DNA from: Gracilibacillus salitolerans
GTDB taxonomy: Bacteria; Bacillota; Bacilli; Bacillales; Amphibacillaceae
Assembly: GCF_009650095.1 (NCBI RefSeq)
Contig: NZ_CP045915.1
Span: forward strand, 2,418,001-2,482,000
DNA: 64,000 bases
Direction of reading: 5' to 3'
Part shown: piece by piece, positions 1-64,000 of the stretch
Layout: each line of letters starts with the position of its first letter
How positions within the stretch are numbered: the first letter of the stretch is position 1
Position numbers and translations under genes: made by a program
The notes under the pieces: generated by a model
Databases searched by the model: none
Seen by the model: only the letters and a program-made list of their open reading frames with translations
Told to the model about the DNA's origin: nothing

Positions 1-1058
1 CAGAAAATCGAACTTCACAGGAAATCGCTGAGGCATTTGATGGTATTGGTGGCGAAATTAATGCTTTCACTTCAAAGGAATATACCTGCTATTATGCAAA
101 AGTTATCGATACTCATAAAGAAATGGCTATTGAAATTTTAGCAGATATGTTACTTCATTCTACTTTTGATCAAACAGAGATCGAAAGAGAAAAGAAAGTA
201 GTGTTAGAAGAAATCAATATGACAGAGGACACGCCAGACGATATTATCCATGATTTATTAGCAGAAGCAGCTTATCAACAACATCCGTTGGCAAAACCAA
301 TATTAGGGTCAAAATCTACCGTTAATCAGCTGTCACAACAGGATATGTTTCAATATCTTCAAAGTCAATATATTCCTGAGAACATTGTGGTATCAATCGC
401 CGGTAATGCGAATTACAGTTTTATTAAAACAGTGGAAGACACTCTTTCAGTAGAGAGAAATAGCTCATTAACCTCGAGTAGGGAATATTCGAGCAAACCT
501 GGATTTTATCACAAACAAATATCTCAAACGAAAGAAACGGAACAAGCCCACCTCTGCTTGGGATATGAAGGTGTTGGAATTGAAAACGAGCTTGAATACG
601 CCATGTTAATTGTTAATAATGTGCTAGGTGGCAGTATGAGTTCCAGGTTGTTTCAAGAAATTAGAGAAAAAGCAGGAATGGCATACTCAATCTTTTCATA
701 TCATAGCTCTTTTATTGATAGTGGCTTATTAACCATCTATGCCGGAACATCGAAAAATCAGTTGTATATTGTCCAAGATAAAATTCAACATATTGTAGAT
801 CAGTTAAGAAAATATGGTTTGACTAATAAAGAGTGGGAAAACAGTAAAGAACAATTAAAAGGACTTTATATGTTAAGTCTGGAAAGTACTAACAGCAAAA
901 TGAGTCGAAATGCGAGGAATGAATTGTTGTTACAAACCCATCCTTCCCTCGATGATATCATGAAAAAAATTGATAAAGTAAGATTAGATGATGTACAACA
1001 TATTCTCAATACACTACAGTCTGACCGAGCGGCAACTGCCATTATTTCACCTGAATAA
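1..1058 (+). CDS. ymxG: M16 family zinc peptidase (YmxG/MlpA-like), 5' partial
   Basis: The gene enters from the left edge. The frame is open from base 3 and gives about 351 residues before the stop. The visible part contains NAFTSKEYTCYYAKV, a downstream glutamate in EREKKVVLEE that would be the third zinc ligand, and the SSRLFQEIREKAGMAYS block typical of the second M16 half. The HxxEH motif must lie upstream of the window. M16 peptidases degrade peptides in the cytoplasm. In Bacillus this gene sits directly before ymxH and the dipicolinate operon, as here. The ATG at 123 is internal to the protein and is not the start. The name rests on synteny and family motifs. Confidence 0.9.
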   Translation, partial: ENRTSQEIAEAFDGIGGEINAFTSKEYTCYYAKVIDTHKEMAIEILADMLLHSTFDQTEIEREKKVVLEEINMTEDTPDDIIHDLLAEAAYQQHPLAKPILGSKSTVNQLSQQDMFQYLQSQYIPENIVVSIAGNANYSFIKTVEDTLSVERNSSLTSSREYSSKPGFYHKQISQTKETEQAHLCLGYEGVGIENELEYAMLIVNNVLGGSMSSRLFQEIREKAGMAYSIFSYHSSFIDSGLLTIYAGTSKNQLYIVQDKIQHIVDQLRKYGLTNKEWENSKEQLKGLYMLSLESTNSKMSRNARNELLLQTHPSLDDIMKKIDKVRLDDVQHILNTLQSDRAATAIISPE

Positions 1059-1077
1059 CAGATTGGAGGTGGCAAAG

Positions 1078-1317
1078 ATGCGTTTTAATGATTTGAGCAG
1101 CAAAGAGTTGATAGACTTAACTACAGGGTCCAGACTAGGTGTTTTAGGACAGACAGATCTTGAAATCGATGAAAAGACTGGACAAATCATTTCTTTTACC
1201 ATTCCACAATACAGCATGTTTGGATTAAGAAAGTCAGAGTCCTATTCACGGATTGATTGGAATCAAATCAAAAAAGTTGGAGACGATATGATTATTGTGG
1301 AGACAGAGGAAGTTTAA
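1078..1317 (+). CDS. ymxH: YlmC/YmxH family PRC-barrel sporulation protein
   Basis: This 79-residue protein starts at the ATG at 1078, eight bases after a GGAGGT ribosome site. A longer reading from 988 would overlap the upstream gene and was not chosen. The sequence has the family signature near the N-terminus (SSKELIDLTTGSRLG, then LGQTDLEID), a small beta-barrel fold related to PRC domains. Family members are linked to sporulation, but their molecular job is unknown. It follows the M16 peptidase by 19 bases and ends in an intrinsic terminator, so the two probably form one transcript. Confidence 0.88.
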   Translation: MRFNDLSSKELIDLTTGSRLGVLGQTDLEIDEKTGQIISFTIPQYSMFGLRKSESYSRIDWNQIKKVGDDMIIVETEEV

Positions 1318-1318
1318 A

Positions 1319-1347
1319 AAACGGAGCTAATTGAAGCTTCGTTTTTT
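1319..1347 (+). terminator. Intrinsic terminator after ymxH
   Basis: An eight-base stem ACGGAGCT / AGCTTCGT (one G-T pair) with a six-base loop is followed by a run of six T. It closes the ymxG-ymxH transcript. Confidence 0.85.
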
Positions 1348-1502
1348 GTATGGTATTGAATGGAATATCAACTTTACAATACCCACTAATGTTACCCACC
1401 TATATGTCAATATCGACTATTCCTCGCCATGTTTCCTTTATCCTCCTACGTTTCCATACACCGCATTCGGCTTTTCTTAATTCCTAGGGTATTTGCCCCT
1501 TC

Positions 1503-1529
1503 ACTTCTGTTCCGTGTTTTCATATGATA
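1503..1529 (+). promoter_or_regulatory. Candidate sigma-K promoter of spoVFA
   Basis: The sequence reads AC, 16 bases, CATATGATA, which fits the sigma-K consensus (AC at -35, CATANNNTA at -10). It lies 50 bases before the spoVFA start. The B. subtilis spoVF operon is made in the mother cell under sigma-K, so site and gene agree. The transcription start itself is inferred. Confidence 0.72.
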
Positions 1530-1579
1530 ATTTTAGATAAGATTTAATTGTTTAGATAGAGATTTGGTGAGGTGACAAG

Positions 1580-2458
1580 ATGCAGAAGACTAAAGATATT
1601 GCTATTATTGGTGGCGATGCACGTTATTTGCCTTTAATACACGCACTTAAAACAATTGATAATCTAAGGATTCGTATATTAGGTTTTGAACAAGTAGAGC
1701 AAAGTTATACGGGTGTCATGCAGTCAACGATCGAGAATTTAGATACATCTCAATTAGATGGTATCATTTTACCAATTACAGGTATAGATGATGATGGTTA
1801 TGTCGAAACAATGTTCTCCAATGAAAAAATACAATTAACGGAAGAGTGGTTTCAGTCTTTACCAGAAAATTGTGTAGTGTTCACTGGAATATCCAATCAA
1901 AAACTGGATCAGTATATTGAAAAAAATGATTTACAGTTAATTAAATTAATGGAAAGAAATGACGTCGCTATTTATAATTCAATTCCGACTGCTGAAGGAG
2001 CCATCATGCTTGCTATCAAGCATACTGATTTCACTATCCACCATGCCAATGTATTCATATTTGGTTATGGAAGAGTAGGTGAAACAACAGCTAGTAGCTT
2101 TGCGGGCCTCGGAGCTAATATTGCTGTTATCTCCAGGGATGAAACTGATTTGGCACGTGTATATGAAAGAGGTTGGGAAGCATATTCTTTAGACCAAACA
2201 GAAAACTATATAGATAAATGTCAAATTTTAATTAATACGATTCCTGCAAAAGTAGTAAATAAATCATTAATTGAAAAAATGAATAGCCAGGCGATTATTA
2301 TCGACTTAGCTTCCAAACCGGGGGGAATCGATTTTGAATACGCAAAATCCAGAGGAATAGAAGCAATACATGCATTAGGTTTACCAGGTATGGTAGCTCC
2401 GACAACAGCTGGTGAAATCTTGGCAGATCGTATCGCTAAAATACTATTTGCCTCCTAA
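1580..2458 (+). CDS. spoVFA: Dipicolinate synthase subunit A
   Basis: SpoVFA (DpaA) and SpoVFB together oxidise dihydrodipicolinate to dipicolinic acid in the mother cell; the acid is then loaded into the spore core. The 292-residue length is usual. The N-terminus has IAIIGGDARYLPL and a second Rossmann segment FGYGRVGETTASSF lies near residue 160, the nucleotide-binding part; IDLASKPGG and GLPGMVAPTTAGEIL are family blocks near the C-terminus. The ATG follows a GGTGAGGTGA ribosome site. The sigma-K-like promoter upstream and spoVFB downstream support the call. Confidence 0.96.
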   Translation: MQKTKDIAIIGGDARYLPLIHALKTIDNLRIRILGFEQVEQSYTGVMQSTIENLDTSQLDGIILPITGIDDDGYVETMFSNEKIQLTEEWFQSLPENCVVFTGISNQKLDQYIEKNDLQLIKLMERNDVAIYNSIPTAEGAIMLAIKHTDFTIHHANVFIFGYGRVGETTASSFAGLGANIAVISRDETDLARVYERGWEAYSLDQTENYIDKCQILINTIPAKVVNKSLIEKMNSQAIIIDLASKPGGIDFEYAKSRGIEAIHALGLPGMVAPTTAGEILADRIAKILFAS

Positions 2459-2562
2459 AAGTAACACACAGATGATCTGGGCATATACTGGGCATATAAA
2501 GTAGCCCAATTGGTTAGCCCTGTGATTCTGTATAAATATTTACAAGTATAGGAGGTATTTTA

Positions 2563-3153
2563 GTGGATTTAAAAGGGAAAAAGATTGGATTTGGTTTAAC
2601 TGGATCACATTGTACTTATGAAGCGGTTTTTCCACAAATGGAGAAACTAGTCGAGTTAGGTGCTGAATTAGTCCCAGTTGTTTCATATACATTTAAAGAC
2701 ACTGACAGTAAATTCGGTAAAGCTGACGATCATATGGCACGTGTTCGTGAAATTACTGGTAGAGACCCGATCACATCTATTGTAGACGCTGAACCGTTAG
2801 GACCGGTTGAGCCGTTAGATATTATGGTATTAGCTCCTTTAACGGGTAATTCCATGAGTCGTCTTGCTAATGCTATAACTGATGGTCCTGTACTGATGGC
2901 AACAAAAGCAACGATCAGAAATGGAAATCCAATTGTAATTGGTGTGTCAACTAATGATGCATTAGGCTTAAATGGTGTTAATTTGATGCGATTAATGTCT
3001 ACCAAGCTTATATATTTTGTGCCTTTTGGTCAGGACGATCCAATAAAAAAACCAAATTCAATGGTGTCAGATATGACACTAATTCCGGAAACAGTAAAGA
3101 ATGCCCTTGAATACAAGCAAATTCAGCCAGTAGTTATAGAAAGAAACAAGTAA
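2563..3153 (+). CDS. spoVFB: Dipicolinate synthase subunit B (flavoprotein-like)
   Basis: The 196-residue second subunit of dipicolinate synthase begins at a GTG preceded by AGGAGG. It belongs to the flavoprotein/decarboxylase-like fold (GFGLTGSHCTYEAVFP at the N-terminus, PLTGNSMSRLANAITDGPVL in the middle). It lies 104 bases after spoVFA; the gap holds a 10-bp tandem repeat (TGGGCATATA with one base variation) but no clear terminator, so cotranscription is likely. Required for heat-resistant spores in B. subtilis. Confidence 0.96.
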   Translation: MDLKGKKIGFGLTGSHCTYEAVFPQMEKLVELGAELVPVVSYTFKDTDSKFGKADDHMARVREITGRDPITSIVDAEPLGPVEPLDIMVLAPLTGNSMSRLANAITDGPVLMATKATIRNGNPIVIGVSTNDALGLNGVNLMRLMSTKLIYFVPFGQDDPIKKPNSMVSDMTLIPETVKNALEYKQIQPVVIERNK

Positions 3154-3247
3154 TTATGATGAAATAATTAAAGAATACTCGATAATATGTTATGATAAAA
3201 AAGATAATCAAATTAAACATTGAATCAGATGGAAGGGGACAATAAAC

Positions 3248-4300
3248 ATGGCAACAGGACAACAATATAATGTAGCAGTAGTGGGTGCTACTGGTGCAGT
3301 AGGAGCAAAAATGCTAGAAACATTGGATAAAAAGAACTTTCCAATCAAAGAATTACTGTTATTATCTTCTAAACGTTCAGCAGGAAAAGAAATGGAGTTT
3401 CAAGGTAAAACGTACACGGTGCAAGAAGCTACTCCCGAAAGCTTTGAAGGTGTGGATATTGCCCTATTTTCTGCTGGTGGATCAGTGTCTAAAAACTTAG
3501 CACCAGAAGCAGTAAAACGTGGTGCGGTTGTTGTTGATAACACAAGTGCATTCAGAATGGATCCTCAAGTTCCACTTGTGGTACCAGAAGTAAACCAAGA
3601 GGATATCCAGAAGCATAATGGAATCATTGCAAATCCAAATTGTTCAACAATTCAAATGGTAGCTGCCCTTAAACCGGTTCAGGATCAGTTTGGCATGTCC
3701 AGAGTTATCGTGTCAACTTATCAAGCAGTGTCAGGAGCTGGAAATGAAGCTGTTGAAGAATTACATTCACAGTCAAAAGCATTTTTAGAAGGCGAAGAAT
3801 TAAAACCAGAATTATTACCTGTGTCTGGAGAGAAACATCATTACCCAATTGCATTTAATGCATTACCGCAAATTGATGTATTCCAAGATAATGGATACAC
3901 TTTTGAAGAAATGAAAATGATAAATGAGACAAAGAAAATTTTGCATGATGACTCTGTTCAAGTTGCAGCAACATGTGTACGTTTGCCTTTCTTTACATCC
4001 CATGCAGAAAGTGTATATGTGGAAGTTAATAAAGATGACGTAACTGTTGATCAATTTAAAGAAGCGATTAGTAATATGGATGGTGTTGTCTTAGAAGATG
4101 ATCCAACCAATCAAGTATATCCAACACCACTGGCAGCGGCAGGTAAATGTGATGTGTTTGTAGGCCGTATCCGTAAAGATTTAGATAATGAGAAAGGATT
4201 CCATTTATGGGTAGTCTCTGATAACTTGTTAAAGGGAGCTGCTTGGAATTCTGTGCAAATTGCTGAATCTCTAGTCAAAAATAACTGGCTCAATAAATAA
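3248..4300 (+). CDS. asd: Aspartate-semialdehyde dehydrogenase
   Basis: Asd reduces aspartyl phosphate to aspartate semialdehyde with NADPH, the branch point for lysine, diaminopimelate, threonine and methionine. The protein has 350 residues, with the dinucleotide loop [10 protein letters not shown] at 13-22, the catalytic cysteine C132 in NPNCSTIQ, and the [10 protein letters not shown] segment with the active-site histidine region. The start follows a GGAAGGGGAC ribosome site. It precedes dapG by 13 bases, so the two are co-translated. Together with dapA it feeds both cell wall and dipicolinate synthesis. Confidence 0.97.
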
Positions 4301-4313
4301 ACGAGGTGGAATC

Positions 4314-5528
4314 ATGCGGGTATTGGTTCAAAAGTTTGGTGGCACGTCTGTAAAGAATAAAGAATCTAGAGAATATGCTATTCGTCATATAAAAGAAGCA
4401 TTAATAGAAGGTTATAAAGTAGTTGTCGTTGTTTCAGCGATGGGGCGTTTTCCAGAGCCATATTCAACAGATGCTTTATTATCCTTAATTGATGGAAATC
4501 ACTCCAAGATAAGTAATAAAGAGAAAGATTTATTATTATCTTGTGGCGAAACTATTTCTGCGACGGTTTTCTCGCATGATCTGCTGGAACATCAAATAAA
4601 TGCTGTTGCTATTCCCGGTGGAGAAGCTGGTATTATTACGACTAGCAATTTTTCCAATGCGCAAATTAAAAGAGTAGATACCAAACATTTATATCATGTT
4701 TTAAGCAACCAACAGGTAGTAGTAGTAGCAGGATTTCAAGGCAAAACGGAGGACAATGAAGTAACAACCATTGGCAGAGGTGGGAGTGATACCTCTGCCA
4801 CTGCATTAGCAGCAGCTTTGCAAGCGGAATATGTAGATATTTTCACAGATGTTAATGGTATTATGACAGCAGATCCTCGAGTTGTTACCAATGCGCAAAA
4901 ATTAGATACCATTTCATATACAGAAATATGTAATCTAGCTTACCAAGGAGCAAAGGTTATTCACCCTCGAGCAGTCGAGATTGCAATGCAGGCCAATGTT
5001 CCAATTAGAGTGCGTTCTACAAAACTTAAGGATAAAGGAACACTTATTACAAATGTACCTGAAACAGATTACTCAGAAAGTGTACATGATCGATTGGCTA
5101 CAGGAATTGCATATGTTAATCAAATTACCCAAATAAAAATTCAAGAGGCAAAAGAACCGGAACAACTGCATGTGAAAGTATTTAAAGCAATGGCTGAAGC
5201 GGGTATTTCCGTCGATTTTATCAATATATCACCAAATGGTGTAATATATACGATATTTAAACGAGATGAAACTTTAGCGAAGCAAGTCTTAGAATCTTTA
5301 AACCTTCAACCGATTATTACCAAAGATTGTGCAAAGATTTCTTTAGTCGGTGCTGGAATGTCAGGTGTTCCCGGTGTTACATCAAAGATCGTACAGACTT
5401 TAACTAGTAAAAATATTCCCATTTTACAATCAGCAGATAGTCATCGAACCATATGGGTCTTAATACAAAATGTTCATTTAGAAACTGCACTTAATGCATT
5501 ACATGAAGCTTTTCGATTAGAAAAATAA
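4314..5528 (+). CDS. dapG: Aspartokinase I, diaminopimelate-sensitive type
   Basis: DapG phosphorylates aspartate, the first step of the aspartate family. The 404-residue protein opens with the kinase motif VQKFGGTSV and carries GRGGSDTSATALAAAL near residue 155 and FTDVNGIMTADPR. Two ACT regulatory domains occupy the C-terminal third. Its place between asd and dapA matches the B. subtilis isozyme used for cell-wall and spore diaminopimelate. No lysine riboswitch is visible upstream, which fits DapG rather than the lysine-regulated LysC isozyme. Confidence 0.95.
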   Translation: MRVLVQKFGGTSVKNKESREYAIRHIKEALIEGYKVVVVVSAMGRFPEPYSTDALLSLIDGNHSKISNKEKDLLLSCGETISATVFSHDLLEHQINAVAIPGGEAGIITTSNFSNAQIKRVDTKHLYHVLSNQQVVVVAGFQGKTEDNEVTTIGRGGSDTSATALAAALQAEYVDIFTDVNGIMTADPRVVTNAQKLDTISYTEICNLAYQGAKVIHPRAVEIAMQANVPIRVRSTKLKDKGTLITNVPETDYSESVHDRLATGIAYVNQITQIKIQEAKEPEQLHVKVFKAMAEAGISVDFINISPNGVIYTIFKRDETLAKQVLESLNLQPIITKDCAKISLVGAGMSGVPGVTSKIVQTLTSKNIPILQSADSHRTIWVLIQNVHLETALNALHEAFRLEK

Positions 5529-5709
5529 AATCTGTAATTTTCTATTTTCTATTGATGAAATCGTATATTCATGGCATAATTATGTTCGCCATTTTTCTAT
5601 ATATGAGCCATATTGTAAAGTCAAAGCAATACATGAAGAAAAGATACAATAATAAATGTTTAGCACATGCAAATAAGGTGAAGGAGATTGGAAAGGAGAT
5701 GGTGACATT

Positions 5710-6582
5710 ATGGATTTCGGAAGATTGTTAACTGCAATGGTGACACCTTTTGATGAGAATAATCGTATGGATTTAAATATAACGTCTCAATTGATAGAAC
5801 ATTTAATTGCTACTGGATCAGAGGGGCTTGTTGTAGCTGGTACAACGGGTGAATCTCCGACATTAAGTCATGAAGAAAAGATATCTTTATTTAAACATGT
5901 TGTTAAGGTAGTGGATGGTCGAGTACCTATTATTGCTGGAACTGGAAGTAATAATACACAGGCTTCCATCGAGCTAACCAAAGAAGCAGAGCAAATAGGA
6001 GTGGATGGAGCATTAGTTGTCACTCCATATTATAATAAACCGAATCAAGAAGGGTTATATCAACATTATGCAGCGATAGCTCAAGAAACCAAATTGCCGA
6101 TAATGTTGTATAATATTCCATCCAGAGCTGTAGTGCGATTGAATGTAGAAACAGTTGTGGCCTTATCGCAAATCGATAACATTGTGGCGGTAAAAGATTC
6201 CACTGGTGATCTGGACGGAATCGCTTCTATACTTGAACAAGTAGATGATGGGTTTTCTGTTTATAGTGGTGACGATTCATTAACCTTACCAATTCTATCT
6301 ATTGGTGGTTCTGGAATTGTTTCTGTTTCTTCCCATATTATTGGCAAAGAAATGAAAGAAATGATTGAGTTATTCGAACAAGGTAAAGTGAAAGAAGCAG
6401 GTCGACTTCACCGTAAGTTACTTCCTATCATGCGTGCATTGTTTATGGCACCATCTCCTTCACCAGTCAAGTCTGCATTGAAATATCAACAAATCGATGT
6501 AGGATCTGTTCGTTTACCATTAGTACCACTATCGCCATTTGAAGAACAAAACCTATTTAGAGTAATTGAATCATTCCAATAA
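5710..6582 (+). CDS. dapA: 4-hydroxy-tetrahydrodipicolinate synthase
   Basis: DapA condenses aspartate semialdehyde with pyruvate, giving the precursor of both diaminopimelate and dipicolinate. It has 290 residues. The Schiff-base lysine is K162 in VAVKDSTGDL, and Y134 in LYNIPSR is the catalytic tyrosine. The glycine-rich GTTGESPTL binds pyruvate. The ATG follows an AAAGGAGATGG ribosome site. The 181-base gap before it is AT-rich with no obvious terminator. A strong terminator follows. Confidence 0.97.
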   Translation: MDFGRLLTAMVTPFDENNRMDLNITSQLIEHLIATGSEGLVVAGTTGESPTLSHEEKISLFKHVVKVVDGRVPIIAGTGSNNTQASIELTKEAEQIGVDGALVVTPYYNKPNQEGLYQHYAAIAQETKLPIMLYNIPSRAVVRLNVETVVALSQIDNIVAVKDSTGDLDGIASILEQVDDGFSVYSGDDSLTLPILSIGGSGIVSVSSHIIGKEMKEMIELFEQGKVKEAGRLHRKLLPIMRALFMAPSPSPVKSALKYQQIDVGSVRLPLVPLSPFEEQNLFRVIESFQ

Positions 6583-6590
6583 AACCAGTT

Positions 6591-6627
6591 AGAACCTGTT
6601 TCCATCCACATGAAACAGGTTCTTTTC
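6591..6627 (+). terminator. Intrinsic terminator after dapA
   Basis: A perfect 12-bp stem (AGAACCTGTTTC / GAAACAGGTTCT) with a nine-base loop is followed by TTTTC. It ends the asd-dapG-dapA transcript. Confidence 0.9.
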
Positions 6628-6639
6628 AACTGCAAAATA

Positions 6640-6900
6640 TGAATCAAATACATAAACTGCGAAGTAACTGTTATGTGCATTTGTTTTCTTCCATTCTTTC
6701 CATAGTAAGTGCTTGCATATCGCTCCGGCAGAATATTGCGCTTTCCGTGGGCACGGCTTCAGGTAACTTGGTAAAGAAAATCACTTTACCAAGTGGATCT
6801 TTAGCTCGTGCTGTTCCCCCCCGGAAAGCGGAGTATTTTTTCCGCAGCGTCGAGTTAGCACTCAACTATAAACAGAATGGAAGAAAGCTACATCAAGAAA
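6640..6900. repeat. Dispersed GC-richer imperfect palindromic element, copy 1
   Basis: This fills the gap between dapA and tepA. Its core (6721-6856) is an imperfect inverted repeat: CGCTCCGGCAGAATATTG ... CTTTCCGTGGGCACGGC on the left and GGAAAGCGGAGTATTTTTTCCGCAGCG on the right, richer in G and C than its surroundings. The left flank (AAATACATAAACTGCGAAGTAA ... TTTTCTTCCATTCT) recurs at 19558-19608, and the core recurs in inverted orientation near 33152-33230. Short ORFs crossing it on both strands look accidental. It resembles the non-autonomous repeats scattered in Bacillaceae genomes; its mobility is unproven. Confidence 0.7.
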
Positions 6901-7033
6901 AAACATCATTGGTTCACAGTAGTTATCTAATACGCTTCAGATGGATAATTTTTTTAAACTGTTTATGATACAGAATGAAATAAGCTAGCTAGTTCATACT
7001 AATTACTACTATGATGTAAAGGGGTAATTAGGT

Positions 7034-7753
7034 ATGAATAAACAAAAACAAGAAACGAAAGAAAAAGAATCGCAATCATCATCACTTGTTGAAAAGATTC
7101 AACAATTAGGACAATCCACCATACCGAATGCACCAGACTCAAATATTCACGTACTATCCATCATCGGTCAAGTGGAAGGACACGTACAACTACCACCACA
7201 AAACAAAACAACTAAATATGAACATCTTATTCCACAGATCGTTGCAATAGAACAAAACCCTAAAATAGAAGGGTTAGTCGTGGTTTTAAATACGGTTGGT
7301 GGAGATGTCGAAGCTGGTCTTGCTTTATCAGAAATGATTGCCTCATTATCTAAACCAACTGTTTCTGTTGTTTTAGGAGGAGGTCATTCCATTGGTGTCC
7401 CTATAGCTGTGTCAACGGATTATTCCTTTATTGCTCCGTCTGCAACCATGACCATTCATCCAATTCGACTTACAGGTCTTGTTATTGGTGTACCACAAAC
7501 ATTTGAATATATTGATAAAATGCAGGAGCGTGTTCTTCAATTTGTAACTGCACATTCAAATATTAAAGAAGAAAAATTAAAAGAATTAATGTTCGAAAAA
7601 GGAAATTTAACAAGGGATATTGGTACAAACGTAGTCGGAGAAGACGCCGTAAAGTATGGTTTAATCAATGAGGTTGGTGGAATTAGTGGTGCAATGGCAA
7701 AACTTAATGAATTAATTGAAGCTAAAAAGGATTCTCAGGAGCTGATCCAATGA
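7034..7753 (+). CDS. tepA: ClpP-fold translocation-enhancing protein TepA
   Basis: The 239-residue protein belongs to the ClpP/SppA serine-protease fold. [20 protein letters not shown] is the TepA signature, [15 protein letters not shown] follows, and [13 protein letters not shown] holds the serine in the position of the ClpP nucleophile; [11 protein letters not shown] supplies the conserved histidine area. In B. subtilis TepA was linked to protein translocation and to spore small acid-soluble protein degradation. It overlaps ylzJ by four bases (ATGA), so the two are translationally coupled. Ribosome site AAAGGGGTAATTAG precedes the ATG. Confidence 0.94.
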
Positions 7754-7971
7754 TATTATATACACCACTTAGTTATGAGGATATCCATTATTCAGAACAA
7801 GATTATCAGCAATATGAATTTATCAGCTATCAAAGTAAAACATGCTGTATACAAAAGTTAGAGAACGGCGATATGCGTCTCGTACAATTATTATCTACAG
7901 ACCCAAATGATTATTTAGCTGAACATTTTTCTCCTGGAACGATTATTTCGAGTAGTGAAAATCCCCAATAG
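7750..7971 (+). CDS. ylzJ: YlzJ-like protein
   Basis: This 73-residue protein of unknown function lies between tepA and spoIIIE, as in B. subtilis. Family marks are the MILYTPL start and the C-terminal block [14 protein letters not shown] ... SPGTII. Its start overlaps the tepA stop. No enzyme motif or membrane segment is visible. The two adjacent cysteines (CC at residues 32-33) could bind a metal or form disulphides, but that is speculation. Confidence 0.85.
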
Positions 7972-7999
7972 AATATTCGTTCTATTTTTGATTCTATGC

Positions 8000-8005
8000 T
8001 ATAAT
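8000..8005 (+). promoter_or_regulatory. Extended -10 promoter candidate for spoIIIE
   Basis: TATAAT preceded by TGC makes an extended -10 element; no good -35 box is visible 17 bases upstream. It lies 106 bases before the spoIIIE start. Confidence 0.45.
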
Positions 8006-8031
8006 AGAAATAAGAATAGAGCTAATTAGAC

Positions 8032-8060
8032 ACCCTTGCTAACAATCAGCAAGGGTATTT
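8032..8060 (+). terminator. Hairpin between ylzJ and spoIIIE
   Basis: A nine-base stem ACCCTTGCT / AGCAAGGGT with a seven-base loop is followed by the weak T-tract ATTTC. It may end the tepA-ylzJ transcript, or act in the 5' leader of spoIIIE because the TATAAT lies upstream of it. Confidence 0.55.
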
Positions 8061-8110
8061 CATACATATATGAAGTGAAAGTAATGAATAGGGACCTGAG
8101 GAGTGTTTAT

Positions 8111-10426
8111 ATGGCAAAAAGAAAAAAAAGAAGGAAAAAACAACCATTAAAAAATAATATAAAAAAAGAATTAATAGGTTTATTATTAGTGTTTTTGGCA
8201 ATTTTTGGTAGTGGTGCAACGATGATTAGTGATGGTGCTATTTCATCTCTATTAGAAAATATCTTTCGATTTTTCTTTGGAACATGGTATTTTATTGTGT
8301 CACTGTTCCTTTTATTTATAGGAATTTATCTTATGGTGAAACGAAAGTGGCCTAACTTATCAACGCGAAAGTGGATAGGTACGTATCTGGTTTTGGCAGG
8401 TTTTATATTAATGACTCATATTCTTACATTTCAAGAAGCGTTTACACAACCGGCCAATTATCCTTCTATTACCGTTCAAAGCTTTACCTTCTATAAGGAA
8501 TATATCCAGGGTGAGCGTACAGCGACTTATCTGGGTGGAGGGATGTTTGCTGCTATATTGTTTGCGATAAGTAATTTTCTGTTTTCCAGTGCTGGAGCAA
8601 AGTTTTTTGCTGTTTTTATCATGTTAATAGGGGTTATTATTTTTAGTAATCTATCAATAGGAGATTTATTTTCATCTACTTTTCATAAACTACAAGAAAA
8701 ATTGCAACTCAGTAAACAACGTTTTGTAGAATGGAAAGAAAAGCGAAAAGAAACAGATACAGAGGAAGAAAATAATGATGTTTTACTTGAGAGTGACCAA
8801 GATACTATTGAAAGTGAACTGCCTGCTATTGCATATGCAAATGAAGATTTAGAAGTGATGGAACAGGTAGATGATGAACAAGTAGAGACAATAGATGTAA
8901 AAGAATTAGAAGAAAAGGAAGAAACAAAACAAGATAAATGGGATACATCTGAGTCAGATCAATTACCAACAACAACAGAGTTTGAGAATCAAGACTATCA
9001 GTTACCATTAATGAATATATTAGAGCTTCCTAAAAACTTTGGTAAGCAACAAGATAAAACGTATATACAACGAGTTGTTCGCAAGTTAGAAAAAACATTT
9101 CAAAGTTTTGGTGTCAAGGCTCGTGTAACAAAAGTCCATGTTGGTCCATCCGTAACAAAATATGAAGTATACCCTGAAGCAGGTGTGAAAGTTAGCAAAA
9201 TTGTTAATTTAAATGATGATTTAGCACTTGCTTTAGCTGCTAAGGATATTCGTATTGAAGCGCCTATTCCGGGAAAATCTGCCGTTGGAATAGAAGTGCC
9301 GAATGAAGAAACGGCAATGGTCACTTTACGTGAAGTGCTGGAAACGAAAAAGAATCATATTCAGAACAAGTTAGCTTTTGCTTTAGGGAAGGATATTGCT
9401 GGTGAATCTGTGATCGCAGAATTAAATAAAATGCCACACATACTAGTTGCAGGTGCGACAGGCAGTGGTAAAAGTGTTTGTATAAATGGGATTATTACCA
9501 GTATTTTGATGCGAGCAAAACCACATGAAGTAAAGATGATGATGATTGACCCTAAAAAGGTTGAATTGAATGTGTATAATGGAATTCCTCATTTACTTAC
9601 ACCTGTAGTGACCGATCCTAAAAAAGCTGCAAGGGCGTTAAAAAAAGTAGTAGCCGAAATGGAAAGACGCTATGACTTGTTCTCAGAGACTGGTACGAGA
9701 AATATAGAAGGATATAACGAATATATTAAGCGTCATAATGCAGCAGAAGAAGATCAGCAACCACAACTGCCGTATATTGTTGTCATTGTTGATGAGTTAG
9801 CTGACTTAATGATGGTAGCTTCAAACGAAGTAGAGGATGCAATTACAAGACTTGCCCAAATGGCACGTGCAGCAGGGATTCATTTGATTATAGCAACACA
9901 ACGTCCGTCTGTTGATGTTATTACTGGTGTAATCAAGGCAAATATTCCATCACGAATTGCCTTTAGTGTTTCGTCACAAACTGATTCAAGAACAATCCTC
10001 GACTCCGGTGGGGCTGAGAAGTTGCTAGGACGAGGTGATATGCTCTTTATTCCAGTTGGATTATCAAAACCTGTCCGTATTCAGGGTGCCTTTTTATCTG
10101 ATGAAGAAGTAGAACGTGTTGTGGATCATTGTGTAGAACAACAAAAGGCACAGTATCAAGAAGAAATGATACCGGAAGAAGAAACAGAAGTGGTACAAGA
10201 AGTGGATGATGATCTGTTTGACGATGCCGTTCAGTTAGTACTCGAAATGCAAAGTGCCAGTGTTTCCATGTTACAACGGCGTTTTCGCATTGGTTATACA
10301 CGTGCAGCCAGGTTGATAGACGCGATGGAGGATAGAGGAATTGTAGGTCCTTATGAAGGATCAAAACCTAGAACTGTTTTACAAAGTCAGATGTCTGATG
10401 ATATGACTGCAAATTCTTCATCCTAG
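8111..10426 (+). CDS. spoIIIE: DNA translocase SpoIIIE/FtsK
   Basis: SpoIIIE is a septal ATPase that pumps the chromosome into the forespore. The start chosen is the ATG at 8111 after GAGGAG; an upstream frame extension to 8036 crosses a hairpin and is unlikely. The 771-residue protein has a lysine/arginine-rich start, about four membrane segments within residues 20-180, an acidic linker, then the motor with Walker [11 protein letters not shown] near residue 448, Walker B-like [11 protein letters not shown], and a C-terminal winged-helix gamma domain ([19 protein letters not shown]). Length is close to the B. subtilis protein. Confidence 0.96.
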
Positions 10427-10533
10427 TACTAAAATTTAAAAGAGACAAAATATTCTTTATTATTCGAACTAAAAGTGTTATATTTGTTTGTAATAACAAA
10501 CTTACATTGGATATAGAATGGTTGGGGGAAGCT

Positions 10534-11256
10534 ATGTTATCTAACTTAAATAACGGATCTACAATCTCTGCTGTACATTATATTAAAAATTTAATAGAGG
10601 ATGGGCACTATAAAGAAAAAGAAAAACTGCCTACAGAATATGAATTAGCAAAAAATTTAGGTGTGACACGTAAAGAAATTCAACGTGCCATCGCAATTCT
10701 TGAGGAAGAAAATATCTTGATTCAAAGACCTGGTGTAGGTGTTTTTGTACACGCTAAACCAATTCTATCATCTGGTATTGAACAATTGGGTAGTGTTACA
10801 GAGATGATACAAAAATCAGGTAAAAAGCCAGGAGTACAATATATATCTGCAGAAATTACTGAACCTAGAGATGAAGATAAGCGTCGATTTGATCCATTAG
10901 AAATTGAAAAGTTTGCCCAGTTAGAACGAGTACGCACAGCAGATGGTGAGCCTGTTGTTTATTGTATAGATAGAGTGGATCATCGTACCATGCCATTAGA
11001 ACTGATTCATAGTCAGGAATCAATTTTTCAGGCTTTAAGAACTTATGCCAAAAAGGACATAGATTATGCCGTAGCTTATATTGAACCAATAGGTTATCAT
11101 GAAAGAATCTCACCTATCTTAAATTGTGAACCTGATCAGGCATTATTGCTATTACGTCAAATGCATTATACAAAAGAAAACGAACCAGTACTATATTCAG
11201 CTAATTTTTTTAGAGCAGATGTATTTAGTTTTTACGTTTTAAGAAAAAGATTATAA
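10534..11256 (+). CDS. ymfC: GntR-family transcriptional regulator (YmfC)
   Basis: The 240-residue protein has an N-terminal GntR winged helix (KEKEKLPTEYELAKNLGVTR, then RAIAILEEENILIQRPGVGVFV) and a C-terminal UTRA effector domain. The ATG at 10534 has a GGGGGAAG ribosome site and fits the usual length; the ATG-like codon at 10507 has none. UTRA domains bind small ligands such as sugar phosphates, but the ligand of YmfC is unknown. It sits between spoIIIE and the ymfF-ymfH pair as in B. subtilis. Confidence 0.9.
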   Translation: MLSNLNNGSTISAVHYIKNLIEDGHYKEKEKLPTEYELAKNLGVTRKEIQRAIAILEEENILIQRPGVGVFVHAKPILSSGIEQLGSVTEMIQKSGKKPGVQYISAEITEPRDEDKRRFDPLEIEKFAQLERVRTADGEPVVYCIDRVDHRTMPLELIHSQESIFQALRTYAKKDIDYAVAYIEPIGYHERISPILNCEPDQALLLLRQMHYTKENEPVLYSANFFRADVFSFYVLRKRL

Positions 11257-11279
11257 AGAAGAAAGTTGTCCGAGAAGAA

Positions 11280-11330
11280 AGCTTAAAAGCCCGTTTAGAT
11301 AAATGTAACGGGTTTTTAAGCTTTTCATAC
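11280..11330 (+). terminator. Intrinsic terminator after ymfC
   Basis: A long stem (AAGCTTAAAAGCCCGTT pairing with AACGGGTTTTTAAGCTT) around an 11-base loop follows ymfC by 24 bases. The T-tract is short (TTTTC). Confidence 0.8.
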
Positions 11331-11479
11331 AGTTTATAATATATGACTCTAAATGGTGAAGAAGTCATGTGTACAAATATACTTTTTGAGACAACTTCTC
11401 CAATTAGCATAATATTTGGATCTTTTTGATAGAATATAGAAGACAACAAAAATAAATATAAATACAAAGGAGTAGTGTT

Positions 11480-12763
11480 ATGGTTGAAACTTTAGAGCGA
11501 ATCATCCCAAAAGAAGGGTATGATTTACATCTTATACATACAAAAAAATTTAAAACCATTCACCTGTCATTAAAGTTTACATCAAAGTTAACAAGAGAAA
11601 ATATTACGAAAAGAGCGTTACTTCCCTATATTTTGCAACAAGGTACAGCAAATTACCCTACTGCAATACAGTTACGTCAACATCTTGATGAGCTATATGG
11701 CACTGTATTAGCGGTGGATAGTAGCAAAAAAGGTGAAAATCATATCTTGACTATTCGTTTAGAATTAGCAAATGAACAATATATTGCTGGTTCTCAGGAT
11801 TTATTAAATCAAGGAATTGCTTTTCTTCGAGAAGTGATTTATCAACCGAAATTAGTTGATCAAGCCTTTGATCCAAAAATTGTAGCTCGTGAAAAAGAAA
11901 CATTACGTAGCAAGATGGAATCATTAACAGAGGATAAAGTGAGTTTTGCCAATACACGAATGATTGAGGAAATGTGTAAAGAAGAGGAATATCGCCTACG
12001 CGTGCACGGTTATGAGGAAGATTTGGATAAGATTACAGCAGAGGACCTCTATGCTTATTATCAACAAATTTTGAGCCAGGATCATCTCGATATTTTTGCA
12101 GTTGGTGATATTGAAGGTTTAGAAGTAGAGGAGAAAATTACGGCACTAGTAGAAGCAAGAGAACAGCAACCAATTGAAAAAGGGAAGCTAGTAGCAGGAT
12201 TCAACGAACAAACACTGATAGAAGAAGATGATATTAAGCAAGCTAAACTACACTTTGGTTATCGCACCAATATTACGTTTGATGATGAAGATTATGCTGC
12301 ATTACATGTTTTTAACGGTTTGTTTGGCGGGTTTCCTAGCTCGAAATTATTTATGAATGTGCGAGAAAAGCACAGTTTAGCATATTACGCCGCATCAAGA
12401 ATTGAAAGTCATAAAGGATTAATGTTTGTCTTTAGTGGGATTGCTCCAGAACAATTTGAAAATGCCAAAGACATAATTTTGGAACAAATGGAGCAAATGC
12501 GTAAGGGTGAGTTTACCGATAATGAACTAAACGAAACAAAAGAAATGACCATTAATCAGTTACGTGAAACATTAGATAATGCACAAGGTATGATTGAATT
12601 ACATTATCAAAGCGTATTGGCACAATCGTCCATATCGCCAGAACAATTATTACAGAAAGTAAACAAGGTTACCAAAGATCAAGTGATTAACGTTGCCAAT
12701 AAAGTGAAACTTGATACGATCTATTTGTTGACGAGTAAGGAGGCGGAACAAAGTGAAGCATAA
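11480..12763 (+). CDS. ymfF: M16 family peptidase-like protein YmfF
   Basis: This 427-residue M16-type protein lacks the HxxEH zinc motif at the expected N-terminal place; the region reads LRQHLDELYG. It is therefore probably the non-catalytic partner of the neighbouring YmfH. The C-terminal half retains the family block LFMNVREKHSLAYYA. Its last 11 bases overlap the start of ymfH, so the two are coupled. Similar pairs of one active and one inactive M16 subunit act in peptide processing. Ribosome site AAAGGAGTAG precedes the ATG. Confidence 0.9.
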   Translation: MVETLERIIPKEGYDLHLIHTKKFKTIHLSLKFTSKLTRENITKRALLPYILQQGTANYPTAIQLRQHLDELYGTVLAVDSSKKGENHILTIRLELANEQYIAGSQDLLNQGIAFLREVIYQPKLVDQAFDPKIVAREKETLRSKMESLTEDKVSFANTRMIEEMCKEEEYRLRVHGYEEDLDKITAEDLYAYYQQILSQDHLDIFAVGDIEGLEVEEKITALVEAREQQPIEKGKLVAGFNEQTLIEEDDIKQAKLHFGYRTNITFDDEDYAALHVFNGLFGGFPSSKLFMNVREKHSLAYYAASRIESHKGLMFVFSGIAPEQFENAKDIILEQMEQMRKGEFTDNELNETKEMTINQLRETLDNAQGMIELHYQSVLAQSSISPEQLLQKVNKVTKDQVINVANKVKLDTIYLLTSKEAEQSEA

Positions 12764-14039
12764 ACATTATAAACAAATTGAAGAGAATATATATGCAGAA
12801 ACACTTTCGAATGGTCTACGTGTTTTTATTTTGCCGAAACAAGAGATGGCAAAAACTTTTGCCATTTTCACCACCAATTATGGTTCAATCGATCAGAGCT
12901 TTGTTCCACTAAATGAGCAAGATTTGCAGACAGTTCCTGATGGGATTGCACACTTTTTAGAGCATAAATTATTTGAAAAAGAAGATCGTGACGTTTTTCA
13001 GGATTTTTCAAAACTGGGTGCTTCAGCTAATGCTTTTACGTCTTTTACCAAGACAGCCTATTTATTCTCTGCAACGTCAAAAATAAAAGAGAATTTACAA
13101 ACACTTGTAGATTTTGTACAGGATCCTTATTTTTCTGAGCAATCTGTCGAAAAAGAAAAAGGGATTATTGCACAAGAAATACGTATGTATGATGACCAGC
13201 CAGATTGGCGAGCGTTTTTCGGAACGATTAAAAGTCTTTATCAGCATCATCCGGTACAAATCGATATTGCTGGAACAGTGGAGTCGATTAATAATATTAC
13301 GAAAGATGATTTATATACGTGTTATCACACCTTTTATCATCCAAATAATATGGTGCTGTTCATCGCCGGAAATGTTGATCCTGAAGAAACGATGGCTTTT
13401 ATCAAGAATAACCAGGATAACAAAGAGTTTGACGCACCTGAACCCATCACAAGAAAATTCCCCAATGAGCCTAAAGAAGTAGCGGAAAAAGAATGGACAG
13501 TTACTATGCCTGTTTCTGTTCCAAAAGCCTTAGTAGGGATAAAGGAAAATGTTATTCCGGAAGATCCGAAAAAGTTTATGGAAAAAGAATGGTTGATGGA
13601 TATAGTATTAGATCATTTATTCTCTAAAAGTGGTGTGGCATATGAACGGTTATATGAAGCAGGAATTATTGATCAATCGTTTAGTTGCGAGTCACATTTA
13701 GAGCGTAATTTCGGCTTTAGTGTAATAGGAGGAAATACGAAAGAGCCAGAAAAATTAGCGCAAATGATAAAACAAGAACTATTAAATCTTCAAACGTCAC
13801 CAATGGATCAACAAAGTTTCGAGCGGATAAAACGTAAGAAAATTGGTCAATTATTACGTGCAATGAATTCATTGGAGTTTATAGCCAATCAATTCACACA
13901 TTATCAGTTATTAGGAATTGACTTCTTTGAAAGCATCGAATGGTTGGAAAGTCTGACATATAGTGATATGCAGGATTATAGTCAGAATTGGATCCAGGAA
14001 GAACAGCTTTCTACTTGTTTTGTCAAAGCAGATGAATAG
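12753..14039 (+). CDS. ymfH: M16 family zinc peptidase YmfH
   Basis: The 428-residue protein is the catalytic partner of YmfF. It has an intact zinc motif HFLEH near residue 69 (GIAHFLEHKLFEKE) and the downstream glutamate in EKEKGIIAQEIRMY. The start lies inside the end of ymfF after AAGGAGGCG. The natural substrate is unknown; related pairs cleave peptides. The next gene, ymfI, starts nine bases after its stop, so ymfF-H-I probably form one operon. Confidence 0.93.
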   Translation: MKHKHYKQIEENIYAETLSNGLRVFILPKQEMAKTFAIFTTNYGSIDQSFVPLNEQDLQTVPDGIAHFLEHKLFEKEDRDVFQDFSKLGASANAFTSFTKTAYLFSATSKIKENLQTLVDFVQDPYFSEQSVEKEKGIIAQEIRMYDDQPDWRAFFGTIKSLYQHHPVQIDIAGTVESINNITKDDLYTCYHTFYHPNNMVLFIAGNVDPEETMAFIKNNQDNKEFDAPEPITRKFPNEPKEVAEKEWTVTMPVSVPKALVGIKENVIPEDPKKFMEKEWLMDIVLDHLFSKSGVAYERLYEAGIIDQSFSCESHLERNFGFSVIGGNTKEPEKLAQMIKQELLNLQTSPMDQQSFERIKRKKIGQLLRAMNSLEFIANQFTHYQLLGIDFFESIEWLESLTYSDMQDYSQNWIQEEQLSTCFVKADE

Positions 14040-14048
14040 AGGATAACG

Positions 14049-14768
14049 ATGGAGAAGAGAACGATCATAACTGGAGCTAGTGGGGAAATTGGAACAGCTA
14101 TTGCCAACCAATTAGCAAATCAAGGACATGCGCTCTTTTTGCATTATAATCGAAACAGAATAGCAATTGAACAATTACTGGAACAAATACCGAAAGATCA
14201 GATTATAGGTGTCATTCAATCCGATTTAGCATCAAGAGAAGGCTTAGATCAATTTATCAATAAAATACCGCAGAATATCGATCATCTTATATATACTAGC
14301 GGAAAGGCTTATTTTGGCCTATTTCAAGACATGGAAGACAAAGATATGGATGAAATGCTCCAATTACATGTGAAATCTCCATGGAAAGTAACACAAGCAT
14401 TAATTCCTGAGATGGTACGAAATAAGTTTGGACGGATCATATTGATTTCTTCGATTTGGGGTGAAATTGGAGCGAGCTGTGAAGTGGCATATTCCACTGT
14501 GAAGGGCGCTCAAAATACTTTTATCAGAGCATTAGCAAAAGAATTAGGTCCGAGTAATATTCTTGTGAATGGAGTTAGTCCTGGTTTTATTGATACCAAA
14601 ATGAATCAAACCTTGACCGCTCAGGAGAAACAAGAGCTGATTCAAGACATTCCATTACAAAGAGCAGGTGAACCTGAGGATGTTGCAGATGCTGTTCAGT
14701 TTCTTTGCAGTAATCAATCGAGATATATACAGGGTGAAATAATCCGAGTTAATGGTGCTTGGGGATGA
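14049..14768 (+). CDS. ymfI: Short-chain reductase YmfI (elongation factor P 5-aminopentanone reductase type)
   Basis: A 239-residue classical short-chain dehydrogenase with the NAD(P) loop TGASGEIGTAIA at residues 7-18, the catalytic serine in ILISSIWGEIG and YSTVK as the Tyr-x-x-x-Lys pair. In B. subtilis YmfI reduces the 5-aminopentanone group on elongation factor P to 5-aminopentanol. The assignment here rests on synteny with ymfF-ymfH and ymfJ, since sequence alone would also fit a 3-oxoacyl-ACP reductase (FabG type). Confidence 0.88.
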   Translation: MEKRTIITGASGEIGTAIANQLANQGHALFLHYNRNRIAIEQLLEQIPKDQIIGVIQSDLASREGLDQFINKIPQNIDHLIYTSGKAYFGLFQDMEDKDMDEMLQLHVKSPWKVTQALIPEMVRNKFGRIILISSIWGEIGASCEVAYSTVKGAQNTFIRALAKELGPSNILVNGVSPGFIDTKMNQTLTAQEKQELIQDIPLQRAGEPEDVADAVQFLCSNQSRYIQGEIIRVNGAWG

Positions 14769-14856
14769 TTTATTGTACATCTTCCTATTGTTAGTATGCA
14801 TATTTTAATAAAATTATCGAAAGATACTAATGTATGCTGATAAAGGAGGAATGAAC

Positions 14857-15114
14857 ATGTCTGTAATTGACAACTTTGAGTCATGGAAAGATTTTTTAGG
14901 GGATCGTTTGCATGATGCAGAAAATAATGGTATAAGTAATCAAGCAATTTCAGAGCTTGCCTATGATATTGGTAATTATTTATCAACAGAAGTGCAAGCT
15001 AAAAACGATCAAGAGAAAATGTTACGTGACTTATGGAATGCAGCAGATGAGAGAGAACAGCATGCCATTGCAAATATTATGGTAAAGCTCGTTCAAAACG
15101 AAGGTACAAAATAA
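14857..15114 (+). CDS. ymfJ: DUF3243 family protein YmfJ
   Basis: An 85-residue, helix-rich cytoplasmic protein. The ATG at 14857 lies six bases after AAAGGAGGA and gives the family's usual MSV start; the ATG at 14851 is too close to the ribosome site. Conserved blocks are SWKDFLGDRL near the start and REQHAIANIMVKLVQN at the end. Its function is unknown. The gap to ymfI is 88 bases. Confidence 0.88.
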   Translation: MSVIDNFESWKDFLGDRLHDAENNGISNQAISELAYDIGNYLSTEVQAKNDQEKMLRDLWNAADEREQHAIANIMVKLVQNEGTK

Positions 15115-15125
15115 TACAGTATTTA

Positions 15126-15168
15126 CCCTATAAAGCATAAATATTATGTTTTATAGGGTTTTTAACTT
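15126..15168 (+). terminator. Intrinsic terminator after ymfJ
   Basis: ACCCTATAAA pairs with TTTATAGGGT around a loop of about 14 bases and is followed by TTTTAACTT. Confidence 0.82.
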
Positions 15169-15380
15169 CTTTCTTTTTTATGTCTTTTTTTATAATATTT
15201 TCTTTAATTTGTCACATTCATGTATATTTTCACTTTTCATTCGATTTATTTTAAGATATGATTAAGATACATTGTTTAAAATGAAACAAATCGGAATAAA
15301 TATACGTCAACTAATATAGAGCCCGTTAACATATAAAGTTGGGATAATATAGATTAATGATTGATGGATGGTGTTTTTAA

Positions 15381-16268
15381 ATGGGAATCGGAGAACGATT
15401 AAAAGCAGAGCGTGAAAGCAAAAATATGTCATTAGAGCAAGTTCAAAACGTTACCAAAATACAAGCTAGATATTTGGATGCGATAGAACAAGAACGATTT
15501 AATGTTATGCCTGGGTCTTTTTATGTACGGGCTTTTATTAAGGAATATGCTACTGTCCTTGGTTTAAACCCGGATGAATTAATAGAAGAGTACAAAAAAG
15601 ACCTACCTTTTGAAAACAAAGAAGATGTAGCAATTTCTCGCGTGAAGAGCAGTAAAAAAAATAAAGCGACAACGAAAACACCAGTTATATTTTCCTTTTT
15701 GCCTAGTGTTATTGTTGTTTTGTTGATTATTGGTATCGTCGTATTAGTCTGGTTATTTAGGCAAGGCTACTTCACTGGAGATGACGCAGATCCAACACCG
15801 ACAGAGAATGAAGATAATACTGCGGGAGAGTCTGTTCAGGTACAACCAACTCCAGACACGACTCCTAGTGGAGATGAGGAGAGTGAAGGCGAAGAATCTT
15901 CAGATGAGGAAGAAGTCGAAGAAGATGAGCCGGAGGTAGCAACAGAGATATCTTTGGATAGCTATGATAACAATGAGTCTTATTATAATCTAACAACAAC
16001 TGATGAGGATGTAAATCTGGTTATCACTACTGAAAATAGAAATTGGCTTGAAATTACTGATGAATCAGGCGAGAAATTTTATGAGAAAACCTTTACGACT
16101 GATGAAAGTCCACTTGAACTAGATGTATCAGAAGTAGAGGAGTTATATTTAAGATTTGGTGAACCTCAGACTATAAATATTGAAATAAACGGTGAAGAGC
16201 TTGAGTTATCTGATGAAATACAAGCATCTCAACCACAAAAAGCGTGGATTACGATTGAAAAACAATAA
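15381..16268 (+). CDS. ymfM: RodZ-like helix-turn-helix membrane protein (YmfM)
   Basis: The 295-residue protein has a cytoplasmic helix-turn-helix of the RodZ type at residues 1-70 (GIGERLKAERESKNMSLEQV, then ITKIQARYLDAIE-like spacing), a basic stretch, one membrane segment at about 101-123, a strongly acidic Glu/Asp/Thr/Pro linker, and a C-terminal extracellular DUF4115-type beta domain. RodZ links MreB filaments to cell-shape synthesis. It comes just before pgsA, as in Bacillus. The acidic linker fits a halotolerant host but does not prove it. Confidence 0.9.
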   Translation: MGIGERLKAERESKNMSLEQVQNVTKIQARYLDAIEQERFNVMPGSFYVRAFIKEYATVLGLNPDELIEEYKKDLPFENKEDVAISRVKSSKKNKATTKTPVIFSFLPSVIVVLLIIGIVVLVWLFRQGYFTGDDADPTPTENEDNTAGESVQVQPTPDTTPSGDEESEGEESSDEEEVEEDEPEVATEISLDSYDNNESYYNLTTTDEDVNLVITTENRNWLEITDESGEKFYEKTFTTDESPLELDVSEVEELYLRFGEPQTINIEINGEELELSDEIQASQPQKAWITIEKQ

Positions 16269-16278
16269 ATGCTATTAC

Positions 16279-16314
16279 ATAACCCTCTTTTTATTCATAA
16301 AGAGGGTTTGTTTT
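16279..16314 (+). terminator. Intrinsic terminator after ymfM
   Basis: AACCCTCTTT pairs with AAAGAGGGTT around an eight-base loop, followed by TGTTTTC. Confidence 0.82.
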
Positions 16315-16438
16315 CAGAAATAAAGAAAGAAACTTTTACATAGAACACGAACTGCGCAGTATCCTGTTACGAATCATAAAGAGCAGGCTAGGGCGGGTTT
16401 TGACCGGTTTTTCTAAAAATATGAAGGAGTGTCAGGAA

Positions 16439-17017
16439 ATGAATATACCTAATCGAATAACTTTATCACGAATTATGTTGATTCCTTTTTTTATTTTATT
16501 ATTATCCTATCCATTTGATTGGGGAGTATGGCATATTGCTGATCAGTCTATTCCTATTGCTCATTTAGTTGCTGTCATTATTTTTGCAGTAGCTTCAGCA
16601 ACGGATTGGCTTGATGGTTACTATGCTCGAAAACATCAGTTAGTGACAAATCTCGGGAAATTTCTTGATCCAATGGCAGATAAGTTATTAGTCTCTGCAG
16701 CATTTATTTTGTTAGTTGCTTGGGAAATGGCCCCTGCATGGGTAGTGATTATCATTATTAGTCGTGAATTTGCAGTAACTGGGTTGCGGCTTGTTGCGGC
16801 AGGCGAAGGTACTGTACTTGCTGCTGGTCAACTTGGAAAATTAAAAACAGTTTTACAAATTCTTGCAATCATTTTCTTGTTACTGCATAATATTCCGTTT
16901 TCTGCTTTTGGCTTACCGGTTGATACCATTTTGTTGTATGCGGCTTTAATTATTACAATTGTTTCTGGGGTAGAATATTTTGTGAAAAACTGGCATGTGA
17001 TGGGAGATTCTAAATAA
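16439..17017 (+). CDS. pgsA: CDP-diacylglycerol--glycerol-3-phosphate 3-phosphatidyltransferase
   Basis: PgsA makes phosphatidylglycerophosphate, the first committed step to phosphatidylglycerol. The start at 16439 follows AAGGAGTGTCAGGA and gives the usual MNIPNRITLSRI opening. The 192-residue membrane protein carries the CDP-alcohol phosphotransferase motif DWLDGYYAR ... GKFLDPMADK near residues 58-83 and about five hydrophobic segments. Its stop shares one base with the start of cinA. Confidence 0.95.
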   Translation: MNIPNRITLSRIMLIPFFILLLSYPFDWGVWHIADQSIPIAHLVAVIIFAVASATDWLDGYYARKHQLVTNLGKFLDPMADKLLVSAAFILLVAWEMAPAWVVIIIISREFAVTGLRLVAAGEGTVLAAGQLGKLKTVLQILAIIFLLLHNIPFSAFGLPVDTILLYAALIITIVSGVEYFVKNWHVMGDSK

Positions 17018-18264
17018 TGACAGATGTAAAAGCTGAACTTATTTCAGTCGGTACAGAGCTATTGTTAGGGCAAATTGTTAATACTAATGCAGCCTGGATC
17101 TCCGAACAATTAGCGGACAAGGGGATCTCTGTCTATTATCATTCAGTAGTTGGTGATAATTTTAATCGCTTGGCAGATGTTTTTCGTGAAGCAGGAAAAA
17201 GATCTGACCTTGTTTTCATAACAGGTGGTCTTGGTCCGACAGAAGATGACCTGACAAGAGAAGCATTTCAGCATATATCAGGTGTACAAATCGAAGCCGA
17301 TCAAGGTACATTAGATAAAATGGAAGCTTTTTTTGCCAAAAATAATCGTACAATGACACCGAATAATCGAAAGCAAGCGCAAGTGTTTGAAGGATCGAAG
17401 GTGTTACATAATTCAGTTGGTATTGCACCAGGAATAATCGTGGATTATAATAAAACGATTTGGGTATTTATGCCAGGTGTTCCACGGGAAATGAAGGCGA
17501 TTATGACGGAGGAAGTACTGCCCTATCTAAAGGATACGTTAGCTTTAGAAGCCGTGATCAAGTCTCGAATGTTACGCTTTATTGGTATTGGTGAATCACA
17601 ATTAGAATATAACCTTAGAGATTTAATATCGAATCAAACGAATCCTACGATTGCACCCTTAGCATCTGAAGGGGAAGTAGCTTTAAGACTTACGGCAAAG
17701 GCTGAAAGCTATCAAGAAGCAGAGCAACTGATTGAACAGACAGAAGTAAAGATTAAGAAACAAGTCGGACAATATCTTTATGCCTATGACAACGTCCATA
17801 TCGAAAAGAAAGTGTTTGAATTATTGAAGCAAAACCATTTAACAATTGCTAGCGCTGAAAGCTTGACAGGAGGAGCGTTTGCTTCGAAAGTGGTGGATCA
17901 AGGTGGGGTATCTGCAATATTTAATGGTGCTGCTGTTGTATACCATCCTTTCTCCAAGACTTCAGCCTTAAGGATAGATGACGAACTCATCACAACTTAC
18001 GGTACCATAAGTAAAGAGTGTGCAGAAAGTATGGCTAGACAAGTGAAGAAAATCTATCAGTCTAAGCTGGGCATTAGTTTTACAGGAGTAGCTGGTCCTG
18101 ATGAGTTGGAAAACCAACCGGTTGGTACTGTTTATATATCTATATGTGACCAAAATGATCAACTCTTTACCGAAAGATATCAATTTAATGGAGACCGTCA
18201 AGAGATTCGAAATCGAGCAGTTAAAAAAGCATTTGAATTGCTATTTTATCTACTTAAAAAATGA
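17017..18264 (+). CDS. cinA: CinA family competence/damage-inducible protein
   Basis: The 415-residue protein has an N-terminal MoaB/molybdopterin-binding-like domain (GLGPTEDDLTREAF, PGVPREMKAIM) and a C-terminal CinA/PncC amidase-like domain (ASAESLTGGAFAS, GVAGPDELENQPVGTVYI). The family has nicotinamide-nucleotide deamidase and ADP-ribose pyrophosphatase activities. Its place right before recA is conserved in Firmicutes, where cinA can be cotranscribed with recA. A hairpin separates the two here. Confidence 0.94.
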   Translation: MTDVKAELISVGTELLLGQIVNTNAAWISEQLADKGISVYYHSVVGDNFNRLADVFREAGKRSDLVFITGGLGPTEDDLTREAFQHISGVQIEADQGTLDKMEAFFAKNNRTMTPNNRKQAQVFEGSKVLHNSVGIAPGIIVDYNKTIWVFMPGVPREMKAIMTEEVLPYLKDTLALEAVIKSRMLRFIGIGESQLEYNLRDLISNQTNPTIAPLASEGEVALRLTAKAESYQEAEQLIEQTEVKIKKQVGQYLYAYDNVHIEKKVFELLKQNHLTIASAESLTGGAFASKVVDQGGVSAIFNGAAVVYHPFSKTSALRIDDELITTYGTISKECAESMARQVKKIYQSKLGISFTGVAGPDELENQPVGTVYISICDQNDQLFTERYQFNGDRQEIRNRAVKKAFELLFYLLKK

Positions 18265-18280
18265 AAATATTTTTTGAATA

Positions 18281-18336
18281 ACAGGAAAAGCATTTTTTTA
18301 TTAGATTTAATGATAAGAAAAATGCTTTTCCTCAAG
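18281..18336 (+). terminator. Intrinsic terminator between cinA and recA
   Basis: AGGAAAAGCATTTTT pairs with AAAAATGCTTTTCCT, a 15-bp perfect stem around a loop of about 20 bases. There is no strong T-run after it, so partial read-through into recA is possible. Confidence 0.65.
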
Positions 18337-18375
18337 GGTTTTATCCATACGTCTTTAATTCCTATGAAAATAATG

Positions 18376-18389
18376 GGAACATTTATTCG
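18376..18389 (+). promoter_or_regulatory. Possible LexA box upstream of recA
   Basis: GGAACATTTATTCG matches the Gram-positive LexA consensus CGAAC-N4-GTTCG except at two positions. It lies 67 bases before the recA start. This is weaker than the three boxes at the lexA locus. Confidence 0.4.
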
Positions 18390-18455
18390 TTTTTTACTTG
18401 TGAAACGAACTAAAAGATTGTAAGATAGTATTAGCAATACGAAGGAGGAATTAAT

Positions 18456-19487
18456 GTGAGTGATAGAAAACAAGCCTTAGATATGGCGTTAAAACAAATT
18501 GAAAAACAGTTCGGTAAAGGCTCCATCATGAAGCTTGGCGAACGGGCAGAACAAAAAGTAGCGACCGTTTCAAGTGGATCCATTGCAGTAGACGTAGCAT
18601 TGGGTGTTGGTGGTTATCCACGAGGACGTGTAGTTGAAATATATGGACCAGAATCATCTGGTAAAACAACAGTATCTCTTCATGCAATTGCTGAAGCACA
18701 ACGAGCAGGCGGACAAGCTGCGTTTATCGATGCGGAGCATGCGCTTGACCCAGTATATGCAAAAAAATTAGGTGTCAATGTAGATGAACTGCTGTTATCT
18801 CAACCTGATACTGGAGAACAAGCTTTGGAAATTGCTGAAGCACTCGTTCGTAGTGGTGCTGTAGATATGCTTGTTATTGACTCTGTAGCTGCCCTAGTAC
18901 CAAAAGCGGAGATCGAAGGGGAAATGGGTGATGCTCACGTCGGCTTACAAGCTCGTTTAATGTCTCAAGCGTTACGTAAGTTATCTGGTGCAATCAATAA
19001 ATCTAGAACAACGGCTATATTTATCAACCAAATCCGTGAAAAAGTCGGTGTAATGTTCGGTAATCCGGAGACAACACCAGGGGGTAGAGCGTTGAAGTTC
19101 TATTCTTCTGTTCGATTAGAAGTAAGACGTGCGGAAACCTTAAAAGTAGGAAATGAAATGGTAGGTAACAGAACACGTATTAAAGTCGTAAAAAATAAAG
19201 TGGCACCACCATTTAAACAAGCGGAAGTAGATATTATGTATGGTGAAGGTATATCGAGAGAAGGAGAAATCCTGGATATCGGATCTGACTTGGATGTTGT
19301 TCTAAAAAGCGGTGCCTGGTACTCCTATAACGATGAAAGACTTGGCCAAGGTCGTGAAAATGCAAAACAATTCTTAAAAGAGAATCCGGCTGTAGCAGAG
19401 GAAATCTATCGCTCCATTCGAACTCACTATGATATTGAAGATGATAGCGTAGAAGATGAACCCAAAGAGAGTTTACTAGAGGAATAA
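18456..19487 (+). CDS. recA: Recombinase RecA
   Basis: RecA forms filaments on single-stranded DNA, drives strand exchange and triggers LexA self-cleavage. The 343-residue protein starts with GTG after AAGGAGGAATTAAT; the overlapping ATG is followed at once by a stop. Walker A is GPESSGKTT at 64-72, and the L2 region contains [20 protein letters not shown]. The C-terminus is acidic ([16 protein letters not shown]), as is usual for RecA. A terminator follows eight bases after the stop. Confidence 0.98.
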
Positions 19488-19494
19488 AATAGAT

Positions 19495-19533
19495 GCTCCG
19501 TAGTCAGTAATTGACTGTGGAGTTTTCTTTTTG
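19495..19533 (+). terminator. Intrinsic terminator after recA
   Basis: CTCCGTAGTCA pairs with TGACTGTGGAG (two imperfect pairs) around GTAAT, followed by TTTTCTTTTT. Confidence 0.82.
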
Positions 19534-19552
19534 AGGTAGAATGTATTTAATT

Positions 19553-19680
19553 GTGCACAAAATACATAAACTACGAAATAACTCTGTAGTGGATTTATTT
19601 TCTTCCATTCTGATTACTGTTTGAGTAGCTAAATCGACACGAACAAAATCGTTGTGATACTGTAGCTAAGACTGAATAAG
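19553..19680. repeat. Dispersed element, flank-only copy 2
   Basis: AAATACATAAACTACGAAATAA ... ATTTTCTTCCATTCTGATT closely matches the left flank of the repeat at 6640-6715, but the GC-richer palindromic core is absent. The rest of the recA-rny gap, to 19900, is AT-rich and shows no gene. Confidence 0.6.
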
Positions 19681-19927
19681 AAGACTGAGCTGCCAATTAT
19701 TAAGTCATTTATATATATACAACAAGAATAAAACTATAGGTTCGGTAGGTTTCACCCGTTATTTTGTATTCATGCAAAATCTTTACATTCCTTGACATCC
19801 ATGTAATAGAAGATTAAAATTAACATGTATAATTCAACAAATATTATACATGTAAATTTTAAAAACGTATTATTGTACATGCCGACTTAAAAAATTGTAC
19901 AAGTTTATAGCAAGAGGAGGTGAAAGT

Positions 19928-21487
19928 ATGGATACTGTAGCGATCATCATCTCCATTTTGCTTACATTTGTCGGTATTGTTGTTGGTTATCTGATTAGAA
20001 AGACAATTGCAGAGAAGAAAATTTCGAGTGCAGAAGAATTAGCAAAACAAATTGTGGAAGAGGGCTATAAAAACGCTGAAGTTGCGAAGAAAGAAGCATT
20101 ACTAGAAGCGAAGGACGAAAATCATAAAATTCGTCAACAAGCGGATGAAGAGCTTAGAGAACGTCGAGCCGAAATTCAAAAGCTTGAAAGTCGTCTCATG
20201 CAAAAGGAAGAAAACCTCAATCGTAAGGATCAAACTTTAGACAAGCGTGAGCTATTGTTAGAAAAGAAAGAAGGTTCGCTTACAGAAAAACAACAACAAA
20301 TTGAAGAAATGGAAAGCAAAGTTGGAGCAATGTTAAGCGAGCAACAAGCAGAATTAGAACGGATATCAGGATATACCACGGATCAAGCAAAACAAATTAT
20401 TTTGCAACGTGTGGAAGAAGAAGTTACACATGAATCAGCCATGATTATTAAAGAAGCAGAAAATCGTGCAAAAGAAGAAGCGGACAAAAAAGCTAAAAAC
20501 ATCTTGTCGCTGGCATTACAACGATGTGCTGCTGATCACGTGGCTGAAACCACTGTTTCCGTTGTCAATCTTCCGAATGATGAGATGAAAGGTCGAATAA
20601 TTGGTCGTGAAGGTCGAAATATTCGAACTTTAGAAACACTGACAGGTATTGATCTAATAATTGATGATACACCAGAAGCAGTAATCTTATCTGGTTTTGA
20701 TCCAATACGTCGTGAGATTGCTCGAATTGCATTAGAAAAACTAGTGCAAGATGGGCGTATTCACCCTGCTAGAATTGAAGAAATGGTGGATAAATCAAGA
20801 CGTGAAGTCGATGAATATATTCGTGATTATGGAGAACAGACAACATTTGAAATAGGAGTTCATGGTCTTCATCCTGATTTAGTGAAGATATTAGGACGAT
20901 TGAAATATCGAACAAGCTATGGACAAAATGTTTTAAAACACTCAACGGAAGTAGCTTATTTATCCGGTCTATTAGCTGCTGAGCTCGGAGAAGATCAAAC
21001 ACTTGCTAGACGTGCCGGTTTATTACATGACATTGGGAAAGCAATTGATCATGAGGTGGAAGGTAGCCACGTAGAAATCGGTAAAGAGCTAGGGACGAAA
21101 TACAAAGAAAATGATGTCGTTATTAATGCAATTGCTTCACACCACGGAGACGAAGAAGCAACGTCTGTCATTGCAGTAATCGTTGCTGCAGCAGATGCAC
21201 TTTCAGCTGCTCGTCCAGGTGCAAGAAGTGAGACATTAGAGAATTACATTAAACGTTTAGAAAAATTGGAAGAAATCTCAGAATCATATGCAGGTGTTGA
21301 AAAATCATTTGCAATTCAGGCAGGTAGAGAGATACGTATCATAGTGAAACCAGATGAAATTGATGATGCAGAATCTACTAAGATCGCAAGAGATATTCGA
21401 AAACGAATTGAAGATGAGTTGGATTATCCGGGGCATATAAAAGTAACCGTAATCCGAGAAACTCGCTCAGTAGAATACGCAAAATAG
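19928..21487 (+). CDS. rny: Ribonuclease Y
   Basis: RNase Y is the membrane-anchored endonuclease that starts mRNA decay in Bacillus. The ATG at 19928 follows AGAGGAGGTGAAAGT. The 519-residue protein has an N-terminal membrane segment (about 5-25), a long coiled coil to about 200, a KH domain ([16 protein letters not shown]) and an HD domain with [12 protein letters not shown]. It precedes ymdB as in B. subtilis, although here an insertion of 3.3 kb separates them. A strong terminator follows. Confidence 0.97.
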
Positions 21488-21519
21488 AGAGACTATAGCA
21501 GTCTCTCTATTTTTTTATG
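21486..21519 (+). terminator. Intrinsic terminator after rny
   Basis: AGAGAGACT pairs with AGTCTCTCT around a five-base loop, followed by ATTTTTTT. Confidence 0.92.
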
Positions 21520-21534
21520 TATATAGGCTGCTCT

Positions 21535-21680
21535 TGCTTTAATCTACCCAATTTCTCTTGCTTCTATTAAAACAAGGGAGCAGGACTTATAAACCATATC
21601 AACTGTATTTTCTAATCGGTCTGCAACGTCTTTACTGGAACACCTTTATTAATGAAATAGGAATCAATATCAGCAATTCC
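21535..21680 (-). pseudogene. Degenerate coding remnant, family unknown
   Basis: Read on the minus strand this stretch gives a peptide beginning GIADIDSYFINKGVPVKTLQ, then after a one-base frame change DRLENTVDMVYK and ...LVLIEAREIG before a stop. The protein-like composition in two joined frames suggests an old gene end with a frameshift. No family was recognised. The rest of 21488-21888 shows no other gene. Confidence 0.3.
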
Positions 21681-21888
21681 TTATATTAAAAAAATAGGTA
21701 AATGAGATGAAGAATGAAAATACAAATATTAAAAAGATTTAGTTGAAAAATACAGAAATCAATAATATTGCGTTAGCTATGTAAGTATCATTTATTCACG
21801 CTACTTTTGCTTTAAAAATTCTATAAATTCTTCCAATAAATACAATATGATATAGTATATAGTAAATAAGTGATTAGGAGTTCAGTAT

Positions 21889-22320
21889 ATGAAAAATAAC
21901 TTTTTGTTTTTTTTGTTTGTGTTCTTATTAGCTTTAGTCGCTTGTAGTGTAGAAAACAAGAGTATATTTAATGAAGAGAATGATGCTACAGAATCTGTAT
22001 CTGAAAGCAATTATTCTAATTCAAAGACAACACAAGAGATTGACGATGCAATTACTAAAATTATCAGTTATCCATCAAAGTCCTCTAATCCTAATGATTA
22101 TATTACTGAAAATCAAAAGGAGTTCGATTTTATTGTTAGCAAAGAAGGTTTATCTTTAAATTATCTCATAAAACAATTTGAAGCTTCTAAAACAGATGGT
22201 TTAAAGGAACAAATCATGGCTTCTGCTTGCGTGGTAATTTTAGGAGAAATGAATCCAGTAGATAACTGGTCTTCAGGGCGAGAATGGTACGAAGAATATA
22301 TAAATGATAATAACTTGTAA
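21889..22320 (+). CDS. Small secreted lipoprotein, family unknown
   Basis: The 143-residue protein has a lipoprotein signal peptide with lipobox LALVAC (cysteine at residue 19), then a Ser/Asn/Glu-rich spacer and a helix-rich domain ending DNWSSGREWYEEYINDNNL. It should be attached to the outer face of the membrane. Its ribosome site is GATTAGGAG. No family was recognised. It is convergent with cotZ across a shared hairpin, inside the insertion that separates rny from ymdB, so it is likely strain- or genus-specific. Confidence 0.75.
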   Translation: MKNNFLFFLFVFLLALVACSVENKSIFNEENDATESVSESNYSNSKTTQEIDDAITKIISYPSKSSNPNDYITENQKEFDFIVSKEGLSLNYLIKQFEASKTDGLKEQIMASACVVILGEMNPVDNWSSGREWYEEYINDNNL

Positions 22321-22426
22321 ACATAAAACTCGCTTAACTCACACACATCACAAATAAGTAAAGGTTTTTCCATTTTATAATCAAAATGCTATAATTTTAA
22401 CCAAGAAAGTAAGTATACCTTCATTG

Positions 22427-22462
22427 AAAAGACTCTTCCAGCTATTGCTGGAAGAGTCTTAA
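22427..22462. terminator. Bidirectional terminator between lipoprotein gene and cotZ-like gene
   Basis: A perfect 14-bp stem AAGACTCTTCCAGC / GCTGGAAGAGTCTT with a four-base loop lies between convergent genes. Confidence 0.88.
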
Positions 22463-22469
22463 ATCATCA

Positions 22470-22961
22470 TTAAAGCACTGAAACAGCAGGTAAGCAAGTA
22501 ATTGCACAGAAGCAGTCTAAATCTACCGTAATACAGATACCAGTACGTTGTAAGTCTTTAATTTTTTCGTTGTCAAGTTGCTCACAAGGATCGCCACAAG
22601 TTGTGTCATCGTTGTCGAACACTAATAGTTCTAATACTGCACAGCAGTCCTCATCATCCACTTCTGTTACTCGGAAAATAAAACTGCTAAAGCATTCGAA
22701 TCTACCGTCACTAACTTCAGTGCCGAATCCTTTAAAAGGTTTTCCTTTTTTATCATATAGAATAAAAGGTACTGTATCTAAGCCGTTACCTCGCGCTGGT
22801 GATACTAAATCTTGGATAGATCGTGCACAGCTTACATCACATCCAATTTCTACAACGTTATCTTGTGCATCAGCAATCGCACGGACGACATCGCAGACAC
22901 AGCTATCTCCATTACTAATTACACCACCAACATCGTCATTGCGTCCTACGTTTTTTTTCAA
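22470..22961 (-). CDS. cotZ: CotY/CotZ/ExsY-family spore crust protein
   Basis: The 163-residue cysteine-rich protein has the family layout: CVCDVVRAIADAQD near residue 21, then GCDVSC, FILYDKKGKPFKGFG in the middle, and paired cysteines (DEDCCAVLELLV, DTTCGDPC) towards the end. CotY/CotZ/ExsY proteins form disulphide-linked sheets in the spore crust or exosporium. The start is TTG, fixed by AGAGGAG eight bases upstream. CotY and CotZ cannot be told apart from this sequence alone. A sigma-K-like promoter lies upstream. Confidence 0.93.
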   Translation of the reverse strand: MKKNVGRNDDVGGVISNGDSCVCDVVRAIADAQDNVVEIGCDVSCARSIQDLVSPARGNGLDTVPFILYDKKGKPFKGFGTEVSDGRFECFSSFIFRVTEVDDEDCCAVLELLVFDNDDTTCGDPCEQLDNEKIKDLQRTGICITVDLDCFCAITCLPAVSVL

Positions 22962-23001
22962 TATACTACACTCCTCTTTGGAAAGGTTTTGTTAACAATA
23001 A

Positions 23002-23028
23002 TAATCTATGAAGGAATTGTATATCGGT
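23002..23028 (-). promoter_or_regulatory. Candidate sigma-K promoter of the cotZ-like gene
   Basis: On the minus strand the sequence reads AC, 16 bases, CATAGATTA, exactly the sigma-K pattern and the same spacing as at spoVFA. It lies 40 bases upstream of the TTG start. Confidence 0.72.
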
Positions 23029-23172
23029 ATAGACTCTAAGCCTTATTTACTGTAATTTATGCTATGTACACGATATTTTAAGTTAATATATAACCTAAGC
23101 TTTGACGCGACAAATCGCGCTTAACTTTATTCACAGGATCAAATTTTAAAATTTCCTTGAACAATAAAAAAA

Positions 23173-23194
23173 GAAGATTTCACCAAAATCTTCC
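23173..23194. terminator. Isolated hairpin in the cotZ upstream gap
   Basis: GAAGATTT pairs with AAATCTTC around about five bases, next to an A-run on the left, so it would terminate leftward transcription. No gene between 23030 and 23440 explains it. Confidence 0.4.
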
Positions 23195-23220
23195 ATGTTA
23201 CTCTACACCCTCCACTAATA

Positions 23221-23300
23221 AGTAGTGGGTTTTCATTAATATTCTATGATATGATCAAGGGAACAAGTCTGCCTTCATTCCTTGCTGATATTGATCCCTA
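23221..23300. repeat. Promoter/leader-like repeat, copy 1
   Basis: GTAGTGGGTTTT ... TATGATATGATCAAGGGAACAAG ... GCCTTCATT resembles 46170-46233 (GTGGTGGGTTTTTG ... GCTATAATACCGACCAAGG ... TTCCTTCATT). The shared order of a T-run, a -10-like box and a GGGANCAAG hairpin arm suggests a repeated regulatory segment left from a mobile element. It fills part of the gene-free stretch 22962-23486. Confidence 0.45.
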
Positions 23301-23443
23301 AGCATTTTGGAATATTAGCGAGGAATATTTCATTTCTTTTTAACTTTTTGATACTCCCAAAATAACTCTCTGATCTCGTCACATTCCCTTATAGAATTTG
23401 CTTTGAAAATTTTTTTATGAATTAATATAATTATTACTTATGT

Positions 23444-23476
23444 AAAGACGACCTAACTATTGTGTAGGCCGTCTTG
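23444..23476 (-). terminator. Terminator of the small Gln-rich ORF
   Basis: AAGACGACCTA pairs imperfectly with TGTAGGCCGTCTT. It lies just downstream of the minus-strand ORF at 23487-23633. Confidence 0.6.
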
Positions 23477-23486
23477 GATGTGGTGA

Positions 23487-23633
23487 TTATTGTTGTCCTT
23501 GATTTCCTATATTTGTAGCATTAGAAAGAAATTTTTGAATTTGTTGTCCTTGCCCTTGTCCGTTCATCATATTGTATGCTGCAATGCCTACACCGATTGA
23601 ACCAAGTACTGATAACCATTGTATATTTCTCAT
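23487..23633 (-). CDS. Small membrane-associated Gly/Gln-rich protein
   Basis: A 48-residue ORF starts with ATG after AGGAGGAATTCCC. It has a short hydrophobic segment (WLSVLGSIGVGIAAYNMM) followed by a GQGQGQQ tract and a polar tail ending GNQGQQ. The hydrophobic start with AAYNMM resembles short Bacillus proteins of the YrzQ/DUF3918 kind, but the match is weak. Strong ribosome site, own terminator and a sensible composition make it a likely real gene. The location beside cotZ hints at a spore role, which is only inferred. Confidence 0.6.
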   Translation of the reverse strand: MRNIQWLSVLGSIGVGIAAYNMMNGQGQGQQIQKFLSNATNIGNQGQQ

Positions 23634-23824
23634 GGGAATTCCTCCTAATTAGATATCGGCTATTTCAGCCTTTAATATGTTGTGAAGAAGGAATACAAAA
23701 ATGTGTGGAAATCATTTCTCTGTAATATGTAAAAATTAGAAAATTTAATTACTTAAAATATGAGTAAAATATCACTAAACGATTAAAATAAAAATGTTCC
23801 AAAAAGCTATAAGGAGGTTAATAC

Positions 23825-24112
23825 ATGAAAAGAATTGCCACAGTAATGATGTTTGTGACTTTATTGATTGGTGTTTTAACAGCATGTGACATGGGTAACG
23901 ACAACAACATGAATGAACAACCAGAAAATATTAATTATGACCCTGCTCGTTTTAATAATGAAAATGGGGACGTTAATAATAATAGGGGTCCTGATATTGA
24001 TACTGATCCTCGTGATGTAAGGGATCCTAATGAGGTTGACACACCGAATAATATGGATGAAGAAGAACCAGATCCTGACGAAGAGCCCTCTGAAGAAAGA
24101 AGAGGTCATTAA
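23825..24112 (+). CDS. Acidic Asn/Asp-rich lipoprotein, family unknown
   Basis: The 95-residue protein has a lipoprotein signal with lipobox VLTAC (cysteine at residue 21). The mature part is low-complexity and rich in Asn, Asp, Glu and Pro (DTDPRDVRDPNEVD, EEEPDPDEEPSEE). The ribosome site AAGGAGG lies eight bases upstream. It would be a flexible, negatively charged tether on the cell or spore membrane. No enzyme motif is visible. Confidence 0.75.
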   Translation: MKRIATVMMFVTLLIGVLTACDMGNDNNMNEQPENINYDPARFNNENGDVNNNRGPDIDTDPRDVRDPNEVDTPNNMDEEEPDPDEEPSEERRGH

Positions 24113-24196
24113 GGATTGAAAAATAGGGAAGCAAAAAAATTCCGCTCCTCTCAAACTATATAGGGTAGTCCAACGTGAGAACAACTGATATACGAA

Positions 24197-24242
24197 TTTT
24201 AAAGCTCTTGACGACAAATTAATTCGGGTCGCCAAGGGCTTT
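24197..24242 (+). terminator. Intrinsic terminator-like hairpin after the acidic lipoprotein
   Basis: AAAGCTCTTGACGAC pairs with GTCGCCAAGGGCTTT (one mismatch, some G-T pairs) around about 12 bases. The T-tract is weak. Confidence 0.6.
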
Positions 24243-24361
24243 GGTTAGTATTAGTGATCCCTATATTATATTTCTTAAAGCACTACGTAAACGCAATTCT
24301 TAAACTTTCTCTCCCAGTGTGAAGCATCTTAAGAATATTCTGATGTATATGTAGCTTCGGT

Positions 24362-24530
24362 TCACGCTTTTCTCAATAGCTTTTTCAGTTCGATCAATAT
24401 ATAAGATTCGTTTTTTAAAAAGATGTTTTGGTTACATAACTTATTCATATCGTTCTGGATCACTTCAATAGCCATAGACAAAAAATAATGGCTGGATGTT
24501 TTGATGTCTTGCTTATTATATAGTGACATC
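24362..24530 (-). pseudogene. Degenerate small ORF with a homopolymer frameshift
   Basis: On the minus strand an ATG at 24530 preceded by GGTGGAG starts MSLYNKQDIKTSSHYF. A run of seven T then shifts the frame; with six T it would continue through MAIEVIQNDMNK and KNESYILIELKKLLRKA to a stop at 24362. This looks like a 55-residue gene broken by a one-base slip. The family is unknown. The remaining gap from 24113 to 24818 holds only hairpins. Confidence 0.35.
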
Positions 24531-24589
24531 TCCACCACGTTAGGTATCTATAGTGGAAGGTGAAGAATAAGAAGTTTGTGGATTAATTT

Positions 24590-24617
24590 CTAAGCACCTA
24601 CCGAGTAGGTGCTTTAG
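24590..24617. terminator. Terminator-like hairpin upstream of ymdB
   Basis: AAGCACCTAC pairs perfectly with GTAGGTGCTT around three bases (CGA), then TAGTTTTG. A similar but decayed copy (AAGCACCTACCGAATAAGTATGTGCT) lies near 49588. Confidence 0.6.
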
Positions 24618-24818
24618 TTTTGCCCACTATCATCTACCGACGTATTATTTTTAATCCCAAAACAGCCCCAAGAGTAACGCGAAATATCTTCATTAGGCAT
24701 TTGCGTTTTGTGAGGTTTCATAGTAAAGTGTTGATATATTGGGCTTTTTGAGTTCTTTAGTATAGAGTTTGCAACTAGAATAAAAACTATGGTTACTAAA
24801 ATAGAAAGGTAGACGTAC

Positions 24819-25616
24819 ATGAAGATTTTATTTATTGGTGACGTTGTAGGTTCACCAGGCAGAAATATAGTACAAGAATATTTACCAAAATTAAAAACGA
24901 AATATCAACCGCACGTAACAATTATTAACGGTGAAAATGCAGCAGCAGGTAAAGGGATTACCGAGAAAATTTATAAGAGCTTACTTGAGTGGGGTGCACA
25001 GGCGCTTACAATGGGGAATCATACATGGGATAAGCGAGAAATCTTTAACTTTATTGATGATGCCACCTATATGGTTCGACCGGGAAATTTACCGCCCGAT
25101 ACGCCTGGAAATGATATTGTCTACATTAAATCCAATGGGCAAGAAATTGCTGTTATCAATTTGCTTGGCAGAACGTTTATGCAGCCAGTCGATGACCCGT
25201 TTCGTAAACTAGAAGAATTGATTAATAAGGCAAAAAAACGAACCAATATTATTTTTGTTGACTTTCATGCAGAAGCTACAAGTGAAAAACAGGCTTTTGG
25301 ATGGTTTTCTGATGGAAAAGTAAGTGCGGTTGTCGGAACCCATACACATGTGCAAACGGCAGATAATCGTATATTACCAAATGGCACAGCATATATAACT
25401 GATGTTGGTATGACAGGTCCTTATGACGGAATATTGGGAATGGAAAGAGAAGCTGTCATTAAGAAATTCCTAACTGGATTGCCTGTCCGATTTGAGGTTC
25501 CGAAAACAGAGCGTGCCCAATTAAGTGGTGTATTAATTGATGTCGATAACGCTTCTGGAAAGGCAATAAAAATCGATCGCATTCAAATAAATGATGATCA
25601 TCCATTCTTCACCTAA
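24819..25616 (+). CDS. ymdB: YmdB-family metallophosphoesterase (2',3'-cyclic nucleotide phosphodiesterase)
   Basis: The 265-residue protein shows the calcineurin-like metal motifs in order: FIGDVVGSPGR at the start, NGENAAAGKGIT near 38, MGNHTWDK near 66, VDFHAEATSEK near 148 and GTHTHVQTAD near 174. In B. subtilis YmdB hydrolyses 2',3'-cAMP and controls the choice between biofilm and motility. It normally follows rny directly; here 3.3 kb of accessory sequence intervenes. The ribosome site GAAAGG is modest. Confidence 0.95.
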   Translation: MKILFIGDVVGSPGRNIVQEYLPKLKTKYQPHVTIINGENAAAGKGITEKIYKSLLEWGAQALTMGNHTWDKREIFNFIDDATYMVRPGNLPPDTPGNDIVYIKSNGQEIAVINLLGRTFMQPVDDPFRKLEELINKAKKRTNIIFVDFHAEATSEKQAFGWFSDGKVSAVVGTHTHVQTADNRILPNGTAYITDVGMTGPYDGILGMEREAVIKKFLTGLPVRFEVPKTERAQLSGVLIDVDNASGKAIKIDRIQINDDHPFFT

Positions 25617-25741
25617 ACCATCATTACCACCGAATGATTTGAAATTTTAACTGCTATCCTTCATAATAAAAAGGAATATCTTTAAATATCATGAATATAG
25701 TAAAAGTGGAATAACAATAGCATTTGAAGGAGGTACCAGGA

Positions 25742-26002
25742 ATGGATATATTAAAAGTTTCAGCAAAATCAAACCCGAATTCTGTAGCAGGCGCACTTGC
25801 AAATGTATTACGTGAACGTGGTTCAGCGGAAATCCAAGCGATAGGTGCTGGTGCACTTAATCAAGCAGTGAAAGCAGTTGCGATCGCACGTGGTTTTGTT
25901 GCTCCAAGTGGAGTGGATCTCATTTGTATTCCAGCTTTTACTGATATTATGATTGATAATGAAGAACGTACAGCTATAAAGTTAATTGTCGAGCCGAGAT
26001 AA
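25742..26002 (+). CDS. spoVS: Stage V sporulation protein S
   Basis: SpoVS is an 86-residue nucleic-acid-binding Alba-like protein needed for timely spore coat assembly. The ATG at 25742 lies after AAGGAGGTACCAGG and gives exactly the conserved length and the MDILKVSAKSNPNSVAGALA start. The conservation is very high, with IQAIGAGALNQAVKAVAIARG in the centre. Confidence 0.97.
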   Translation: MDILKVSAKSNPNSVAGALANVLRERGSAEIQAIGAGALNQAVKAVAIARGFVAPSGVDLICIPAFTDIMIDNEERTAIKLIVEPR

Positions 26003-26016
26003 TACGGAATATTAGT

Positions 26017-26050
26017 AGCCTGTTTGTTAGATGACAAACAGGTTTTTAAA
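26017..26050 (+). terminator. Intrinsic terminator after spoVS
   Basis: CCTGTTTGT pairs with ACAAACAGG around a six-base loop, followed by TTTTTAAA. Confidence 0.85.
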
Positions 26051-26078
26051 TGCTATTTTTTATGTAGGAGTGGAGCAC

Positions 26079-26996
26079 ATGATTATCGATTGTCATTGTG
26101 ATGCGTTATATAAAATGTGGTCGCACCGTATCGATTTTGATGATGATTCGGTTTTGGATGTGAATTATCAAAAATGGATGGATAGTCCTGTAAAAGTGCA
26201 GTGTTTCGCCATTTATATTCCAGAACACATCCCAACAGAATCAAAATTCACTGTAGCATTACATATGATTGATCTTTTTTTTGAGAAAATTATTAAACCG
26301 TTTTCTAATATTCATTTCATTCAAACGAAAGAAGAGATTGAAAGATTGGAACCAAACGAAAAAGGTGCCATGCTGACATTAGAAGGGTTGGATTGTATAG
26401 GGGCGGACCTGTACAAATTAAGAATACTGCTTCGACTGGGCGTCAAAATGATTGGTATGTCTTGGAATCAAGCAAATCTAGCTGTAGACGGAATAGGGGA
26501 GCCGAGAGGAAGCGGACTTAGCTCACTGGGAAGAAAAGTAATCCAACTAGCTAATCAACAGAAGGTATGGATTGACCTCGCGCATATTTCTGAACAAGGA
26601 TTTGATGAAGCAGTAGCACTTAGTGACTTTTTGATAGTCTCTCATGCAAATAGCCGATCGGTTTGTCCACATTCTCGTAATCTTAATGAACAACAAGTAC
26701 GTAAAATTATCGATAATAATGGATTAATTGGCATCACGTTCGTTTCATATTTTGTGACAACAAATGATAATGCCACTGTCAACGACCTCTTGAGACATAT
26801 ATCTTATTTTCTAAGTGTTGGCGGTGAAGATCATCTCGTATTTGGATCGGATTTCGATGGAACAGACCAATTTGTTGACAATCTATCTTCCGTTAACCAA
26901 TACAGCTTTTTGCAAGCCGCATTGAAACGAACATTTTCTGCATCAGTCATCCAGAAAATCAGTTACCAGAATTTTATCAAGCATTTTCCTGGATAA
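26079..26996 (+). CDS. Membrane dipeptidase (M19 / renal dipeptidase family)
   Basis: The 305-residue protein starts at 26079 after TAGGAGTGGAGCAC. It has the M19 zinc signature: IDCHCDALYKMW with HxD at the N-terminus, MLTLEGLDCIG with the bridging glutamate near residue 105, SWNQANLAVDG, SHANSRSVCPHSRN with the zinc histidines, and GSDFDGT near the end. These enzymes hydrolyse dipeptides, often with a D-residue. A dipeptidase gene often sits between spoVS and miaB in Bacillus. Confidence 0.92.
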   Translation: MIIDCHCDALYKMWSHRIDFDDDSVLDVNYQKWMDSPVKVQCFAIYIPEHIPTESKFTVALHMIDLFFEKIIKPFSNIHFIQTKEEIERLEPNEKGAMLTLEGLDCIGADLYKLRILLRLGVKMIGMSWNQANLAVDGIGEPRGSGLSSLGRKVIQLANQQKVWIDLAHISEQGFDEAVALSDFLIVSHANSRSVCPHSRNLNEQQVRKIIDNNGLIGITFVSYFVTTNDNATVNDLLRHISYFLSVGGEDHLVFGSDFDGTDQFVDNLSSVNQYSFLQAALKRTFSASVIQKISYQNFIKHFPG

Positions 26997-27105
26997 TTGA
27001 TAAAATATCAATTAATTCGCTTTGTATTTACACGGTTTATCCCCTATAATAGATGAAGTAGTTTTATCTTAGGATTGATTAGGGGTAAGAAAGGAGATAA
27101 ATAGC

Positions 27106-28683
27106 ATGAACGAGAAACAACGATTAGAAAGTAAACAAATCAACCAAAAGAGTTCGACGGACGTAAAATCCGATGCGAACGATAATTTAGATCGATTAAA
27201 AAACATGTCAAGTGATGATTTGATTTCGAGATATTTTCAAACAACTTATGAACCACCTAACATGCGTAAAGCAAAAAAACGTTTAAAAAAAGACGTAGAT
27301 ATTCATTATGATTTTGACATTCCATTAGAGATGAGAGCAATTGGTAAAGGGAAAAAATTTCTTATTCGTACTTATGGTTGCCAGATGAATGAGCATGACA
27401 CAGAAGTAATGGCAGGTATTCTAACGCAAATGGGTTATACCACAACAGAAGATACAAACGATGCCGACATTATTTTATTAAATACATGTGCGATCCGTGA
27501 GAACGCAGAGAATAAAGTATTTGGTGAACTCGGGCATCTTAAATCATTGAAAACAGAAAATCCTGATTTAATCTTAGGAGTCTGTGGATGTATGTCTCAA
27601 GAAGAGTCAGTTGTTAATCGTATCTTGAAAAAACATCCTTTCGTTGACTTGATTTTTGGTACACATAACATTCACCGTTTACCACAATTAATTAATGAAG
27701 CGATGTTTGGTAAGGAAATGGTTGTCGAAGTTTGGTCTAAAGAAGGCGACATTATTGAAAACCTTCCAAAAGCTCGTAAAGGTAAAATCAAAGCATGGGT
27801 TAACATTATGTACGGCTGTGATAAGTTCTGTACCTACTGTATTGTCCCGTATACCCGAGGTAAAGAGCGTAGCCGTATGCCGGAAGATATAATTCAGGAA
27901 GTGCGTCACCTTGCTGCACAAGGATACAAAGAGGTTACATTGTTAGGGCAAAATGTTAACGCATATGGGAAAGATTTGGAATTTGATTATGGTCTAGGTG
28001 ACTTAATGGAAGAAATCAATAAAATTGATATTCCACGAGTTCGTTTTACTACGTCACACCCTAGAGATTTTGATGATCGCTTAATTGAAGTATTGGCAAA
28101 AGGTGGTAACCTGTTAGATCACATTCACTTACCAGTTCAATCTGGCAGCTCTGATATCCTTCGTGTAATGGCTCGTCGTTACACAAGAGAAAGCTACTTA
28201 GAATTAGTAAGAAAAATTAGAGAAGCAATGCCAAACGCTACATTAACAACTGATATTATTGTAGGCTTCCCAAATGAAACAGATGAACAATTTGAAGAAA
28301 CAATGACACTTGTAGAAGAAGTTGGATTTGAAAGTGCTTATACGTTTATCTATTCTCCTAGAGAGGGTACACCATCTGCACGATGGGAAGACAATATCCC
28401 GATGGAAGTCAAGAAAGAACGTCTGCAACGCTTAAATGCATTAGTGAATAAACAATCAGCAGAAGCGATGAAACAGTATAAAGGTGAAACTGTTAAAGTA
28501 CTAGTAGAAGGTGAAAGTAAAAAAGATCCTGATGTTTTATCAGGTTATACAGAGCGAAATAAATTAGTGAACTTTAAAGGACCAAAATCTGTCATTGGTG
28601 AAATTGTTGAGGTGAAGATTACTAACACTAAGACTTGGACATTAGATGGAGAAATGGTCGAATCAGCAGTTGAGGTGAAATAA
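27106..28683 (+). CDS. miaB: tRNA-2-methylthio-N6-dimethylallyladenosine synthase
   Basis: MiaB is a radical-SAM methylthiotransferase that completes the ms2i6A37 modification after MiaA (38 kb). The 525-residue protein has the N-terminal UPF0004 domain with three cluster cysteines ([34 protein letters not shown]), the radical-SAM CxxxCxxC in [17 protein letters not shown], and a C-terminal TRAM domain. A poorly conserved N-terminal extension of about 80 residues is typical of Bacillus. The gene abuts ricA without any gap. Confidence 0.97.
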
Positions 28684-29103
28684 ATGGCAAAATATACTAG
28701 AGCAGAAGTGATCGAGGAAGCTCATAACTTAGCTAACAAAATGGCTAACATTGAAGAAATCGACCGCTTTAAACAATTAGAAGCAAAACTTAATGAAAGC
28801 AATAAAATTCAAAGCTCGATTAAAAAAATTAAAGCATTACAAAAACAAGCAGTTAACTTCCAAGCTTACGGGAAACATGAAGCATTAAAACGTGTGGAAG
28901 CAGAAATCGATCGCCTCCAAGAAGAGATAGATGAAATTCCTGTTGTGCAGGAATTTAAGGAATCACAAGTTGTTATAAATGATCTTCTTCAGCTTGTGAC
29001 CAATACAATTGCTAGAGAGATTACAAATGAAGTGATTCGCTCTACAGACGGAGATGTATTAGCCGGAGAAACAGGATCAAAAAAAGGACAAAGCCATTGT
29101 TAA
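28684..29103 (+). CDS. ricA: RicA (YmcA) subunit of the RicAFT complex
   Basis: The 139-residue YlbF/YmcA-family helical protein follows miaB with no spacer. RicA, RicF and RicT form a 4Fe-4S complex that steers RNase Y cleavage and promotes sporulation, competence and biofilm. The C-terminal tail ends GQSHC with the cysteine expected for cluster binding. The rny gene lies only 8 kb upstream. An insertion-sequence remnant starts about 32 bases after the stop. Confidence 0.93.
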   Translation: MAKYTRAEVIEEAHNLANKMANIEEIDRFKQLEAKLNESNKIQSSIKKIKALQKQAVNFQAYGKHEALKRVEAEIDRLQEEIDEIPVVQEFKESQVVINDLLQLVTNTIAREITNEVIRSTDGDVLAGETGSKKGQSHC

Positions 29104-29134
29104 GAATAAATAAAAAGCATGATTAACTAAAAGG

Positions 29135-29220
29135 TTAGGTACCGACCCCCGAAAGTTAGTGAAAAATCTAACTTTTGGGGGTGTTTTTATGGCTAAATAT
29201 AGTGAAGAATTTAAAATGGT
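29135..29220 (+). mobile_element. IS3-family (IS150-like) terminal remnant
   Basis: GACCCCCGAAAGTTAG and its partner CTAACTTTTGGGGG form a hairpin just before ATG at 29189. The start reads MAKYSEEFKMV, the usual beginning of IS150-like OrfA, and then diverges to a stop at 29267-29269. Only the left end remains. The hairpin now probably serves as the ricA terminator. Confidence 0.7.
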
Positions 29221-29429
29221 GCAGTTCGGAAAGTTGTATATTCAACACTTGGACTATACTTCTTGAATAAGACATGGAAATAATAGAAAATAGAAAGAGT
29301 ACTATTTTATTCAATTACCTGTCATGCTAAATTAGAACTGGTTGATATTTGAAGAGTTACGTAGCGTATAGATTGTAAAATATTACAAATTCACTACATA
29401 TACCTATGTGTATCCAAGGAGTGGAATAG

Positions 29430-30125
29430 ATGAAACGTGTATCCATTTTAATAACTGATGATGAGCAGGAGATTAATGATCTAATTGCCATTCATTTAGA
29501 AAAAGAAGGTTACCATGTTTTAAAAGCATCTAATGGAAAAGAAGCCATTCATGTTATCGAGACCCAAGTGATTGATTTGTTAATCTTGGATATTATGATG
29601 CCAAAAATGGATGGATATGAAGTAGCCCGTCGCATTCGTGACCAATATAATATGCCTATCATATTTTTGAGCGCTAAAACTTCTGATTTCGATAAGGTAC
29701 ATGGACTTGTTATTGGAGCAGACGATTATATGACTAAACCTTTTACACCCATTGAATTAGTTGCTCGTGTAAATGCTCAGTTAAGACGTTTTATGAAGTT
29801 GAATCAACCCCAAACAGATAATAAATTGATCTTGGAATTTGGTGGGCTAGTTATTTCGCCTGAGGAACGCACAGTTATGCTGTATGGTGAAAACATTGAG
29901 TTAACGCCCAAAGAGTTTGATATTTTGTATTTACTTGCTAGTCACCCAAAGAAGGTTTATAGTGTGGATAATATATTCCAGCAGGTCTGGGGCGAAGCAT
30001 ACTTTGAAGGCGGCAATACCGTTATGGTCCATGTACGGACATTGAGGAAAAAACTTAAAGAAGATAATCGGAAATATAAATGGATTAAAACTGTTTGGGG
30101 AGTGGGGTATGCATTCAATGGTTAA
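29430..30125 (+). CDS. OmpR-family response regulator, VanR-like
   Basis: The 231-residue protein has a receiver domain (residues 4-118) with the acidic pair D10-D11, the phosphorylation site D54 in LLILDIMMPKMDG and K in MTKPFTP, and a C-terminal winged helix (ELTPKEFDILYLLASHPKKVYS ... HVRTLRKKLKED). It overlaps the kinase gene by 17 bases. With the downstream kinase and D,D-carboxypeptidase this is the vanR-vanS-vanY layout, suggesting control of cell-wall peptide trimming. The signal is unknown. Confidence 0.9.
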   Translation: MKRVSILITDDEQEINDLIAIHLEKEGYHVLKASNGKEAIHVIETQVIDLLILDIMMPKMDGYEVARRIRDQYNMPIIFLSAKTSDFDKVHGLVIGADDYMTKPFTPIELVARVNAQLRRFMKLNQPQTDNKLILEFGGLVISPEERTVMLYGENIELTPKEFDILYLLASHPKKVYSVDNIFQQVWGEAYFEGGNTVMVHVRTLRKKLKEDNRKYKWIKTVWGVGYAFNG

Positions 30126-31233
30126 AATGGTACGCAGTTTTCGTTCAAAGATGGTGTTATTGTTTGGATTAAGTATACTTTTTTCTGGTATTATTACGTA
30201 TTTTATCTTTAAAGGTCTGCAACTTTATTATCACGCTATAGTAGACTATGAAGATCCGTTAGCAGATTTTCGTTTATTTATAGGAAGGATTGGAGACATC
30301 AATTTCTTTTTACTACTATTTATCCCACTTTCCATCTTGTTTTTCTATTTACTTACTAAGCCTTATTCTAAATACTTCAATGAGATTTCGAATGGAATTC
30401 ATTATCTTGCTCGTGGTGACTTTACACATATTGTACAAATCCAATCAAATGATGAATTTAAAGACATTGCGCAGGACATTAATCTGGCAAGTGAAAAATT
30501 GCAACAAGCCATCGAAAGAGGAGATTTTTCGGAAAGTAGTAAGGATCAATTAGTCGTAAATTTAGCTCATGATCTGCGTACACCGCTCACCTCTGTATTA
30601 GGTTATTTAGATTTAATCCTAAAAGACAATGGTTTGACACAAGAACAGGTGAGGCATTTTTTGATGATTGCTCTTACCAAATCTCAGCGTTTAGAAGGAC
30701 TGATTGATGAATTATTCGAAATAACTAGAATGAACTATGGTATGTTGCCAGTAAATAAAAAGAAAATTGATTTATCTGATCTTCTTCATCAATTGAAGGA
30801 AGAATTATATCCTATCTTCGAAAAAAATGATTTAGTTGCCCGAACGAATATGATTTCCCCTTTACCTATTTTAGGTGACGGGGAGCTGTTAGCACGTGTG
30901 TTTGAAAATCTTCTGACTAATGCAAATCGATATGGATATGATGGACAGTTTATAGATATAAAGGGTTTTATTGATTCGGAGGAAGTTGTTATTCAAATCG
31001 TGAATTATGGAGATCGTATACCTCCGGATGAACTTCCACATGTCTTTGATATGTTTTATACAGGTGATAAAGCACGATCTCATAAAGAAGACAGTACAGG
31101 ACTTGGTTTGTTTATTGCGAAAAACATTGTCGAGCAGCACAATGGAACTGTTCATGTTGATAGCGACTTAATACGTACGATATTTGAAGTGCGTTTACCA
31201 AAGGAAAGTGAGCCAAACAATGAACAGGTGTAA
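30109..31233 (+). CDS. Membrane sensor histidine kinase, VanS-like
   Basis: The 374-residue kinase has two membrane segments at about 15-36 and 64-83 with a short outside loop between them, a HAMP-like linker, the phosphorylated histidine H154 in NLAHDLRTPLTSVLGY, an N box (LLTNANRYG) and a G box (DSTGLGLFIAKNIVEQHNG). The small sensor loop resembles VanS kinases that detect antibiotic or membrane stress. Start at 30109 after GGGGAGTGGGGT, inside the end of the regulator gene. Confidence 0.9.
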   Translation: MHSMVKMVRSFRSKMVLLFGLSILFSGIITYFIFKGLQLYYHAIVDYEDPLADFRLFIGRIGDINFFLLLFIPLSILFFYLLTKPYSKYFNEISNGIHYLARGDFTHIVQIQSNDEFKDIAQDINLASEKLQQAIERGDFSESSKDQLVVNLAHDLRTPLTSVLGYLDLILKDNGLTQEQVRHFLMIALTKSQRLEGLIDELFEITRMNYGMLPVNKKKIDLSDLLHQLKEELYPIFEKNDLVARTNMISPLPILGDGELLARVFENLLTNANRYGYDGQFIDIKGFIDSEEVVIQIVNYGDRIPPDELPHVFDMFYTGDKARSHKEDSTGLGLFIAKNIVEQHNGTVHVDSDLIRTIFEVRLPKESEPNNEQV

Positions 31234-31334
31234 ATTCAAGATGCAAATTTAAGAAAAATTTAATATTTACCCCACTTTTTATTTTAAAAGTTTTTCCTAT
31301 ACTTTAATCAACTAAAATGAAGGAGGAACTGAAA

Positions 31335-32219
31335 ATGAAAAAGTGGGCCGTTTTATTGTTTTTGTTAGTATGCTTAGGTATTTCATATGTTTATATAGCA
31401 CCCAGTCTCCAAGATAATGTAGAGGTAGAGATTCAACCGTATAATCTGAATAACAATGATACATTAGATGCTGAACTGTCTTCTGACAGTACCCAACAGA
31501 TAAAAATTACAGAAGATCAGATTAATCGCGGAAATCTAGTTTTGGTCAACAGTGAATATCCAGTTGACCAAGAAAGCATAAAATCGGATATTGTAAATTT
31601 ATTTACACACAAAGAGTTGACACAAGGATACGTGTTGTTGGAGGCAGATATTTACTTATCAGAAGATGTCGCAAGAAAATTTTCAGAGATGGCCGCTGTT
31701 GCTGAAAAAGAAGGGGTTAATCATTTTTTAATTAGTAGCGGCTTTCGGGAATTTGAAGAACAAAGAGAACTTTATCAAGACATGGGGACTGAATATGCTT
31801 TGCCAGCTGGACATAGTGAACACAATTTAGGTTTAGCGCTCGATGTAGGTTCTACAGAAACATCCATGTATAAAGCATCAGAAGCCGAATGGATAAAAGA
31901 AAACTCTTGGAAACATGGCTTTATTTTACGCTATCCTGAAGACAAAGTTGACGTTACAGGAATTGAATATGAACCTTGGCATATTCGTTATGTTGGTTTA
32001 CCACATAGTGCGATTATGAAGGAAAAGAATTTTGTTTTAGAAGAGTATCTGGATTATCTCAAAGAGAAAAACAAGGTTTCTGCTGAGGTTGATGGTGACA
32101 AATATACTGTTTCTTATCACCCTTTTTCCGAAAACATGACTATTAATATATCGGAAAATCACGAGTATGAGATTTCAGGAAACAATATGGATGGAATAAT
32201 TGTGACCGTCCACGAATGA
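31335..32219 (+). CDS. VanY-like D,D-carboxypeptidase
   Basis: The 294-residue protein has a signal anchor at residues 5-22 and an M15B domain with SEHNLGLALD holding zinc ligands H163 and D170, then EPWHIRY holding catalytic E213 and zinc ligand H216. Such enzymes remove the terminal D-alanine from wall pentapeptides outside the membrane. The ATG at 31335 lies after AAGGAGGAACTG; the ATG at 31317 overlaps that ribosome site. The C-terminal 50 residues after the catalytic core form an extra domain. Neighbouring VanRS-like genes probably regulate it. No vanH, vanA or vanX is in the window. Confidence 0.9.
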   Translation: MKKWAVLLFLLVCLGISYVYIAPSLQDNVEVEIQPYNLNNNDTLDAELSSDSTQQIKITEDQINRGNLVLVNSEYPVDQESIKSDIVNLFTHKELTQGYVLLEADIYLSEDVARKFSEMAAVAEKEGVNHFLISSGFREFEEQRELYQDMGTEYALPAGHSEHNLGLALDVGSTETSMYKASEAEWIKENSWKHGFILRYPEDKVDVTGIEYEPWHIRYVGLPHSAIMKEKNFVLEEYLDYLKEKNKVSAEVDGDKYTVSYHPFSENMTINISENHEYEISGNNMDGIIVTVHE

Positions 32220-32517
32220 TAGATGAATAAGATGAGGTAACTGTAGAGAATGATCAAACTTTATTCTAAAGCTACACTGTGAAGGTAGTGATGTTCTGAT
32301 TTTCGTTTTTAGAATATTGTTATTCAGATAAACAAAGTGGATCTGGTGTGGAGATTGATATTTTTTATTTATCCCTTTTTTACATATGTACACATTTCTG
32401 GGCAACTGCATAGGATGAAGTAGGCGCTATGGCTAACATTTTTTTAAACGAATGAAGGCACTATAGACGAATATCTCGCATATGATGGAATTGAAATAAG
32501 AGGGAGGTTATAATTCG

Positions 32518-33081
32518 ATGTCTTATCTAGACCAACAATACCGAGAAATTATAACAAAAGCGGTCATTGGAAAGGGAAGAAAATTTAAACAAGAAACGAA
32601 CACCATCACACCTATGCATCGTCCATCCAGTATATTAGGTTGTTGGATTATCAATCATAACTATCATGCAAAATTAGTGAAAAAAGATACTGTTGAGATT
32701 AAAGGAAGTTATGATGTCAATGTATGGTATGCATATAATGATAATACAAAAACTGAAGTAGTAACAGAGCGAGTAGAGTACTGTGATCATGTACCGTTAT
32801 CTATTCGAGATAAACACCATATTGGTGATGAGTGTGAAGTTATTGCTAAAGTCATTCAACAACCAAATTGCTTAGAATGCAGCATTGAAACGAAAGGTAA
32901 TAAAATTAAAGTAGATGCAGAAAGAGAATTTCTAGTAGAAGTGATCGGTGAAACTAAAATCTCTGTTAAAGTAGACCCTAAAGGTAAAGTCTACGATGAT
33001 GAAGATTGGGATCTAGCAATCTCAGATGATGAATTTGATGACATTGATCCAGATTTCCTAGACGATCATGAAGAAGAGTAA
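32518..33081 (+). CDS. cotE: Outer spore coat morphogenetic protein CotE
   Basis: CotE directs outer coat assembly around the forespore. The 187-residue protein has the conserved N-terminus [26 protein letters not shown], and the acidic tail [17 protein letters not shown]. It precedes mutS-mutL as in B. subtilis. The ribosome site is GGGAGGTTATAATTCG. Upstream CATATGATGG resembles a mother-cell promoter -10 but is imperfect. Confidence 0.96.
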
Positions 33082-33085
33082 AGCA

Positions 33086-33120
33086 TACAGTGTGGGGAAT
33101 GCTCACACTGTATTTTTTTT
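33086..33120 (+). terminator. Intrinsic terminator after cotE
   Basis: TACAGTGTG pairs with CACACTGTA around a nine-base loop, followed by eight T. Confidence 0.93.
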
Positions 33121-33149
33121 AGAAAACATATGCCAACTTAAGCAATTTC

Positions 33150-33235
33150 AGAGGCGGAATACCTTTTCATAGGCACGCTGAGATGGCCGAGGCCGTGCCC
33201 ATGGAAAGTACGATATCTTGCCGAAACGTTTCATA
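33150..33235. repeat. Dispersed element, core copy 3 (inverted)
   Basis: GGCCGTGCCCATGGAAAG followed by ATATCTTGCCGAAACG matches the reverse complement of the core at 6720-6760 (GCCGTGCCCACGGAAAGCGCAATATTCTGCCGGAGCG). The upstream half GGCGGAATACC ... AGGCACGCTGAGATGGCC forms the opposing arm. It lies in the cotE-mutS gap, which holds no gene. Confidence 0.6.
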
Positions 33236-33407
33236 ACACTCACCTTTAATCAGTATGGAAAAGATCAAATTTTAAATATTATTGTTTGCAATTTGCATCT
33301 ATTTCGAATCAGAAACAAAGCAAGTCTAGTTTCTCTTAATTGTTTATCTGATTTCTTCTTCTATGCTATAATGTTACAAGAAATGAATGATGTTGGGGGA
33401 TACTAGA

Positions 33408-36011
33408 ATGAGTCATACGCCAATGATACAGCAATATTTAAAAATAAAAGCAGATTATCAGGATTGTTTTTTATTTTTTCGTTTAGGCGATTTTTATGAA
33501 ATGTTTTTTGAGGATGCCAAAAAAGCAGCCTTGGAACTTGAAATAACACTTACGAGTAGAGATGGCGGCGGAGATGGAAGGATTCCGATGTGTGGAGTTC
33601 CTTTTCATTCTGCAGAAAACTACATAAAAGCATTAATAGATAAAGGTTATAAAGTTGCGATCTGTGAACAAGTTGAAGATCCCAAAGTGGCAAAAGGTGT
33701 AGTCAAGAGAGAAGTAGTTCAGCTAATTACACCGGGTACTGTGATGGAAGGAAATATGCTGGATGATAAAGAAAATAATTATCTGGCTGTTGTGACAGAA
33801 ATAGCGGATCAGCAATTTGCATTTGCATATACCGATATGTCCACAGGCGAAACCTTTGTAATGGAAATAAAACGTGGATGGAATGCAGTATTAAGTGAGC
33901 TATATAATCGTCCAATTAAAGAGGTAGTGGTGGAACAAGACTTCGCTACTACATTAATTGATGAATTAAAAGAGAAAATGCAATTGACGGTTTCCTATGC
34001 AATAGAAACACATTCTAATCAAGCAATCACAGAGCTTGTCAAAGATATTTCAGATGACCAACTAAAGCAGACTTGTATGGTTTTATATCAATATTTATTC
34101 CATACACAAAAACGGGCGATAGATCACTTGAAGCAAGCACAAGTGATTGAGCTTGCTGAATATATGACCTTAGATATGTATTCACAACGTAATTTAGAAA
34201 TTACTTCCTCGTTATTGCGAAAAGAAAAGTTTGGCAGTTTATTATGGGTAATCGACCGAACCGTAACGGCCATGGGAGCACGGAAACTAAAGAAATGGTT
34301 AGAACGCCCTCTGCTGACACAATCTTTAATTGAGAAAAGACTAGATTTAGTGAACGGTTTCTATGACCAATTTTTTGAGCGGGAAGAAATTAGGGAAGCC
34401 TTGCAATCTATATATGATATGGAACGATTATCAGGAAGGGTATCGTTTGGAAATGTGAATGCAAGGGATTTAATTCAATTAAAGAGGTCTTTAGCAAAAG
34501 TACCGTTTATCAAAGAGCAATTAAAGCAGTTTGATAGCAAAGCTGTACAAGCATTTTCCGATAGTATGGATCCTTTACCAGAACTTTTCGAACTTTTGGA
34601 TAATAGTATTGCAGAAGATCCACCAATCTCAATAACAGAAGGTAACCTTCTTAAGGATGGTTACCATCAGGAATTGGATCAATATCGTGATGCCTCTAGG
34701 AATGGTAAGCATTGGATTGCAGAACTAGAACAGAAAGAGAAGGCCGAAACGAATATTAAATCATTAAAAATCGGATTTAATAGAGTGTTTGGTTATTACA
34801 TTGAGGTAACTCGTCCGAATTTGCCAATGATCCCGGAAGGACGTTATCAACGTAAGCAAACATTGACGAACGCCGAACGGTTTATTACCGAAGAATTAAA
34901 AGAAAAAGAATCATTAATTCTAGAGGCAGAAGAAAAAAGTGTTGAACTGGAGTATCAACTTTTTCTTGAACTAAGAGAAAAAGTGAAGATGTATATTCCA
35001 TATTTACAGAGATTAGCAGAAACAATAAGTGAGATCGATGTCTTACAAAGCTTTGCAACTGTAAGTGAAGAGAACAATTATGTCAGACCGAACTTTACGA
35101 AAGACCATCATATTTACTTAGAAGAAAGTCGACACCCGGTTATTGAAAAAGTGATGAAAGATGAACAATTTGTTCCTAATACAATTGAATTGGCTGATGA
35201 TAAGCATCTTTTATTAATCACTGGACCGAATATGTCAGGTAAAAGTACTTATATGCGTCAGTTAGCTTTGACGATTATTATGGCTCAAGTTGGTTGTTTT
35301 GTACCTGCTCAACGTGCAGAGTTATCGATTACAGATCAGATTTTCACCCGTATTGGTGCAGCAGATGATCTTGTATCAGGTCAAAGTACTTTTATGGTCG
35401 AAATGCTGGAAGCCAACCACGCGGTTCAACATGCTACAGAAGATAGTCTTATATTACTTGATGAAATCGGGAGAGGGACAAGTACATATGATGGAATGGC
35501 TCTTGCTCAAGCGATTATTGAATATATTCACGATCATATTAAAGCTAAGACACTCTTCTCTACTCACTATCATGAATTAACGAGTTTAGAAGATAACTTA
35601 TCAGCCCTCAAAAATATTCATGTGCGAGCCGAAGAAATTGAAGGGAAAGTAGTCTTTCTTCACCAGATTCACGAGGGGGCAGCAGATGAAAGCTATGGAA
35701 TTCATGTAGCCCAATTAGCTGGCTTACCTAATCCATTAATAAAACGAGCTAATGTTATTTTGTCACAATTAGAAGGTACCTCTAGTAACAAACCATTATC
35801 CTCAAAAAATAGGGAAGAAGACAACTTTGAAATAGAACAAATTGCCTTTTTTGCACCAGAAGAACCTGCTAAAAAGGGAAAAAAGTCAGCAGATCATGAG
35901 ATAATTGAAAATTTACAGAAGATAAAATTGTTGGAAATGACACCGATGGACGCCATGAATGAGCTTTACCAATTGCAAAAGAAAGCACAAGGAGCAAAGG
36001 GGCGAAAATAA
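33408..36011 (+). CDS. mutS: DNA mismatch repair protein MutS
   Basis: MutS recognises mispairs and recruits MutL. The ATG at 33408 follows GGGGGATACTAG. The 867-residue protein has the mismatch-binding LGDFYEMFFEDA near residue 33, Walker A TGPNMSGKSTYMRQ near 606 and LLDEIGRGTSTYDG as Walker B and signature, and a C-terminal helix-turn-helix. The stop is directly followed by the mutL start. Confidence 0.97.
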   Translation: MSHTPMIQQYLKIKADYQDCFLFFRLGDFYEMFFEDAKKAALELEITLTSRDGGGDGRIPMCGVPFHSAENYIKALIDKGYKVAICEQVEDPKVAKGVVKREVVQLITPGTVMEGNMLDDKENNYLAVVTEIADQQFAFAYTDMSTGETFVMEIKRGWNAVLSELYNRPIKEVVVEQDFATTLIDELKEKMQLTVSYAIETHSNQAITELVKDISDDQLKQTCMVLYQYLFHTQKRAIDHLKQAQVIELAEYMTLDMYSQRNLEITSSLLRKEKFGSLLWVIDRTVTAMGARKLKKWLERPLLTQSLIEKRLDLVNGFYDQFFEREEIREALQSIYDMERLSGRVSFGNVNARDLIQLKRSLAKVPFIKEQLKQFDSKAVQAFSDSMDPLPELFELLDNSIAEDPPISITEGNLLKDGYHQELDQYRDASRNGKHWIAELEQKEKAETNIKSLKIGFNRVFGYYIEVTRPNLPMIPEGRYQRKQTLTNAERFITEELKEKESLILEAEEKSVELEYQLFLELREKVKMYIPYLQRLAETISEIDVLQSFATVSEENNYVRPNFTKDHHIYLEESRHPVIEKVMKDEQFVPNTIELADDKHLLLITGPNMSGKSTYMRQLALTIIMAQVGCFVPAQRAELSITDQIFTRIGAADDLVSGQSTFMVEMLEANHAVQHATEDSLILLDEIGRGTSTYDGMALAQAIIEYIHDHIKAKTLFSTHYHELTSLEDNLSALKNIHVRAEEIEGKVVFLHQIHEGAADESYGIHVAQLAGLPNPLIKRANVILSQLEGTSSNKPLSSKNREEDNFEIEQIAFFAPEEPAKKGKKSADHEIIENLQKIKLLEMTPMDAMNELYQLQKKAQGAKGRK

Positions 36012-37853
36012 ATGCAAATCAACGAACTTCCGGATTATTTAGCCAATAAGATCGCGGCTGGTGAAGTCGTAGAACGCCCAGCCTCTGTTGTGAAAGAGTT
36101 AGTTGAAAACAGTGTTGATGCTAACAGCAGCTGGATAAAAATCGAGATTAAAGAAGCAGGCTTACAGGAAATCAAAATTACAGATGATGGGAATGGTATT
36201 CCACACGATCAGTGTAAGAAAGCTTTTTTACGACACGCAACAAGTAAGATAAAAAGTGAAAATGACCTTTTCCATGTGAGAACATTAGGTTTTCGAGGAG
36301 AAGCTCTAGCCAGTATTGCAGCAGTTAGCCGATTAGAAATCAAAACCTCTACAGGAACAGAAGCAGGAACAAGATTGGTATTAGAAGGTGGCCATATTAA
36401 AGAAGAGGGAAGAAGTGATGCAAGACAAGGAACAGAAATCACTGTCCAGGATATCTTCTTTAATACTCCTGCCCGTCTCAAGTATTTGAAGACGGTACAT
36501 ACAGAGTTGGGTCATATTACGGATATTATTAACCGCATGGCTTTCTCTCACTCCGACATCCGTTTTGAGTTAACACATAACGAGAAACGAATTTTCCAGA
36601 CCACAGGTAAAGGCGATTTGAGACAAATCGCAGCCTCTGTATATGGGATGTCAGTAGCGAAGCAAATGATACCGGTGCATACCAGAACCTTAGATTACGA
36701 AATAAATGGCTATATTGCAAAACCGGAAGTCAATCGAGCATCAAGAAACTATATTACTACTATTGTTAATGGGCGTTTTATTAAAAGTATCGGACTGGCG
36801 AGAGCTATAACGAATGGTTTTCATACCTTTCTTCCGATTGGAAGACAACCTGTTGTCGTACTAAACATTACGATGGATCCCTATTTAATTGATGTTAATG
36901 TGCATCCAACTAAACTAGAAGTTCGTTTCAGTAAAGAAAAAGAGTTATTTGAAGCAGTCTCACAAATGATTAAAGATACATTTCATCAACAAACACTGAT
37001 ACCTTCTGGTCAGAAGAAAAGTAAACCAAAAGATAAATCAGAGCAGCCACAATTTGAGTTTGACAGGCATCAACCGATTGAGAGACAATCGAAGAAGGAA
37101 TCTCTTCTTCAGGAGACCACTCAAGGTCCGTTAGACGATATTGAAATAATACGCGAGACAGAACATGTTGGTAGTAGTATTACAATGGAAAAGAATGAAC
37201 ATAATAGCAATGACTTTGATGAAGACATGGAGATTCAAAACAAACAGGAAGAGGTAGTGAAAGATGCGAATCGGGTACCAGTCATGTACCCAATTGGTCA
37301 ACACCACGGTACGTATATTTTAGCGCAAAATGATGAAGGGCTTTATATTATTGACCAACATGCAGCACAAGAGCGAATAAAATATGAATATTATCGTGAT
37401 AAAATAGGAGAAGTAGAAGGACATGTACAAGATTTATTAGTCCCACTAACCTTCGAATTTACTCAACAAGAAGCACTTTTTATTGAACAATATAAAGAAG
37501 AGTTACAAAAAGTAGGGTTATTTTTTGACACATTTGGCCAAAATGCCTATATAGTGCGTTCGCATCCATACTGGTTTCCAAAAGATGAAGAAGCAGAGAT
37601 TATACGAGATATGGTAGATCAATTGATCCAGGAAAAACAAGTCAACTTGCACAAGTTAAGAGAAGAAGCGGCTATTCTCATGTCCTGTAAACGATCCATC
37701 AAAGCTAATCATTATTTAAATATGGATGATATGCAACGACTGCTTGATGACTTGAGAAAATGCGAAGAGCCTTTTACATGTCCGCATGGAAGACCAATTA
37801 TTATCCAATTCACCAAATATGAAATGGAAAAAATGTTCAAACGAATTATGTAA
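36012..37853 (+). CDS. mutL: DNA mismatch repair protein MutL
   Basis: The 613-residue protein has the GHKL ATPase motifs ([21 protein letters not shown]) in the N-terminal half and the endonuclease motif [12 protein letters not shown] in the C-terminal half, with MSCKRSIK and CPHGRP zinc-site motifs. It should therefore be a nicking MutL, as in B. subtilis and other bacteria without MutH. It abuts mutS. Confidence 0.97.
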
Positions 37854-37920
37854 ATAGATGAAGAAACAGAAAATGTAAGGTATACTGTAAGAAAGCATTG
37901 TCATTATTGGAAGTGATAAC

Positions 37921-38856
37921 TTGAAAGAGAAATTAGTCGTCATTGTCGGTCCAACTGCGGTAGGGAAAACAGCTTTATCTATTGAGATTGCCAAAAAATT
38001 TAATGGTGAAGTAATAAGTGGGGATTCCATGCAAATATACAGAGGATTAGATATTGGCACTGCAAAAGTAACTGAAGCAGAAAAAGAAGGAATACTTCAC
38101 TATATGATAGATATTTTAGATCCGACCGAATCCTTTTCAGTTGCTGACTTTCAACAACGAGTGCAGGACAATATTGATACGATCCAACACAAGAATAAAT
38201 TGCCGATCATCGCTGGCGGGACTGGTCTATATATACAATCGGTATTATATGATTATCAATTCGCCGTAAGTGAGCGGTCTGGTGAATATCACAAGCAAAT
38301 AGAGTCTGAAATTGAACGTGAAGGAATTGATTCCGTTTATCAACGCTTGAATAGGGTAGATCCTTTACAAGCGGAAAAAATTCATCCTAATAATCATCGA
38401 CGCCTTATCCGAGCGCTTGAAGTCTATGACCGAACAGGTATGACAATGACAGAGTATCAACAAAAGCAACAAGAAGAATCGCGTTTTGATTTTCGCATTG
38501 TCGGTTTACAGATGGATCGCGAGCTCTTATACGAGCGGATAAATAAACGTGTTGATCAAATGGTAGAAGCGGGTTTGATAGTTGAAGTAAAACGACTTTA
38601 CCAGAACGGTCTGGAAAATACACAGGCGATGAGAGGTATTGGTTATAAAGAAATATTACCTTATTTAAAAGGAGAACAATCTTTAGAAGAAGCTATAGAC
38701 ACGTTAAAAAGAAATTCGCGTCGGTTTGCTAAACGGCAATATACTTGGTTTAAAAATAAGATGCCAGTTGACTGGTACTCGATTACTTTAGAAACGAAGA
38801 ATCAAGTTTTTCAAAATATTTTAACAGATTTAGAAGGATTCTATAAAGAAACATAG
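37921..38856 (+). CDS. miaA: tRNA dimethylallyltransferase
   Basis: MiaA adds the isopentenyl group to A37 of tRNAs reading UNN codons, the substrate later used by MiaB. The 311-residue protein starts with TTG after GGAAGTGATAAC. The P-loop is [11 protein letters not shown] at residues 9-19; [18 protein letters not shown] follows, then GGTGLYIQ. It lies 67 bases after mutL and before hfq, the standard Bacillus order. Confidence 0.95.
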
Positions 38857-38894
38857 AATATAAAAAACATAGAGAAATTAGAGGAGGTACTACC

Positions 38895-39119
38895 ATGTCT
38901 CAATCTGTCAATATTCAAGATCAGTATTTAAATCAACTTCGAAAAGAACGTATTCCGTCTACTATTTTTTTAACTAATGGATTCCAATTACGTGGAGTCA
39001 TTAAAGCATTTGATAATTTTACTGTGCTGCTTGAAACAGAAGGGAAGCAACAATTAATTTTCAAGCATGCTATATCCACTTTTGTTCCATCTAAAAATGT
39101 TACGCTTGATAAGGAATGA
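38895..39119 (+). CDS. hfq: RNA chaperone Hfq
   Basis: The 74-residue Sm-like protein has the Sm1 region [21 protein letters not shown] and the Sm2 region [14 protein letters not shown]. It binds small RNAs and mRNAs as a hexamer. The ribosome site is GAGGAGGTACTACC. A terminator follows. Confidence 0.97.
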
Positions 39120-39126
39120 AGAAGCT

Positions 39127-39166
39127 TCGATGGCGCTATCTTTAAGTAGCGCCTTTTCTATGCATG
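39127..39166 (+). terminator. Intrinsic terminator after hfq
   Basis: GGCGCTA pairs with TAGCGCC around eight bases, followed by TTTTC. Confidence 0.8.
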
Positions 39167-39206
39167 AAAACGATAGCTGTTGTAACACTAATAAGAAAAA
39201 TAGTAG

Positions 39207-40460
39207 GTGATCGACATCGAGAAAGTATTATTAATTGCTATTATGCATGACCAAAGAGATGAAGAACAGTTTTATTATTCATTAAATGAACTAGAGGCTC
39301 TTGTGAAAACTGCAGAAGGAAAAGTAGTTGAAACAATCGTTCAAAAACGACCAACACCTCATCGAAAATATTACATAGGTGAAGGTAAACTAGAGGAAAT
39401 TAAACAAATTGTAGAAGAAAAAGATATTGAAGTTGTCATAACTAATGAGGAATTATCTGGTGGTCAGTCAAGAAATTTACAAGAACAGTTAGGTGTTCAT
39501 GTAATTGACCGAAGCCAGCTGATATTGGATATATTTGCGGCAAGGGCACGTACTAAAGAAGGTAAGCTGCAAGTAGAGCTTGCACAATATTCGTATATGC
39601 TGCCAAGACTGCACGGCCAAGGGGCTGAATTATCTAGGCTCGGTGGTGGAATTGGTACCAGGGGACCTGGTGAAACGAAGCTTGAAACGGATCGTCGCCA
39701 TATTCGAAATCGGATGGATGATATTAAAAGACGTTTAAAGCAAGTTGTCAATCAACGGGAACAATATCGTGGTAATAGACGTAAACACCAACTTTTTCAA
39801 GTCGCTGTTGTTGGGTATACAAATGCAGGTAAATCAACTTTGTTTAACAGTTTAACGAAAAGCGATTCTATCTATGAAGATAAATTATTTGCAACCCTAG
39901 ATCCTTTATCAAGAAGAATGAAGTTACCGTCTAACCTTGAAGTGTTATTAACAGATACGGTAGGTTTCATTCAAGATTTACCGACCGCTTTAATAGCTGC
40001 TTTTCGTTCCACGTTAGAAGAAGTTCGAGAAGCAGATCTTATTCTTCATGTTATCGATGTTGCTGCACCGAATCGGGATGATCACGAAAAAACAGTATAT
40101 CGGTTATTGTCAGAATTAGAAGCCGATAACATCCCGATTTTAACTATTTATAATAAAAGGGATTTAATTGAAGTTGATGATTTTGTCCCTTCAGCACATC
40201 CGTATTTAATGATTAGTGCCATAGAAGGGGAAGATATTGTCACCGTTAAACGAGAAGTAGAAAAACTAATTAAAGAAGAATGGACTTATTTCTCAGGCTT
40301 TGTTCCTGAAGAGAAAGCAAGTAAACTAGCTAAAATACGTCAATATACCATTTTAGAGAAACAGACATATGCAGAGGACAAATTAGGCTATCATGTAGAA
40401 GGATTTGTTGATCCTAATCATGCTATTATGAAAGAAATAAAGGAGTTTCATCACGAATGA
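39207..40460 (+). CDS. hflX: Ribosome-associated GTPase HflX
   Basis: HflX is a GTPase that splits stalled ribosomes. The 417-residue reading has the N-terminal HflX domain (TPHRKYYIGEGKLEEIK), the Gly-rich linker GAELSRLGGGIGTRGPGETKLE and G motifs GYTNAGKST, DTVGFIQDLP and NKRDL. The start is unclear: the GTG at 39207 lies inside the only ribosome site (TAGGTGA), whereas ATC at 39216, in frame and five bases after it, has ideal spacing but is non-canonical. Its stop overlaps ynbB by four bases. Confidence 0.93.
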   Translation: MIDIEKVLLIAIMHDQRDEEQFYYSLNELEALVKTAEGKVVETIVQKRPTPHRKYYIGEGKLEEIKQIVEEKDIEVVITNEELSGGQSRNLQEQLGVHVIDRSQLILDIFAARARTKEGKLQVELAQYSYMLPRLHGQGAELSRLGGGIGTRGPGETKLETDRRHIRNRMDDIKRRLKQVVNQREQYRGNRRKHQLFQVAVVGYTNAGKSTLFNSLTKSDSIYEDKLFATLDPLSRRMKLPSNLEVLLTDTVGFIQDLPTALIAAFRSTLEEVREADLILHVIDVAAPNRDDHEKTVYRLLSELEADNIPILTIYNKRDLIEVDDFVPSAHPYLMISAIEGEDIVTVKREVEKLIKEEWTYFSGFVPEEKASKLAKIRQYTILEKQTYAEDKLGYHVEGFVDPNHAIMKEIKEFHHE

Positions 40461-41671
40461 ATCAATCATGGATAAGGGAAATTGAGAAACAAATAGAACC
40501 AATTTTCCAAGACATTCTAAAAAATGAATTTTATAATCAAGATAAAGTATTAAAAGCTTTTCAAAAACACCAAGTTAGTGACAGTGATTTTAACCCGACG
40601 ACTGGATACGGTTATGATGACTTCGGAAGAGATAAGTTAGAAGCTGTTTATGCTTCTGTGTTTGGTGCTGAGGATGCACTTGTCCGTCCTCAAATAACTT
40701 CTGGAACCCATGCCATAAGTACAGCTTTGTTCGGTGTGCTTCGTCCAGGAGATGAACTTTTGTATATTACCGGAAAACCATACGATACATTAAATAAAGT
40801 GATTGGCCATGAAAAACATGTCTCAGGATCACTTTCTGATTTTGGAGTTCAATTTCATTATACGGATCTAGTAGATGGTTATATTGATATTGATCAAGTA
40901 AAACAACATATTAACCATCAGACTAAAGTGGTTGCTATTCAGCGCTCAAAGGGCTATGATGACAGACCATCGATAACAATAGCTGAAATGGAAAAAATCA
41001 TTAAGCAAATTCGTCAATTTAAAGCGGAAGTTATTATATTTGTTGACAATTGCTATGGAGAATTTGTGGAAATGAGAGAACCAACTGATCTGGATGTTGA
41101 TCTGATTGCTGGATCTTTGATTAAGAATCCAGGTGGTGGCATTACCAGAATGGGTGGTTATATTGCAGGAAAAAAACAATATGTGGAGATGGCAGCTAAT
41201 CGTTTGACTGCTCCAGGGATCGGTAAAGAAGTAGGAGCAAGCATCGGGATGTTACAAGAAATGTATCAAGGTTTATTTCTTGCTCCACATGTGGTGAGTG
41301 AAGCCTTAAAAGGGGCTGTATTTACGTCTGCTTATTTACAAAAATTAGGATATAACACAACACCTGCTTTTGATGCTCACCGAACTGATTTAATCCAATC
41401 AGTTACTTTTCATTCTTCCGAACAAATGATTGCTTTTTGTCAAGCAATTCAAAGACAATCTCCCATCAATTCACATGTTCTTCCATATCCCGCTCCAATG
41501 CCGGGTTATGAAGATGATGTAATAATGGCTGCAGGAACTTTTATACAAGGAGCAAGTTTAGAATTAACTGCAGACGGGCCAATAAGATATCCTTATACCG
41601 CTTTTGTACAGGGAGGGCTTACTTACAATCATGTTAAACTAGCGGTTATAAATGCAGCTAATGGGCTGTAA
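40457..41671 (+). CDS. ynbB: PLP-dependent methionine gamma-lyase-like protein (YnbB)
   Basis: A 404-residue fold-type I PLP enzyme, often labelled aluminium-resistance or cystathionine beta-lyase family protein. The PLP lysine is in GSLIKNPGGGITRMGGYIAG; HAISTALFGVLRPGDELLY and VDNCYGEFVE are cofactor-site blocks. It overlaps hflX by ATGA and precedes glnR, as in B. subtilis. The true substrate is uncertain. Confidence 0.93.
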   Translation: MNQSWIREIEKQIEPIFQDILKNEFYNQDKVLKAFQKHQVSDSDFNPTTGYGYDDFGRDKLEAVYASVFGAEDALVRPQITSGTHAISTALFGVLRPGDELLYITGKPYDTLNKVIGHEKHVSGSLSDFGVQFHYTDLVDGYIDIDQVKQHINHQTKVVAIQRSKGYDDRPSITIAEMEKIIKQIRQFKAEVIIFVDNCYGEFVEMREPTDLDVDLIAGSLIKNPGGGITRMGGYIAGKKQYVEMAANRLTAPGIGKEVGASIGMLQEMYQGLFLAPHVVSEALKGAVFTSAYLQKLGYNTTPAFDAHRTDLIQSVTFHSSEQMIAFCQAIQRQSPINSHVLPYPAPMPGYEDDVIMAAGTFIQGASLELTADGPIRYPYTAFVQGGLTYNHVKLAVINAANGL

Positions 41672-41711
41672 TAAGGGATCGACAAGCATTAATATAAAAT
41701 ACCGTTTGATA

Positions 41712-41760
41712 TGTTAACTTATCTAACATCTCTTGACATGAAAATTGCACAGTGTATAAT
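41712..41760 (+). promoter_or_regulatory. GlnR operator and sigma-A promoter of glnRA
   Basis: TGTTA-N7-TAACA at 41712-41728 is a perfect GlnR/TnrA box (TGTNA-N7-TNACA). TTGACA at 41733-41738 and TATAAT at 41755-41760, 16 bases apart, form the promoter. The operator lies immediately upstream of the -35 box, so GlnR can repress its own operon. Confidence 0.88.
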
Positions 41761-41795
41761 AGAGTTATAGAAAACAGATGGAAGGGGTGAATGAG

Positions 41796-42191
41796 ATGAG
41801 TTATTTAGATAGACGTTCCATGCCCTTGTTTTCTATCGGAATTGTTAAATCACTTACAGGATTAACCGCACGACAAATCCGATACTATGAACAGCATCAA
41901 TTGATTCATCCATCTCGAACAGAAGGAAATCAAAGGTTATTTTCTTTTAATGATGTAGACCGTCTATTAGAGATAAAAGAATTGATTGAAAAGGGTCTTA
42001 ATTTAGCAGGCATAAAACAAGTGCTTGAAATGAAAACTATGCCGAAGACAGAGCAATCTGCTTCAAATGCAAAATCATCAGAAATATCTGAAAAGGAATT
42101 GCGAAAGATATTGCACAAAGAATTATTTGATGCTGGTAGATTAGGTAAAACTTCGTTAAGACAGGGAGAATTATCAAGGTTCTTCCATTAA
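41796..42191 (+). CDS. glnR: MerR-family nitrogen repressor GlnR
   Basis: The 131-residue repressor starts at 41796 after GGAAGGGGTGAATGAG. Its N-terminal winged helix reads LTARQIRYYEQHQLIHPSRTEGNQRLF, with the MerR dimer helix after it. The C-terminal tail (KTSLRQGELSRFFH) is the segment that senses feedback-inhibited glutamine synthetase. It represses glnRA when glutamine is plentiful. Confidence 0.97.
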   Translation: MSYLDRRSMPLFSIGIVKSLTGLTARQIRYYEQHQLIHPSRTEGNQRLFSFNDVDRLLEIKELIEKGLNLAGIKQVLEMKTMPKTEQSASNAKSSEISEKELRKILHKELFDAGRLGKTSLRQGELSRFFH

Positions 42192-42216
42192 AATTATAAA
42201 GGAGAGAGTTTAATCA

Positions 42217-43548
42217 ATGGGATTAACTAAAGAAGAGATCAAGCAAAGAATTAAAGAGGAAAATGTAAAATTTATCCGCTTGCAGTTCACAGATTTACTT
42301 GGAACAATCAAAAACGTTGAGATTCCATTAAGTCAATTGGATAAAGCTTTAGACAACCAAATGGTATTTGATGGTTCCTCAATCGAAGGTTTTGTACGTA
42401 TTGAAGAATCTGATATGAAGCTTTATCCAGACTTAGATACTTTCGTTGTATTCCCATGGACTTCTGAAAAAGGGAAAGTTGCGCGTTTTATCTGTGATAT
42501 CTATAATACAGATGGTACTCCATTTGAAGGATGTCCTCGTTATAACTTAAAACGTAACCTGAAAAGAGCAGAAGATCTAGGTTTTACTGCCTTTAACATT
42601 GGTACGGAACCAGAATTCTTCTTATTCAAATTAGATGAAAAAGGTGATCCTTCTCTAGAACTTAACGATAAAGGTGGTTATTTTGACCTTGCACCAACAG
42701 ATTTAGGTGAAAACTGCCGTCGCGATATCGTACTTGAACTAGAAGAAATGGGATTTGAAATCGAAGCATCTCACCACGAAGTTGCTCCAGGTCAGCACGA
42801 AATTGATTTTAAATATTCTGATGCTGTTAAGCACGCAGATGATATTCAAACATTTAAACTAGTTGTTAAAACTATTGCACGTAAGCACGGTTTACATGCT
42901 ACATTTATGCCTAAACCACTTTTCGGTGTTAACGGTTCTGGTATGCACTGTAACATGTCATTATTCAAAGGAAAAACAAATACTTTCTTAGATGAAAATG
43001 GACCACTTGAATTAAGTGAGACTGCATATCAATTCATCGCAGGTATTATTAAGCATGCTCTTTCATTTACAGCGGTAACAAACCCAACTGTAAACTCTTA
43101 TAAGCGTCTTGTGCCTGGTTATGAAGCACCTTGTTATGTAGCTTGGTCTGGATCTAACCGTAGCCCATTAATCCGTGTACCAGCTTCTCGTGGATTAAGT
43201 ACACGTGTTGAGGTACGTAGTGTAGACCCAGCTGCTAACCCATACTTAGCTTTATCTGTACTGTTAGCGTCTGGTTTAGACGGAATTGAAAACAAATTAG
43301 AAGCTCCAAAAGCAGTAGATCGCAACATTTATGTAATGGATAAAGAAGAGCGTGAAGCTAATGGAGTAAAAGATTTACCTGCAACATTAGCAGATGCATT
43401 AGATGAATTGAGAAAAGATGAAACAATTGTTGAAGCTCTTGGTGAGCATTTATTCGAACATTTTATCGAATCAAAAGAAATCGAATGGGATATGTTCCGT
43501 ACACAAGTACACCCTTGGGAAAGAGAACAATATATCCAAGCATATTAA
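42217..43548 (+). CDS. glnA: Glutamine synthetase type I
   Basis: GlnA makes glutamine from glutamate, ammonia and ATP. The 443-residue protein has FDGSSIEGF near residue 52, the metal-site block [11 protein letters not shown], the ATP-site block [16 protein letters not shown] and [13 protein letters not shown]. Codons are more regular than in the neighbouring prophage DNA. The last 53 bases, including the [12 protein letters not shown] tail, are duplicated with the terminator at 49758-49854, marking a prophage attachment site that restores the gene end on integration. Confidence 0.98.
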
Positions 43549-43592
43549 TCAGCGGAAACCCTTGGCACTGTTGGTGTCGGGGGTTTTTGTTT
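43496..43592 (+). other. Attachment-site direct repeat, copy 1 (glnA 3' end)
   Basis: This 97-bp segment covers the end of glnA and its terminator. It matches 49758-49854 with two mismatches (TATATCC/TATTTCC and TATTAATC/TATTTATC). Together with the integrase that starts 74 bases further on, it is best read as one hybrid attachment site of an element that targets glnA. Confidence 0.85.
43555..43592 (+). terminator. Intrinsic terminator of glnA
   Basis: AAACCCTTGGCAC pairs with GTGTCGGGGGTTT through G-T pairs around TGTTG and is followed by TTGTTTTG. It lies wholly inside the duplicated attachment segment. Confidence 0.85.
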
Positions 43593-43621
43593 TGTAAATG
43601 AATCCCTGTTTTTTGATTTGT

Positions 43622-43650
43622 TCTGGGTGAAAACCCAGAGCTTACCCAGA
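43622..43650. repeat. Candidate integrase arm-binding repeats, left end
   Basis: TCTGGGT at 43622 (inverted) and ACCCAGA at 43633 and 43644, 11 bases apart, lie between the attachment core and the integrase gene. The same heptamer recurs three times at 11-base steps at the other end (49624-49652). Confidence 0.6.
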
Positions 43651-43665
43651 AAGTCGTTTCTAACA

Positions 43666-44480
43666 TTAATCATCTAATATACTGCTCATGTGATCTTCGT
43701 AACTAATCATATCTTTTTCTTTTATTCGATTTGAGATATGAGCATATACATCTGCGGTAATTTGATAACTCCCATGACCAAGTCTTTCTTGAATAGCTTT
43801 CATATCCCATCCGGCTTCCATTAATAAGACTGCATGTGTATGCCTCAATGAATGAATAGGTAAGTTCGGCAATTCAGCATTTTTTAGTATTCTACTAAAA
43901 GAATTAAATAGTGTACTTTTCGGCATGAAATCTCCATTTTCTCTACACAATACAAGGTTTAAATCATAGTTATATAGTTCCTCGAATTCTTTTTTGTTTT
44001 CATTCTGCCAGGATAAGTGAAATTTGAGTTTATTTAATAATGAATTTCTTAGAGTTATGATTCTAGATGATTTATATGTTTTAGGATCACCAAAAATATC
44101 TTCATTCTCGTCCAAGGGTTTTATTAATCTCCACCGTACCTTCTTTAAATTTTATGTCTGACCATTGAATTTCAGCAGCTTCTCCTTTACGCATTCCAGT
44201 TTCAACAAAAAAATATAAAAATAGCCAATAGATATACCCGTATTGTCTTGCAGATCTTAGAAAAGTTGGAATATCGTATGAGTCTATAAATTTTATAGTT
44301 TTATCCTTGTCTTTTCCTTTAATAACTGCACCTATAGCAGGGTTCCTTTCAAACATATTCAGTTGATATGCTTTTTCGAGTGCGTTTCTAGCGGTACCGT
44401 GTATGATCTCTATTGTGCGCTTAGAATATTTTTTATCGAATAATAGGATATTCTTATAGTATATAATATAATTGTAATGT
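43666..44480 (-). pseudogene. Tyrosine-type phage integrase, truncated and frameshifted
   Basis: The minus strand encodes the catalytic domain of a tyrosine recombinase in two frames. The first part (to about 44105) reads KRTIEIIHGTARNALEKAYQ, then TGMRKGEAAEIQW with catalytic Arg. The second part reads HSLRHTHAVLL (His-x-x-Arg), RLGHGSYQITADVYAHI with the catalytic His and nucleophile Tyr, and stops at 43666. The frame changes near 44102-44115, and the N-terminal arm-binding domain is missing beyond about 44480. The enzyme is therefore dead. It lies right beside the glnA attachment repeat, as expected for the element's own integrase. Confidence 0.85.
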
Positions 44481-44524
44481 ATGTGTAATAATTTGTAAAA
44501 AATAAACCTTTTAATTATCTAATT

Positions 44525-44552
44525 TACGAACAGGTCACTAGTGACTGTTTTT
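44525..44552. terminator. Palindromic terminator-like hairpin
   Basis: AACAGGTCACTAGTGACTGTT forms a near-perfect palindrome, followed by TTTATTTT. It lies upstream of the integrase remnant and before the small ORF at 44677. Confidence 0.6.
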
Positions 44553-44676
44553 ATTTTGCGTTGTATATACATTGTAAGAAACGGATAAGTCTAGTAAAGG
44601 CACCTTTTATAAGGTGTATTTTTATGCAGGAATATCCTTCTTTTTGTCGAATTGTGATAAGGAGGAGGGGTTTCAA

Positions 44677-44907
44677 ATGATATTAGTTACTATCGACCAT
44701 TCATATGTAAACGATTATTTTCAAATTGACACTATTGAAGTAAATTTAGATGAGGAAGAAGAAAAAGTAAGAGTAGAGAAGTTAGCGAAAAAACTTGAAG
44801 GTGCTTTAGTAGATCCTGATAGACTTTTAAGCCAACGTATTGCAGATGAGCTCAAAGTTGATGTTAGGCTTATTGATTTAGATACAAATGAAATTGATTT
44901 AATGTAA
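44677..44907 (+). CDS. Small acidic prophage protein, family unknown
   Basis: The 76-residue protein starts at 44677 after AAGGAGGAGGGG. It is acidic (VNLDEEEEKVRVEKLAKKLEGALVDPDRLLSQ) with mixed helix and strand. Its position just upstream of the holin cassette suggests a late phage gene. No family was recognised. A hairpin with seven T follows. Confidence 0.6.
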   Translation: MILVTIDHSYVNDYFQIDTIEVNLDEEEEKVRVEKLAKKLEGALVDPDRLLSQRIADELKVDVRLIDLDTNEIDLM

Positions 44908-45050
44908 AGCATCTCAAATGAGGTGCTTTTTTTATACCCAAAAATAAAGAGGGAGTCTGATCTCCCTCGAGCACTCTATAAATATAGGGGGGTTAAAGTG
45001 CTTCTTATATTATACGAGTAAAGTTGAATTTTGAAGGGGGTTGAGCATGT
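44908..45050 (+). repeat. Lysis-module leader repeat, copy 1
   Basis: The segment starts with a terminator (AGCATCTCA/TGAGGTGCT then T-run), continues through a GGGAG/CTCCC hairpin and an AGCACT/AGTGCT pair, and ends at the ATG of the xhlA-like gene. About 135 bases match 54836-54974 with few differences. Confidence 0.8.
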
Positions 45051-45325
45051 CAGATAACCAATGGTATACAAACAAGGACCTTTTCGAACTCATCAACAAT
45101 ATGAGCTCAGACTTTCATGATTTACGTTCAGAAATGAAAGAGACCAGGAACATCATAAAAAAGTACAACGGCTTACGTGAAGAATTAGGCATTGTCAAAG
45201 ACAAAGTTGAAAAGATGTAAGCAAGATCAGAAGGTCGACTATCGGTAGGTGAAGCTATTCGCAATTGGGGCGGATGGCTTTTTGCTTTTATTACGTTAGT
45301 TATATTAATCATTACTAAATTTTAA
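45047..45325 (+). pseudogene. XhlA-like holin-associated protein with in-frame stop
   Basis: The frame reads MSDNQWYTNKDLFELINN, a coiled-coil middle, then TAA at 45218-45220. The same frame continues with ARSEGRLSVGEAIRNWGG and a C-terminal membrane segment (WLFAFITLVILIIT) to the next stop at 45325. The layout (coiled coil plus C-terminal anchor, before a holin) is that of haemolysin XhlA. One nonsense change splits it, leaving a 57-residue soluble fragment. Confidence 0.7.
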
Positions 45326-45338
45326 GGAGCTGATATAA

Positions 45339-45593
45339 ATGAAAGAGCAATTAAAAAAAATCGATAACAAATGGGTGAGATTAGTAGTGTTAATTGTTGT
45401 TTTCGTAAATACAGGATTTACTATTGTAGGTACACCGTTATTACCATTTTCAAATGAAGAAATTGTCGTTGGATTAACATTTGCAGCAGATGCCGCAGCT
45501 ATGACTTGGGCGTACTGGAAAAATAACAGTTTTACGTTTGCAGCTAAAGTTGCAGATGATCACTTAAAACAAATGAAGGAGGGTAAGCAATGA
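45339..45593 (+). CDS. Phage holin, SPP1/phi-LC3 family
   Basis: The 84-residue protein has two hydrophobic segments (about 13-35 and 44-60) and the family end WAYWKNNSFTFAAKVADDHLKQMKEG. Holins form membrane lesions that let endolysin reach the wall. The ribosome site is AAGGAGCTGATATAA. Its stop overlaps an ATG that opens only a seven-codon endolysin stub, so the cassette has lost its lysin. Confidence 0.85.
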   Translation: MKEQLKKIDNKWVRLVVLIVVFVNTGFTIVGTPLLPFSNEEIVVGLTFAADAAAMTWAYWKNNSFTFAAKVADDHLKQMKEGKQ

Positions 45594-45613
45594 CCAAAGA
45601 TTATACTAATTAA
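45590..45613 (+). pseudogene. Endolysin start stub
   Basis: ATGA overlap with the holin opens MTKDYTN and then a stop. In intact cassettes the endolysin starts at this overlap. Only the first seven codons remain before unrelated sequence. Confidence 0.4.
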
Positions 45614-45632
45614 AATAAATTGAGGTGCAAGA

Positions 45633-46100
45633 ATGCTTATTAAAATAATACTATGGGGAATATTAATACTTCCTTGGATTTCATTAGTATGGATAGAAAA
45701 AGAAGCGATCAAGCGTTATATGCCTGTTACAATTTTCACTTCATTACTCGTAACAATCTGGTTTGAATTCGGTTATGCTTATCGATGGTGGACGATACTT
45801 GAACGTATTGTACTATGGGGGTTTATAACCGATGTTAGTTTTGTTTATGGACCTTTTGCGGTTGGTACAATATGGATTTTTTATTTAACATACCAAAAAT
45901 TTTGGATTTACGTTTTAACCAATATTGGAATTGATGCTTTCTTTTCGTTCTTAGGATTAACTTGGTTTGTTGAAGGAATGGGAATTGCTACTATTAATAT
46001 CGACAGATGGATAATTTTCATCATATATATTTCTTTTTCCTTTGTAATATATGGATACCAAGCATGGCAAGAAAAAATTTTTATTCCAATCGCAAAATAA
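45633..46100 (+). CDS. CBO0543-like multi-pass membrane protein
   Basis: The 155-residue protein has about five hydrophobic segments and Trp/Tyr-rich boundaries (WFEFGYAYRWWTILERI, NIDRWIIFIIYISFSFVIYG). The general pattern resembles the two proteins at 56166 and 56756, a family without known function. The ribosome site is GAGGTGCAAG. It sits where the endolysin should be, so it may be cargo inserted into the lysis cassette. Confidence 0.65.
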   Translation: MLIKIILWGILILPWISLVWIEKEAIKRYMPVTIFTSLLVTIWFEFGYAYRWWTILERIVLWGFITDVSFVYGPFAVGTIWIFYLTYQKFWIYVLTNIGIDAFFSFLGLTWFVEGMGIATINIDRWIIFIIYISFSFVIYGYQAWQEKIFIPIAK

Positions 46101-46167
46101 TTATCGAGATGAAATTAATTAAACCTGTGGGAAAAAGCAAAATAGCTTGTTAGGACAGATATTTGAG

Positions 46168-46233
46168 TAGAGTGGTGGGTTTTTGTTTAATATGCTATAA
46201 TACCGACCAAGGGAGCAAGACTTCCTTCATTGT
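46168..46233. repeat. Promoter/leader-like repeat, copy 2
   Basis: GTGGTGGGTTTTTG, TATAAT at about 46197-46202 and GGGAGCAAG ... CTTCCTTCATT parallel 23221-23280. A further partial copy (AAGTGGTGGGTTTTTCTTTAA) lies at 51578-51598. Its function is unknown. Confidence 0.5.
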
Positions 46234-46235
46234 GT

Positions 46236-46302
46236 TCAGTCCTCATCACGATTAGTCCTACAACCCTAACGTAGTAACAAAGTGATGAGGACTATTTCAC
46301 TT
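46236..46302. terminator. Long stem terminator for the minus-strand remnant
   Basis: AGTCCTCATCAC pairs perfectly with GTGATGAGGACT around a loop of about 34 bases. It overlaps the end of the minus-strand ORF fragment. Confidence 0.6.
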
Positions 46303-46473
46303 TCTCTCTCATTTCTGCATTTTCAAACAATTCCTCCAAAATAACCAAAACCTTCTTCCTTATAGCCGGATTAAAATACCTCCTTTTTTCTTCTTTGCGT
46401 TTGGCATAAAAAGTGTATTGTGTAAACTGCATTGATCTGCTAGTTTGCAACGCTTTAAAATTATTCAGGTAGT
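46292..46473 (-). pseudogene. 3' end of an unidentified prophage gene, copy 1
   Basis: The minus strand reads NNFKALQTSRSMQ, YAKRKEEKRRYFNPAIRKK and VLVILEELFENAEMREK before a stop. No start or upstream domain remains. Three shorter, more decayed copies of the same end lie at 52103, 52347 and 57425, all on the minus strand. The family is not recognised. Confidence 0.6.
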
Positions 46474-46708
46474 TTCAATTCACACATTTCCTCTAGTTTT
46501 TTACTCAATTGATTACCATAAATTTCATGTTTTCGCTGATTTTAAATAATTATTGTCTTAAGTTAAAATCATTCTGGAACAAAAGTAATCACTTTTACTG
46601 AAAGTTGATTTCTAAGTAAGTGGATATAGATTGATCATAATGAAATAAAGTATATATACATCATCAGTAAGGCAATAATGATGGTAAAAAATATAAAGGA
46701 TGTTTGGA

Positions 46709-47401
46709 ATGAATGAGTATGTATCAATTGCAGTTGAATTATTATTGGGATTTGTTATCCTATTTTTAATAATAAAACTTCTAGGGAAAACCCAGTTCTC
46801 GCAAATTACTCCTTTTGATTTTATATCTGCATTAATTTTAGGAGAACTTGTCGGAAATGCAGTTTATGATGATGAGGTAAAGCTTGGTCAAATAACATTT
46901 GCTATTTTGTTTTTTGGGGTTCTAATATATTTTGTTGAAATGTTAACTCAAAAGTTTAAAAATTCCCGGAAACTCTTTGAGGGAGAACCCAACATAGTTA
47001 TACATAAGGGGCAGATAAAGTATGATACTTTAAAAAAGATAAAACTGGACATAAATGCTTTGCAGGGACTAATACGACAACAAGGTTATTTCTCCATGCA
47101 AGAAGTAGAATACGCAATCATGGAAACAAATGGTGTGGTAAGTGTTTTACCTAAATCCGAATATGACGTTCCTAAAAATAGTGATTTAAACTTATCTGCG
47201 AGCCCTGTTAATTTACCAATAACACTTATTTTAGATGGAGAAGCTGTATACGATAATTTAAAAGAACTTGGATTTGATGAAAAATGGCTAAAAGAACAAC
47301 TAGTAAAACAAAATATTACTAGTTATAAAGATGTCTTATATGCAGAATGGCGACAAAATAAACCGCTTTTTGTGTTAAGATATGAGAAGAAAGAAAGTTA
47401 A
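46709..47401 (+). CDS. DUF421 (YetF-like) membrane protein
   Basis: The 230-residue protein has two or three N-terminal membrane segments (VAVELLLGFVILFLIIKLLG-like, then FAILFFGVLIYFVEML) and a cytoplasmic DUF421 domain with the hallmark PNIVIHKGQIKYDTLKK and MQEVEYAIMETNGVVSVLPKSE. YetF-type proteins are membrane proteins of spore-formers with no settled function. The start at 46709 is nine bases after AAAGGA. It lies inside the glnA-integrated element and may be passenger cargo. Confidence 0.85.
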   Translation: MNEYVSIAVELLLGFVILFLIIKLLGKTQFSQITPFDFISALILGELVGNAVYDDEVKLGQITFAILFFGVLIYFVEMLTQKFKNSRKLFEGEPNIVIHKGQIKYDTLKKIKLDINALQGLIRQQGYFSMQEVEYAIMETNGVVSVLPKSEYDVPKNSDLNLSASPVNLPITLILDGEAVYDNLKELGFDEKWLKEQLVKQNITSYKDVLYAEWRQNKPLFVLRYEKKES

Positions 47402-47746
47402 TTTTAAACACTTTTTAAATAGAGGCTACATAACTAAAGAACACTCCAAAAAGCACTTAACCATCCACAAGTGTAAATTAATAATCTGGAGTCGAGTATT
47501 GATTTAGAAAGTTACGACATACATTAATTCAGATAAAAAGTCGTATTATTGGTATATGTTCAGTTTGAAAACCATAACATTTTAATGTATATTTATCTTA
47601 ATTCATAGAAGAAAGGACGATGAATTAGTGGTGAGATACTAGAACTAGACGATGGAGTTTAAATGAAGTTGGCTTTCTCGTGCATTATTGATTTATTATA
47701 AGCAAATGGGGTTATGGTCATATTCAGATATTCTTCCCATTTTGCT

Positions 47747-47780
47747 ACTTACCACAACGTTATCAGGTAGTATTTTTTTT
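47747..47780 (+). terminator. Terminator-like hairpin in the 5' leader of the CNNM gene
   Basis: CTACTTACC pairs with GGTAGTA (one bulge) around about 12 bases and is followed by eight T. It stands directly before the ribosome site of the gene at 47812, so it could control read-through. The leader from 47402 holds no gene and matched no riboswitch class I know. Confidence 0.6.
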
Positions 47781-47811
47781 GGAGGTGAATTCCCTTTTCT
47801 AAGGGAACTTA
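47781..47811 (+). promoter_or_regulatory. Ribosome site separated from ATG by a perfect hairpin
   Basis: GGAGGTG at 47781-47787 lies 25 bases before the ATG, too far in linear sequence. Between them TTCCCTT / AAGGGAA (47790-47807) forms a seven-bp stem with a TTCT loop; folded, the effective spacing becomes about six bases. Confidence 0.7.
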
Positions 47812-49131
47812 ATGGATAGTATATTAATGATTAACCTTTTGCTAGTAATACTTTTAATCGGGTTAACAGCCTTTTTTGTAGGGGCAGAATTTGCAGTAGT
47901 GAAAGTAAGGATGTCACGGATAGATCAGTTAATTGCAGAAGGAAACAAAGCGGTACCGATTGTTAAAAAGCTGGTCACTGATTTAGATTACTATTTATCA
48001 GCATGCCAGCTTGGTATTACTGTTACGGCCCTCGGGCTTGGGTGGCTCGGAGAACCTACAGTGGAAAAAATATTACACCCATTATTCGATAGTCTAGGTA
48101 TTACTGCTTCTCTATCAGCAGTAATTAGTTTTGCTGTAGCTTTTGCTTTGGTAACATTTTTACATGTAGTAATCGGTGAGTTGGCACCCAAAACATTAGC
48201 AATCCAATATGCCGAACGATTAACTCTTATAATCTCCCGTCCTTTGTATTGGTTTGGTAAGATCATGTTCCCTGCCATCTGGGCATTAAATGGATCTGCC
48301 CGTTTGCTACTTCGTGTGTTCGGAGTACAGCCTGCCGGTCATGAACAAGCACATTCAGAAGAAGAACTGAAGATTATCATGACGCAAAGTTATAAAAGCG
48401 GAGAAATTAATGAAACCGAACTTTCCTATATGGAAAATATTTTTGCCTTTGATGAAAGAGTGGCGAAAGATATTATGATTCCACGTGTCCAAATGGTAAC
48501 ATTGGATCTAGCGATGACAAGTGAAGAAATTTTCGCTACTATTGATGAGTTTCCGCATACTCGATTTCCTGTAACGGAGAATTATGATAAAGATCATATT
48601 GTTGGTTTTGTTAATGTGAAAGATATGTTAAGAAATGTAGTAAAGGAACCTTCATATAAATTAGAAAACGGGTTGCATCATATAGTATTAATAAACGAAC
48701 AGACTCCTCTTCAGCATGCTATGGTAAAAATGCAAATGGAACGTGTTCATATTGCATTAGTAATTGACGAATTTGGAGGTACTGCAGGATTATTAACATT
48801 AGAAGATATCTTGGAAGAAATTGTAGGAGAAATACGAGATGAATTCGATGAAGACGAACGACCTGATATCGAACAAGTTGGAGAACGACAATATAATATT
48901 AATGGACGAGTTTTATTGAAAGATCTGACCGAACAGTTTGGTATAGAGTTTGAAAATAAAGAAGGCATAGACACCATCGCCGGATGGTTACAATATCAAA
49001 AAGCTGGAATATCTGAAGGTGATGAGATAGTTAGTGATGAAGGAAATAAATGGACAGTAAATGAGATGGAAAATTATCAGATTCTTACGGTAGGTTTAGA
49101 AATGAATAAAAAACAAGAAGATAGTGAGTAA
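47812..49131 (+). CDS. CNNM/CorC-family (hemolysin-like) transporter protein
   Basis: The 439-residue protein has an N-terminal CNNM membrane domain with three or four helices (LLVILLIGLTAFFVGAEFA, then LSAVISFAVAFALVTFLHVV with GELAPKTLAIQ), a tandem CBS pair (DIMIPRVQMVTLD and FGGTAGLLTLEDILEEIVGEI) and a CorC/HlyC C-terminal domain. Relatives export magnesium or other divalent ions. The unusual leader (terminator hairpin plus hairpin inside the ribosome-site spacer) suggests regulated expression. Confidence 0.9.
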   Translation: MDSILMINLLLVILLIGLTAFFVGAEFAVVKVRMSRIDQLIAEGNKAVPIVKKLVTDLDYYLSACQLGITVTALGLGWLGEPTVEKILHPLFDSLGITASLSAVISFAVAFALVTFLHVVIGELAPKTLAIQYAERLTLIISRPLYWFGKIMFPAIWALNGSARLLLRVFGVQPAGHEQAHSEEELKIIMTQSYKSGEINETELSYMENIFAFDERVAKDIMIPRVQMVTLDLAMTSEEIFATIDEFPHTRFPVTENYDKDHIVGFVNVKDMLRNVVKEPSYKLENGLHHIVLINEQTPLQHAMVKMQMERVHIALVIDEFGGTAGLLTLEDILEEIVGEIRDEFDEDERPDIEQVGERQYNINGRVLLKDLTEQFGIEFENKEGIDTIAGWLQYQKAGISEGDEIVSDEGNKWTVNEMENYQILTVGLEMNKKQEDSE

Positions 49132-49191
49132 TACCTAAAAAAACTAAGTTATAAAGAATGAACTTTGTAAACAAAGAGTGTAGTTTTTATT

Positions 49192-49222
49192 TTGAAAAGG
49201 GAGAAAAAATTCTCCCTTTTCA
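49192..49222 (+). terminator. Intrinsic terminator after the CNNM gene
   Basis: GAAAAGGGAGAA pairs with TTCTCCCTTTTC around four bases. Confidence 0.85.
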
Positions 49223-49365
49223 TCATCCTATGGATAAAGTGTGGAAGTTCAGTTGATTTAGAGACAAGTTGTATTATTATAAATAACCAGTCCATCGGTT
49301 TACAACTAAAAAGTAAAAATATATAATGGCATTAACTACTTTTGAAAGGGGTATCATTCTAAAAA

Positions 49366-49566
49366 ATGGTTGACGATGAACAAAGTGTCTCCAAATTGTA
49401 TCGGAAGGTTTTGACTTCTAGTGAGGTAAAAGCATTTCTTATTCTCGAAAAGTGTGACGATGAATTAAAACAGGAGCTAATGAAGAAATTAGAAGAGAAT
49501 GATTCTGTAAAGGCCAGAGTAATGATAAAAAGGTTACACAGAAGATTAAACTTAGATATTGGATAG
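49366..49566 (+). CDS. Small helical hypothetical protein
   Basis: The 66-residue protein is charged and helical (SKLYRKVLTSSEVKAFLILEK, ARVMIKRLHRRLNLDIG). The ribosome site GAAAGGGG lies about 16 bases before the ATG, which is rather far. No family was recognised. It precedes the right-hand arm repeats of the glnA element. Confidence 0.5.
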   Translation: MVDDEQSVSKLYRKVLTSSEVKAFLILEKCDDELKQELMKKLEENDSVKARVMIKRLHRRLNLDIG

Positions 49567-49623
49567 TTGAAAAGACTATTTTGAAAATAAGCACCTACCG
49601 AATAAGTATGTGCTATTGATTTT

Positions 49624-49652
49624 ACCCAGAGATCACCCAGAGAAAACCCAGA
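49624..49652. repeat. Candidate integrase arm-binding repeats, right end
   Basis: Three direct ACCCAGA heptamers begin at 49624, 49635 and 49646, each one helical turn (11 bases) apart, about 105 bases before the second attachment core. The same heptamer is found beside the first core. Confidence 0.65.
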
Positions 49653-49757
49653 AAAATATAATTAATTTGATTTTGCTTGAGTTTTCAAATAGAAAGAGAT
49701 GCTAGTATAACAATTATTTGAGTTGACTTTATTGCAATTGATTAAGCAGGCATCTAG

Positions 49758-49854
49758 TCCGTACACAAGTACACCCTTGGGAAAGAGAACAATATTTCCA
49801 AGCATATTTATCAGCGGAAACCCTTGGCACTGTTGGTGTCGGGGGTTTTTGTTT
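49758..49854 (+). other. Attachment-site direct repeat, copy 2
   Basis: A 97-bp near-copy of the glnA 3' end and terminator, lacking the rest of glnA. It marks the right end of the element at 43.6-49.76 kb. The following integrase scrap in the same orientation shows that a second element used the same site, so two elements once stood in tandem. Confidence 0.85.
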
Positions 49855-49920
49855 GTGTGAGAAAATATTGTGTTTTTTGTCCACCTCAAGACGTACCCCA
49901 CATAAACACCCCAAAAAAAT

Positions 49921-50082
49921 TTAATTTTTATTAAAAGTTGTGATTTGATTGATGTAAAATTCATAATTAGCCATTGATTTTTCATCAAGTCGTTTTGAAA
50001 TGTGTGAATACACGTCTGCAGTTATTTGGTAGCTATCATGTCCTAATCTTTCTTGGATAAATTTCATATCATTACCAGCTTC
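49921..50082 (-). pseudogene. C-terminal scrap of a second tyrosine integrase
   Basis: The minus strand reads EAGNDMKFIQERLGHDSYQI, then TADVYSHISKRLDEKSM and a stop at 49921. It contains the catalytic His and Tyr of a tyrosine recombinase. It is homologous to, but distinct from, the integrase at 43666. Its upstream part is replaced abruptly by endolysin sequence near 50083. Confidence 0.8.
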
Positions 50083-50096
50083 TAATTGACCTTTGC

Positions 50097-50288
50097 AGAG
50101 GTAAAAAGGGTAGCTTAGTTAGTAAAGCATTACAAAGCAAAATTGCTGCTAAAGTAGACGGTTTGCTAGGTCCTAATACAATTGGAAGACTACAGAAGTA
50201 TTTGGGTACACCTTATGATAAAAAATTAAGTCGTCCGTCACTGGTTGTGGAAGAGCTACAGCGTCGTTTGAATAAAGGAACATTATAA
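50097..50288 (+). pseudogene. Endolysin C-terminal fragment, copy 1
   Basis: The 63-residue frame reads RGKKGSLVSKALQSKI, KVDGLLGPNTIGRLQKYLG and SRPSLVVEELQRRLNKGTL before a stop. This is a peptidoglycan-binding-like tail of a phage lysin. The catalytic part is absent. It is homologous to 55596-55974. The deletion that removed the second prophage joined integrase and lysin ends here. Confidence 0.75.
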
Positions 50289-50326
50289 TATGAACTGACC
50301 TAGTAATATGAGACAAGAAAAAGCAC

Positions 50327-51180
50327 CTAGGCTGCCTTTGCCCTGAATTGAACAGGAGAAAGGCAGTTTAATTTTGAAAATGGTCGTATATAGTTGTAAT
50401 AATACATGTACAATTCCACTTTTTCTAGTACAATGGAATTTGTAAGACGCATCTTTTGATGTGTGTAGAATTCTTCCGACTTTATGGTGGAGTGGAAGGA
50501 TTCAATGACGGCATTATCAAAGCAATTACCTTTCCGGGACATGCTTGTGATAATGCCTTTTTCTTCAGCTAATTCTTGAAAAGCGTAGGATGTGTATTGA
50601 GCCCTTGATCACTATGAAGAATTAATCCCTTTGTTTCACGTCCATTACAAGCTGCTTTCAGTGTTTCTAGCACTAATTCTTCTTCTTGGTTATGACTCAC
50701 TCGATAAGCGACAATTTCGTTATTATACAAATCCATAATGGTTGATAAATACATCATTGATTCCCCAAAAGGCAAGTAAGTAATATCAGTAACCCACTTT
50801 TGATTTGGTCTATCTGCCTTGAAATTTTGTTCCAATAAATTAGGAACGACGCATTTACTTTCACCGGCGATGTTCGATTTTCTCTTTGGTTTTACCCGAC
50901 ATTGGATTTTATATTTTTGCATGATCCTTTGTGCAGTAAGTCTGTTCACAGAAATGTTGTGTTCCTCTTTAAGTAACTTTTTAACCATTCGGTGTCCTAC
51001 TCTGTAATGTAGGGATTTACAAATATCAATAATAAGTTGTTCTAGTTCTGTTGGCTCCCACGACTTTTGAGCCCAACGATAGTAAGTGGACCTAGGAACT
51101 CTGATACAATCACAAATCATCGATACAGTATAAACTTCCTTTAACGACTCTACTAGTTCTATAACTATCTCTGGTACCAA
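50327..51180 (-). pseudogene. IS3 transposase OrfB with a one-base frameshift
   Basis: OrfB starts at 51180 and shows the integrase catalytic core: first Asp in WVTDITYLPF, second Asp in LHSDQG, Glu in NAVIESFHSTIKSE. The frame breaks near 50601-50605, right after HSDQG, where a one-base deletion shifts reading; restoring a base gives AQYTSYAFQELAEEKGIITSMSR into the second part (50327-50542). The element should be unable to transpose alone. The overlap with orfA suggests normal programmed frameshifting in intact relatives. Confidence 0.85.
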
Positions 51181-51488
51181 CTCCTTTCGATTTCCTGGTA
51201 CTTTTTTAAGATTTCATTTTGGATTTCTAGATGTCTGATTTGCCTTTTTAACTGATCTACTTCGTTTAGTTCTTCAGGCCCTTTTCCAAAGGAATATTGT
51301 TTACCGATGGGTTGTGACAACCGATGTTCTTCTCCATCTCGAAACCATTTCATCCATCTTTTAATTTGACTTACGCTACGGATTCCAAACTTTTTCATAA
51401 TCTGTTTATTTGTATATTTTTTAGACAACTTCATTTCAATGACTCTACGTTTCACTTCTTCAGAATAAACATTTTTCTTTTCCCCCAT
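51165..51488 (-). CDS. IS3 transposase OrfA
   Basis: The 107-residue protein has a helix-turn-helix (YTNKQIMKKFGIRSVSQIKRW) and a leucine-zipper-like end (VDQLKRQIRHLEIQNEILKK). It binds the element's ends and combines with OrfB. It overlaps orfB by 16 bases. The ribosome site AGGAGGTGC precedes the ATG. Confidence 0.88.
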   Translation of the reverse strand: MGEKKNVYSEEVKRRVIEMKLSKKYTNKQIMKKFGIRSVSQIKRWMKWFRDGEEHRLSQPIGKQYSFGKGPEELNEVDQLKRQIRHLEIQNEILKKYQEIERSWYQR

Positions 51489-51607
51489 GAGAAAAGCACC
51501 TCCTAAAAGTCGTTAATTTTTATATACGACTCTGGGGGTGCTTTTTCCTCTGTCTCATTTAATTAGGTCTCCTCAATAAGTGGTGGGTTTTTCTTTAAAT
51601 GAAAATG

Positions 51608-51635
51608 GACCGGCTTGGAAGAACCGGTCCTAACA
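51608..51635. terminator. Terminator for the DUF378 gene
   Basis: GGACCGG pairs with CCGGTCC around about nine bases, downstream of the minus-strand gene at 51679. Confidence 0.65.
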
Positions 51636-51678
51636 AATGACGTGATATTATGAATTATCAAAACGTCAAAGTAATTGA

Positions 51679-51975
51679 TCATTTCTCTTTATCATTTTTA
51701 AATTCAGTGGGATCATTTTCCTCCGCAAACTCAGTAGAATAGGTTAAATTTCTGCCTCTCGCACTCTCTCTTTCATCCTCATCTGCTGGAGCAAACAATA
51801 AAGGTAAACAGAGCAAGGCGCCAATTCCCACCAATGTATAGATTACTCTGGACAGTGCAGCATCTTGTCCTCCGAATATAGCTGCAACCAAATCAAATTG
51901 AAATAATCCAATTAACCCCCAGTTTATACCACCAATAATTACTAATGCTAAAGCAATACGTTTTATTGTATCCAT
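51679..51975 (-). CDS. DUF378 family membrane protein
   Basis: The 98-residue protein has the DUF378 core: IALALVIIGGINWGLIGLFQFDLVA, then a second membrane helix YTLVGIGALLCLPLLF. A polar acidic tail of about 35 residues follows and is longer than usual for the family. The ribosome site AAAGGAGGCG is strong. Function unknown; such genes are scattered in Bacillaceae. Confidence 0.88.
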   Translation of the reverse strand: MDTIKRIALALVIIGGINWGLIGLFQFDLVAAIFGGQDAALSRVIYTLVGIGALLCLPLLFAPADEDERESARGRNLTYSTEFAEENDPTEFKNDKEK

Positions 51976-52061
51976 TTATGTCGCCTCCTTTTTAGAAATG
52001 TTAATATTTATTATTAGTTTATTTTTCTAAGTTATACGATTAATTATTAAATTTATTCAAT

Positions 52062-52084
52062 AAAAAAAGACAGCTTTAGCTGCC
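52062..52084 (-). terminator. Leftward terminator for a minus-strand remnant
   Basis: GGCAGC pairs with GCTGTC around four bases on the minus strand, followed by seven T. It lies downstream of the fragment ending at 52103. Confidence 0.65.
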
Positions 52085-52102
52085 TACTTTTGTGTCTATC
52101 CC

Positions 52103-52212
52103 CTAAAAAACCCCTCCAATATTTAACAACACCTTCTTCCATATAGCCGGATTAAAATATCTCCGTTTTTCTTCCTTTCTTTTTGAATAAACGGTGTACT
52201 CTGTAAATTATT
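52103..52212 (-). pseudogene. 3' end of an unidentified prophage gene, copy 2
   Basis: The minus strand reads FTEYTVYSKRKEEKRRYFNP, then AIWKKVLLNIGGVF and a stop. The first part is nearly identical to the copy at 46292; the end is truncated and altered. Confidence 0.6.
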
Positions 52213-52346
52213 TTTTATGAGAAGAAATAAAATAGTACATTTATCTATACATCCATTTTTTTCAGTAATATTATAATTGAGAGTAATCCCCTCTCTTAAA
52301 TGATTTATAATCAATTTTGTTGAATCTAGCTCTATTGTTGAATTAT

Positions 52347-52422
52347 GGGGTTAGATTCTTTTCGATATTTCGCTTCTAAAACAACTCCTCCGGATTAACC
52401 AAAACCTTCTTCCTTATAGCCG
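52347..52422 (-). pseudogene. 3' end of an unidentified prophage gene, copy 3
   Basis: The minus strand reads PAIRKKVLVNPEELF and then an in-frame stop. It is joined directly at its 5' side to the endolysin fragment beginning at 52424, so a deletion junction lies within a few bases of 52423. Confidence 0.55.
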
Positions 52423-52423
52423 G

Positions 52424-52590
52424 CATAAAAGTAGATGGAATTTGGGGTACTAAGCTGCATTCGTTAACCTTACGTGGATTTTACAAGCTATTTTGTACTT
52501 TGAAAGATACGAGCCATAAGGCATTGACTCAGAGTTTGGTAATCTCACTCAATCAGCAGTATGATCTTTTTAACGTGACAACGGCTTAGT
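52424..52590 (+). pseudogene. Endolysin C-terminal fragment, copy 2, strongly decayed
   Basis: The frame begins IKVDGIWGTKLHSLTLRGFY, recalling the VDGKWGNATTRALQKYLG repeat of the copy at 55596, and runs to a stop at 52590. The tail after it (AAGTCGTGAATACAAAATCTATGTAG) also matches the sequence after the lysin copy at 55974. Confidence 0.5.
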
Positions 52591-52675
52591 AATTGATGAT
52601 AAACCAGGTAAGAAAACATTTGCTAAGTTGTTTGAGTAAAATGAAGTCGTGAATACAAAATCTATGTAGTTAACA

Positions 52676-52708
52676 AAAGCCCGGGCGTGGAAAACTAGGG
52701 CTTAATTA
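52676..52708. terminator. Terminator-like hairpin after lysin fragment 2
   Basis: AAGCCC pairs with GGGCTT around about 15 bases. A different hairpin (GGAGTGC/GCGCTCC) stands at the same place after the lysin copy at 55974. Confidence 0.5.
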
Positions 52709-52730
52709 AGGTTACTTCCATTTTAACTAT

Positions 52731-53030
52731 TTAAAATGGAGGTCCAGATTTTTTAATTTCATGTTTTTGCATTTCTACATTGAGAATCGGGGTAATCTCC
52801 TTTGGAGGATTAGCAATAGCACGCCATGCTTCTAAATCCTCTTCGGACTGCCAAAATTCGAAGTTGTTTATCCTTGTAGTATCAACTGGATCAGCTGTGA
52901 TTGCTAAGTCAATACAACCTGGAGCTCGTCGAGCGCGTTTTATAAGATCTTCGTGGATCTCAACAACCTCGTTTCGCATACTCGCGTCAACAGTAAACCA
53001 TCCTGCTATTATTACTTTATTCGAACTCAT
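52731..53030 (-). CDS. Antibiotic-biosynthesis-monooxygenase-type (ABM) domain protein
   Basis: The 99-residue protein has the ABM ferredoxin-like fold (KVIIAGWFTVDASMRNEVVE, APGCIDLAITADPVD, NFEFWQSEEDLEAWRA). Small ABM proteins act as quinol monooxygenases or haem-degrading enzymes, or have unknown roles. The second ATG (53030) is eight bases after AAAGGAG and is the likely start; the ATG at 53036 touches the ribosome site. It looks intact among decayed neighbours. Confidence 0.85.
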   Translation of the reverse strand: MSSNKVIIAGWFTVDASMRNEVVEIHEDLIKRARRAPGCIDLAITADPVDTTRINNFEFWQSEEDLEAWRAIANPPKEITPILNVEMQKHEIKKSGPPF

Positions 53031-53071
53031 AAACATTCTCCTTTCAAAATATATATTATAATTAATGATAT

Positions 53072-53245
53072 CAAATTATTTATTATTAAATTTCTTATAA
53101 ATTGCGAACTTTTTATGTTTAATCTTTATTACTTTTTTAAATAATTTCCTTATCCCTCTACCAGCTGCTTTACCAACTCTATGCCAACAGATACGTTTAC
53201 CTACACAACCTTTTCTTATTGCATCTACATCATTCCAGATGCGTA
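53072..53245 (-). pseudogene. C-terminal fragment of a small basic protein
   Basis: The minus strand reads RIWNDVDAIRKGCVGKRICW, then HRVGKAAGRGIRKLFKK and a lysine-rich tail to a stop. The frame is closed upstream by TAA without an ATG, so it is a fragment or uses a non-standard start. The family is not identified. Confidence 0.4.
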
Positions 53246-53437
53246 TTAAGCATAGTATAATAATCTTTAGTATTTAAAGTATTTAAGGTTTGTGATACTC
53301 TACTTTAAGTACATAATATCACTCTTATAAAAACATTAAGAGCAAGAATAAAAAGTTGTAAAAAGAAAACACCCGACTATAAAACCAAGTCCAAAAATTA
53401 TCTGGAGAACTTTATTCTAAAAAGTAATCGGAAATGA

Positions 53438-53443
53438 TATAAT
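53438..53443 (+). promoter_or_regulatory. Extended -10 promoter candidate for the erm leader
   Basis: TATAAT preceded by TGA, 26 bases before the first leader ATG. The -35 region is weak. Confidence 0.45.
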
Positions 53444-53468
53444 AAGTTTTATAAGGGAGGATTCAAAT

Positions 53469-53516
53469 ATGTGCACCAGTATTGCAGTAGTAGATTTTAC
53501 TTTATCTCTTTCATAA
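53469..53516 (+). CDS. Erm leader peptide 1 (ErmAL1-like), 15 residues
   Basis: ATG after AAGGGAGG opens MCTSIAVVDFTLSLS. This matches the first leader of staphylococcal erm(A), MCTSIAVVEITLSHS, with the macrolide-dependent arrest sequence IAVV intact and Asp in place of Glu as the next residue. Ribosome arrest here is expected to open a hairpin (53499-53512 with 53528-53543) that otherwise hides the ribosome site of leader 2. Confidence 0.85.
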   Translation: MCTSIAVVDFTLSLS

Positions 53517-53667
53517 TGAAAAGATTGGAAAGGAGATAAAAGTATGGGTATATTTTCTATATTTGTCATTAAATGAGTTCATTATCAACCAAATCAAAAA
53601 TAATTGGTTATAATGAACTCTTATGGTCAGTTCATTATAACCAGCAAGGAGAAGGTTATAATGAACC
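53499..53667 (+). promoter_or_regulatory. Two-stage translational attenuator of erm
   Basis: ACTTTATCTCTTTC (53499) can pair with GAAAGGAGATAAAAGT (53528), masking the leader-2 ribosome site. Further on, GAGTTCATTATCAACCAA (53575), TTGGTTATAATGAACTC (53604), GTTCATTATAACC (53630) and GGTTATAATGAACC (53654) are alternating complements; pairing of the last two masks the erm ribosome site and ATG. This is the erm(A) design: two arrests in series switch the gene on. Confidence 0.85.
53544..53576 (+). CDS. Erm leader peptide 2 (ErmAL2-like), shortened to 10 residues
   Basis: ATG after AAGGAGATAAAAGT opens MGIFSIFVIK and then TGA. The known ErmAL2/ErmCL leaders run to 19 residues and share the IFVI arrest motif. 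Here the rest of the ancestral peptide (VHYQPNQK) is still readable in the same frame after the stop, to TAA at 53601-53603. The arrest motif and the pairing RNA are kept; only the peptide tail is lost. Confidence 0.8.
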   Translation: MGIFSIFVIK

Positions 53668-54392
53668 AGAAAAACCCAAAAGACACGCAAAATTTTATTA
53701 CTTCTAAAAAGCATGTAAAAGAAATATTGAATCATACGAATATCAATAAACAAGACAATGTAATAGAAATCGGAGCAGGAAAAGGGCATTTTACCAAAGA
53801 ACTAGTCGAAATGAGTCGGTCGGTGACTGCTATAGAAATTGAAGAAGACTTATGTCGAACCACTCAAAAAGCGGTGGAGCCTTTTCAGAATATAAAAGTC
53901 ATCCATACAGATATTCTGAAATTTGCCTTCCCCAAAAATGCAGACTATAAAATATATGGTAATATTCCCTTTAATATCAGTACTGATATTGTCAAAAAAA
54001 TCGCTTTTGAAAGCCGGTCGAAATATAGTTACCTTCTCGTGGAGGAAGGTTTTGCGAAAAGGTTGCAAAACACGCAACGGGCTTTAGGCTTGCTGTTGAT
54101 GGTGGAAATAGACATAAAAATCCTAAAAAAAGTGCCACGAGCATATTTTCACCCTAAGCCAAGTGTAGATTCTGTATTGATCGTACTTGAACGACATAAA
54201 TCATTGATTTTAAAAAAAGACTACAAAAAGTATCAATCGTTTGTTTATAAATGGGTAAACAGAGAATATCATGTTCTTTTTACTAAAAACCAATTCCGAC
54301 AGGCCTTGAAGCATGCAAATGTCACAAATTTTAATAAACTATCAAAGGAACAATTTATATCTATTTTCAATAGTTACAAATTGTTTCACTAA
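53661..54392 (+). CDS. erm: Erm(A)-like 23S rRNA adenine N6-methyltransferase
   Basis: Erm methylates A2058 of 23S rRNA and gives resistance to macrolides, lincosamides and streptogramin B. The ATG at 53661 follows AAGGAGA and gives 243 residues, the length of staphylococcal Erm(A), with which it shares the opening [20 protein letters not shown] and the end FNSYKLFH. The SAM loop is EIGAGKGHF (36-44). The catalytic motif is N101-I-P-F104, with Phe where Erm(A)/Erm(C) have Tyr; an aromatic ring is kept. Many scattered substitutions suggest an old, diverged allele and not a recent clinical transfer. A terminator follows. Confidence 0.93.
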
Positions 54393-54403
54393 ATGAAATG
54401 TAA

Positions 54404-54442
54404 CGAAGCGTTCTCTAGTTCCTTAGAGTACGCTTTTCTTTC
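54404..54442 (+). terminator. Intrinsic terminator after erm
   Basis: AAGCGTTCTCTA pairs with TAGAGTACGCTT (one mismatch) around a six-base loop, followed by TTCTTTC. Confidence 0.85.
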
Positions 54443-54577
54443 AAAAAAATTTTCAAAAATAAAAATCAATCAGTTGTTTTACAACATAAAAGATAAGGTG
54501 CTTTTATCTTTTGGCATGACCTCTATAGCTATAGACAGAAATAAAAACCGACTTAATTTATTGAGAAAGCAACTATT

Positions 54578-54810
54578 GTAAATGGAGAAACATATGAGTG
54601 CACAAAAAATTTTATAGGCGAGTCTAGTACAATGAAAAACTTAGTATATAATATCCATGAGAATGAGTTTAATGAAACTACAGGAGAATACCCTGTTTTA
54701 GGACAAGGTGTGTTCAAAAACAAAAAAGAGTTTTTATTGAAGGTCTTAAACAATTGAATTTATATAAGGATAATTTAGTTTGCCAATTAGTCAAAAGTGA
54801 TAGCAAATAA
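54578..54810 (+). pseudogene. C-terminal fragment of a prophage protein
   Basis: The frame VNGETYECTKNFIGESSTMK, then NLVYNIHENEFNETTG and KKEFLLKVLNN stops at 54745; the next frame continues LNLYKDNLVCQLVKSDSK to a stop near 54810. A one-base shift has split the end of a gene. Upstream to 54443 no reading frame of weight is seen. The family is unknown. It stands directly before the second lysis-module leader. Confidence 0.45.
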
Positions 54811-54835
54811 AAGAAACTAACTGGAATGTAAGTAT

Positions 54836-54974
54836 GCATCTCAACTGTGGTGCTTTTTTATACCCAAAATAAAGAGGGAGTCTGATCTCCCTCTAGCACT
54901 CTATAATATAGGGGGTTTAAAGTGCTTCTTATATTATACGAGTGAAGTCGGATTTTGAAGGGGGTTGAGCATGT
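54836..54974 (+). repeat. Lysis-module leader repeat, copy 2
   Basis: Near-copy of 44908-45050, from GCATCTCA ... GTGGTGCTTTTTT through the GGGAG/CTCCC hairpin to the ATG of the second xhlA-like gene. Confidence 0.8.
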
Positions 54975-55279
54975 CACAATCACAGAAGGAAGTGGAGGAT
55001 ATGGAAAAATTCATGACAGTGCTCATGGAGGTAAAAGGATCGCTCGCCACTCAAAACGAAAAACTAGATACGCTATTAGATCTTAAACCGAAAATAGAAG
55101 CTGCTTACGACACAGCAAACAGTGCTGATAGACGATCTCTAGAAAATGAAAAGGATACTGATCGACTAAGAGAAAAAATAAGTACAAGAGCGAGCAAATC
55201 AGATGTGGAAAGAATTGTGCAAGAAAAAGACAATTGGAAAAAGAACTTACCTCATAGGAGATGGCTATTATTTTGCTAA
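54971..55279 (+). pseudogene. XhlA-like protein, C-terminal anchor lost
   Basis: Starting at the ATG at 54971 after GAAGGGGGTTGAGC, the frame gives MSQSQKEVEDMEKFMTVLME, a helical coiled-coil region and KEKDNWKKNL-like residues, and then runs into unrelated sequence (PHRRWLLFC) and a stop. The expected C-terminal membrane helix is absent; it lies on the opposite strand at 55505-55588 in an inverted piece. Confidence 0.7.
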
Positions 55280-55500
55280 TCCTTTTTTCTTCAGTTCTTC
55301 TCTTTGTTGTCTACCTTTTAGCGTAAGGTAGTTATTCTTAAACCAAGTTCACACGCTAACTACAGTTGTTAACCCTAATGCCATTGATTCTTCAGTAACT
55401 ACCGGAATAGCATCTAAACTTGCTTGTTCTAACCATACGTTAATCCAAACGAAAACAAGCGAACAGTCCTACAATGGTTCCTTTATCCATGTGTATCACC
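55268..55500 (-). pseudogene. Inverted SPP1-family holin, frameshifted and with a nonsense codon
   Basis: On the minus strand ATG at 55500 after GGGAGGTGATACAC opens MDKGTIVGLFA; one frame change leads to VWINVWLEQASLDAIPVV, then TEESMALGLTTVVSV, a TGA where Trp is expected, and TWFKNNYLTLKGRQQ with REELKKKGLAK to the stop at 55268. The order of motifs is that of SPP1 holins. It lies in the opposite direction to the surrounding xhlA and lysin fragments. Confidence 0.75.
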
Positions 55501-55504
55501 TCCC

Positions 55505-55590
55505 TTAATTAATATTTAAAAATGGCAAAATTAAAGCGATAGCTGCTATAGCTACCGCCACCCATGCTAAGATCTTTGATTTAAAGAAGA
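55505..55590 (-). pseudogene. Inverted XhlA C-terminal membrane anchor
   Basis: The minus strand reads FFKSKILAWVAVAIAAIALI, then LPFLNIN and a stop at 55505, four bases before the holin ribosome site. It is the missing end of an xhlA gene, in its natural order before holin but inverted. Confidence 0.65.
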
Positions 55591-55595
55591 AAGTG

Positions 55596-55974
55596 AAGGC
55601 AACAAATCCTAATGCAGTTATTGGAAAGAAAAAGACTGCTATCTTAAAAGTAGATGGCAAGTGGGGTAATGCAACTACAAGAGCATTGCAAAAATATTTA
55701 GGAACTACAATAGTTGGGATTAGAAGTGATCAGGTACGTAACAGCGTAACAAACGCTTTTTATGGGACTACTATTGGCTTTGGTAGGGTAAAAAGGGTAG
55801 CTTAGTCATTAAAGCGTTACAAAGCAAGATAGTTGCTATGTGGATGGTTTACTAGGACCTGAAACAATCGGTAAGTTGCAACAGTATTTTGGTATTGTTT
55901 ATGATAAGAAATTAAGTAGGCCGTCGCTTGTAGTCGAAGAGTTACAACGTCGTTTGAATGCAGGCACATTTTAA
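55596..55974 (+). pseudogene. Endolysin C-terminal fragment, copy 3
   Basis: The frame reads KATNPNAVIGKKKTAILKVD, GKWGNATTRALQKYLG and VRNSVTNAFYG, shifts near 55785, and continues KGSLVIKALQSKI, VDGLLGPETIGKLQQYFG and LSRPSLVVEELQRRLNAGTF to a stop near 55974. It carries two peptidoglycan-binding-like repeats of a phage lysin and no catalytic domain. At least two frame changes are present. Confidence 0.7.
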
Positions 55975-56004
55975 TAAGTTGTGAATACAATTTATGTAGT
56001 TAAA

Positions 56005-56034
56005 AAAAGGAGTGCCACAGAAAAGCGCTCCTAA
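56005..56034. terminator. Terminator-like hairpin after lysin fragment 3
   Basis: AGGAGTGC pairs with GCGCTCCT around nine bases. Confidence 0.55.
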
Positions 56035-56165
56035 TTAAATAGAGAAGGGTGGATTTACATAAAAAGTAAACTCAGCCAATTTGACAATAACCGGGAAGTG
56101 ATTACAGCAAAGGCTAATTAAATTAATACAACCTTATAATTTGAGTGCAACATTTTACAAATTTA

Positions 56166-56729
56166 TTACGAAAGAGAAATATATGATTTTCCATGACATA
56201 TACGATGAGCAATTAAATATAGGATGAAATAAATCGGAATAGAGTATATATGCTCCCAAGTCAAAGGCTCATAAATCTCAATAAATATAAAGAACGGTTC
56301 AGCGACAAAAGCTGTAACTACTCCAAATACACATCCTTTAATGTATGGACTTATATTGGGTTTTATTTGAAGAAAAAACATTGTAAAAACTGGTATTAAA
56401 GATACATCCCAAGGTGTAAATGCTGGGATAAAGGGTAGTACCTCGTATTTATATAGCCAAAATCCCAGTTGTATACCAAGAGAATCTAGCAATGTAGATA
56501 TAGTAATCATAAAAAAGCCTGATGTTAACAATCGTAATGAACTGTCTTTTTTTCTGAATAAAAACCACAAAATCCAAGGAATAATAGTTAAACCCAAACC
56601 AATCCACCACTGCCAAGTAAATACAATATATTCTAACCATATCTGTATTTGTTCGTTGTTTATTTCATGTATCTTTTCAAATAATTCCTGAATCCGTTCT
56701 ATCCCCTTATTCATATATAGCCCACTCAC
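56166..56729 (-). CDS. CBO0543 family membrane protein
   Basis: The 187-residue protein has a short soluble start and about five membrane segments (WWIGLGLTIIPWILWFLF, then SGFFMITISTLLDSLGIQLG, VSLIPVFTMFFLQI, YIKGCVFGVVTAFVAEPFF and IPIYFILYLIAHR). The start may be MSG at 56729 or the internal MNKG. Family proteins occur in Bacilli and Clostridia in small clusters, without known function. It lies 26 bases after the similar gene at 56756, so the two form an operon. Confidence 0.75.
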   Translation of the reverse strand: MSGLYMNKGIERIQELFEKIHEINNEQIQIWLEYIVFTWQWWIGLGLTIIPWILWFLFRKKDSSLRLLTSGFFMITISTLLDSLGIQLGFWLYKYEVLPFIPAFTPWDVSLIPVFTMFFLQIKPNISPYIKGCVFGVVTAFVAEPFFIFIEIYEPLTWEHIYSIPIYFILYLIAHRICHGKSYISLS

Positions 56730-56755
56730 TTTCTAAATACTTAAACCGAATAAAA

Positions 56756-57247
56756 TTAGAAATAATTGAATGTAAACATATAAAAAAGAACCGATGGTAT
56801 AGTTAGCGTAATACCCCAAATAATGTTAATATAATGAATTCTTAACATAAGTAACATATGAATAACAAAGAAAAAGGACCACCAAAAATTCCAACCATTG
56901 TGATATGTAATTATTTCGTATTTTAAACCTATATATTCAACAATTATATAAATCAATACCCACTTGCTTATGTGCATGACAGTTCTAACACGAGATGTCG
57001 GATAATTTGACAAAAAGAGTAAAACAGATAAAGGATAAATAAATCCTCCATGTAGAAGAACTGTATTTAAATAGTTTAACCCACCAGGTTCAAGCTTCCA
57101 TAAATAAAATTTTTCATGAGCAATAACTTCATACAAGAAGTTACAAGAAGTTATATAAAGCATAGTTGGATAATACTTATTGATATTTTCCCAATCTCCT
57201 CTAATAATAGAAGCTACCAGTACCCATAATGCAATTGCAAGATGCAT
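56756..57247 (-). CDS. CBO0543 family membrane protein
   Basis: The 163-residue protein has about five membrane segments and the family's aromatic turns (FYLWKLEPGGLNYLNTVLLH, SNYPTSRVRTVMHISKWVL, HNGWNFWWSFFFVIHMLLML). It is the first gene of a two-gene minus-strand operon with 56166. A third relative stands at 45633. Tryptophan-rich loops at the membrane edge are a shared trait of the three. Confidence 0.75.
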   Translation of the reverse strand: MHLAIALWVLVASIIRGDWENINKYYPTMLYITSCNFLYEVIAHEKFYLWKLEPGGLNYLNTVLLHGGFIYPLSVLLFLSNYPTSRVRTVMHISKWVLIYIIVEYIGLKYEIITYHNGWNFWWSFFFVIHMLLMLRIHYINIIWGITLTIPSVLFYMFTFNYF

Positions 57248-57424
57248 TCTTAACCTTCTTTTGACAGTATTTACTATTTATGTTTATTATTATTAGTAAA
57301 TAAATAAATAATTATTCATTTAATTACAGTAGCATTAAGTCAGGGAGCAAATTATTATCGTGTATTCATATTGCAGTTTAGACCCATTCGGTTAGTTTAA
57401 GTAAAAAAGCTCATAGTGATGAGG

Positions 57425-57487
57425 TTAGATTCTTTCTTTGATTTTCTTACTCTCAAACAACTCCTCCAAAATCAAAAGAACGTTCTT
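57425..57487 (-). pseudogene. 3' end of an unidentified prophage gene, copy 4
   Basis: The minus strand reads PIRKNVLLILEELFESKKIK, then ERI and a stop at 57425, parallel to the copy at 46292. It is joined to an acetyltransferase fragment at about 57488. The stretch 57248-57424 shows no gene. Confidence 0.55.
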
Positions 57488-57504
57488 ACGAATAGGAGGT
57501 GTTA

Positions 57505-57687
57505 CTTTTAAAACCAGATAAAATAGGTAAAGGATACGGTCAGGCTATCATTAGTTCTTTAATTAAAGACTTTAATATTAAGAAAATCGATGTAAATGAA
57601 GACAATGAAAATGCAACTAAATTCTATATAAAGAATGGATTTCATATATTAAACCAATCAGAGATAGACTCTTCCGGTCGTCCATGA
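57505..57687 (+). pseudogene. GNAT acetyltransferase fragment
   Basis: The frame reads LLLKPDKIGKGYGQAIISSL, IKKIDVNEDNENATKFYIKN and GFHILNQSEIDSSGRP, the acetyl-CoA-binding loop and C-terminal half of a GNAT enzyme. The N-terminal strands and helices are missing and the end stops a few residues short of the usual C-terminus. Upstream it is fused to a phage remnant. Confidence 0.65.
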
Positions 57688-57697
57688 GATAAAAATA

Positions 57698-57735
57698 AAA
57701 AAGAATAGCTCAAAATTATAGGCTATTCTTTCTGT
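57698..57735. terminator. Bidirectional terminator
   Basis: AAGAATAGC pairs with GCTATTCTT around about 12 bases, with an A-run to the left and TTTC to the right. Confidence 0.65.
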
Positions 57736-57744
57736 TTAAATAAA

Positions 57745-58255
57745 TCAAATATTACCGCTTTCGAAGTCCTTATTAAATAGATCAGAGTAATTTTGTTTTA
57801 AATTTTCTATTTTTTCAACATTATTTGAGATTATATCAATAACATCGCTACTCACATATAACAGGAATGTATCGTTTGAAAAAGAAATATAAGCTTCTTT
57901 GTGACCTTTATAGATTGCTATGCAATACTTCATTACATCATGACGGTTTAAATTTTTAATCGTAACGTATACTTCACCTTCACCAGTCGTTTCATCTTCA
58001 ACTACGGTTTCATGCCAGTTTCTTATATCAATTATTTTACCGATTTTGGATTTGGAAGAATAACGCTTATTGTTAGTAATATATTCTGATACAAATATAA
58101 CATTTATTTTATCCTCTTCTTTAAATACAACTCCATTATTTTTCGGATTAAAGTAATATTTAATTCATCCATACCAAATCTAATTCTTTGCTCTAAAGTA
58201 GCTTGAAAATAAGGGGTATCTATTACAATCGAAATCAATGTTAAAATCATTTAAT
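57745..58255 (-). pseudogene. Hypothetical protein gene broken by several frameshifts
   Basis: On the minus strand YFNPKNNGVVFKEEDKINVI, SEYITNNKRYSSKSKIGKII, NWHETVVEDETTGEGEVYV and TIKNLNRHD follow one another in one frame; a shift near 57935 leads to MKYCIAIYKGHKEAYISFSN and the end NYSDLFNKDFESGNI. Further shifts lie near 58150. The family is unknown. Protein-like content in joined frames shows a once-intact gene of about 170 residues. Confidence 0.5.
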
Positions 58256-58539
58256 TTAACCAACTTATTTAATCTCCTATCCTTTTTAAATTCACATCAT
58301 AAGTACCAGATTTAGTTTTTTTACTACCCAAATTTTAATCGAGGTGGCGTTTTCCAAATACCATTTGATTTGTGTCTATCTTTATCTACAGATATTTAGT
58401 AATAGAAGTATTAATCTTTTGTTCATCATTGGTATCCTCTTTTGTTGCAAAAAAGTGATATTCCCAAAATTTATAATATAGCAAAAAATGTAAAAAATAA
58501 AGAAAATAATGGGCAAAGGCAGCATAAGTGTATGTGATT

Positions 58540-58775
58540 ATACATCATATGGAAGTGCCATACATAAAATTATGTACACCACAAATGCGGTAGAATGTTT
58601 TAATTCTAGCTTTAGAAAAGTAACTAAAAAGGAGCATTCTCCAAAGAGAACGCTCCTCTAAGAGTCTTATATTTACGAACAAAAGAACTTGAAAACAAAT
58701 AGGAAGGTGACCATTTCAACAATGGTCAATGGTAGTTGAAACCGTTATTAATTCATGATCATCTGAATGTACGTG
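58540..58775 (+). pseudogene. IS256-family transposase C-terminal remnant
   Basis: SAIHKIMYTTNAVECFNSSF then RKVTKKE is the hallmark end of mutator/IS256 transposases. After a frame change LRVLYLRTKELENK continues, followed by stops. Neither ends nor catalytic Asp residues remain. The rest of 58256-58847 shows no gene. Confidence 0.7.
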
Positions 58776-58847
58776 TGTTAAGATACGTAGAATAACGTAC
58801 ACACTTTTCTTAACAAGCCCAAACCCTTTGTACCAGCCTCATTTAAT

Positions 58848-59585
58848 TTATTTATTTGCTTTTTCTTTTTCCTCCCTATTTTTCCCTGTCATCATAAAAT
58901 TTAGTGGTTTCCAACTGTTTTCTATTTTCTCTACAATATGATAGGTTCGCTCAAATAAAATCGAACGAAGATTATCTACCTGTCTAAATGTTTTTTCCAT
59001 TAATGCTTCTTGATTTTCAAAATCGTCTAGAACTTTATCTTGTTTTTCATCCTGTTTAGAAATTTGCTCTGCCATTTGTTGATGGAGCATATACAATTCA
59101 TTCATCTGAGAAGTAAGCTGCTCCGATAATGACTTATAGTTTGAAAGTTGACTCATGATCTCCTGATTTGACTTACTAACATGATCTAATTTTTCTACAA
59201 TATATTCCTGCTTAACATCTTGTTCATCTTCCATTAAATGTTTAAGTTCATGATTTTTCTTCTCTAGCACTTGTAACCACTCCCTTGCTTCCTGTTCAAA
59301 TTTCTCATGTTTTGTGGTTTTTTTATATAAATGTTCTAATCTACTCCTCAGTTCATTCCCTTTTTTTGCTTCTGTAAATTCATATTGCTGATGCCTTATT
59401 TTTATATCCTTCACTTCTTTGGTTAATAATTCATTGAAATTTTTCTGCTCTTGAATGATGTCAGCAAAGTGGTCGGTTTTAAAATAACTTTGATTTGGAC
59501 CTCCAATCTCTCTTTCAAGTTGAAATACACCTGGATGTTCAGATTTATTAATAAATAGTCCCATAAAAGTCACCACCTTTAGCAC
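58848..59585 (-). CDS. Long coiled-coil protein, probable spore-associated
   Basis: The 245-residue (or 237 from the internal MGLFINKS, which fits better with the ribosome site AAAGGTGGTGACTTTT) protein is almost wholly helical, with heptad-rich stretches from 40 to 220 and no signal peptide. Upstream, CATACAAT matches the sigma-E -10 box exactly, but the -35 is poor. The neighbouring YjcZ-like gene also has a sporulation-type box. Family not recognised with certainty. Confidence 0.7.
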   Translation of the reverse strand: MLKVVTFMGLFINKSEHPGVFQLEREIGGPNQSYFKTDHFADIIQEQKNFNELLTKEVKDIKIRHQQYEFTEAKKGNELRSRLEHLYKKTTKHEKFEQEAREWLQVLEKKNHELKHLMEDEQDVKQEYIVEKLDHVSKSNQEIMSQLSNYKSLSEQLTSQMNELYMLHQQMAEQISKQDEKQDKVLDDFENQEALMEKTFRQVDNLRSILFERTYHIVEKIENSWKPLNFMMTGKNREEKEKANK

Positions 59586-59717
59586 TTTTTTTCATTGTAT
59601 GCTTCTACATTAGAAATGGATAATTGACCTAGAGGGGAGTAGGTGGGATGTGTTTGGGGTTATGCATCATCAAAAGGGGCAACTATCTTTTTTTAAAATC
59701 ACATGACACTTGCCATT

Positions 59718-59745
59718 ACGACGTTAAGAAATTATACATACAATA
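59718..59745 (+). promoter_or_regulatory. Candidate sporulation promoter of the YjcZ-like gene
   Basis: CATACAATA fits both the sigma-K and sigma-E -10 patterns; an AC pair lies 17 bases upstream. It is 32 bases before the start codon. Confidence 0.5.
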
Positions 59746-59777
59746 CAGTATCTAAGCTTAAGGAGGTGTTACTTATT

Positions 59778-59891
59778 ATGAGTGCTGGAGCAGGTTATGG
59801 TTACGGTGGAGGTTTTGCATTGATTGTAGTACTGTTTATCCTATTAATTATCATTGGTGCATCCTTTGGTGGTGGCTATGGTGGTTATTAA
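59778..59891 (+). CDS. YjcZ-family sporulation miniprotein
   Basis: The 37-residue protein begins at 59778 after AAGGAGGTGTT. It has a Gly/Tyr-rich start ([12 protein letters not shown]), one membrane helix ([18 protein letters not shown]) and a GGGYGGY end, the pattern of YjcZ/SscA-like spore miniproteins. The upstream extension to 59703 is unlikely, since the ribosome site and promoter lie within it. Confidence 0.88.
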
Positions 59892-59961
59892 TATGATTTA
59901 AGTGTAATCATTTCTATACACCCTTCTCTTTAAGATACCGATCGAAAAGTAATCTCCTTTC

Positions 59962-59992
59962 TGAAGCCAATTTATTTGGCTTCTTTTAGTGT
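59962..59992 (+). terminator. Intrinsic terminator after the YjcZ-like gene
   Basis: GAAGCCAA pairs with TTGGCTTC around about five bases, followed by TTTTAG. The rest of the gap to 60509 shows no gene. Confidence 0.75.
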
Positions 59993-60509
59993 AAGTTTCT
60001 TTATAAGCAATCCAACTCGAATGAACTAAACAGTTCGGCTGCAACAGGATTCATCCCCAATAAATATCCATTCTGATCTAAGTACGTATCTCTCCATTTC
60101 TCCGATAAATAAAAAAACTTGCTATATTGAGTGAAAACTCACTAATAAAGCGAGGTTCAAATACAGTCTCAGACTATCAACTAGTAATCGATTTTAAGTA
60201 TACTTTTTACATCTACATTTAAATGAAAGATAGAGTTACTTAGTATATATGAACTAGTAACCATAAAATCGCTAAAATTAGTATCATCCAAAGTTGTATT
60301 TACTTTTCCGTATAAGGGAACTGATTTTCTCTCTTAATAAAATTTGCACTTTGAATGCTTTTGTATATTGATTTCTCTTAGCTTCAAATCAAATATAAAC
60401 ATTTAGACCAGATTTTGTAATGAACGCCCACACAAAAATAATTTCAATAAGTAAAATAAAGAGAATCCAAAAATGGGTTAAGAAATTAAATGGAAAGGGA
60501 TGGGATAAA

Positions 60510-61265
60510 ATGACTCATCAAAAATGTGGGGTAAAAGTCGAAGTTCCAGGAAAAATTCCTATAAAACCAAAAAGCAGAAGAAAAAAGCATGATTGTCCAC
60601 CGAAAAAACATGATTGTCCATCGAAAGAACATGCGGCAGGTTGTGAATGTAATGTAAAAAAACCTGCTCTCCAACCAGCTCGGTTGACTAACGATTGTGT
60701 AGTAGTAAATTCACTTGTAGGAACAAAGTCAGTGCAAAAGGTTGCAGAACTAACATTACCTCTAACAGCTTTAGGTTTAGATGTTTTAGAAGATCTTGTA
60801 TCAGTTCAACTAGTTCCAAATCTTAATGAGGTTACTCAAAATGCACGTATTTTAAGGGATAAAGTTGTTAATATTGGTGTCCTACCAGTAACGATTACTG
60901 TTACAATTGCAGGTGTCGAAGCACCGGTCACGTTAGATACTACAATTCCGTTCCAAGAGCATACAGACTTCCCTGGGGCTTGCCCAGAAGATACCTTACA
61001 AGAAACACCTCTTGAAGTCGAAGGAATCTTCACTCAACCTGGGGTACCAGTAGTAACTGGACCTGTAGTTGGAGACTTGGTTACAGGTATTTTATTTAAA
61101 GTGATTCTAAGAACAAATATAACTGTTACTCGCCCAATTATACAGGATGCACAAGGAAATATTTGTGATGTGAATCCGAATCGCTGTGATAACTTAGGGA
61201 ATGCACCTTCCTTCACATTGCCTGCACCAGCAAATGGTGATGGGGGTATAATTCCATTAAGTTAA
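60510..61265 (+). CDS. Cys-containing spore-surface-like protein, family uncertain
   Basis: The 251-residue protein starts at 60510 (GGGATGGGATAAA is the ribosome site); the upstream frame to 60420 has none. Its N-terminus is basic with a duplicated KKHDCP unit (KKHDCPPKKHDCPSKEH) and ECNVKK; the rest is a beta-rich repeat of Val/Thr/Leu (VNIGVLPVTITVTIAGVEAP, then VTGILFKVILRTNITVTRP) with CDVNPNRCDN near the end. The pattern suits a secreted or spore-surface assembly protein. It is not clearly CotY/Z. A terminator follows 115 bases later. Confidence 0.6.
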   Translation: MTHQKCGVKVEVPGKIPIKPKSRRKKHDCPPKKHDCPSKEHAAGCECNVKKPALQPARLTNDCVVVNSLVGTKSVQKVAELTLPLTALGLDVLEDLVSVQLVPNLNEVTQNARILRDKVVNIGVLPVTITVTIAGVEAPVTLDTTIPFQEHTDFPGACPEDTLQETPLEVEGIFTQPGVPVVTGPVVGDLVTGILFKVILRTNITVTRPIIQDAQGNICDVNPNRCDNLGNAPSFTLPAPANGDGGIIPLS

Positions 61266-61377
61266 TGGGTTATAATCATATTTAATAGCTTGACGATGAC
61301 CAAAACCCGTGTGAATTATAGTTCATATGCAAGTGCACGAGAAATCGGACCATATTCCTGAATATATGACAATGTAA

Positions 61378-61422
61378 AGTAACCCTTGGCACTCTTGGTG
61401 CCAGGGTTTCCTTTTTTATCTT
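61378..61422 (+). terminator. Intrinsic terminator resembling the glnA terminator
   Basis: AACCCTTGGCAC pairs with GTGCCAGGGTT around five bases, followed by TCCTTTTTT. The left arm AACCCTTGGCACT and TTGGTG repeat the glnA attachment core. The gap 61266-61629 has no gene. Confidence 0.82.
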
Positions 61423-61585
61423 TTTCTATACTTAGAAAAACTAAAAAAGATAACTCACGCTACCCTGATAAGTATCGCTAGTCATTAATAGTGGAGGAAG
61501 AAACTCCCACTGATGGAAGTCTTATTTTTATTAGTATACATAATAATATTATAATAAATAGCGGGTGATAATATTAACAAAAGAA

Positions 61586-61616
61586 AAGTGCGACTTTTCT
61601 AAAGTACGCACTTTTT
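61586..61616. terminator. Terminator of lexA
   Basis: AAAAGTGCG pairs with CGCACTTTT around about 14 bases, with T-runs on both sides. It lies downstream of lexA on the minus strand. Confidence 0.75.
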
Positions 61617-61629
61617 AATCCTGCATTTT

Positions 61630-62250
61630 TTATATACTGCGATACAATCCGACGACTTTTCCTAAAATACTGACATTATCATAGATTAACGGCTCCATCG
61701 TTGCATTTTCCGGCTGGAGGCGTATATAATCCTTTTCTTTAAAGAAACGTTTTACAGTAGCCTCACTGTCCTCTGTCATTGCAACTACAATATCTCCATT
61801 TTCTGCTGTGTTTTGTTGTTTGACGATTACTTTGTCTCCATCTAATATACCAGCTTCAATCATACTGTCTCCTTCAATGATCAGTACAAATAACTGTTCA
61901 CTTACATGCATCTCATTGTGGGGAATCGGTATATATTCTTCGATATTTTCGACTGCTGTGATCGGAAGACCTGCCGTTACTTTCCCAATCACTGGTGCAA
62001 ATGTGGCTTCCGTTTTCGGGATTTCCAGTTCCCCGTCTTGTGGAAGTACTTCTATAGCTCGTGGTTTAGTTGGATCACGTCTGATATAGCCTTTCTTCTC
62101 CAATCTGGCTAAATGACCGTGAACGGTTGAACTCGATGCTAAACCAACTGCTTCCCCAATCTCACGAACAGATGGCGGATATCCTTTTAGCTCTACTTGC
62201 TCTTTAATATAAGCTAATATCTCCTCTTGTCGTTTTGATAGATTTGTCAT
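61630..62250 (-). CDS. lexA: SOS repressor LexA
   Basis: The 206-residue repressor has a winged helix ([20 protein letters not shown]), the self-cleavage bond A93-G94 in KVTAGLP, catalytic S129 in GDSM and K167 in ATVKRFF. RecA filaments trigger cleavage and relieve repression. The ribosome site is AAGGAGATTTAAAT. It is divergent from the yneA operon, with three boxes between. Confidence 0.97.
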
Positions 62251-62312
62251 ATTTAAATCTCCTTACGCGTATTATTTATTAATCAAAGTATAGCATAGCA
62301 AGCTAATATTTA

Positions 62313-62385
62313 CAAACATTCGTTCGAGAAAAACTATTGACATGAACATTTGTTCGTGTATAATAAAGATGCGAACAAAAGTTCT
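62313..62385. promoter_or_regulatory. Three LexA boxes and the yneA promoter
   Basis: CAAACATTCGTTCG (62313), TGAACATTTGTTCG (62343) and CGAACAAAAGTTCT (62372) each differ from CGAAC-N4-GTTCG at one position. TTGACA at 62337 and TATAAT at 62359, 16 bases apart, form the yneA promoter with the middle box in its spacer. The first box is placed to regulate lexA itself. Confidence 0.9.
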
Positions 62386-62400
62386 GTGGAGGGATTTATA

Positions 62401-62496
62401 ATGTTAAAAAATATTTCTAAAGTTGACATCTTCTATTTGGTTGCTTTTATACTAGCTATTGTCTTTTTTTATTTTTCAGCAGTAACTAGTCTATAG
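62401..62496 (+). CDS. Minimal YneA-like SOS membrane peptide, 31 residues
   Basis: ATG after GGAGGGATTTATA opens a 31-residue peptide (MLKNISKVDIFYLVAF, then a hydrophobic run ending FSAVTSL). It is a single membrane helix with a basic start. In B. subtilis this place holds YneA, a cell-division inhibitor of about 105 residues with a LysM domain after the helix. Here no LysM domain follows; yneB starts 18 bases later. It is probably a shortened division inhibitor, but function is inferred from locus and SOS control. Confidence 0.65.
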   Translation: MLKNISKVDIFYLVAFILAIVFFYFSAVTSL

Positions 62497-62501
62497 AATA
62501 A

Positions 62502-63176
<675 letters not shown>

Positions 63177-63195
63177 AATGAAGATAGAGTATACT

Positions 63196-63230
63196 ATTCG
63201 TGTATACTCTTTTTTCATGGAAGCGAATAT
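63196..63230 (+). other. Gap between yneB and ynzC
   Basis: GAGTATAC ... GTATACTC (63187-63209) forms a palindrome followed by TTTTTTC, a likely terminator for yneB with partial read-through or a separate ynzC promoter. Confidence 0.6.
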
Positions 63231-63284
63231 AGAGTAGGATAAATCGACAGTTATTATGGAATAGAAAAGAGGTGTCAAATCTCT

Positions 63285-63512
63285 ATGTTATCAAAGGAAA
63301 AAATCGCTCGTATTAATACGTTAGCAAATAAAGCGAAAAAAGAAGGATTAACGGATGAAGAAAAACAGGAACAAAAATCGCTGCGTGAAGCATACCTGAA
63401 AAACGTTAGAAAATCCTTTAAAAACCATATGAAAGGGATGACAGTCATTGACCCTAACGGGAATGATGTCACTCCAGAAAAATTAAAACAATTAAAAGAG
63501 AAGAAAAAGTAG
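63285..63512 (+). CDS. ynzC: DUF896 family protein YnzC
   Basis: The 75-residue helical protein has the family start MLSKEKIARINTLANKAKKE and EEKQEQKSLREAYLKNVRKS. In B. subtilis ynzC belongs to the yneA SOS operon. The ribosome site AAGAGGTG precedes it. Function unknown; a helical hairpin is expected. Confidence 0.94.
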   Translation: MLSKEKIARINTLANKAKKEGLTDEEKQEQKSLREAYLKNVRKSFKNHMKGMTVIDPNGNDVTPEKLKQLKEKKK

Positions 63513-63678
63513 CGACTTCTACTTTTTCTTCAAAATATTAAAAAATTTAACAAAAACTGATATTTCTAAAGAAATTACTCGCTTTTTGACTTGATATACT
63601 TGTCTTTAAAGTGATTTCGTTATAGGATTATAAATGTGCGTACATATTTTGCATTTTGGAAAGGGGACAAATTAAACG

Positions 63679-64000
63679 ATGTCAAAGCAAATTGAACAAA
63701 TGTCTATTAATGCAATTAGAACATTGTCAATAGACGCGATTGAAAAAGCTAATTCTGGTCATCCAGGGTTACCAATGGGTGCGGCACCAATGGCATATAC
63801 CCTCTGGACACAACACATGAATCATAATCCGAAAAGCTCTAAATGGTTTAATCGTGATCGTTTTGTATTATCTGCAGGTCATGGTTCCATGTTACTTTAC
63901 AGCTTACTTCACTTGTCAGGTTATGATGTAACAATTGAAGACCTAAAAGGGTTCCGTCAATGGGATTCTAAAACTCCTGGTCACCCGGAAGTACACCATA
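63679..64000 (+). CDS. tkt: Transketolase, 3' partial
   Basis: The gene runs off the right edge after 107 codons. The visible part has the thiamine-diphosphate enzyme start [20 protein letters not shown] near residue 20 and [19 protein letters not shown] near 65. Transketolase links glycolysis and the pentose phosphate path. It follows the lexA-ynzC locus as in B. subtilis. The ribosome site AAAGGGGAC is good. Confidence 0.96.

Follow-up and report, generated by a model that had tools for sequence, protein, structure and literature searches.

A divergent erm(A) cassette with two leader peptides and a fossil Tn554-family tnpC end in a decayed prophage region of Gracilibacillus salitolerans

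The window analysed here, a 64,000-nucleotide stretch of the Gracilibacillus salitolerans genome, is part of a single 5.09-Mb contig. On its forward strand it carries erm(A), encoding a 243-aa 23S rRNA (adenine-2058-N6) methyltransferase, at 53661..54392. This frame is open and is nested in a longer one that begins at a TTG at 53604. Against the NCBIfam model for Erm(A) (NF012222) the gene scored 513.6 bits at a cut-off of 475. Erm proteins are assigned to a class when they are at least 80% identical in amino-acid sequence to the class type. The window protein was 84.4% identical to Erm(A) of Tn554 (86.4% at the DNA level) and 88.5% identical to an allele that we label TR type (89.0% at the DNA level), for which the database records say erm(A). 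The highest protein identity, 95.9%, was found for the copy of G. lacisalsi DSM 19029, which NCBI already names Erm(A). Erm(A)-like proteins of Oceanobacillus, Bacillus, Amphibacillus and Salinicoccus reached 79-84%, while Erm(C) and Erm(T)-like proteins reached 58-60% and Erm(B) 50%. The catalytic motif reads NIPF in the window protein and NIPY in Erm(A) of Tn554; a phenylalanine at this residue occurred in 23 of the 99 motif-bearing Erm proteins, the window's included, among 121 proteins scanned. A first-pass annotation of the locus, made from the DNA letters, had described an Erm(A)-like methyltransferase with many substitutions, and these values are in agreement with both statements. The window gene thus represents a divergent, apparently intact erm(A) in a salt-loving bacterium.

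Upstream of the gene lie two short open reading frames, each preceded by a Shine-Dalgarno site. Leader 1 (MCTSIAVVDFTLSLS, 53469..53516) has 15 codons followed by TAA, contains the stall motif IAVV and starts at offset -192 from the erm start at 53661. Leader 2 (MGIFSIFVIK, 53544..53576) starts at offset -117, has 10 codons with the motif IFVI and ends on a TGA at 53574-53576; its Shine-Dalgarno sequence AAGGAG is located at 53530-53535. Ahead of both leaders we read a putative extended -10 promoter (TGATATAAT, 53435..53443) that has no -35 match and at which a two-hexamer promoter scan made no call. Behind the gene a stem followed by a T-rich stretch (54403..54445) forms a possible intrinsic terminator, for which a terminator scan likewise made no call. 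In most relatives compared, a TATAAT-like box is found at the same place as in the window, 3' of the tnpC relic described below, which points to a self-contained unit of promoter, attenuator and gene.

Folding and the pairing across relatives define three hairpins in the leader transcript. Arms 1 and 2 (53501-53517/53524-53540) mask the Shine-Dalgarno site of leader 2, arms 3 and 4 (53575-53592/53604-53620) form a decoy, and arms 5 and 6 (53630-53642/53654-53666) sequester the erm start. Alternatively, arm 4 can pair with arm 5 in a perfect helix of 13 bp (53606-53618/53630-53642), such that the structures hiding the leader-2 Shine-Dalgarno site and the erm start take part in mutually exclusive pairing. 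For the stretch 53570-53670 a folding energy of -34.4 kcal/mol was obtained versus a shuffle mean of -12.7, with none of 300 shuffles as low. The leader as a whole (53450-53690) had a z-score of -5.5, again with 0 of 300 shuffles as low. The leader-2 Shine-Dalgarno hairpin by itself provided weaker, modest evidence, with a z-score of -1.8 and 14 of 300 shuffles reaching as low an energy.

Conservation of the pairing was assessed in an alignment of the window with ten relatives that were picked for a complete or nearly complete attenuator. In these 11 sequences 95.8% of the pair cells were still paired compared to at most 51% for slid partners, and the alternative helix between arms 4 and 5 was kept in all cells. 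Covariation above the shuffle level was not found in the 11 sequences (339 of 500 shuffles scored as high), such that covariation had to be rejected as proof of the hairpins. Support for the helices therefore comes from conservation and from the logic of the arrangement rather than from compensatory change. Rfam, applied to the window at gathering thresholds, gave no match. With the same arms as in staphylococcal erm(A), the alternating hairpins conform to the design that the first reading had assigned to them. Two relatives from B. renqingensis and Salinicoccus (L009, L034) naturally miss part of the attenuator.

The arrangement of leaders and arms allows a mode of induction to be proposed. 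In absence of the drug, arm 1:2 would cover the ribosome site of leader 2, while arms 3:4 and 5:6 would cover the erm start. A macrolide-bound ribosome would stall at IAVV of leader 1 and open arm 1:2, making leader 2 readable. A second ribosome would then stall at IFVI of leader 2, over arm 3, upon which arm 4 could pair with arm 5, arm 6 would become free and Erm would be made. Methylation of A2058 of the 23S rRNA by Erm would provide MLSB resistance, and this modification, controlled by translational attenuation, is most likely the role of the window gene. Two models exist for staphylococcal ermA (PMC8274638): serial leader stalling as proposed here, and a role of leader 1 in mRNA stability. 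The sequence data favour neither over the other. A 2024 study of erm leaders postulated that leaders and palindromes have possibly evolved independently (PMC11264731).

Where the window departs from the familiar layout is the length of leader 2. Most Erm(A)-like relatives that have this leader, among them Tn554, Oceanobacillus, Amphibacillus, Bacillus sp. SD088 and the Anaerococcus type, possess 19 codons instead of 10. Both Gracilibacillus copies stop at codon 11, with TGA in the window and TAA in G. lacisalsi. The attenuator had been called an intact two-leader attenuator; this holds for the presence of both leaders, their stall motifs and their Shine-Dalgarno sites, while the truncation of leader 2 had gone unremarked. 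The leading edge of the ribosome extends about 17 nt beyond the P site (PMC6238534). In the window, the stop codon of leader 2 overlaps the start of arm 3. Taking codon 9 as the presumable stall codon, a ribosome stalled there and a ribosome terminating at codon 11 both reach approximately 53585-53588, within arm 3, while a ribosome terminating on a 19-codon leader 2 would reach arm 4 instead. With stalled and terminating ribosomes both reaching arm 3, a 10-codon leader whose stop lies beside the stall site may therefore alter basal expression.

One could also regard the shortened leader 2 as a sign of decay, the cassette being a passenger of a dead prophage that is no longer expressed or inducible. 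The neighbourhood is indeed decayed, and neither an Rfam match nor a promoter call at the expected site was obtained. However, the ratio dN/dS between the two Gracilibacillus copies is approximately 0.16 (0.0157/0.096), the gene is open, both Shine-Dalgarno sites, the stall motifs and all arms are kept, and the early stop occurs at the same codon in both copies although it is spelled differently. We therefore consider decay of the cassette to be unlikely.

Compared to known systems, the window resembles most features of the Tn554 ermA (pWBG4, NZ_KX149096, L156): gene length, leader offsets of -192 and -117, the motifs IAVV and IFVI and the hairpins are the same. The differences within the control region are the 19-codon leader 2 of Tn554 and a glutamate at codon 9 of its leader 1. 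The closest named mobile allele is the TR type, represented by the Lactococcus garvieae plasmid pLG1267-optrA (L155), where it is located near optrA, and by S. suis (L003-L007). The sampled TR cassettes contain leader 1 only, at offset -76, and miss the leader-2 stretch, whereas the window has both leaders. Erm(A) of G. lacisalsi (L002, P0002) has the same short leader 2 as the window. The alleles of Oceanobacillus, Amphibacillus, Bacillus sp. SD088 and B. renqingensis possess two leaders, as the window does, where the upstream stretch is complete. Stall motifs and Shine-Dalgarno sites accompany the two leaders in relatives as well.

Leaders were also seen before more distant erm genes. Five relatives with Erm proteins of 58-61% identity (L166-L169 and L173), which all belong to a single genus (g14) within the same family, have leaders in front of erm; IAVV occurs in both leaders of L167, L168, L169 and L173, while for L166 leader 1 alone passed the motif filter. 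Two further loci (L051, L170) have FVI motifs in both leaders. The arrangement with two leaders may predate Erm(A). In two other relatives (L041, L042) a 70% identical Erm stands behind a TR-type promoter and leader stretch, a combination reminiscent of a modular exchange of gene and control region.

The surroundings of the gene agree with the initial description of a chromosomal site in a decayed prophage region. In a domain scan, 43666-44112 matched an integrase domain and 45339-45590 a holin of the SPP1 type. The fragmented transposase at 50327-51488 was read as IS3-type from its rve and HTH domains. Directly 3' of erm, remnants of a prophage lysis module (54905..55976, forward strand) include an XhlA-like stretch recognised by eye at 54965-55279 and share repeats with 44.9 kb and 50.1 kb; Pfam gave no match for two pieces of this remnant. 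The 3' end of glnA together with its terminator is present as a direct repeat (43487-43592 and 49749-49854, 94% identity); a third, weak copy at 61381-61417 (81%) is limited to the terminator part. We infer that this repeat is the attachment-site scar of an integrated element; erm is located beyond its second copy. Copies of the glnA end downstream of glnA, on the glnA contig, were found in further Gracilibacillus genomes (G008, G015 and G016 among others), which makes the glnA-lexA interval of the genus an apparent hotspot of integration. A search of the genus for the window site in an erm-free state yielded no clean junction. A DUF378 gene at 51679-51972 is one of numerous diverged copies found throughout the genus. 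In both carriers such a gene is close to erm, in a different arrangement; this proximity is probably due to chance. Elsewhere, a gene for an 82% identical Erm(A) was seen at 4673-5732 of a sequence from a viral collection (IMGVR_UViG_3300011842_000029, L189), by eye among apparent phage tail and capsid genes and a transposase; the reading frame before this erm resembles a fragment of dihydroxy-acid dehydratase and runs into the attenuator.

Immediately upstream of the erm promoter, at 53324..53427 on the forward strand, we found the decayed remnant of a tnpC (DUF6262) gene of the Tn554 family, of which roughly 34 codons at the 3' end and the stop are left. TnpC of Tn554 matched this stretch with 51.6% identity over 31 aa (E 0.001). 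At the DNA level its 104 nt aligned to the last 106 nt of Tn554 tnpC with 77 of 103 positions identical (75%), 26 different and 3 gap columns, and the alignment ends on the stop codon. A 100-nt query scored 57 against tnpC compared to a maximum of 40 among 1000 shuffles, and scores elsewhere in the window were at most 36 (38 in an overlapping scan chunk). A profile built from 76 TnpC proteins matched the relic with 20 bits (i-E 9.4e-5) in a search of 24 loci in six frames. The relic contains two in-frame stops before its end and reads towards erm. In Tn554, by contrast, ermA points against tnpC and is accompanied by intact tnpABC, ant(9) and a SAM methyltransferase gene. No homologue of tnpA, tnpB, ant(9) or the SAM methyltransferase and no intact Tn554-like element was found beside the window gene, and a search for DUF6262 in G000 gave no match over the cut-off. 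Other matches to TnpA or TnpB (E <= 0.001) covered 30-90 aa at 25-43% identity and lie at 43.7-44.0 and 50.0 kb, among decayed integrases. An intact Tn554-like element around the gene was thus rejected, with the tnpC 3' relic as the only trace. The first-pass annotation had placed the gene outside any Tn554-like transposon and had asked for transposon ends around 53.4-54.5 kb. It was right in that no such element persists, while full independence from the family does not hold, as the decayed tnpC end that it had missed abuts the promoter. The relic suggests that the erm(A) of the window once travelled on the same transposon family as the clinical gene.

Traces of the same scar were sought upstream of other erm genes by comparing the relic stretch with shuffled sequences. 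None of 500 shuffles equalled the match of G. lacisalsi, of the TR type (over 53363-53427) or of either of two relatives whose Erm is 70% identical. The match to Tn554-type ermA was weaker and covered 53386-53422 only (9 and 13 of 500 shuffles as good). Comparing the upstream stretches with tnpC itself was unconvincing, with 13 of 500 shuffles as good for G. lacisalsi, 58 for TR and 137 for Tn554; the identity of the scar in these three therefore rests on homology with the better-kept copy of the window. O. manasiensis, G135 and G292 did not match the window relic (355, 348 and 53 of 500 shuffles as good) and scored marginally against tnpC (15, 17 and 21 of 500), about as well as G. lacisalsi. 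Salinicoccus (2 of 500) and Bacillus sp. SD088 (14 of 500) matched short bits of the relic at another place. For B. renqingensis (459 of 500) and the clostridial-type alleles (51 and 47 of 500) no significant match to the relic was obtained. The comparison covered those alleles whose contigs extend upstream of leader 1, the point at which the Amphibacillus contig begins. Overall, the scar is not clearly seen upstream of the Oceanobacillus and Bacillus alleles.

In an 81-row protein tree rooted on Erm(B), the window and G. lacisalsi formed a pair (support 99) that grouped with the alleles of the TR and clostridial types (95) to the exclusion of the Tn554 type. A bootstrapped 42-row tree kept the pair (100/99), though its deeper order was weak and the Tn554 branch was placed elsewhere. 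In a DNA tree the smallest well-supported set holding the window consisted of the same pair (100/99). The Erm(A) rows separated from the Erm(C)- and Erm(T)-like rows with 100/100 in the DNA and 42-row trees; the 81-row tree agrees on this split with a lower support for the larger group (88). Protein and DNA trees thus place the window gene within the Erm(A) clade and separate it from Erm(B), Erm(C) and Erm(T), and together with the identities they speak against both near-identity to a clinical allele and a placement outside the clade. Forcing a set of 14 Bacillaceae rows into one clade was rejected (p-AU 7e-5), while forcing Tn554 and TR types into one clade without Gracilibacillus was not (p-AU 0.32); these groups were picked after seeing the 81-row tree, such that the p-values serve as guides only. 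As judged from the trees, the window gene is a relative and not an ancestor of the clinical alleles. A link of erm(A) to Bacillales has already been published by Lund et al. 2022 (PMC8914350), who call the origins of erm genes unclear, and a survey of erm clusters lists genes of Oceanobacillus iheyensis and Bacillus thermoamylovorans (PMC5939627).

The distribution of the gene is patchy. Among 17 Gracilibacillus genomes, two of them less than 90% complete, it occurred in 2. Within the family 8 of 159 genomes had a match of at least 79%, and within the order 3 of 397 sampled genomes reached E 1e-100, both counts including the two Gracilibacillus genomes. Comparison with a 16.7-kb locus of G. 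lacisalsi revealed a common cassette of 1.22 kb with 95% DNA identity (53335..54557, forward strand), whose left edge lies about 11 nt or less from that of the tnpC relic. The sole further match of this locus to the window is the DUF378 gene (81%). In G. lacisalsi the cassette is inserted behind sufB, adjoining an apparent integrase relic, rather than within the glnA-lexA interval. The two erm copies differ by a dS of 0.096. For eight other genes it was 0.37 (recA), 0.21 (glnA), 0.37 (sufB), 0.29 (sufU), 0.56 (sufS), 0.85 (mutS), 0.76 (mutL) and 0.81 (miaA). The different loci and the low dS of erm show that the cassette was exchanged after the two species had split. From the window erm to the TR and Tn554 alleles dS was 0.39 and 0.52, which argues against a recent escape from clinical bacteria. 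A DNA-level search of plasmids returned 1469 matching records, 101 at 80-90% and 1368 at 60-80% identity, and none above 90%; at the protein level one record fell in the band of 90-95%. In a phage collection 9 of 50,697 records matched, all of them Streptococcus suis phages with 14% query coverage, one being annotated as erm(B).

Taken together, we consider it very probable that the window holds a functional-looking, macrolide-inducible erm(A) cassette that was horizontally gained in a decayed prophage region and that preserves, at its left edge, the fossil remainder of a Tn554-family tnpC 3' end. The gene had previously been seen as an old, possibly environmental ancestor lineage of the clinical gene. 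Its divergence is real, yet ancestry is weakened by the trees, by the two carriers among 17 genomes and by the exchange after the species split. In its strict form, ancestry would mean a vertically inherited gene that was already resident before the genus diversified and from which the clinical alleles arose. The chromosomal location, the environmental Bacillaceae with Erm(A) genes at 79-84% identity and the published link to Bacillales and Oceanobacillus (PMC8914350) would fit. Vertical inheritance within Gracilibacillus is nevertheless rejected by the patchy presence, the different loci and the low dS of erm compared to 0.21-0.85 in the other genes, and the tnpC scar implies earlier mobility, leaving such a resident gene highly improbable. 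Least probable of all is a recent spill-back from the clinical or livestock pool of Tn554 or erm(TR), to which the common scar stretch, the end of both Tn554- and TR-type cassette matches at 54484 and the single plasmid record at 90-95% protein identity could point, since dS values of 0.39 and 0.52 are far too large for a transfer in the antibiotic era and none of the DNA-level plasmid matches exceeds 90%.

Going beyond the horizontally gained cassette, we tentatively raise the possibility that the Gracilibacillus gene and the mobile alleles, i.e. the TR type and, in more decayed form, Tn554 ermA, descend from a single capture event, in which a self-contained erm cassette was inserted immediately behind a Tn554-family tnpC and in the same direction. 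The captured cassette would have contained the extended -10 promoter, the attenuator, the gene and the terminator. The short leader 2 would then be a second-generation attenuator, on which a terminating ribosome would park almost where a stalled one does. We regard this proposal as doubtful, and somewhat more so in view of the marginal tnpC scores of three alleles that had been counted as free of the scar. If it were true, the scar would mark this mobilisation event, ermA of Tn554 would stem from a different transposon of the Tn554 family, and the scar-free Oceanobacillus and Bacillus alleles would represent the state before mobilisation.

The erm(A) of the window reveals no new resistance mechanism. 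Its two informative peculiarities are the tnpC scar and the short leader 2; neither these nor an erm(A) in Gracilibacillus was reported among the literature matches listed, which cover work outside closed access. The two-leader layout extends beyond staphylococci to several environmental Bacillaceae. A two-leader erm(A) together with a transposon scar in common with mobile alleles provides a concrete molecular marker for the mobilisation of the cassette.
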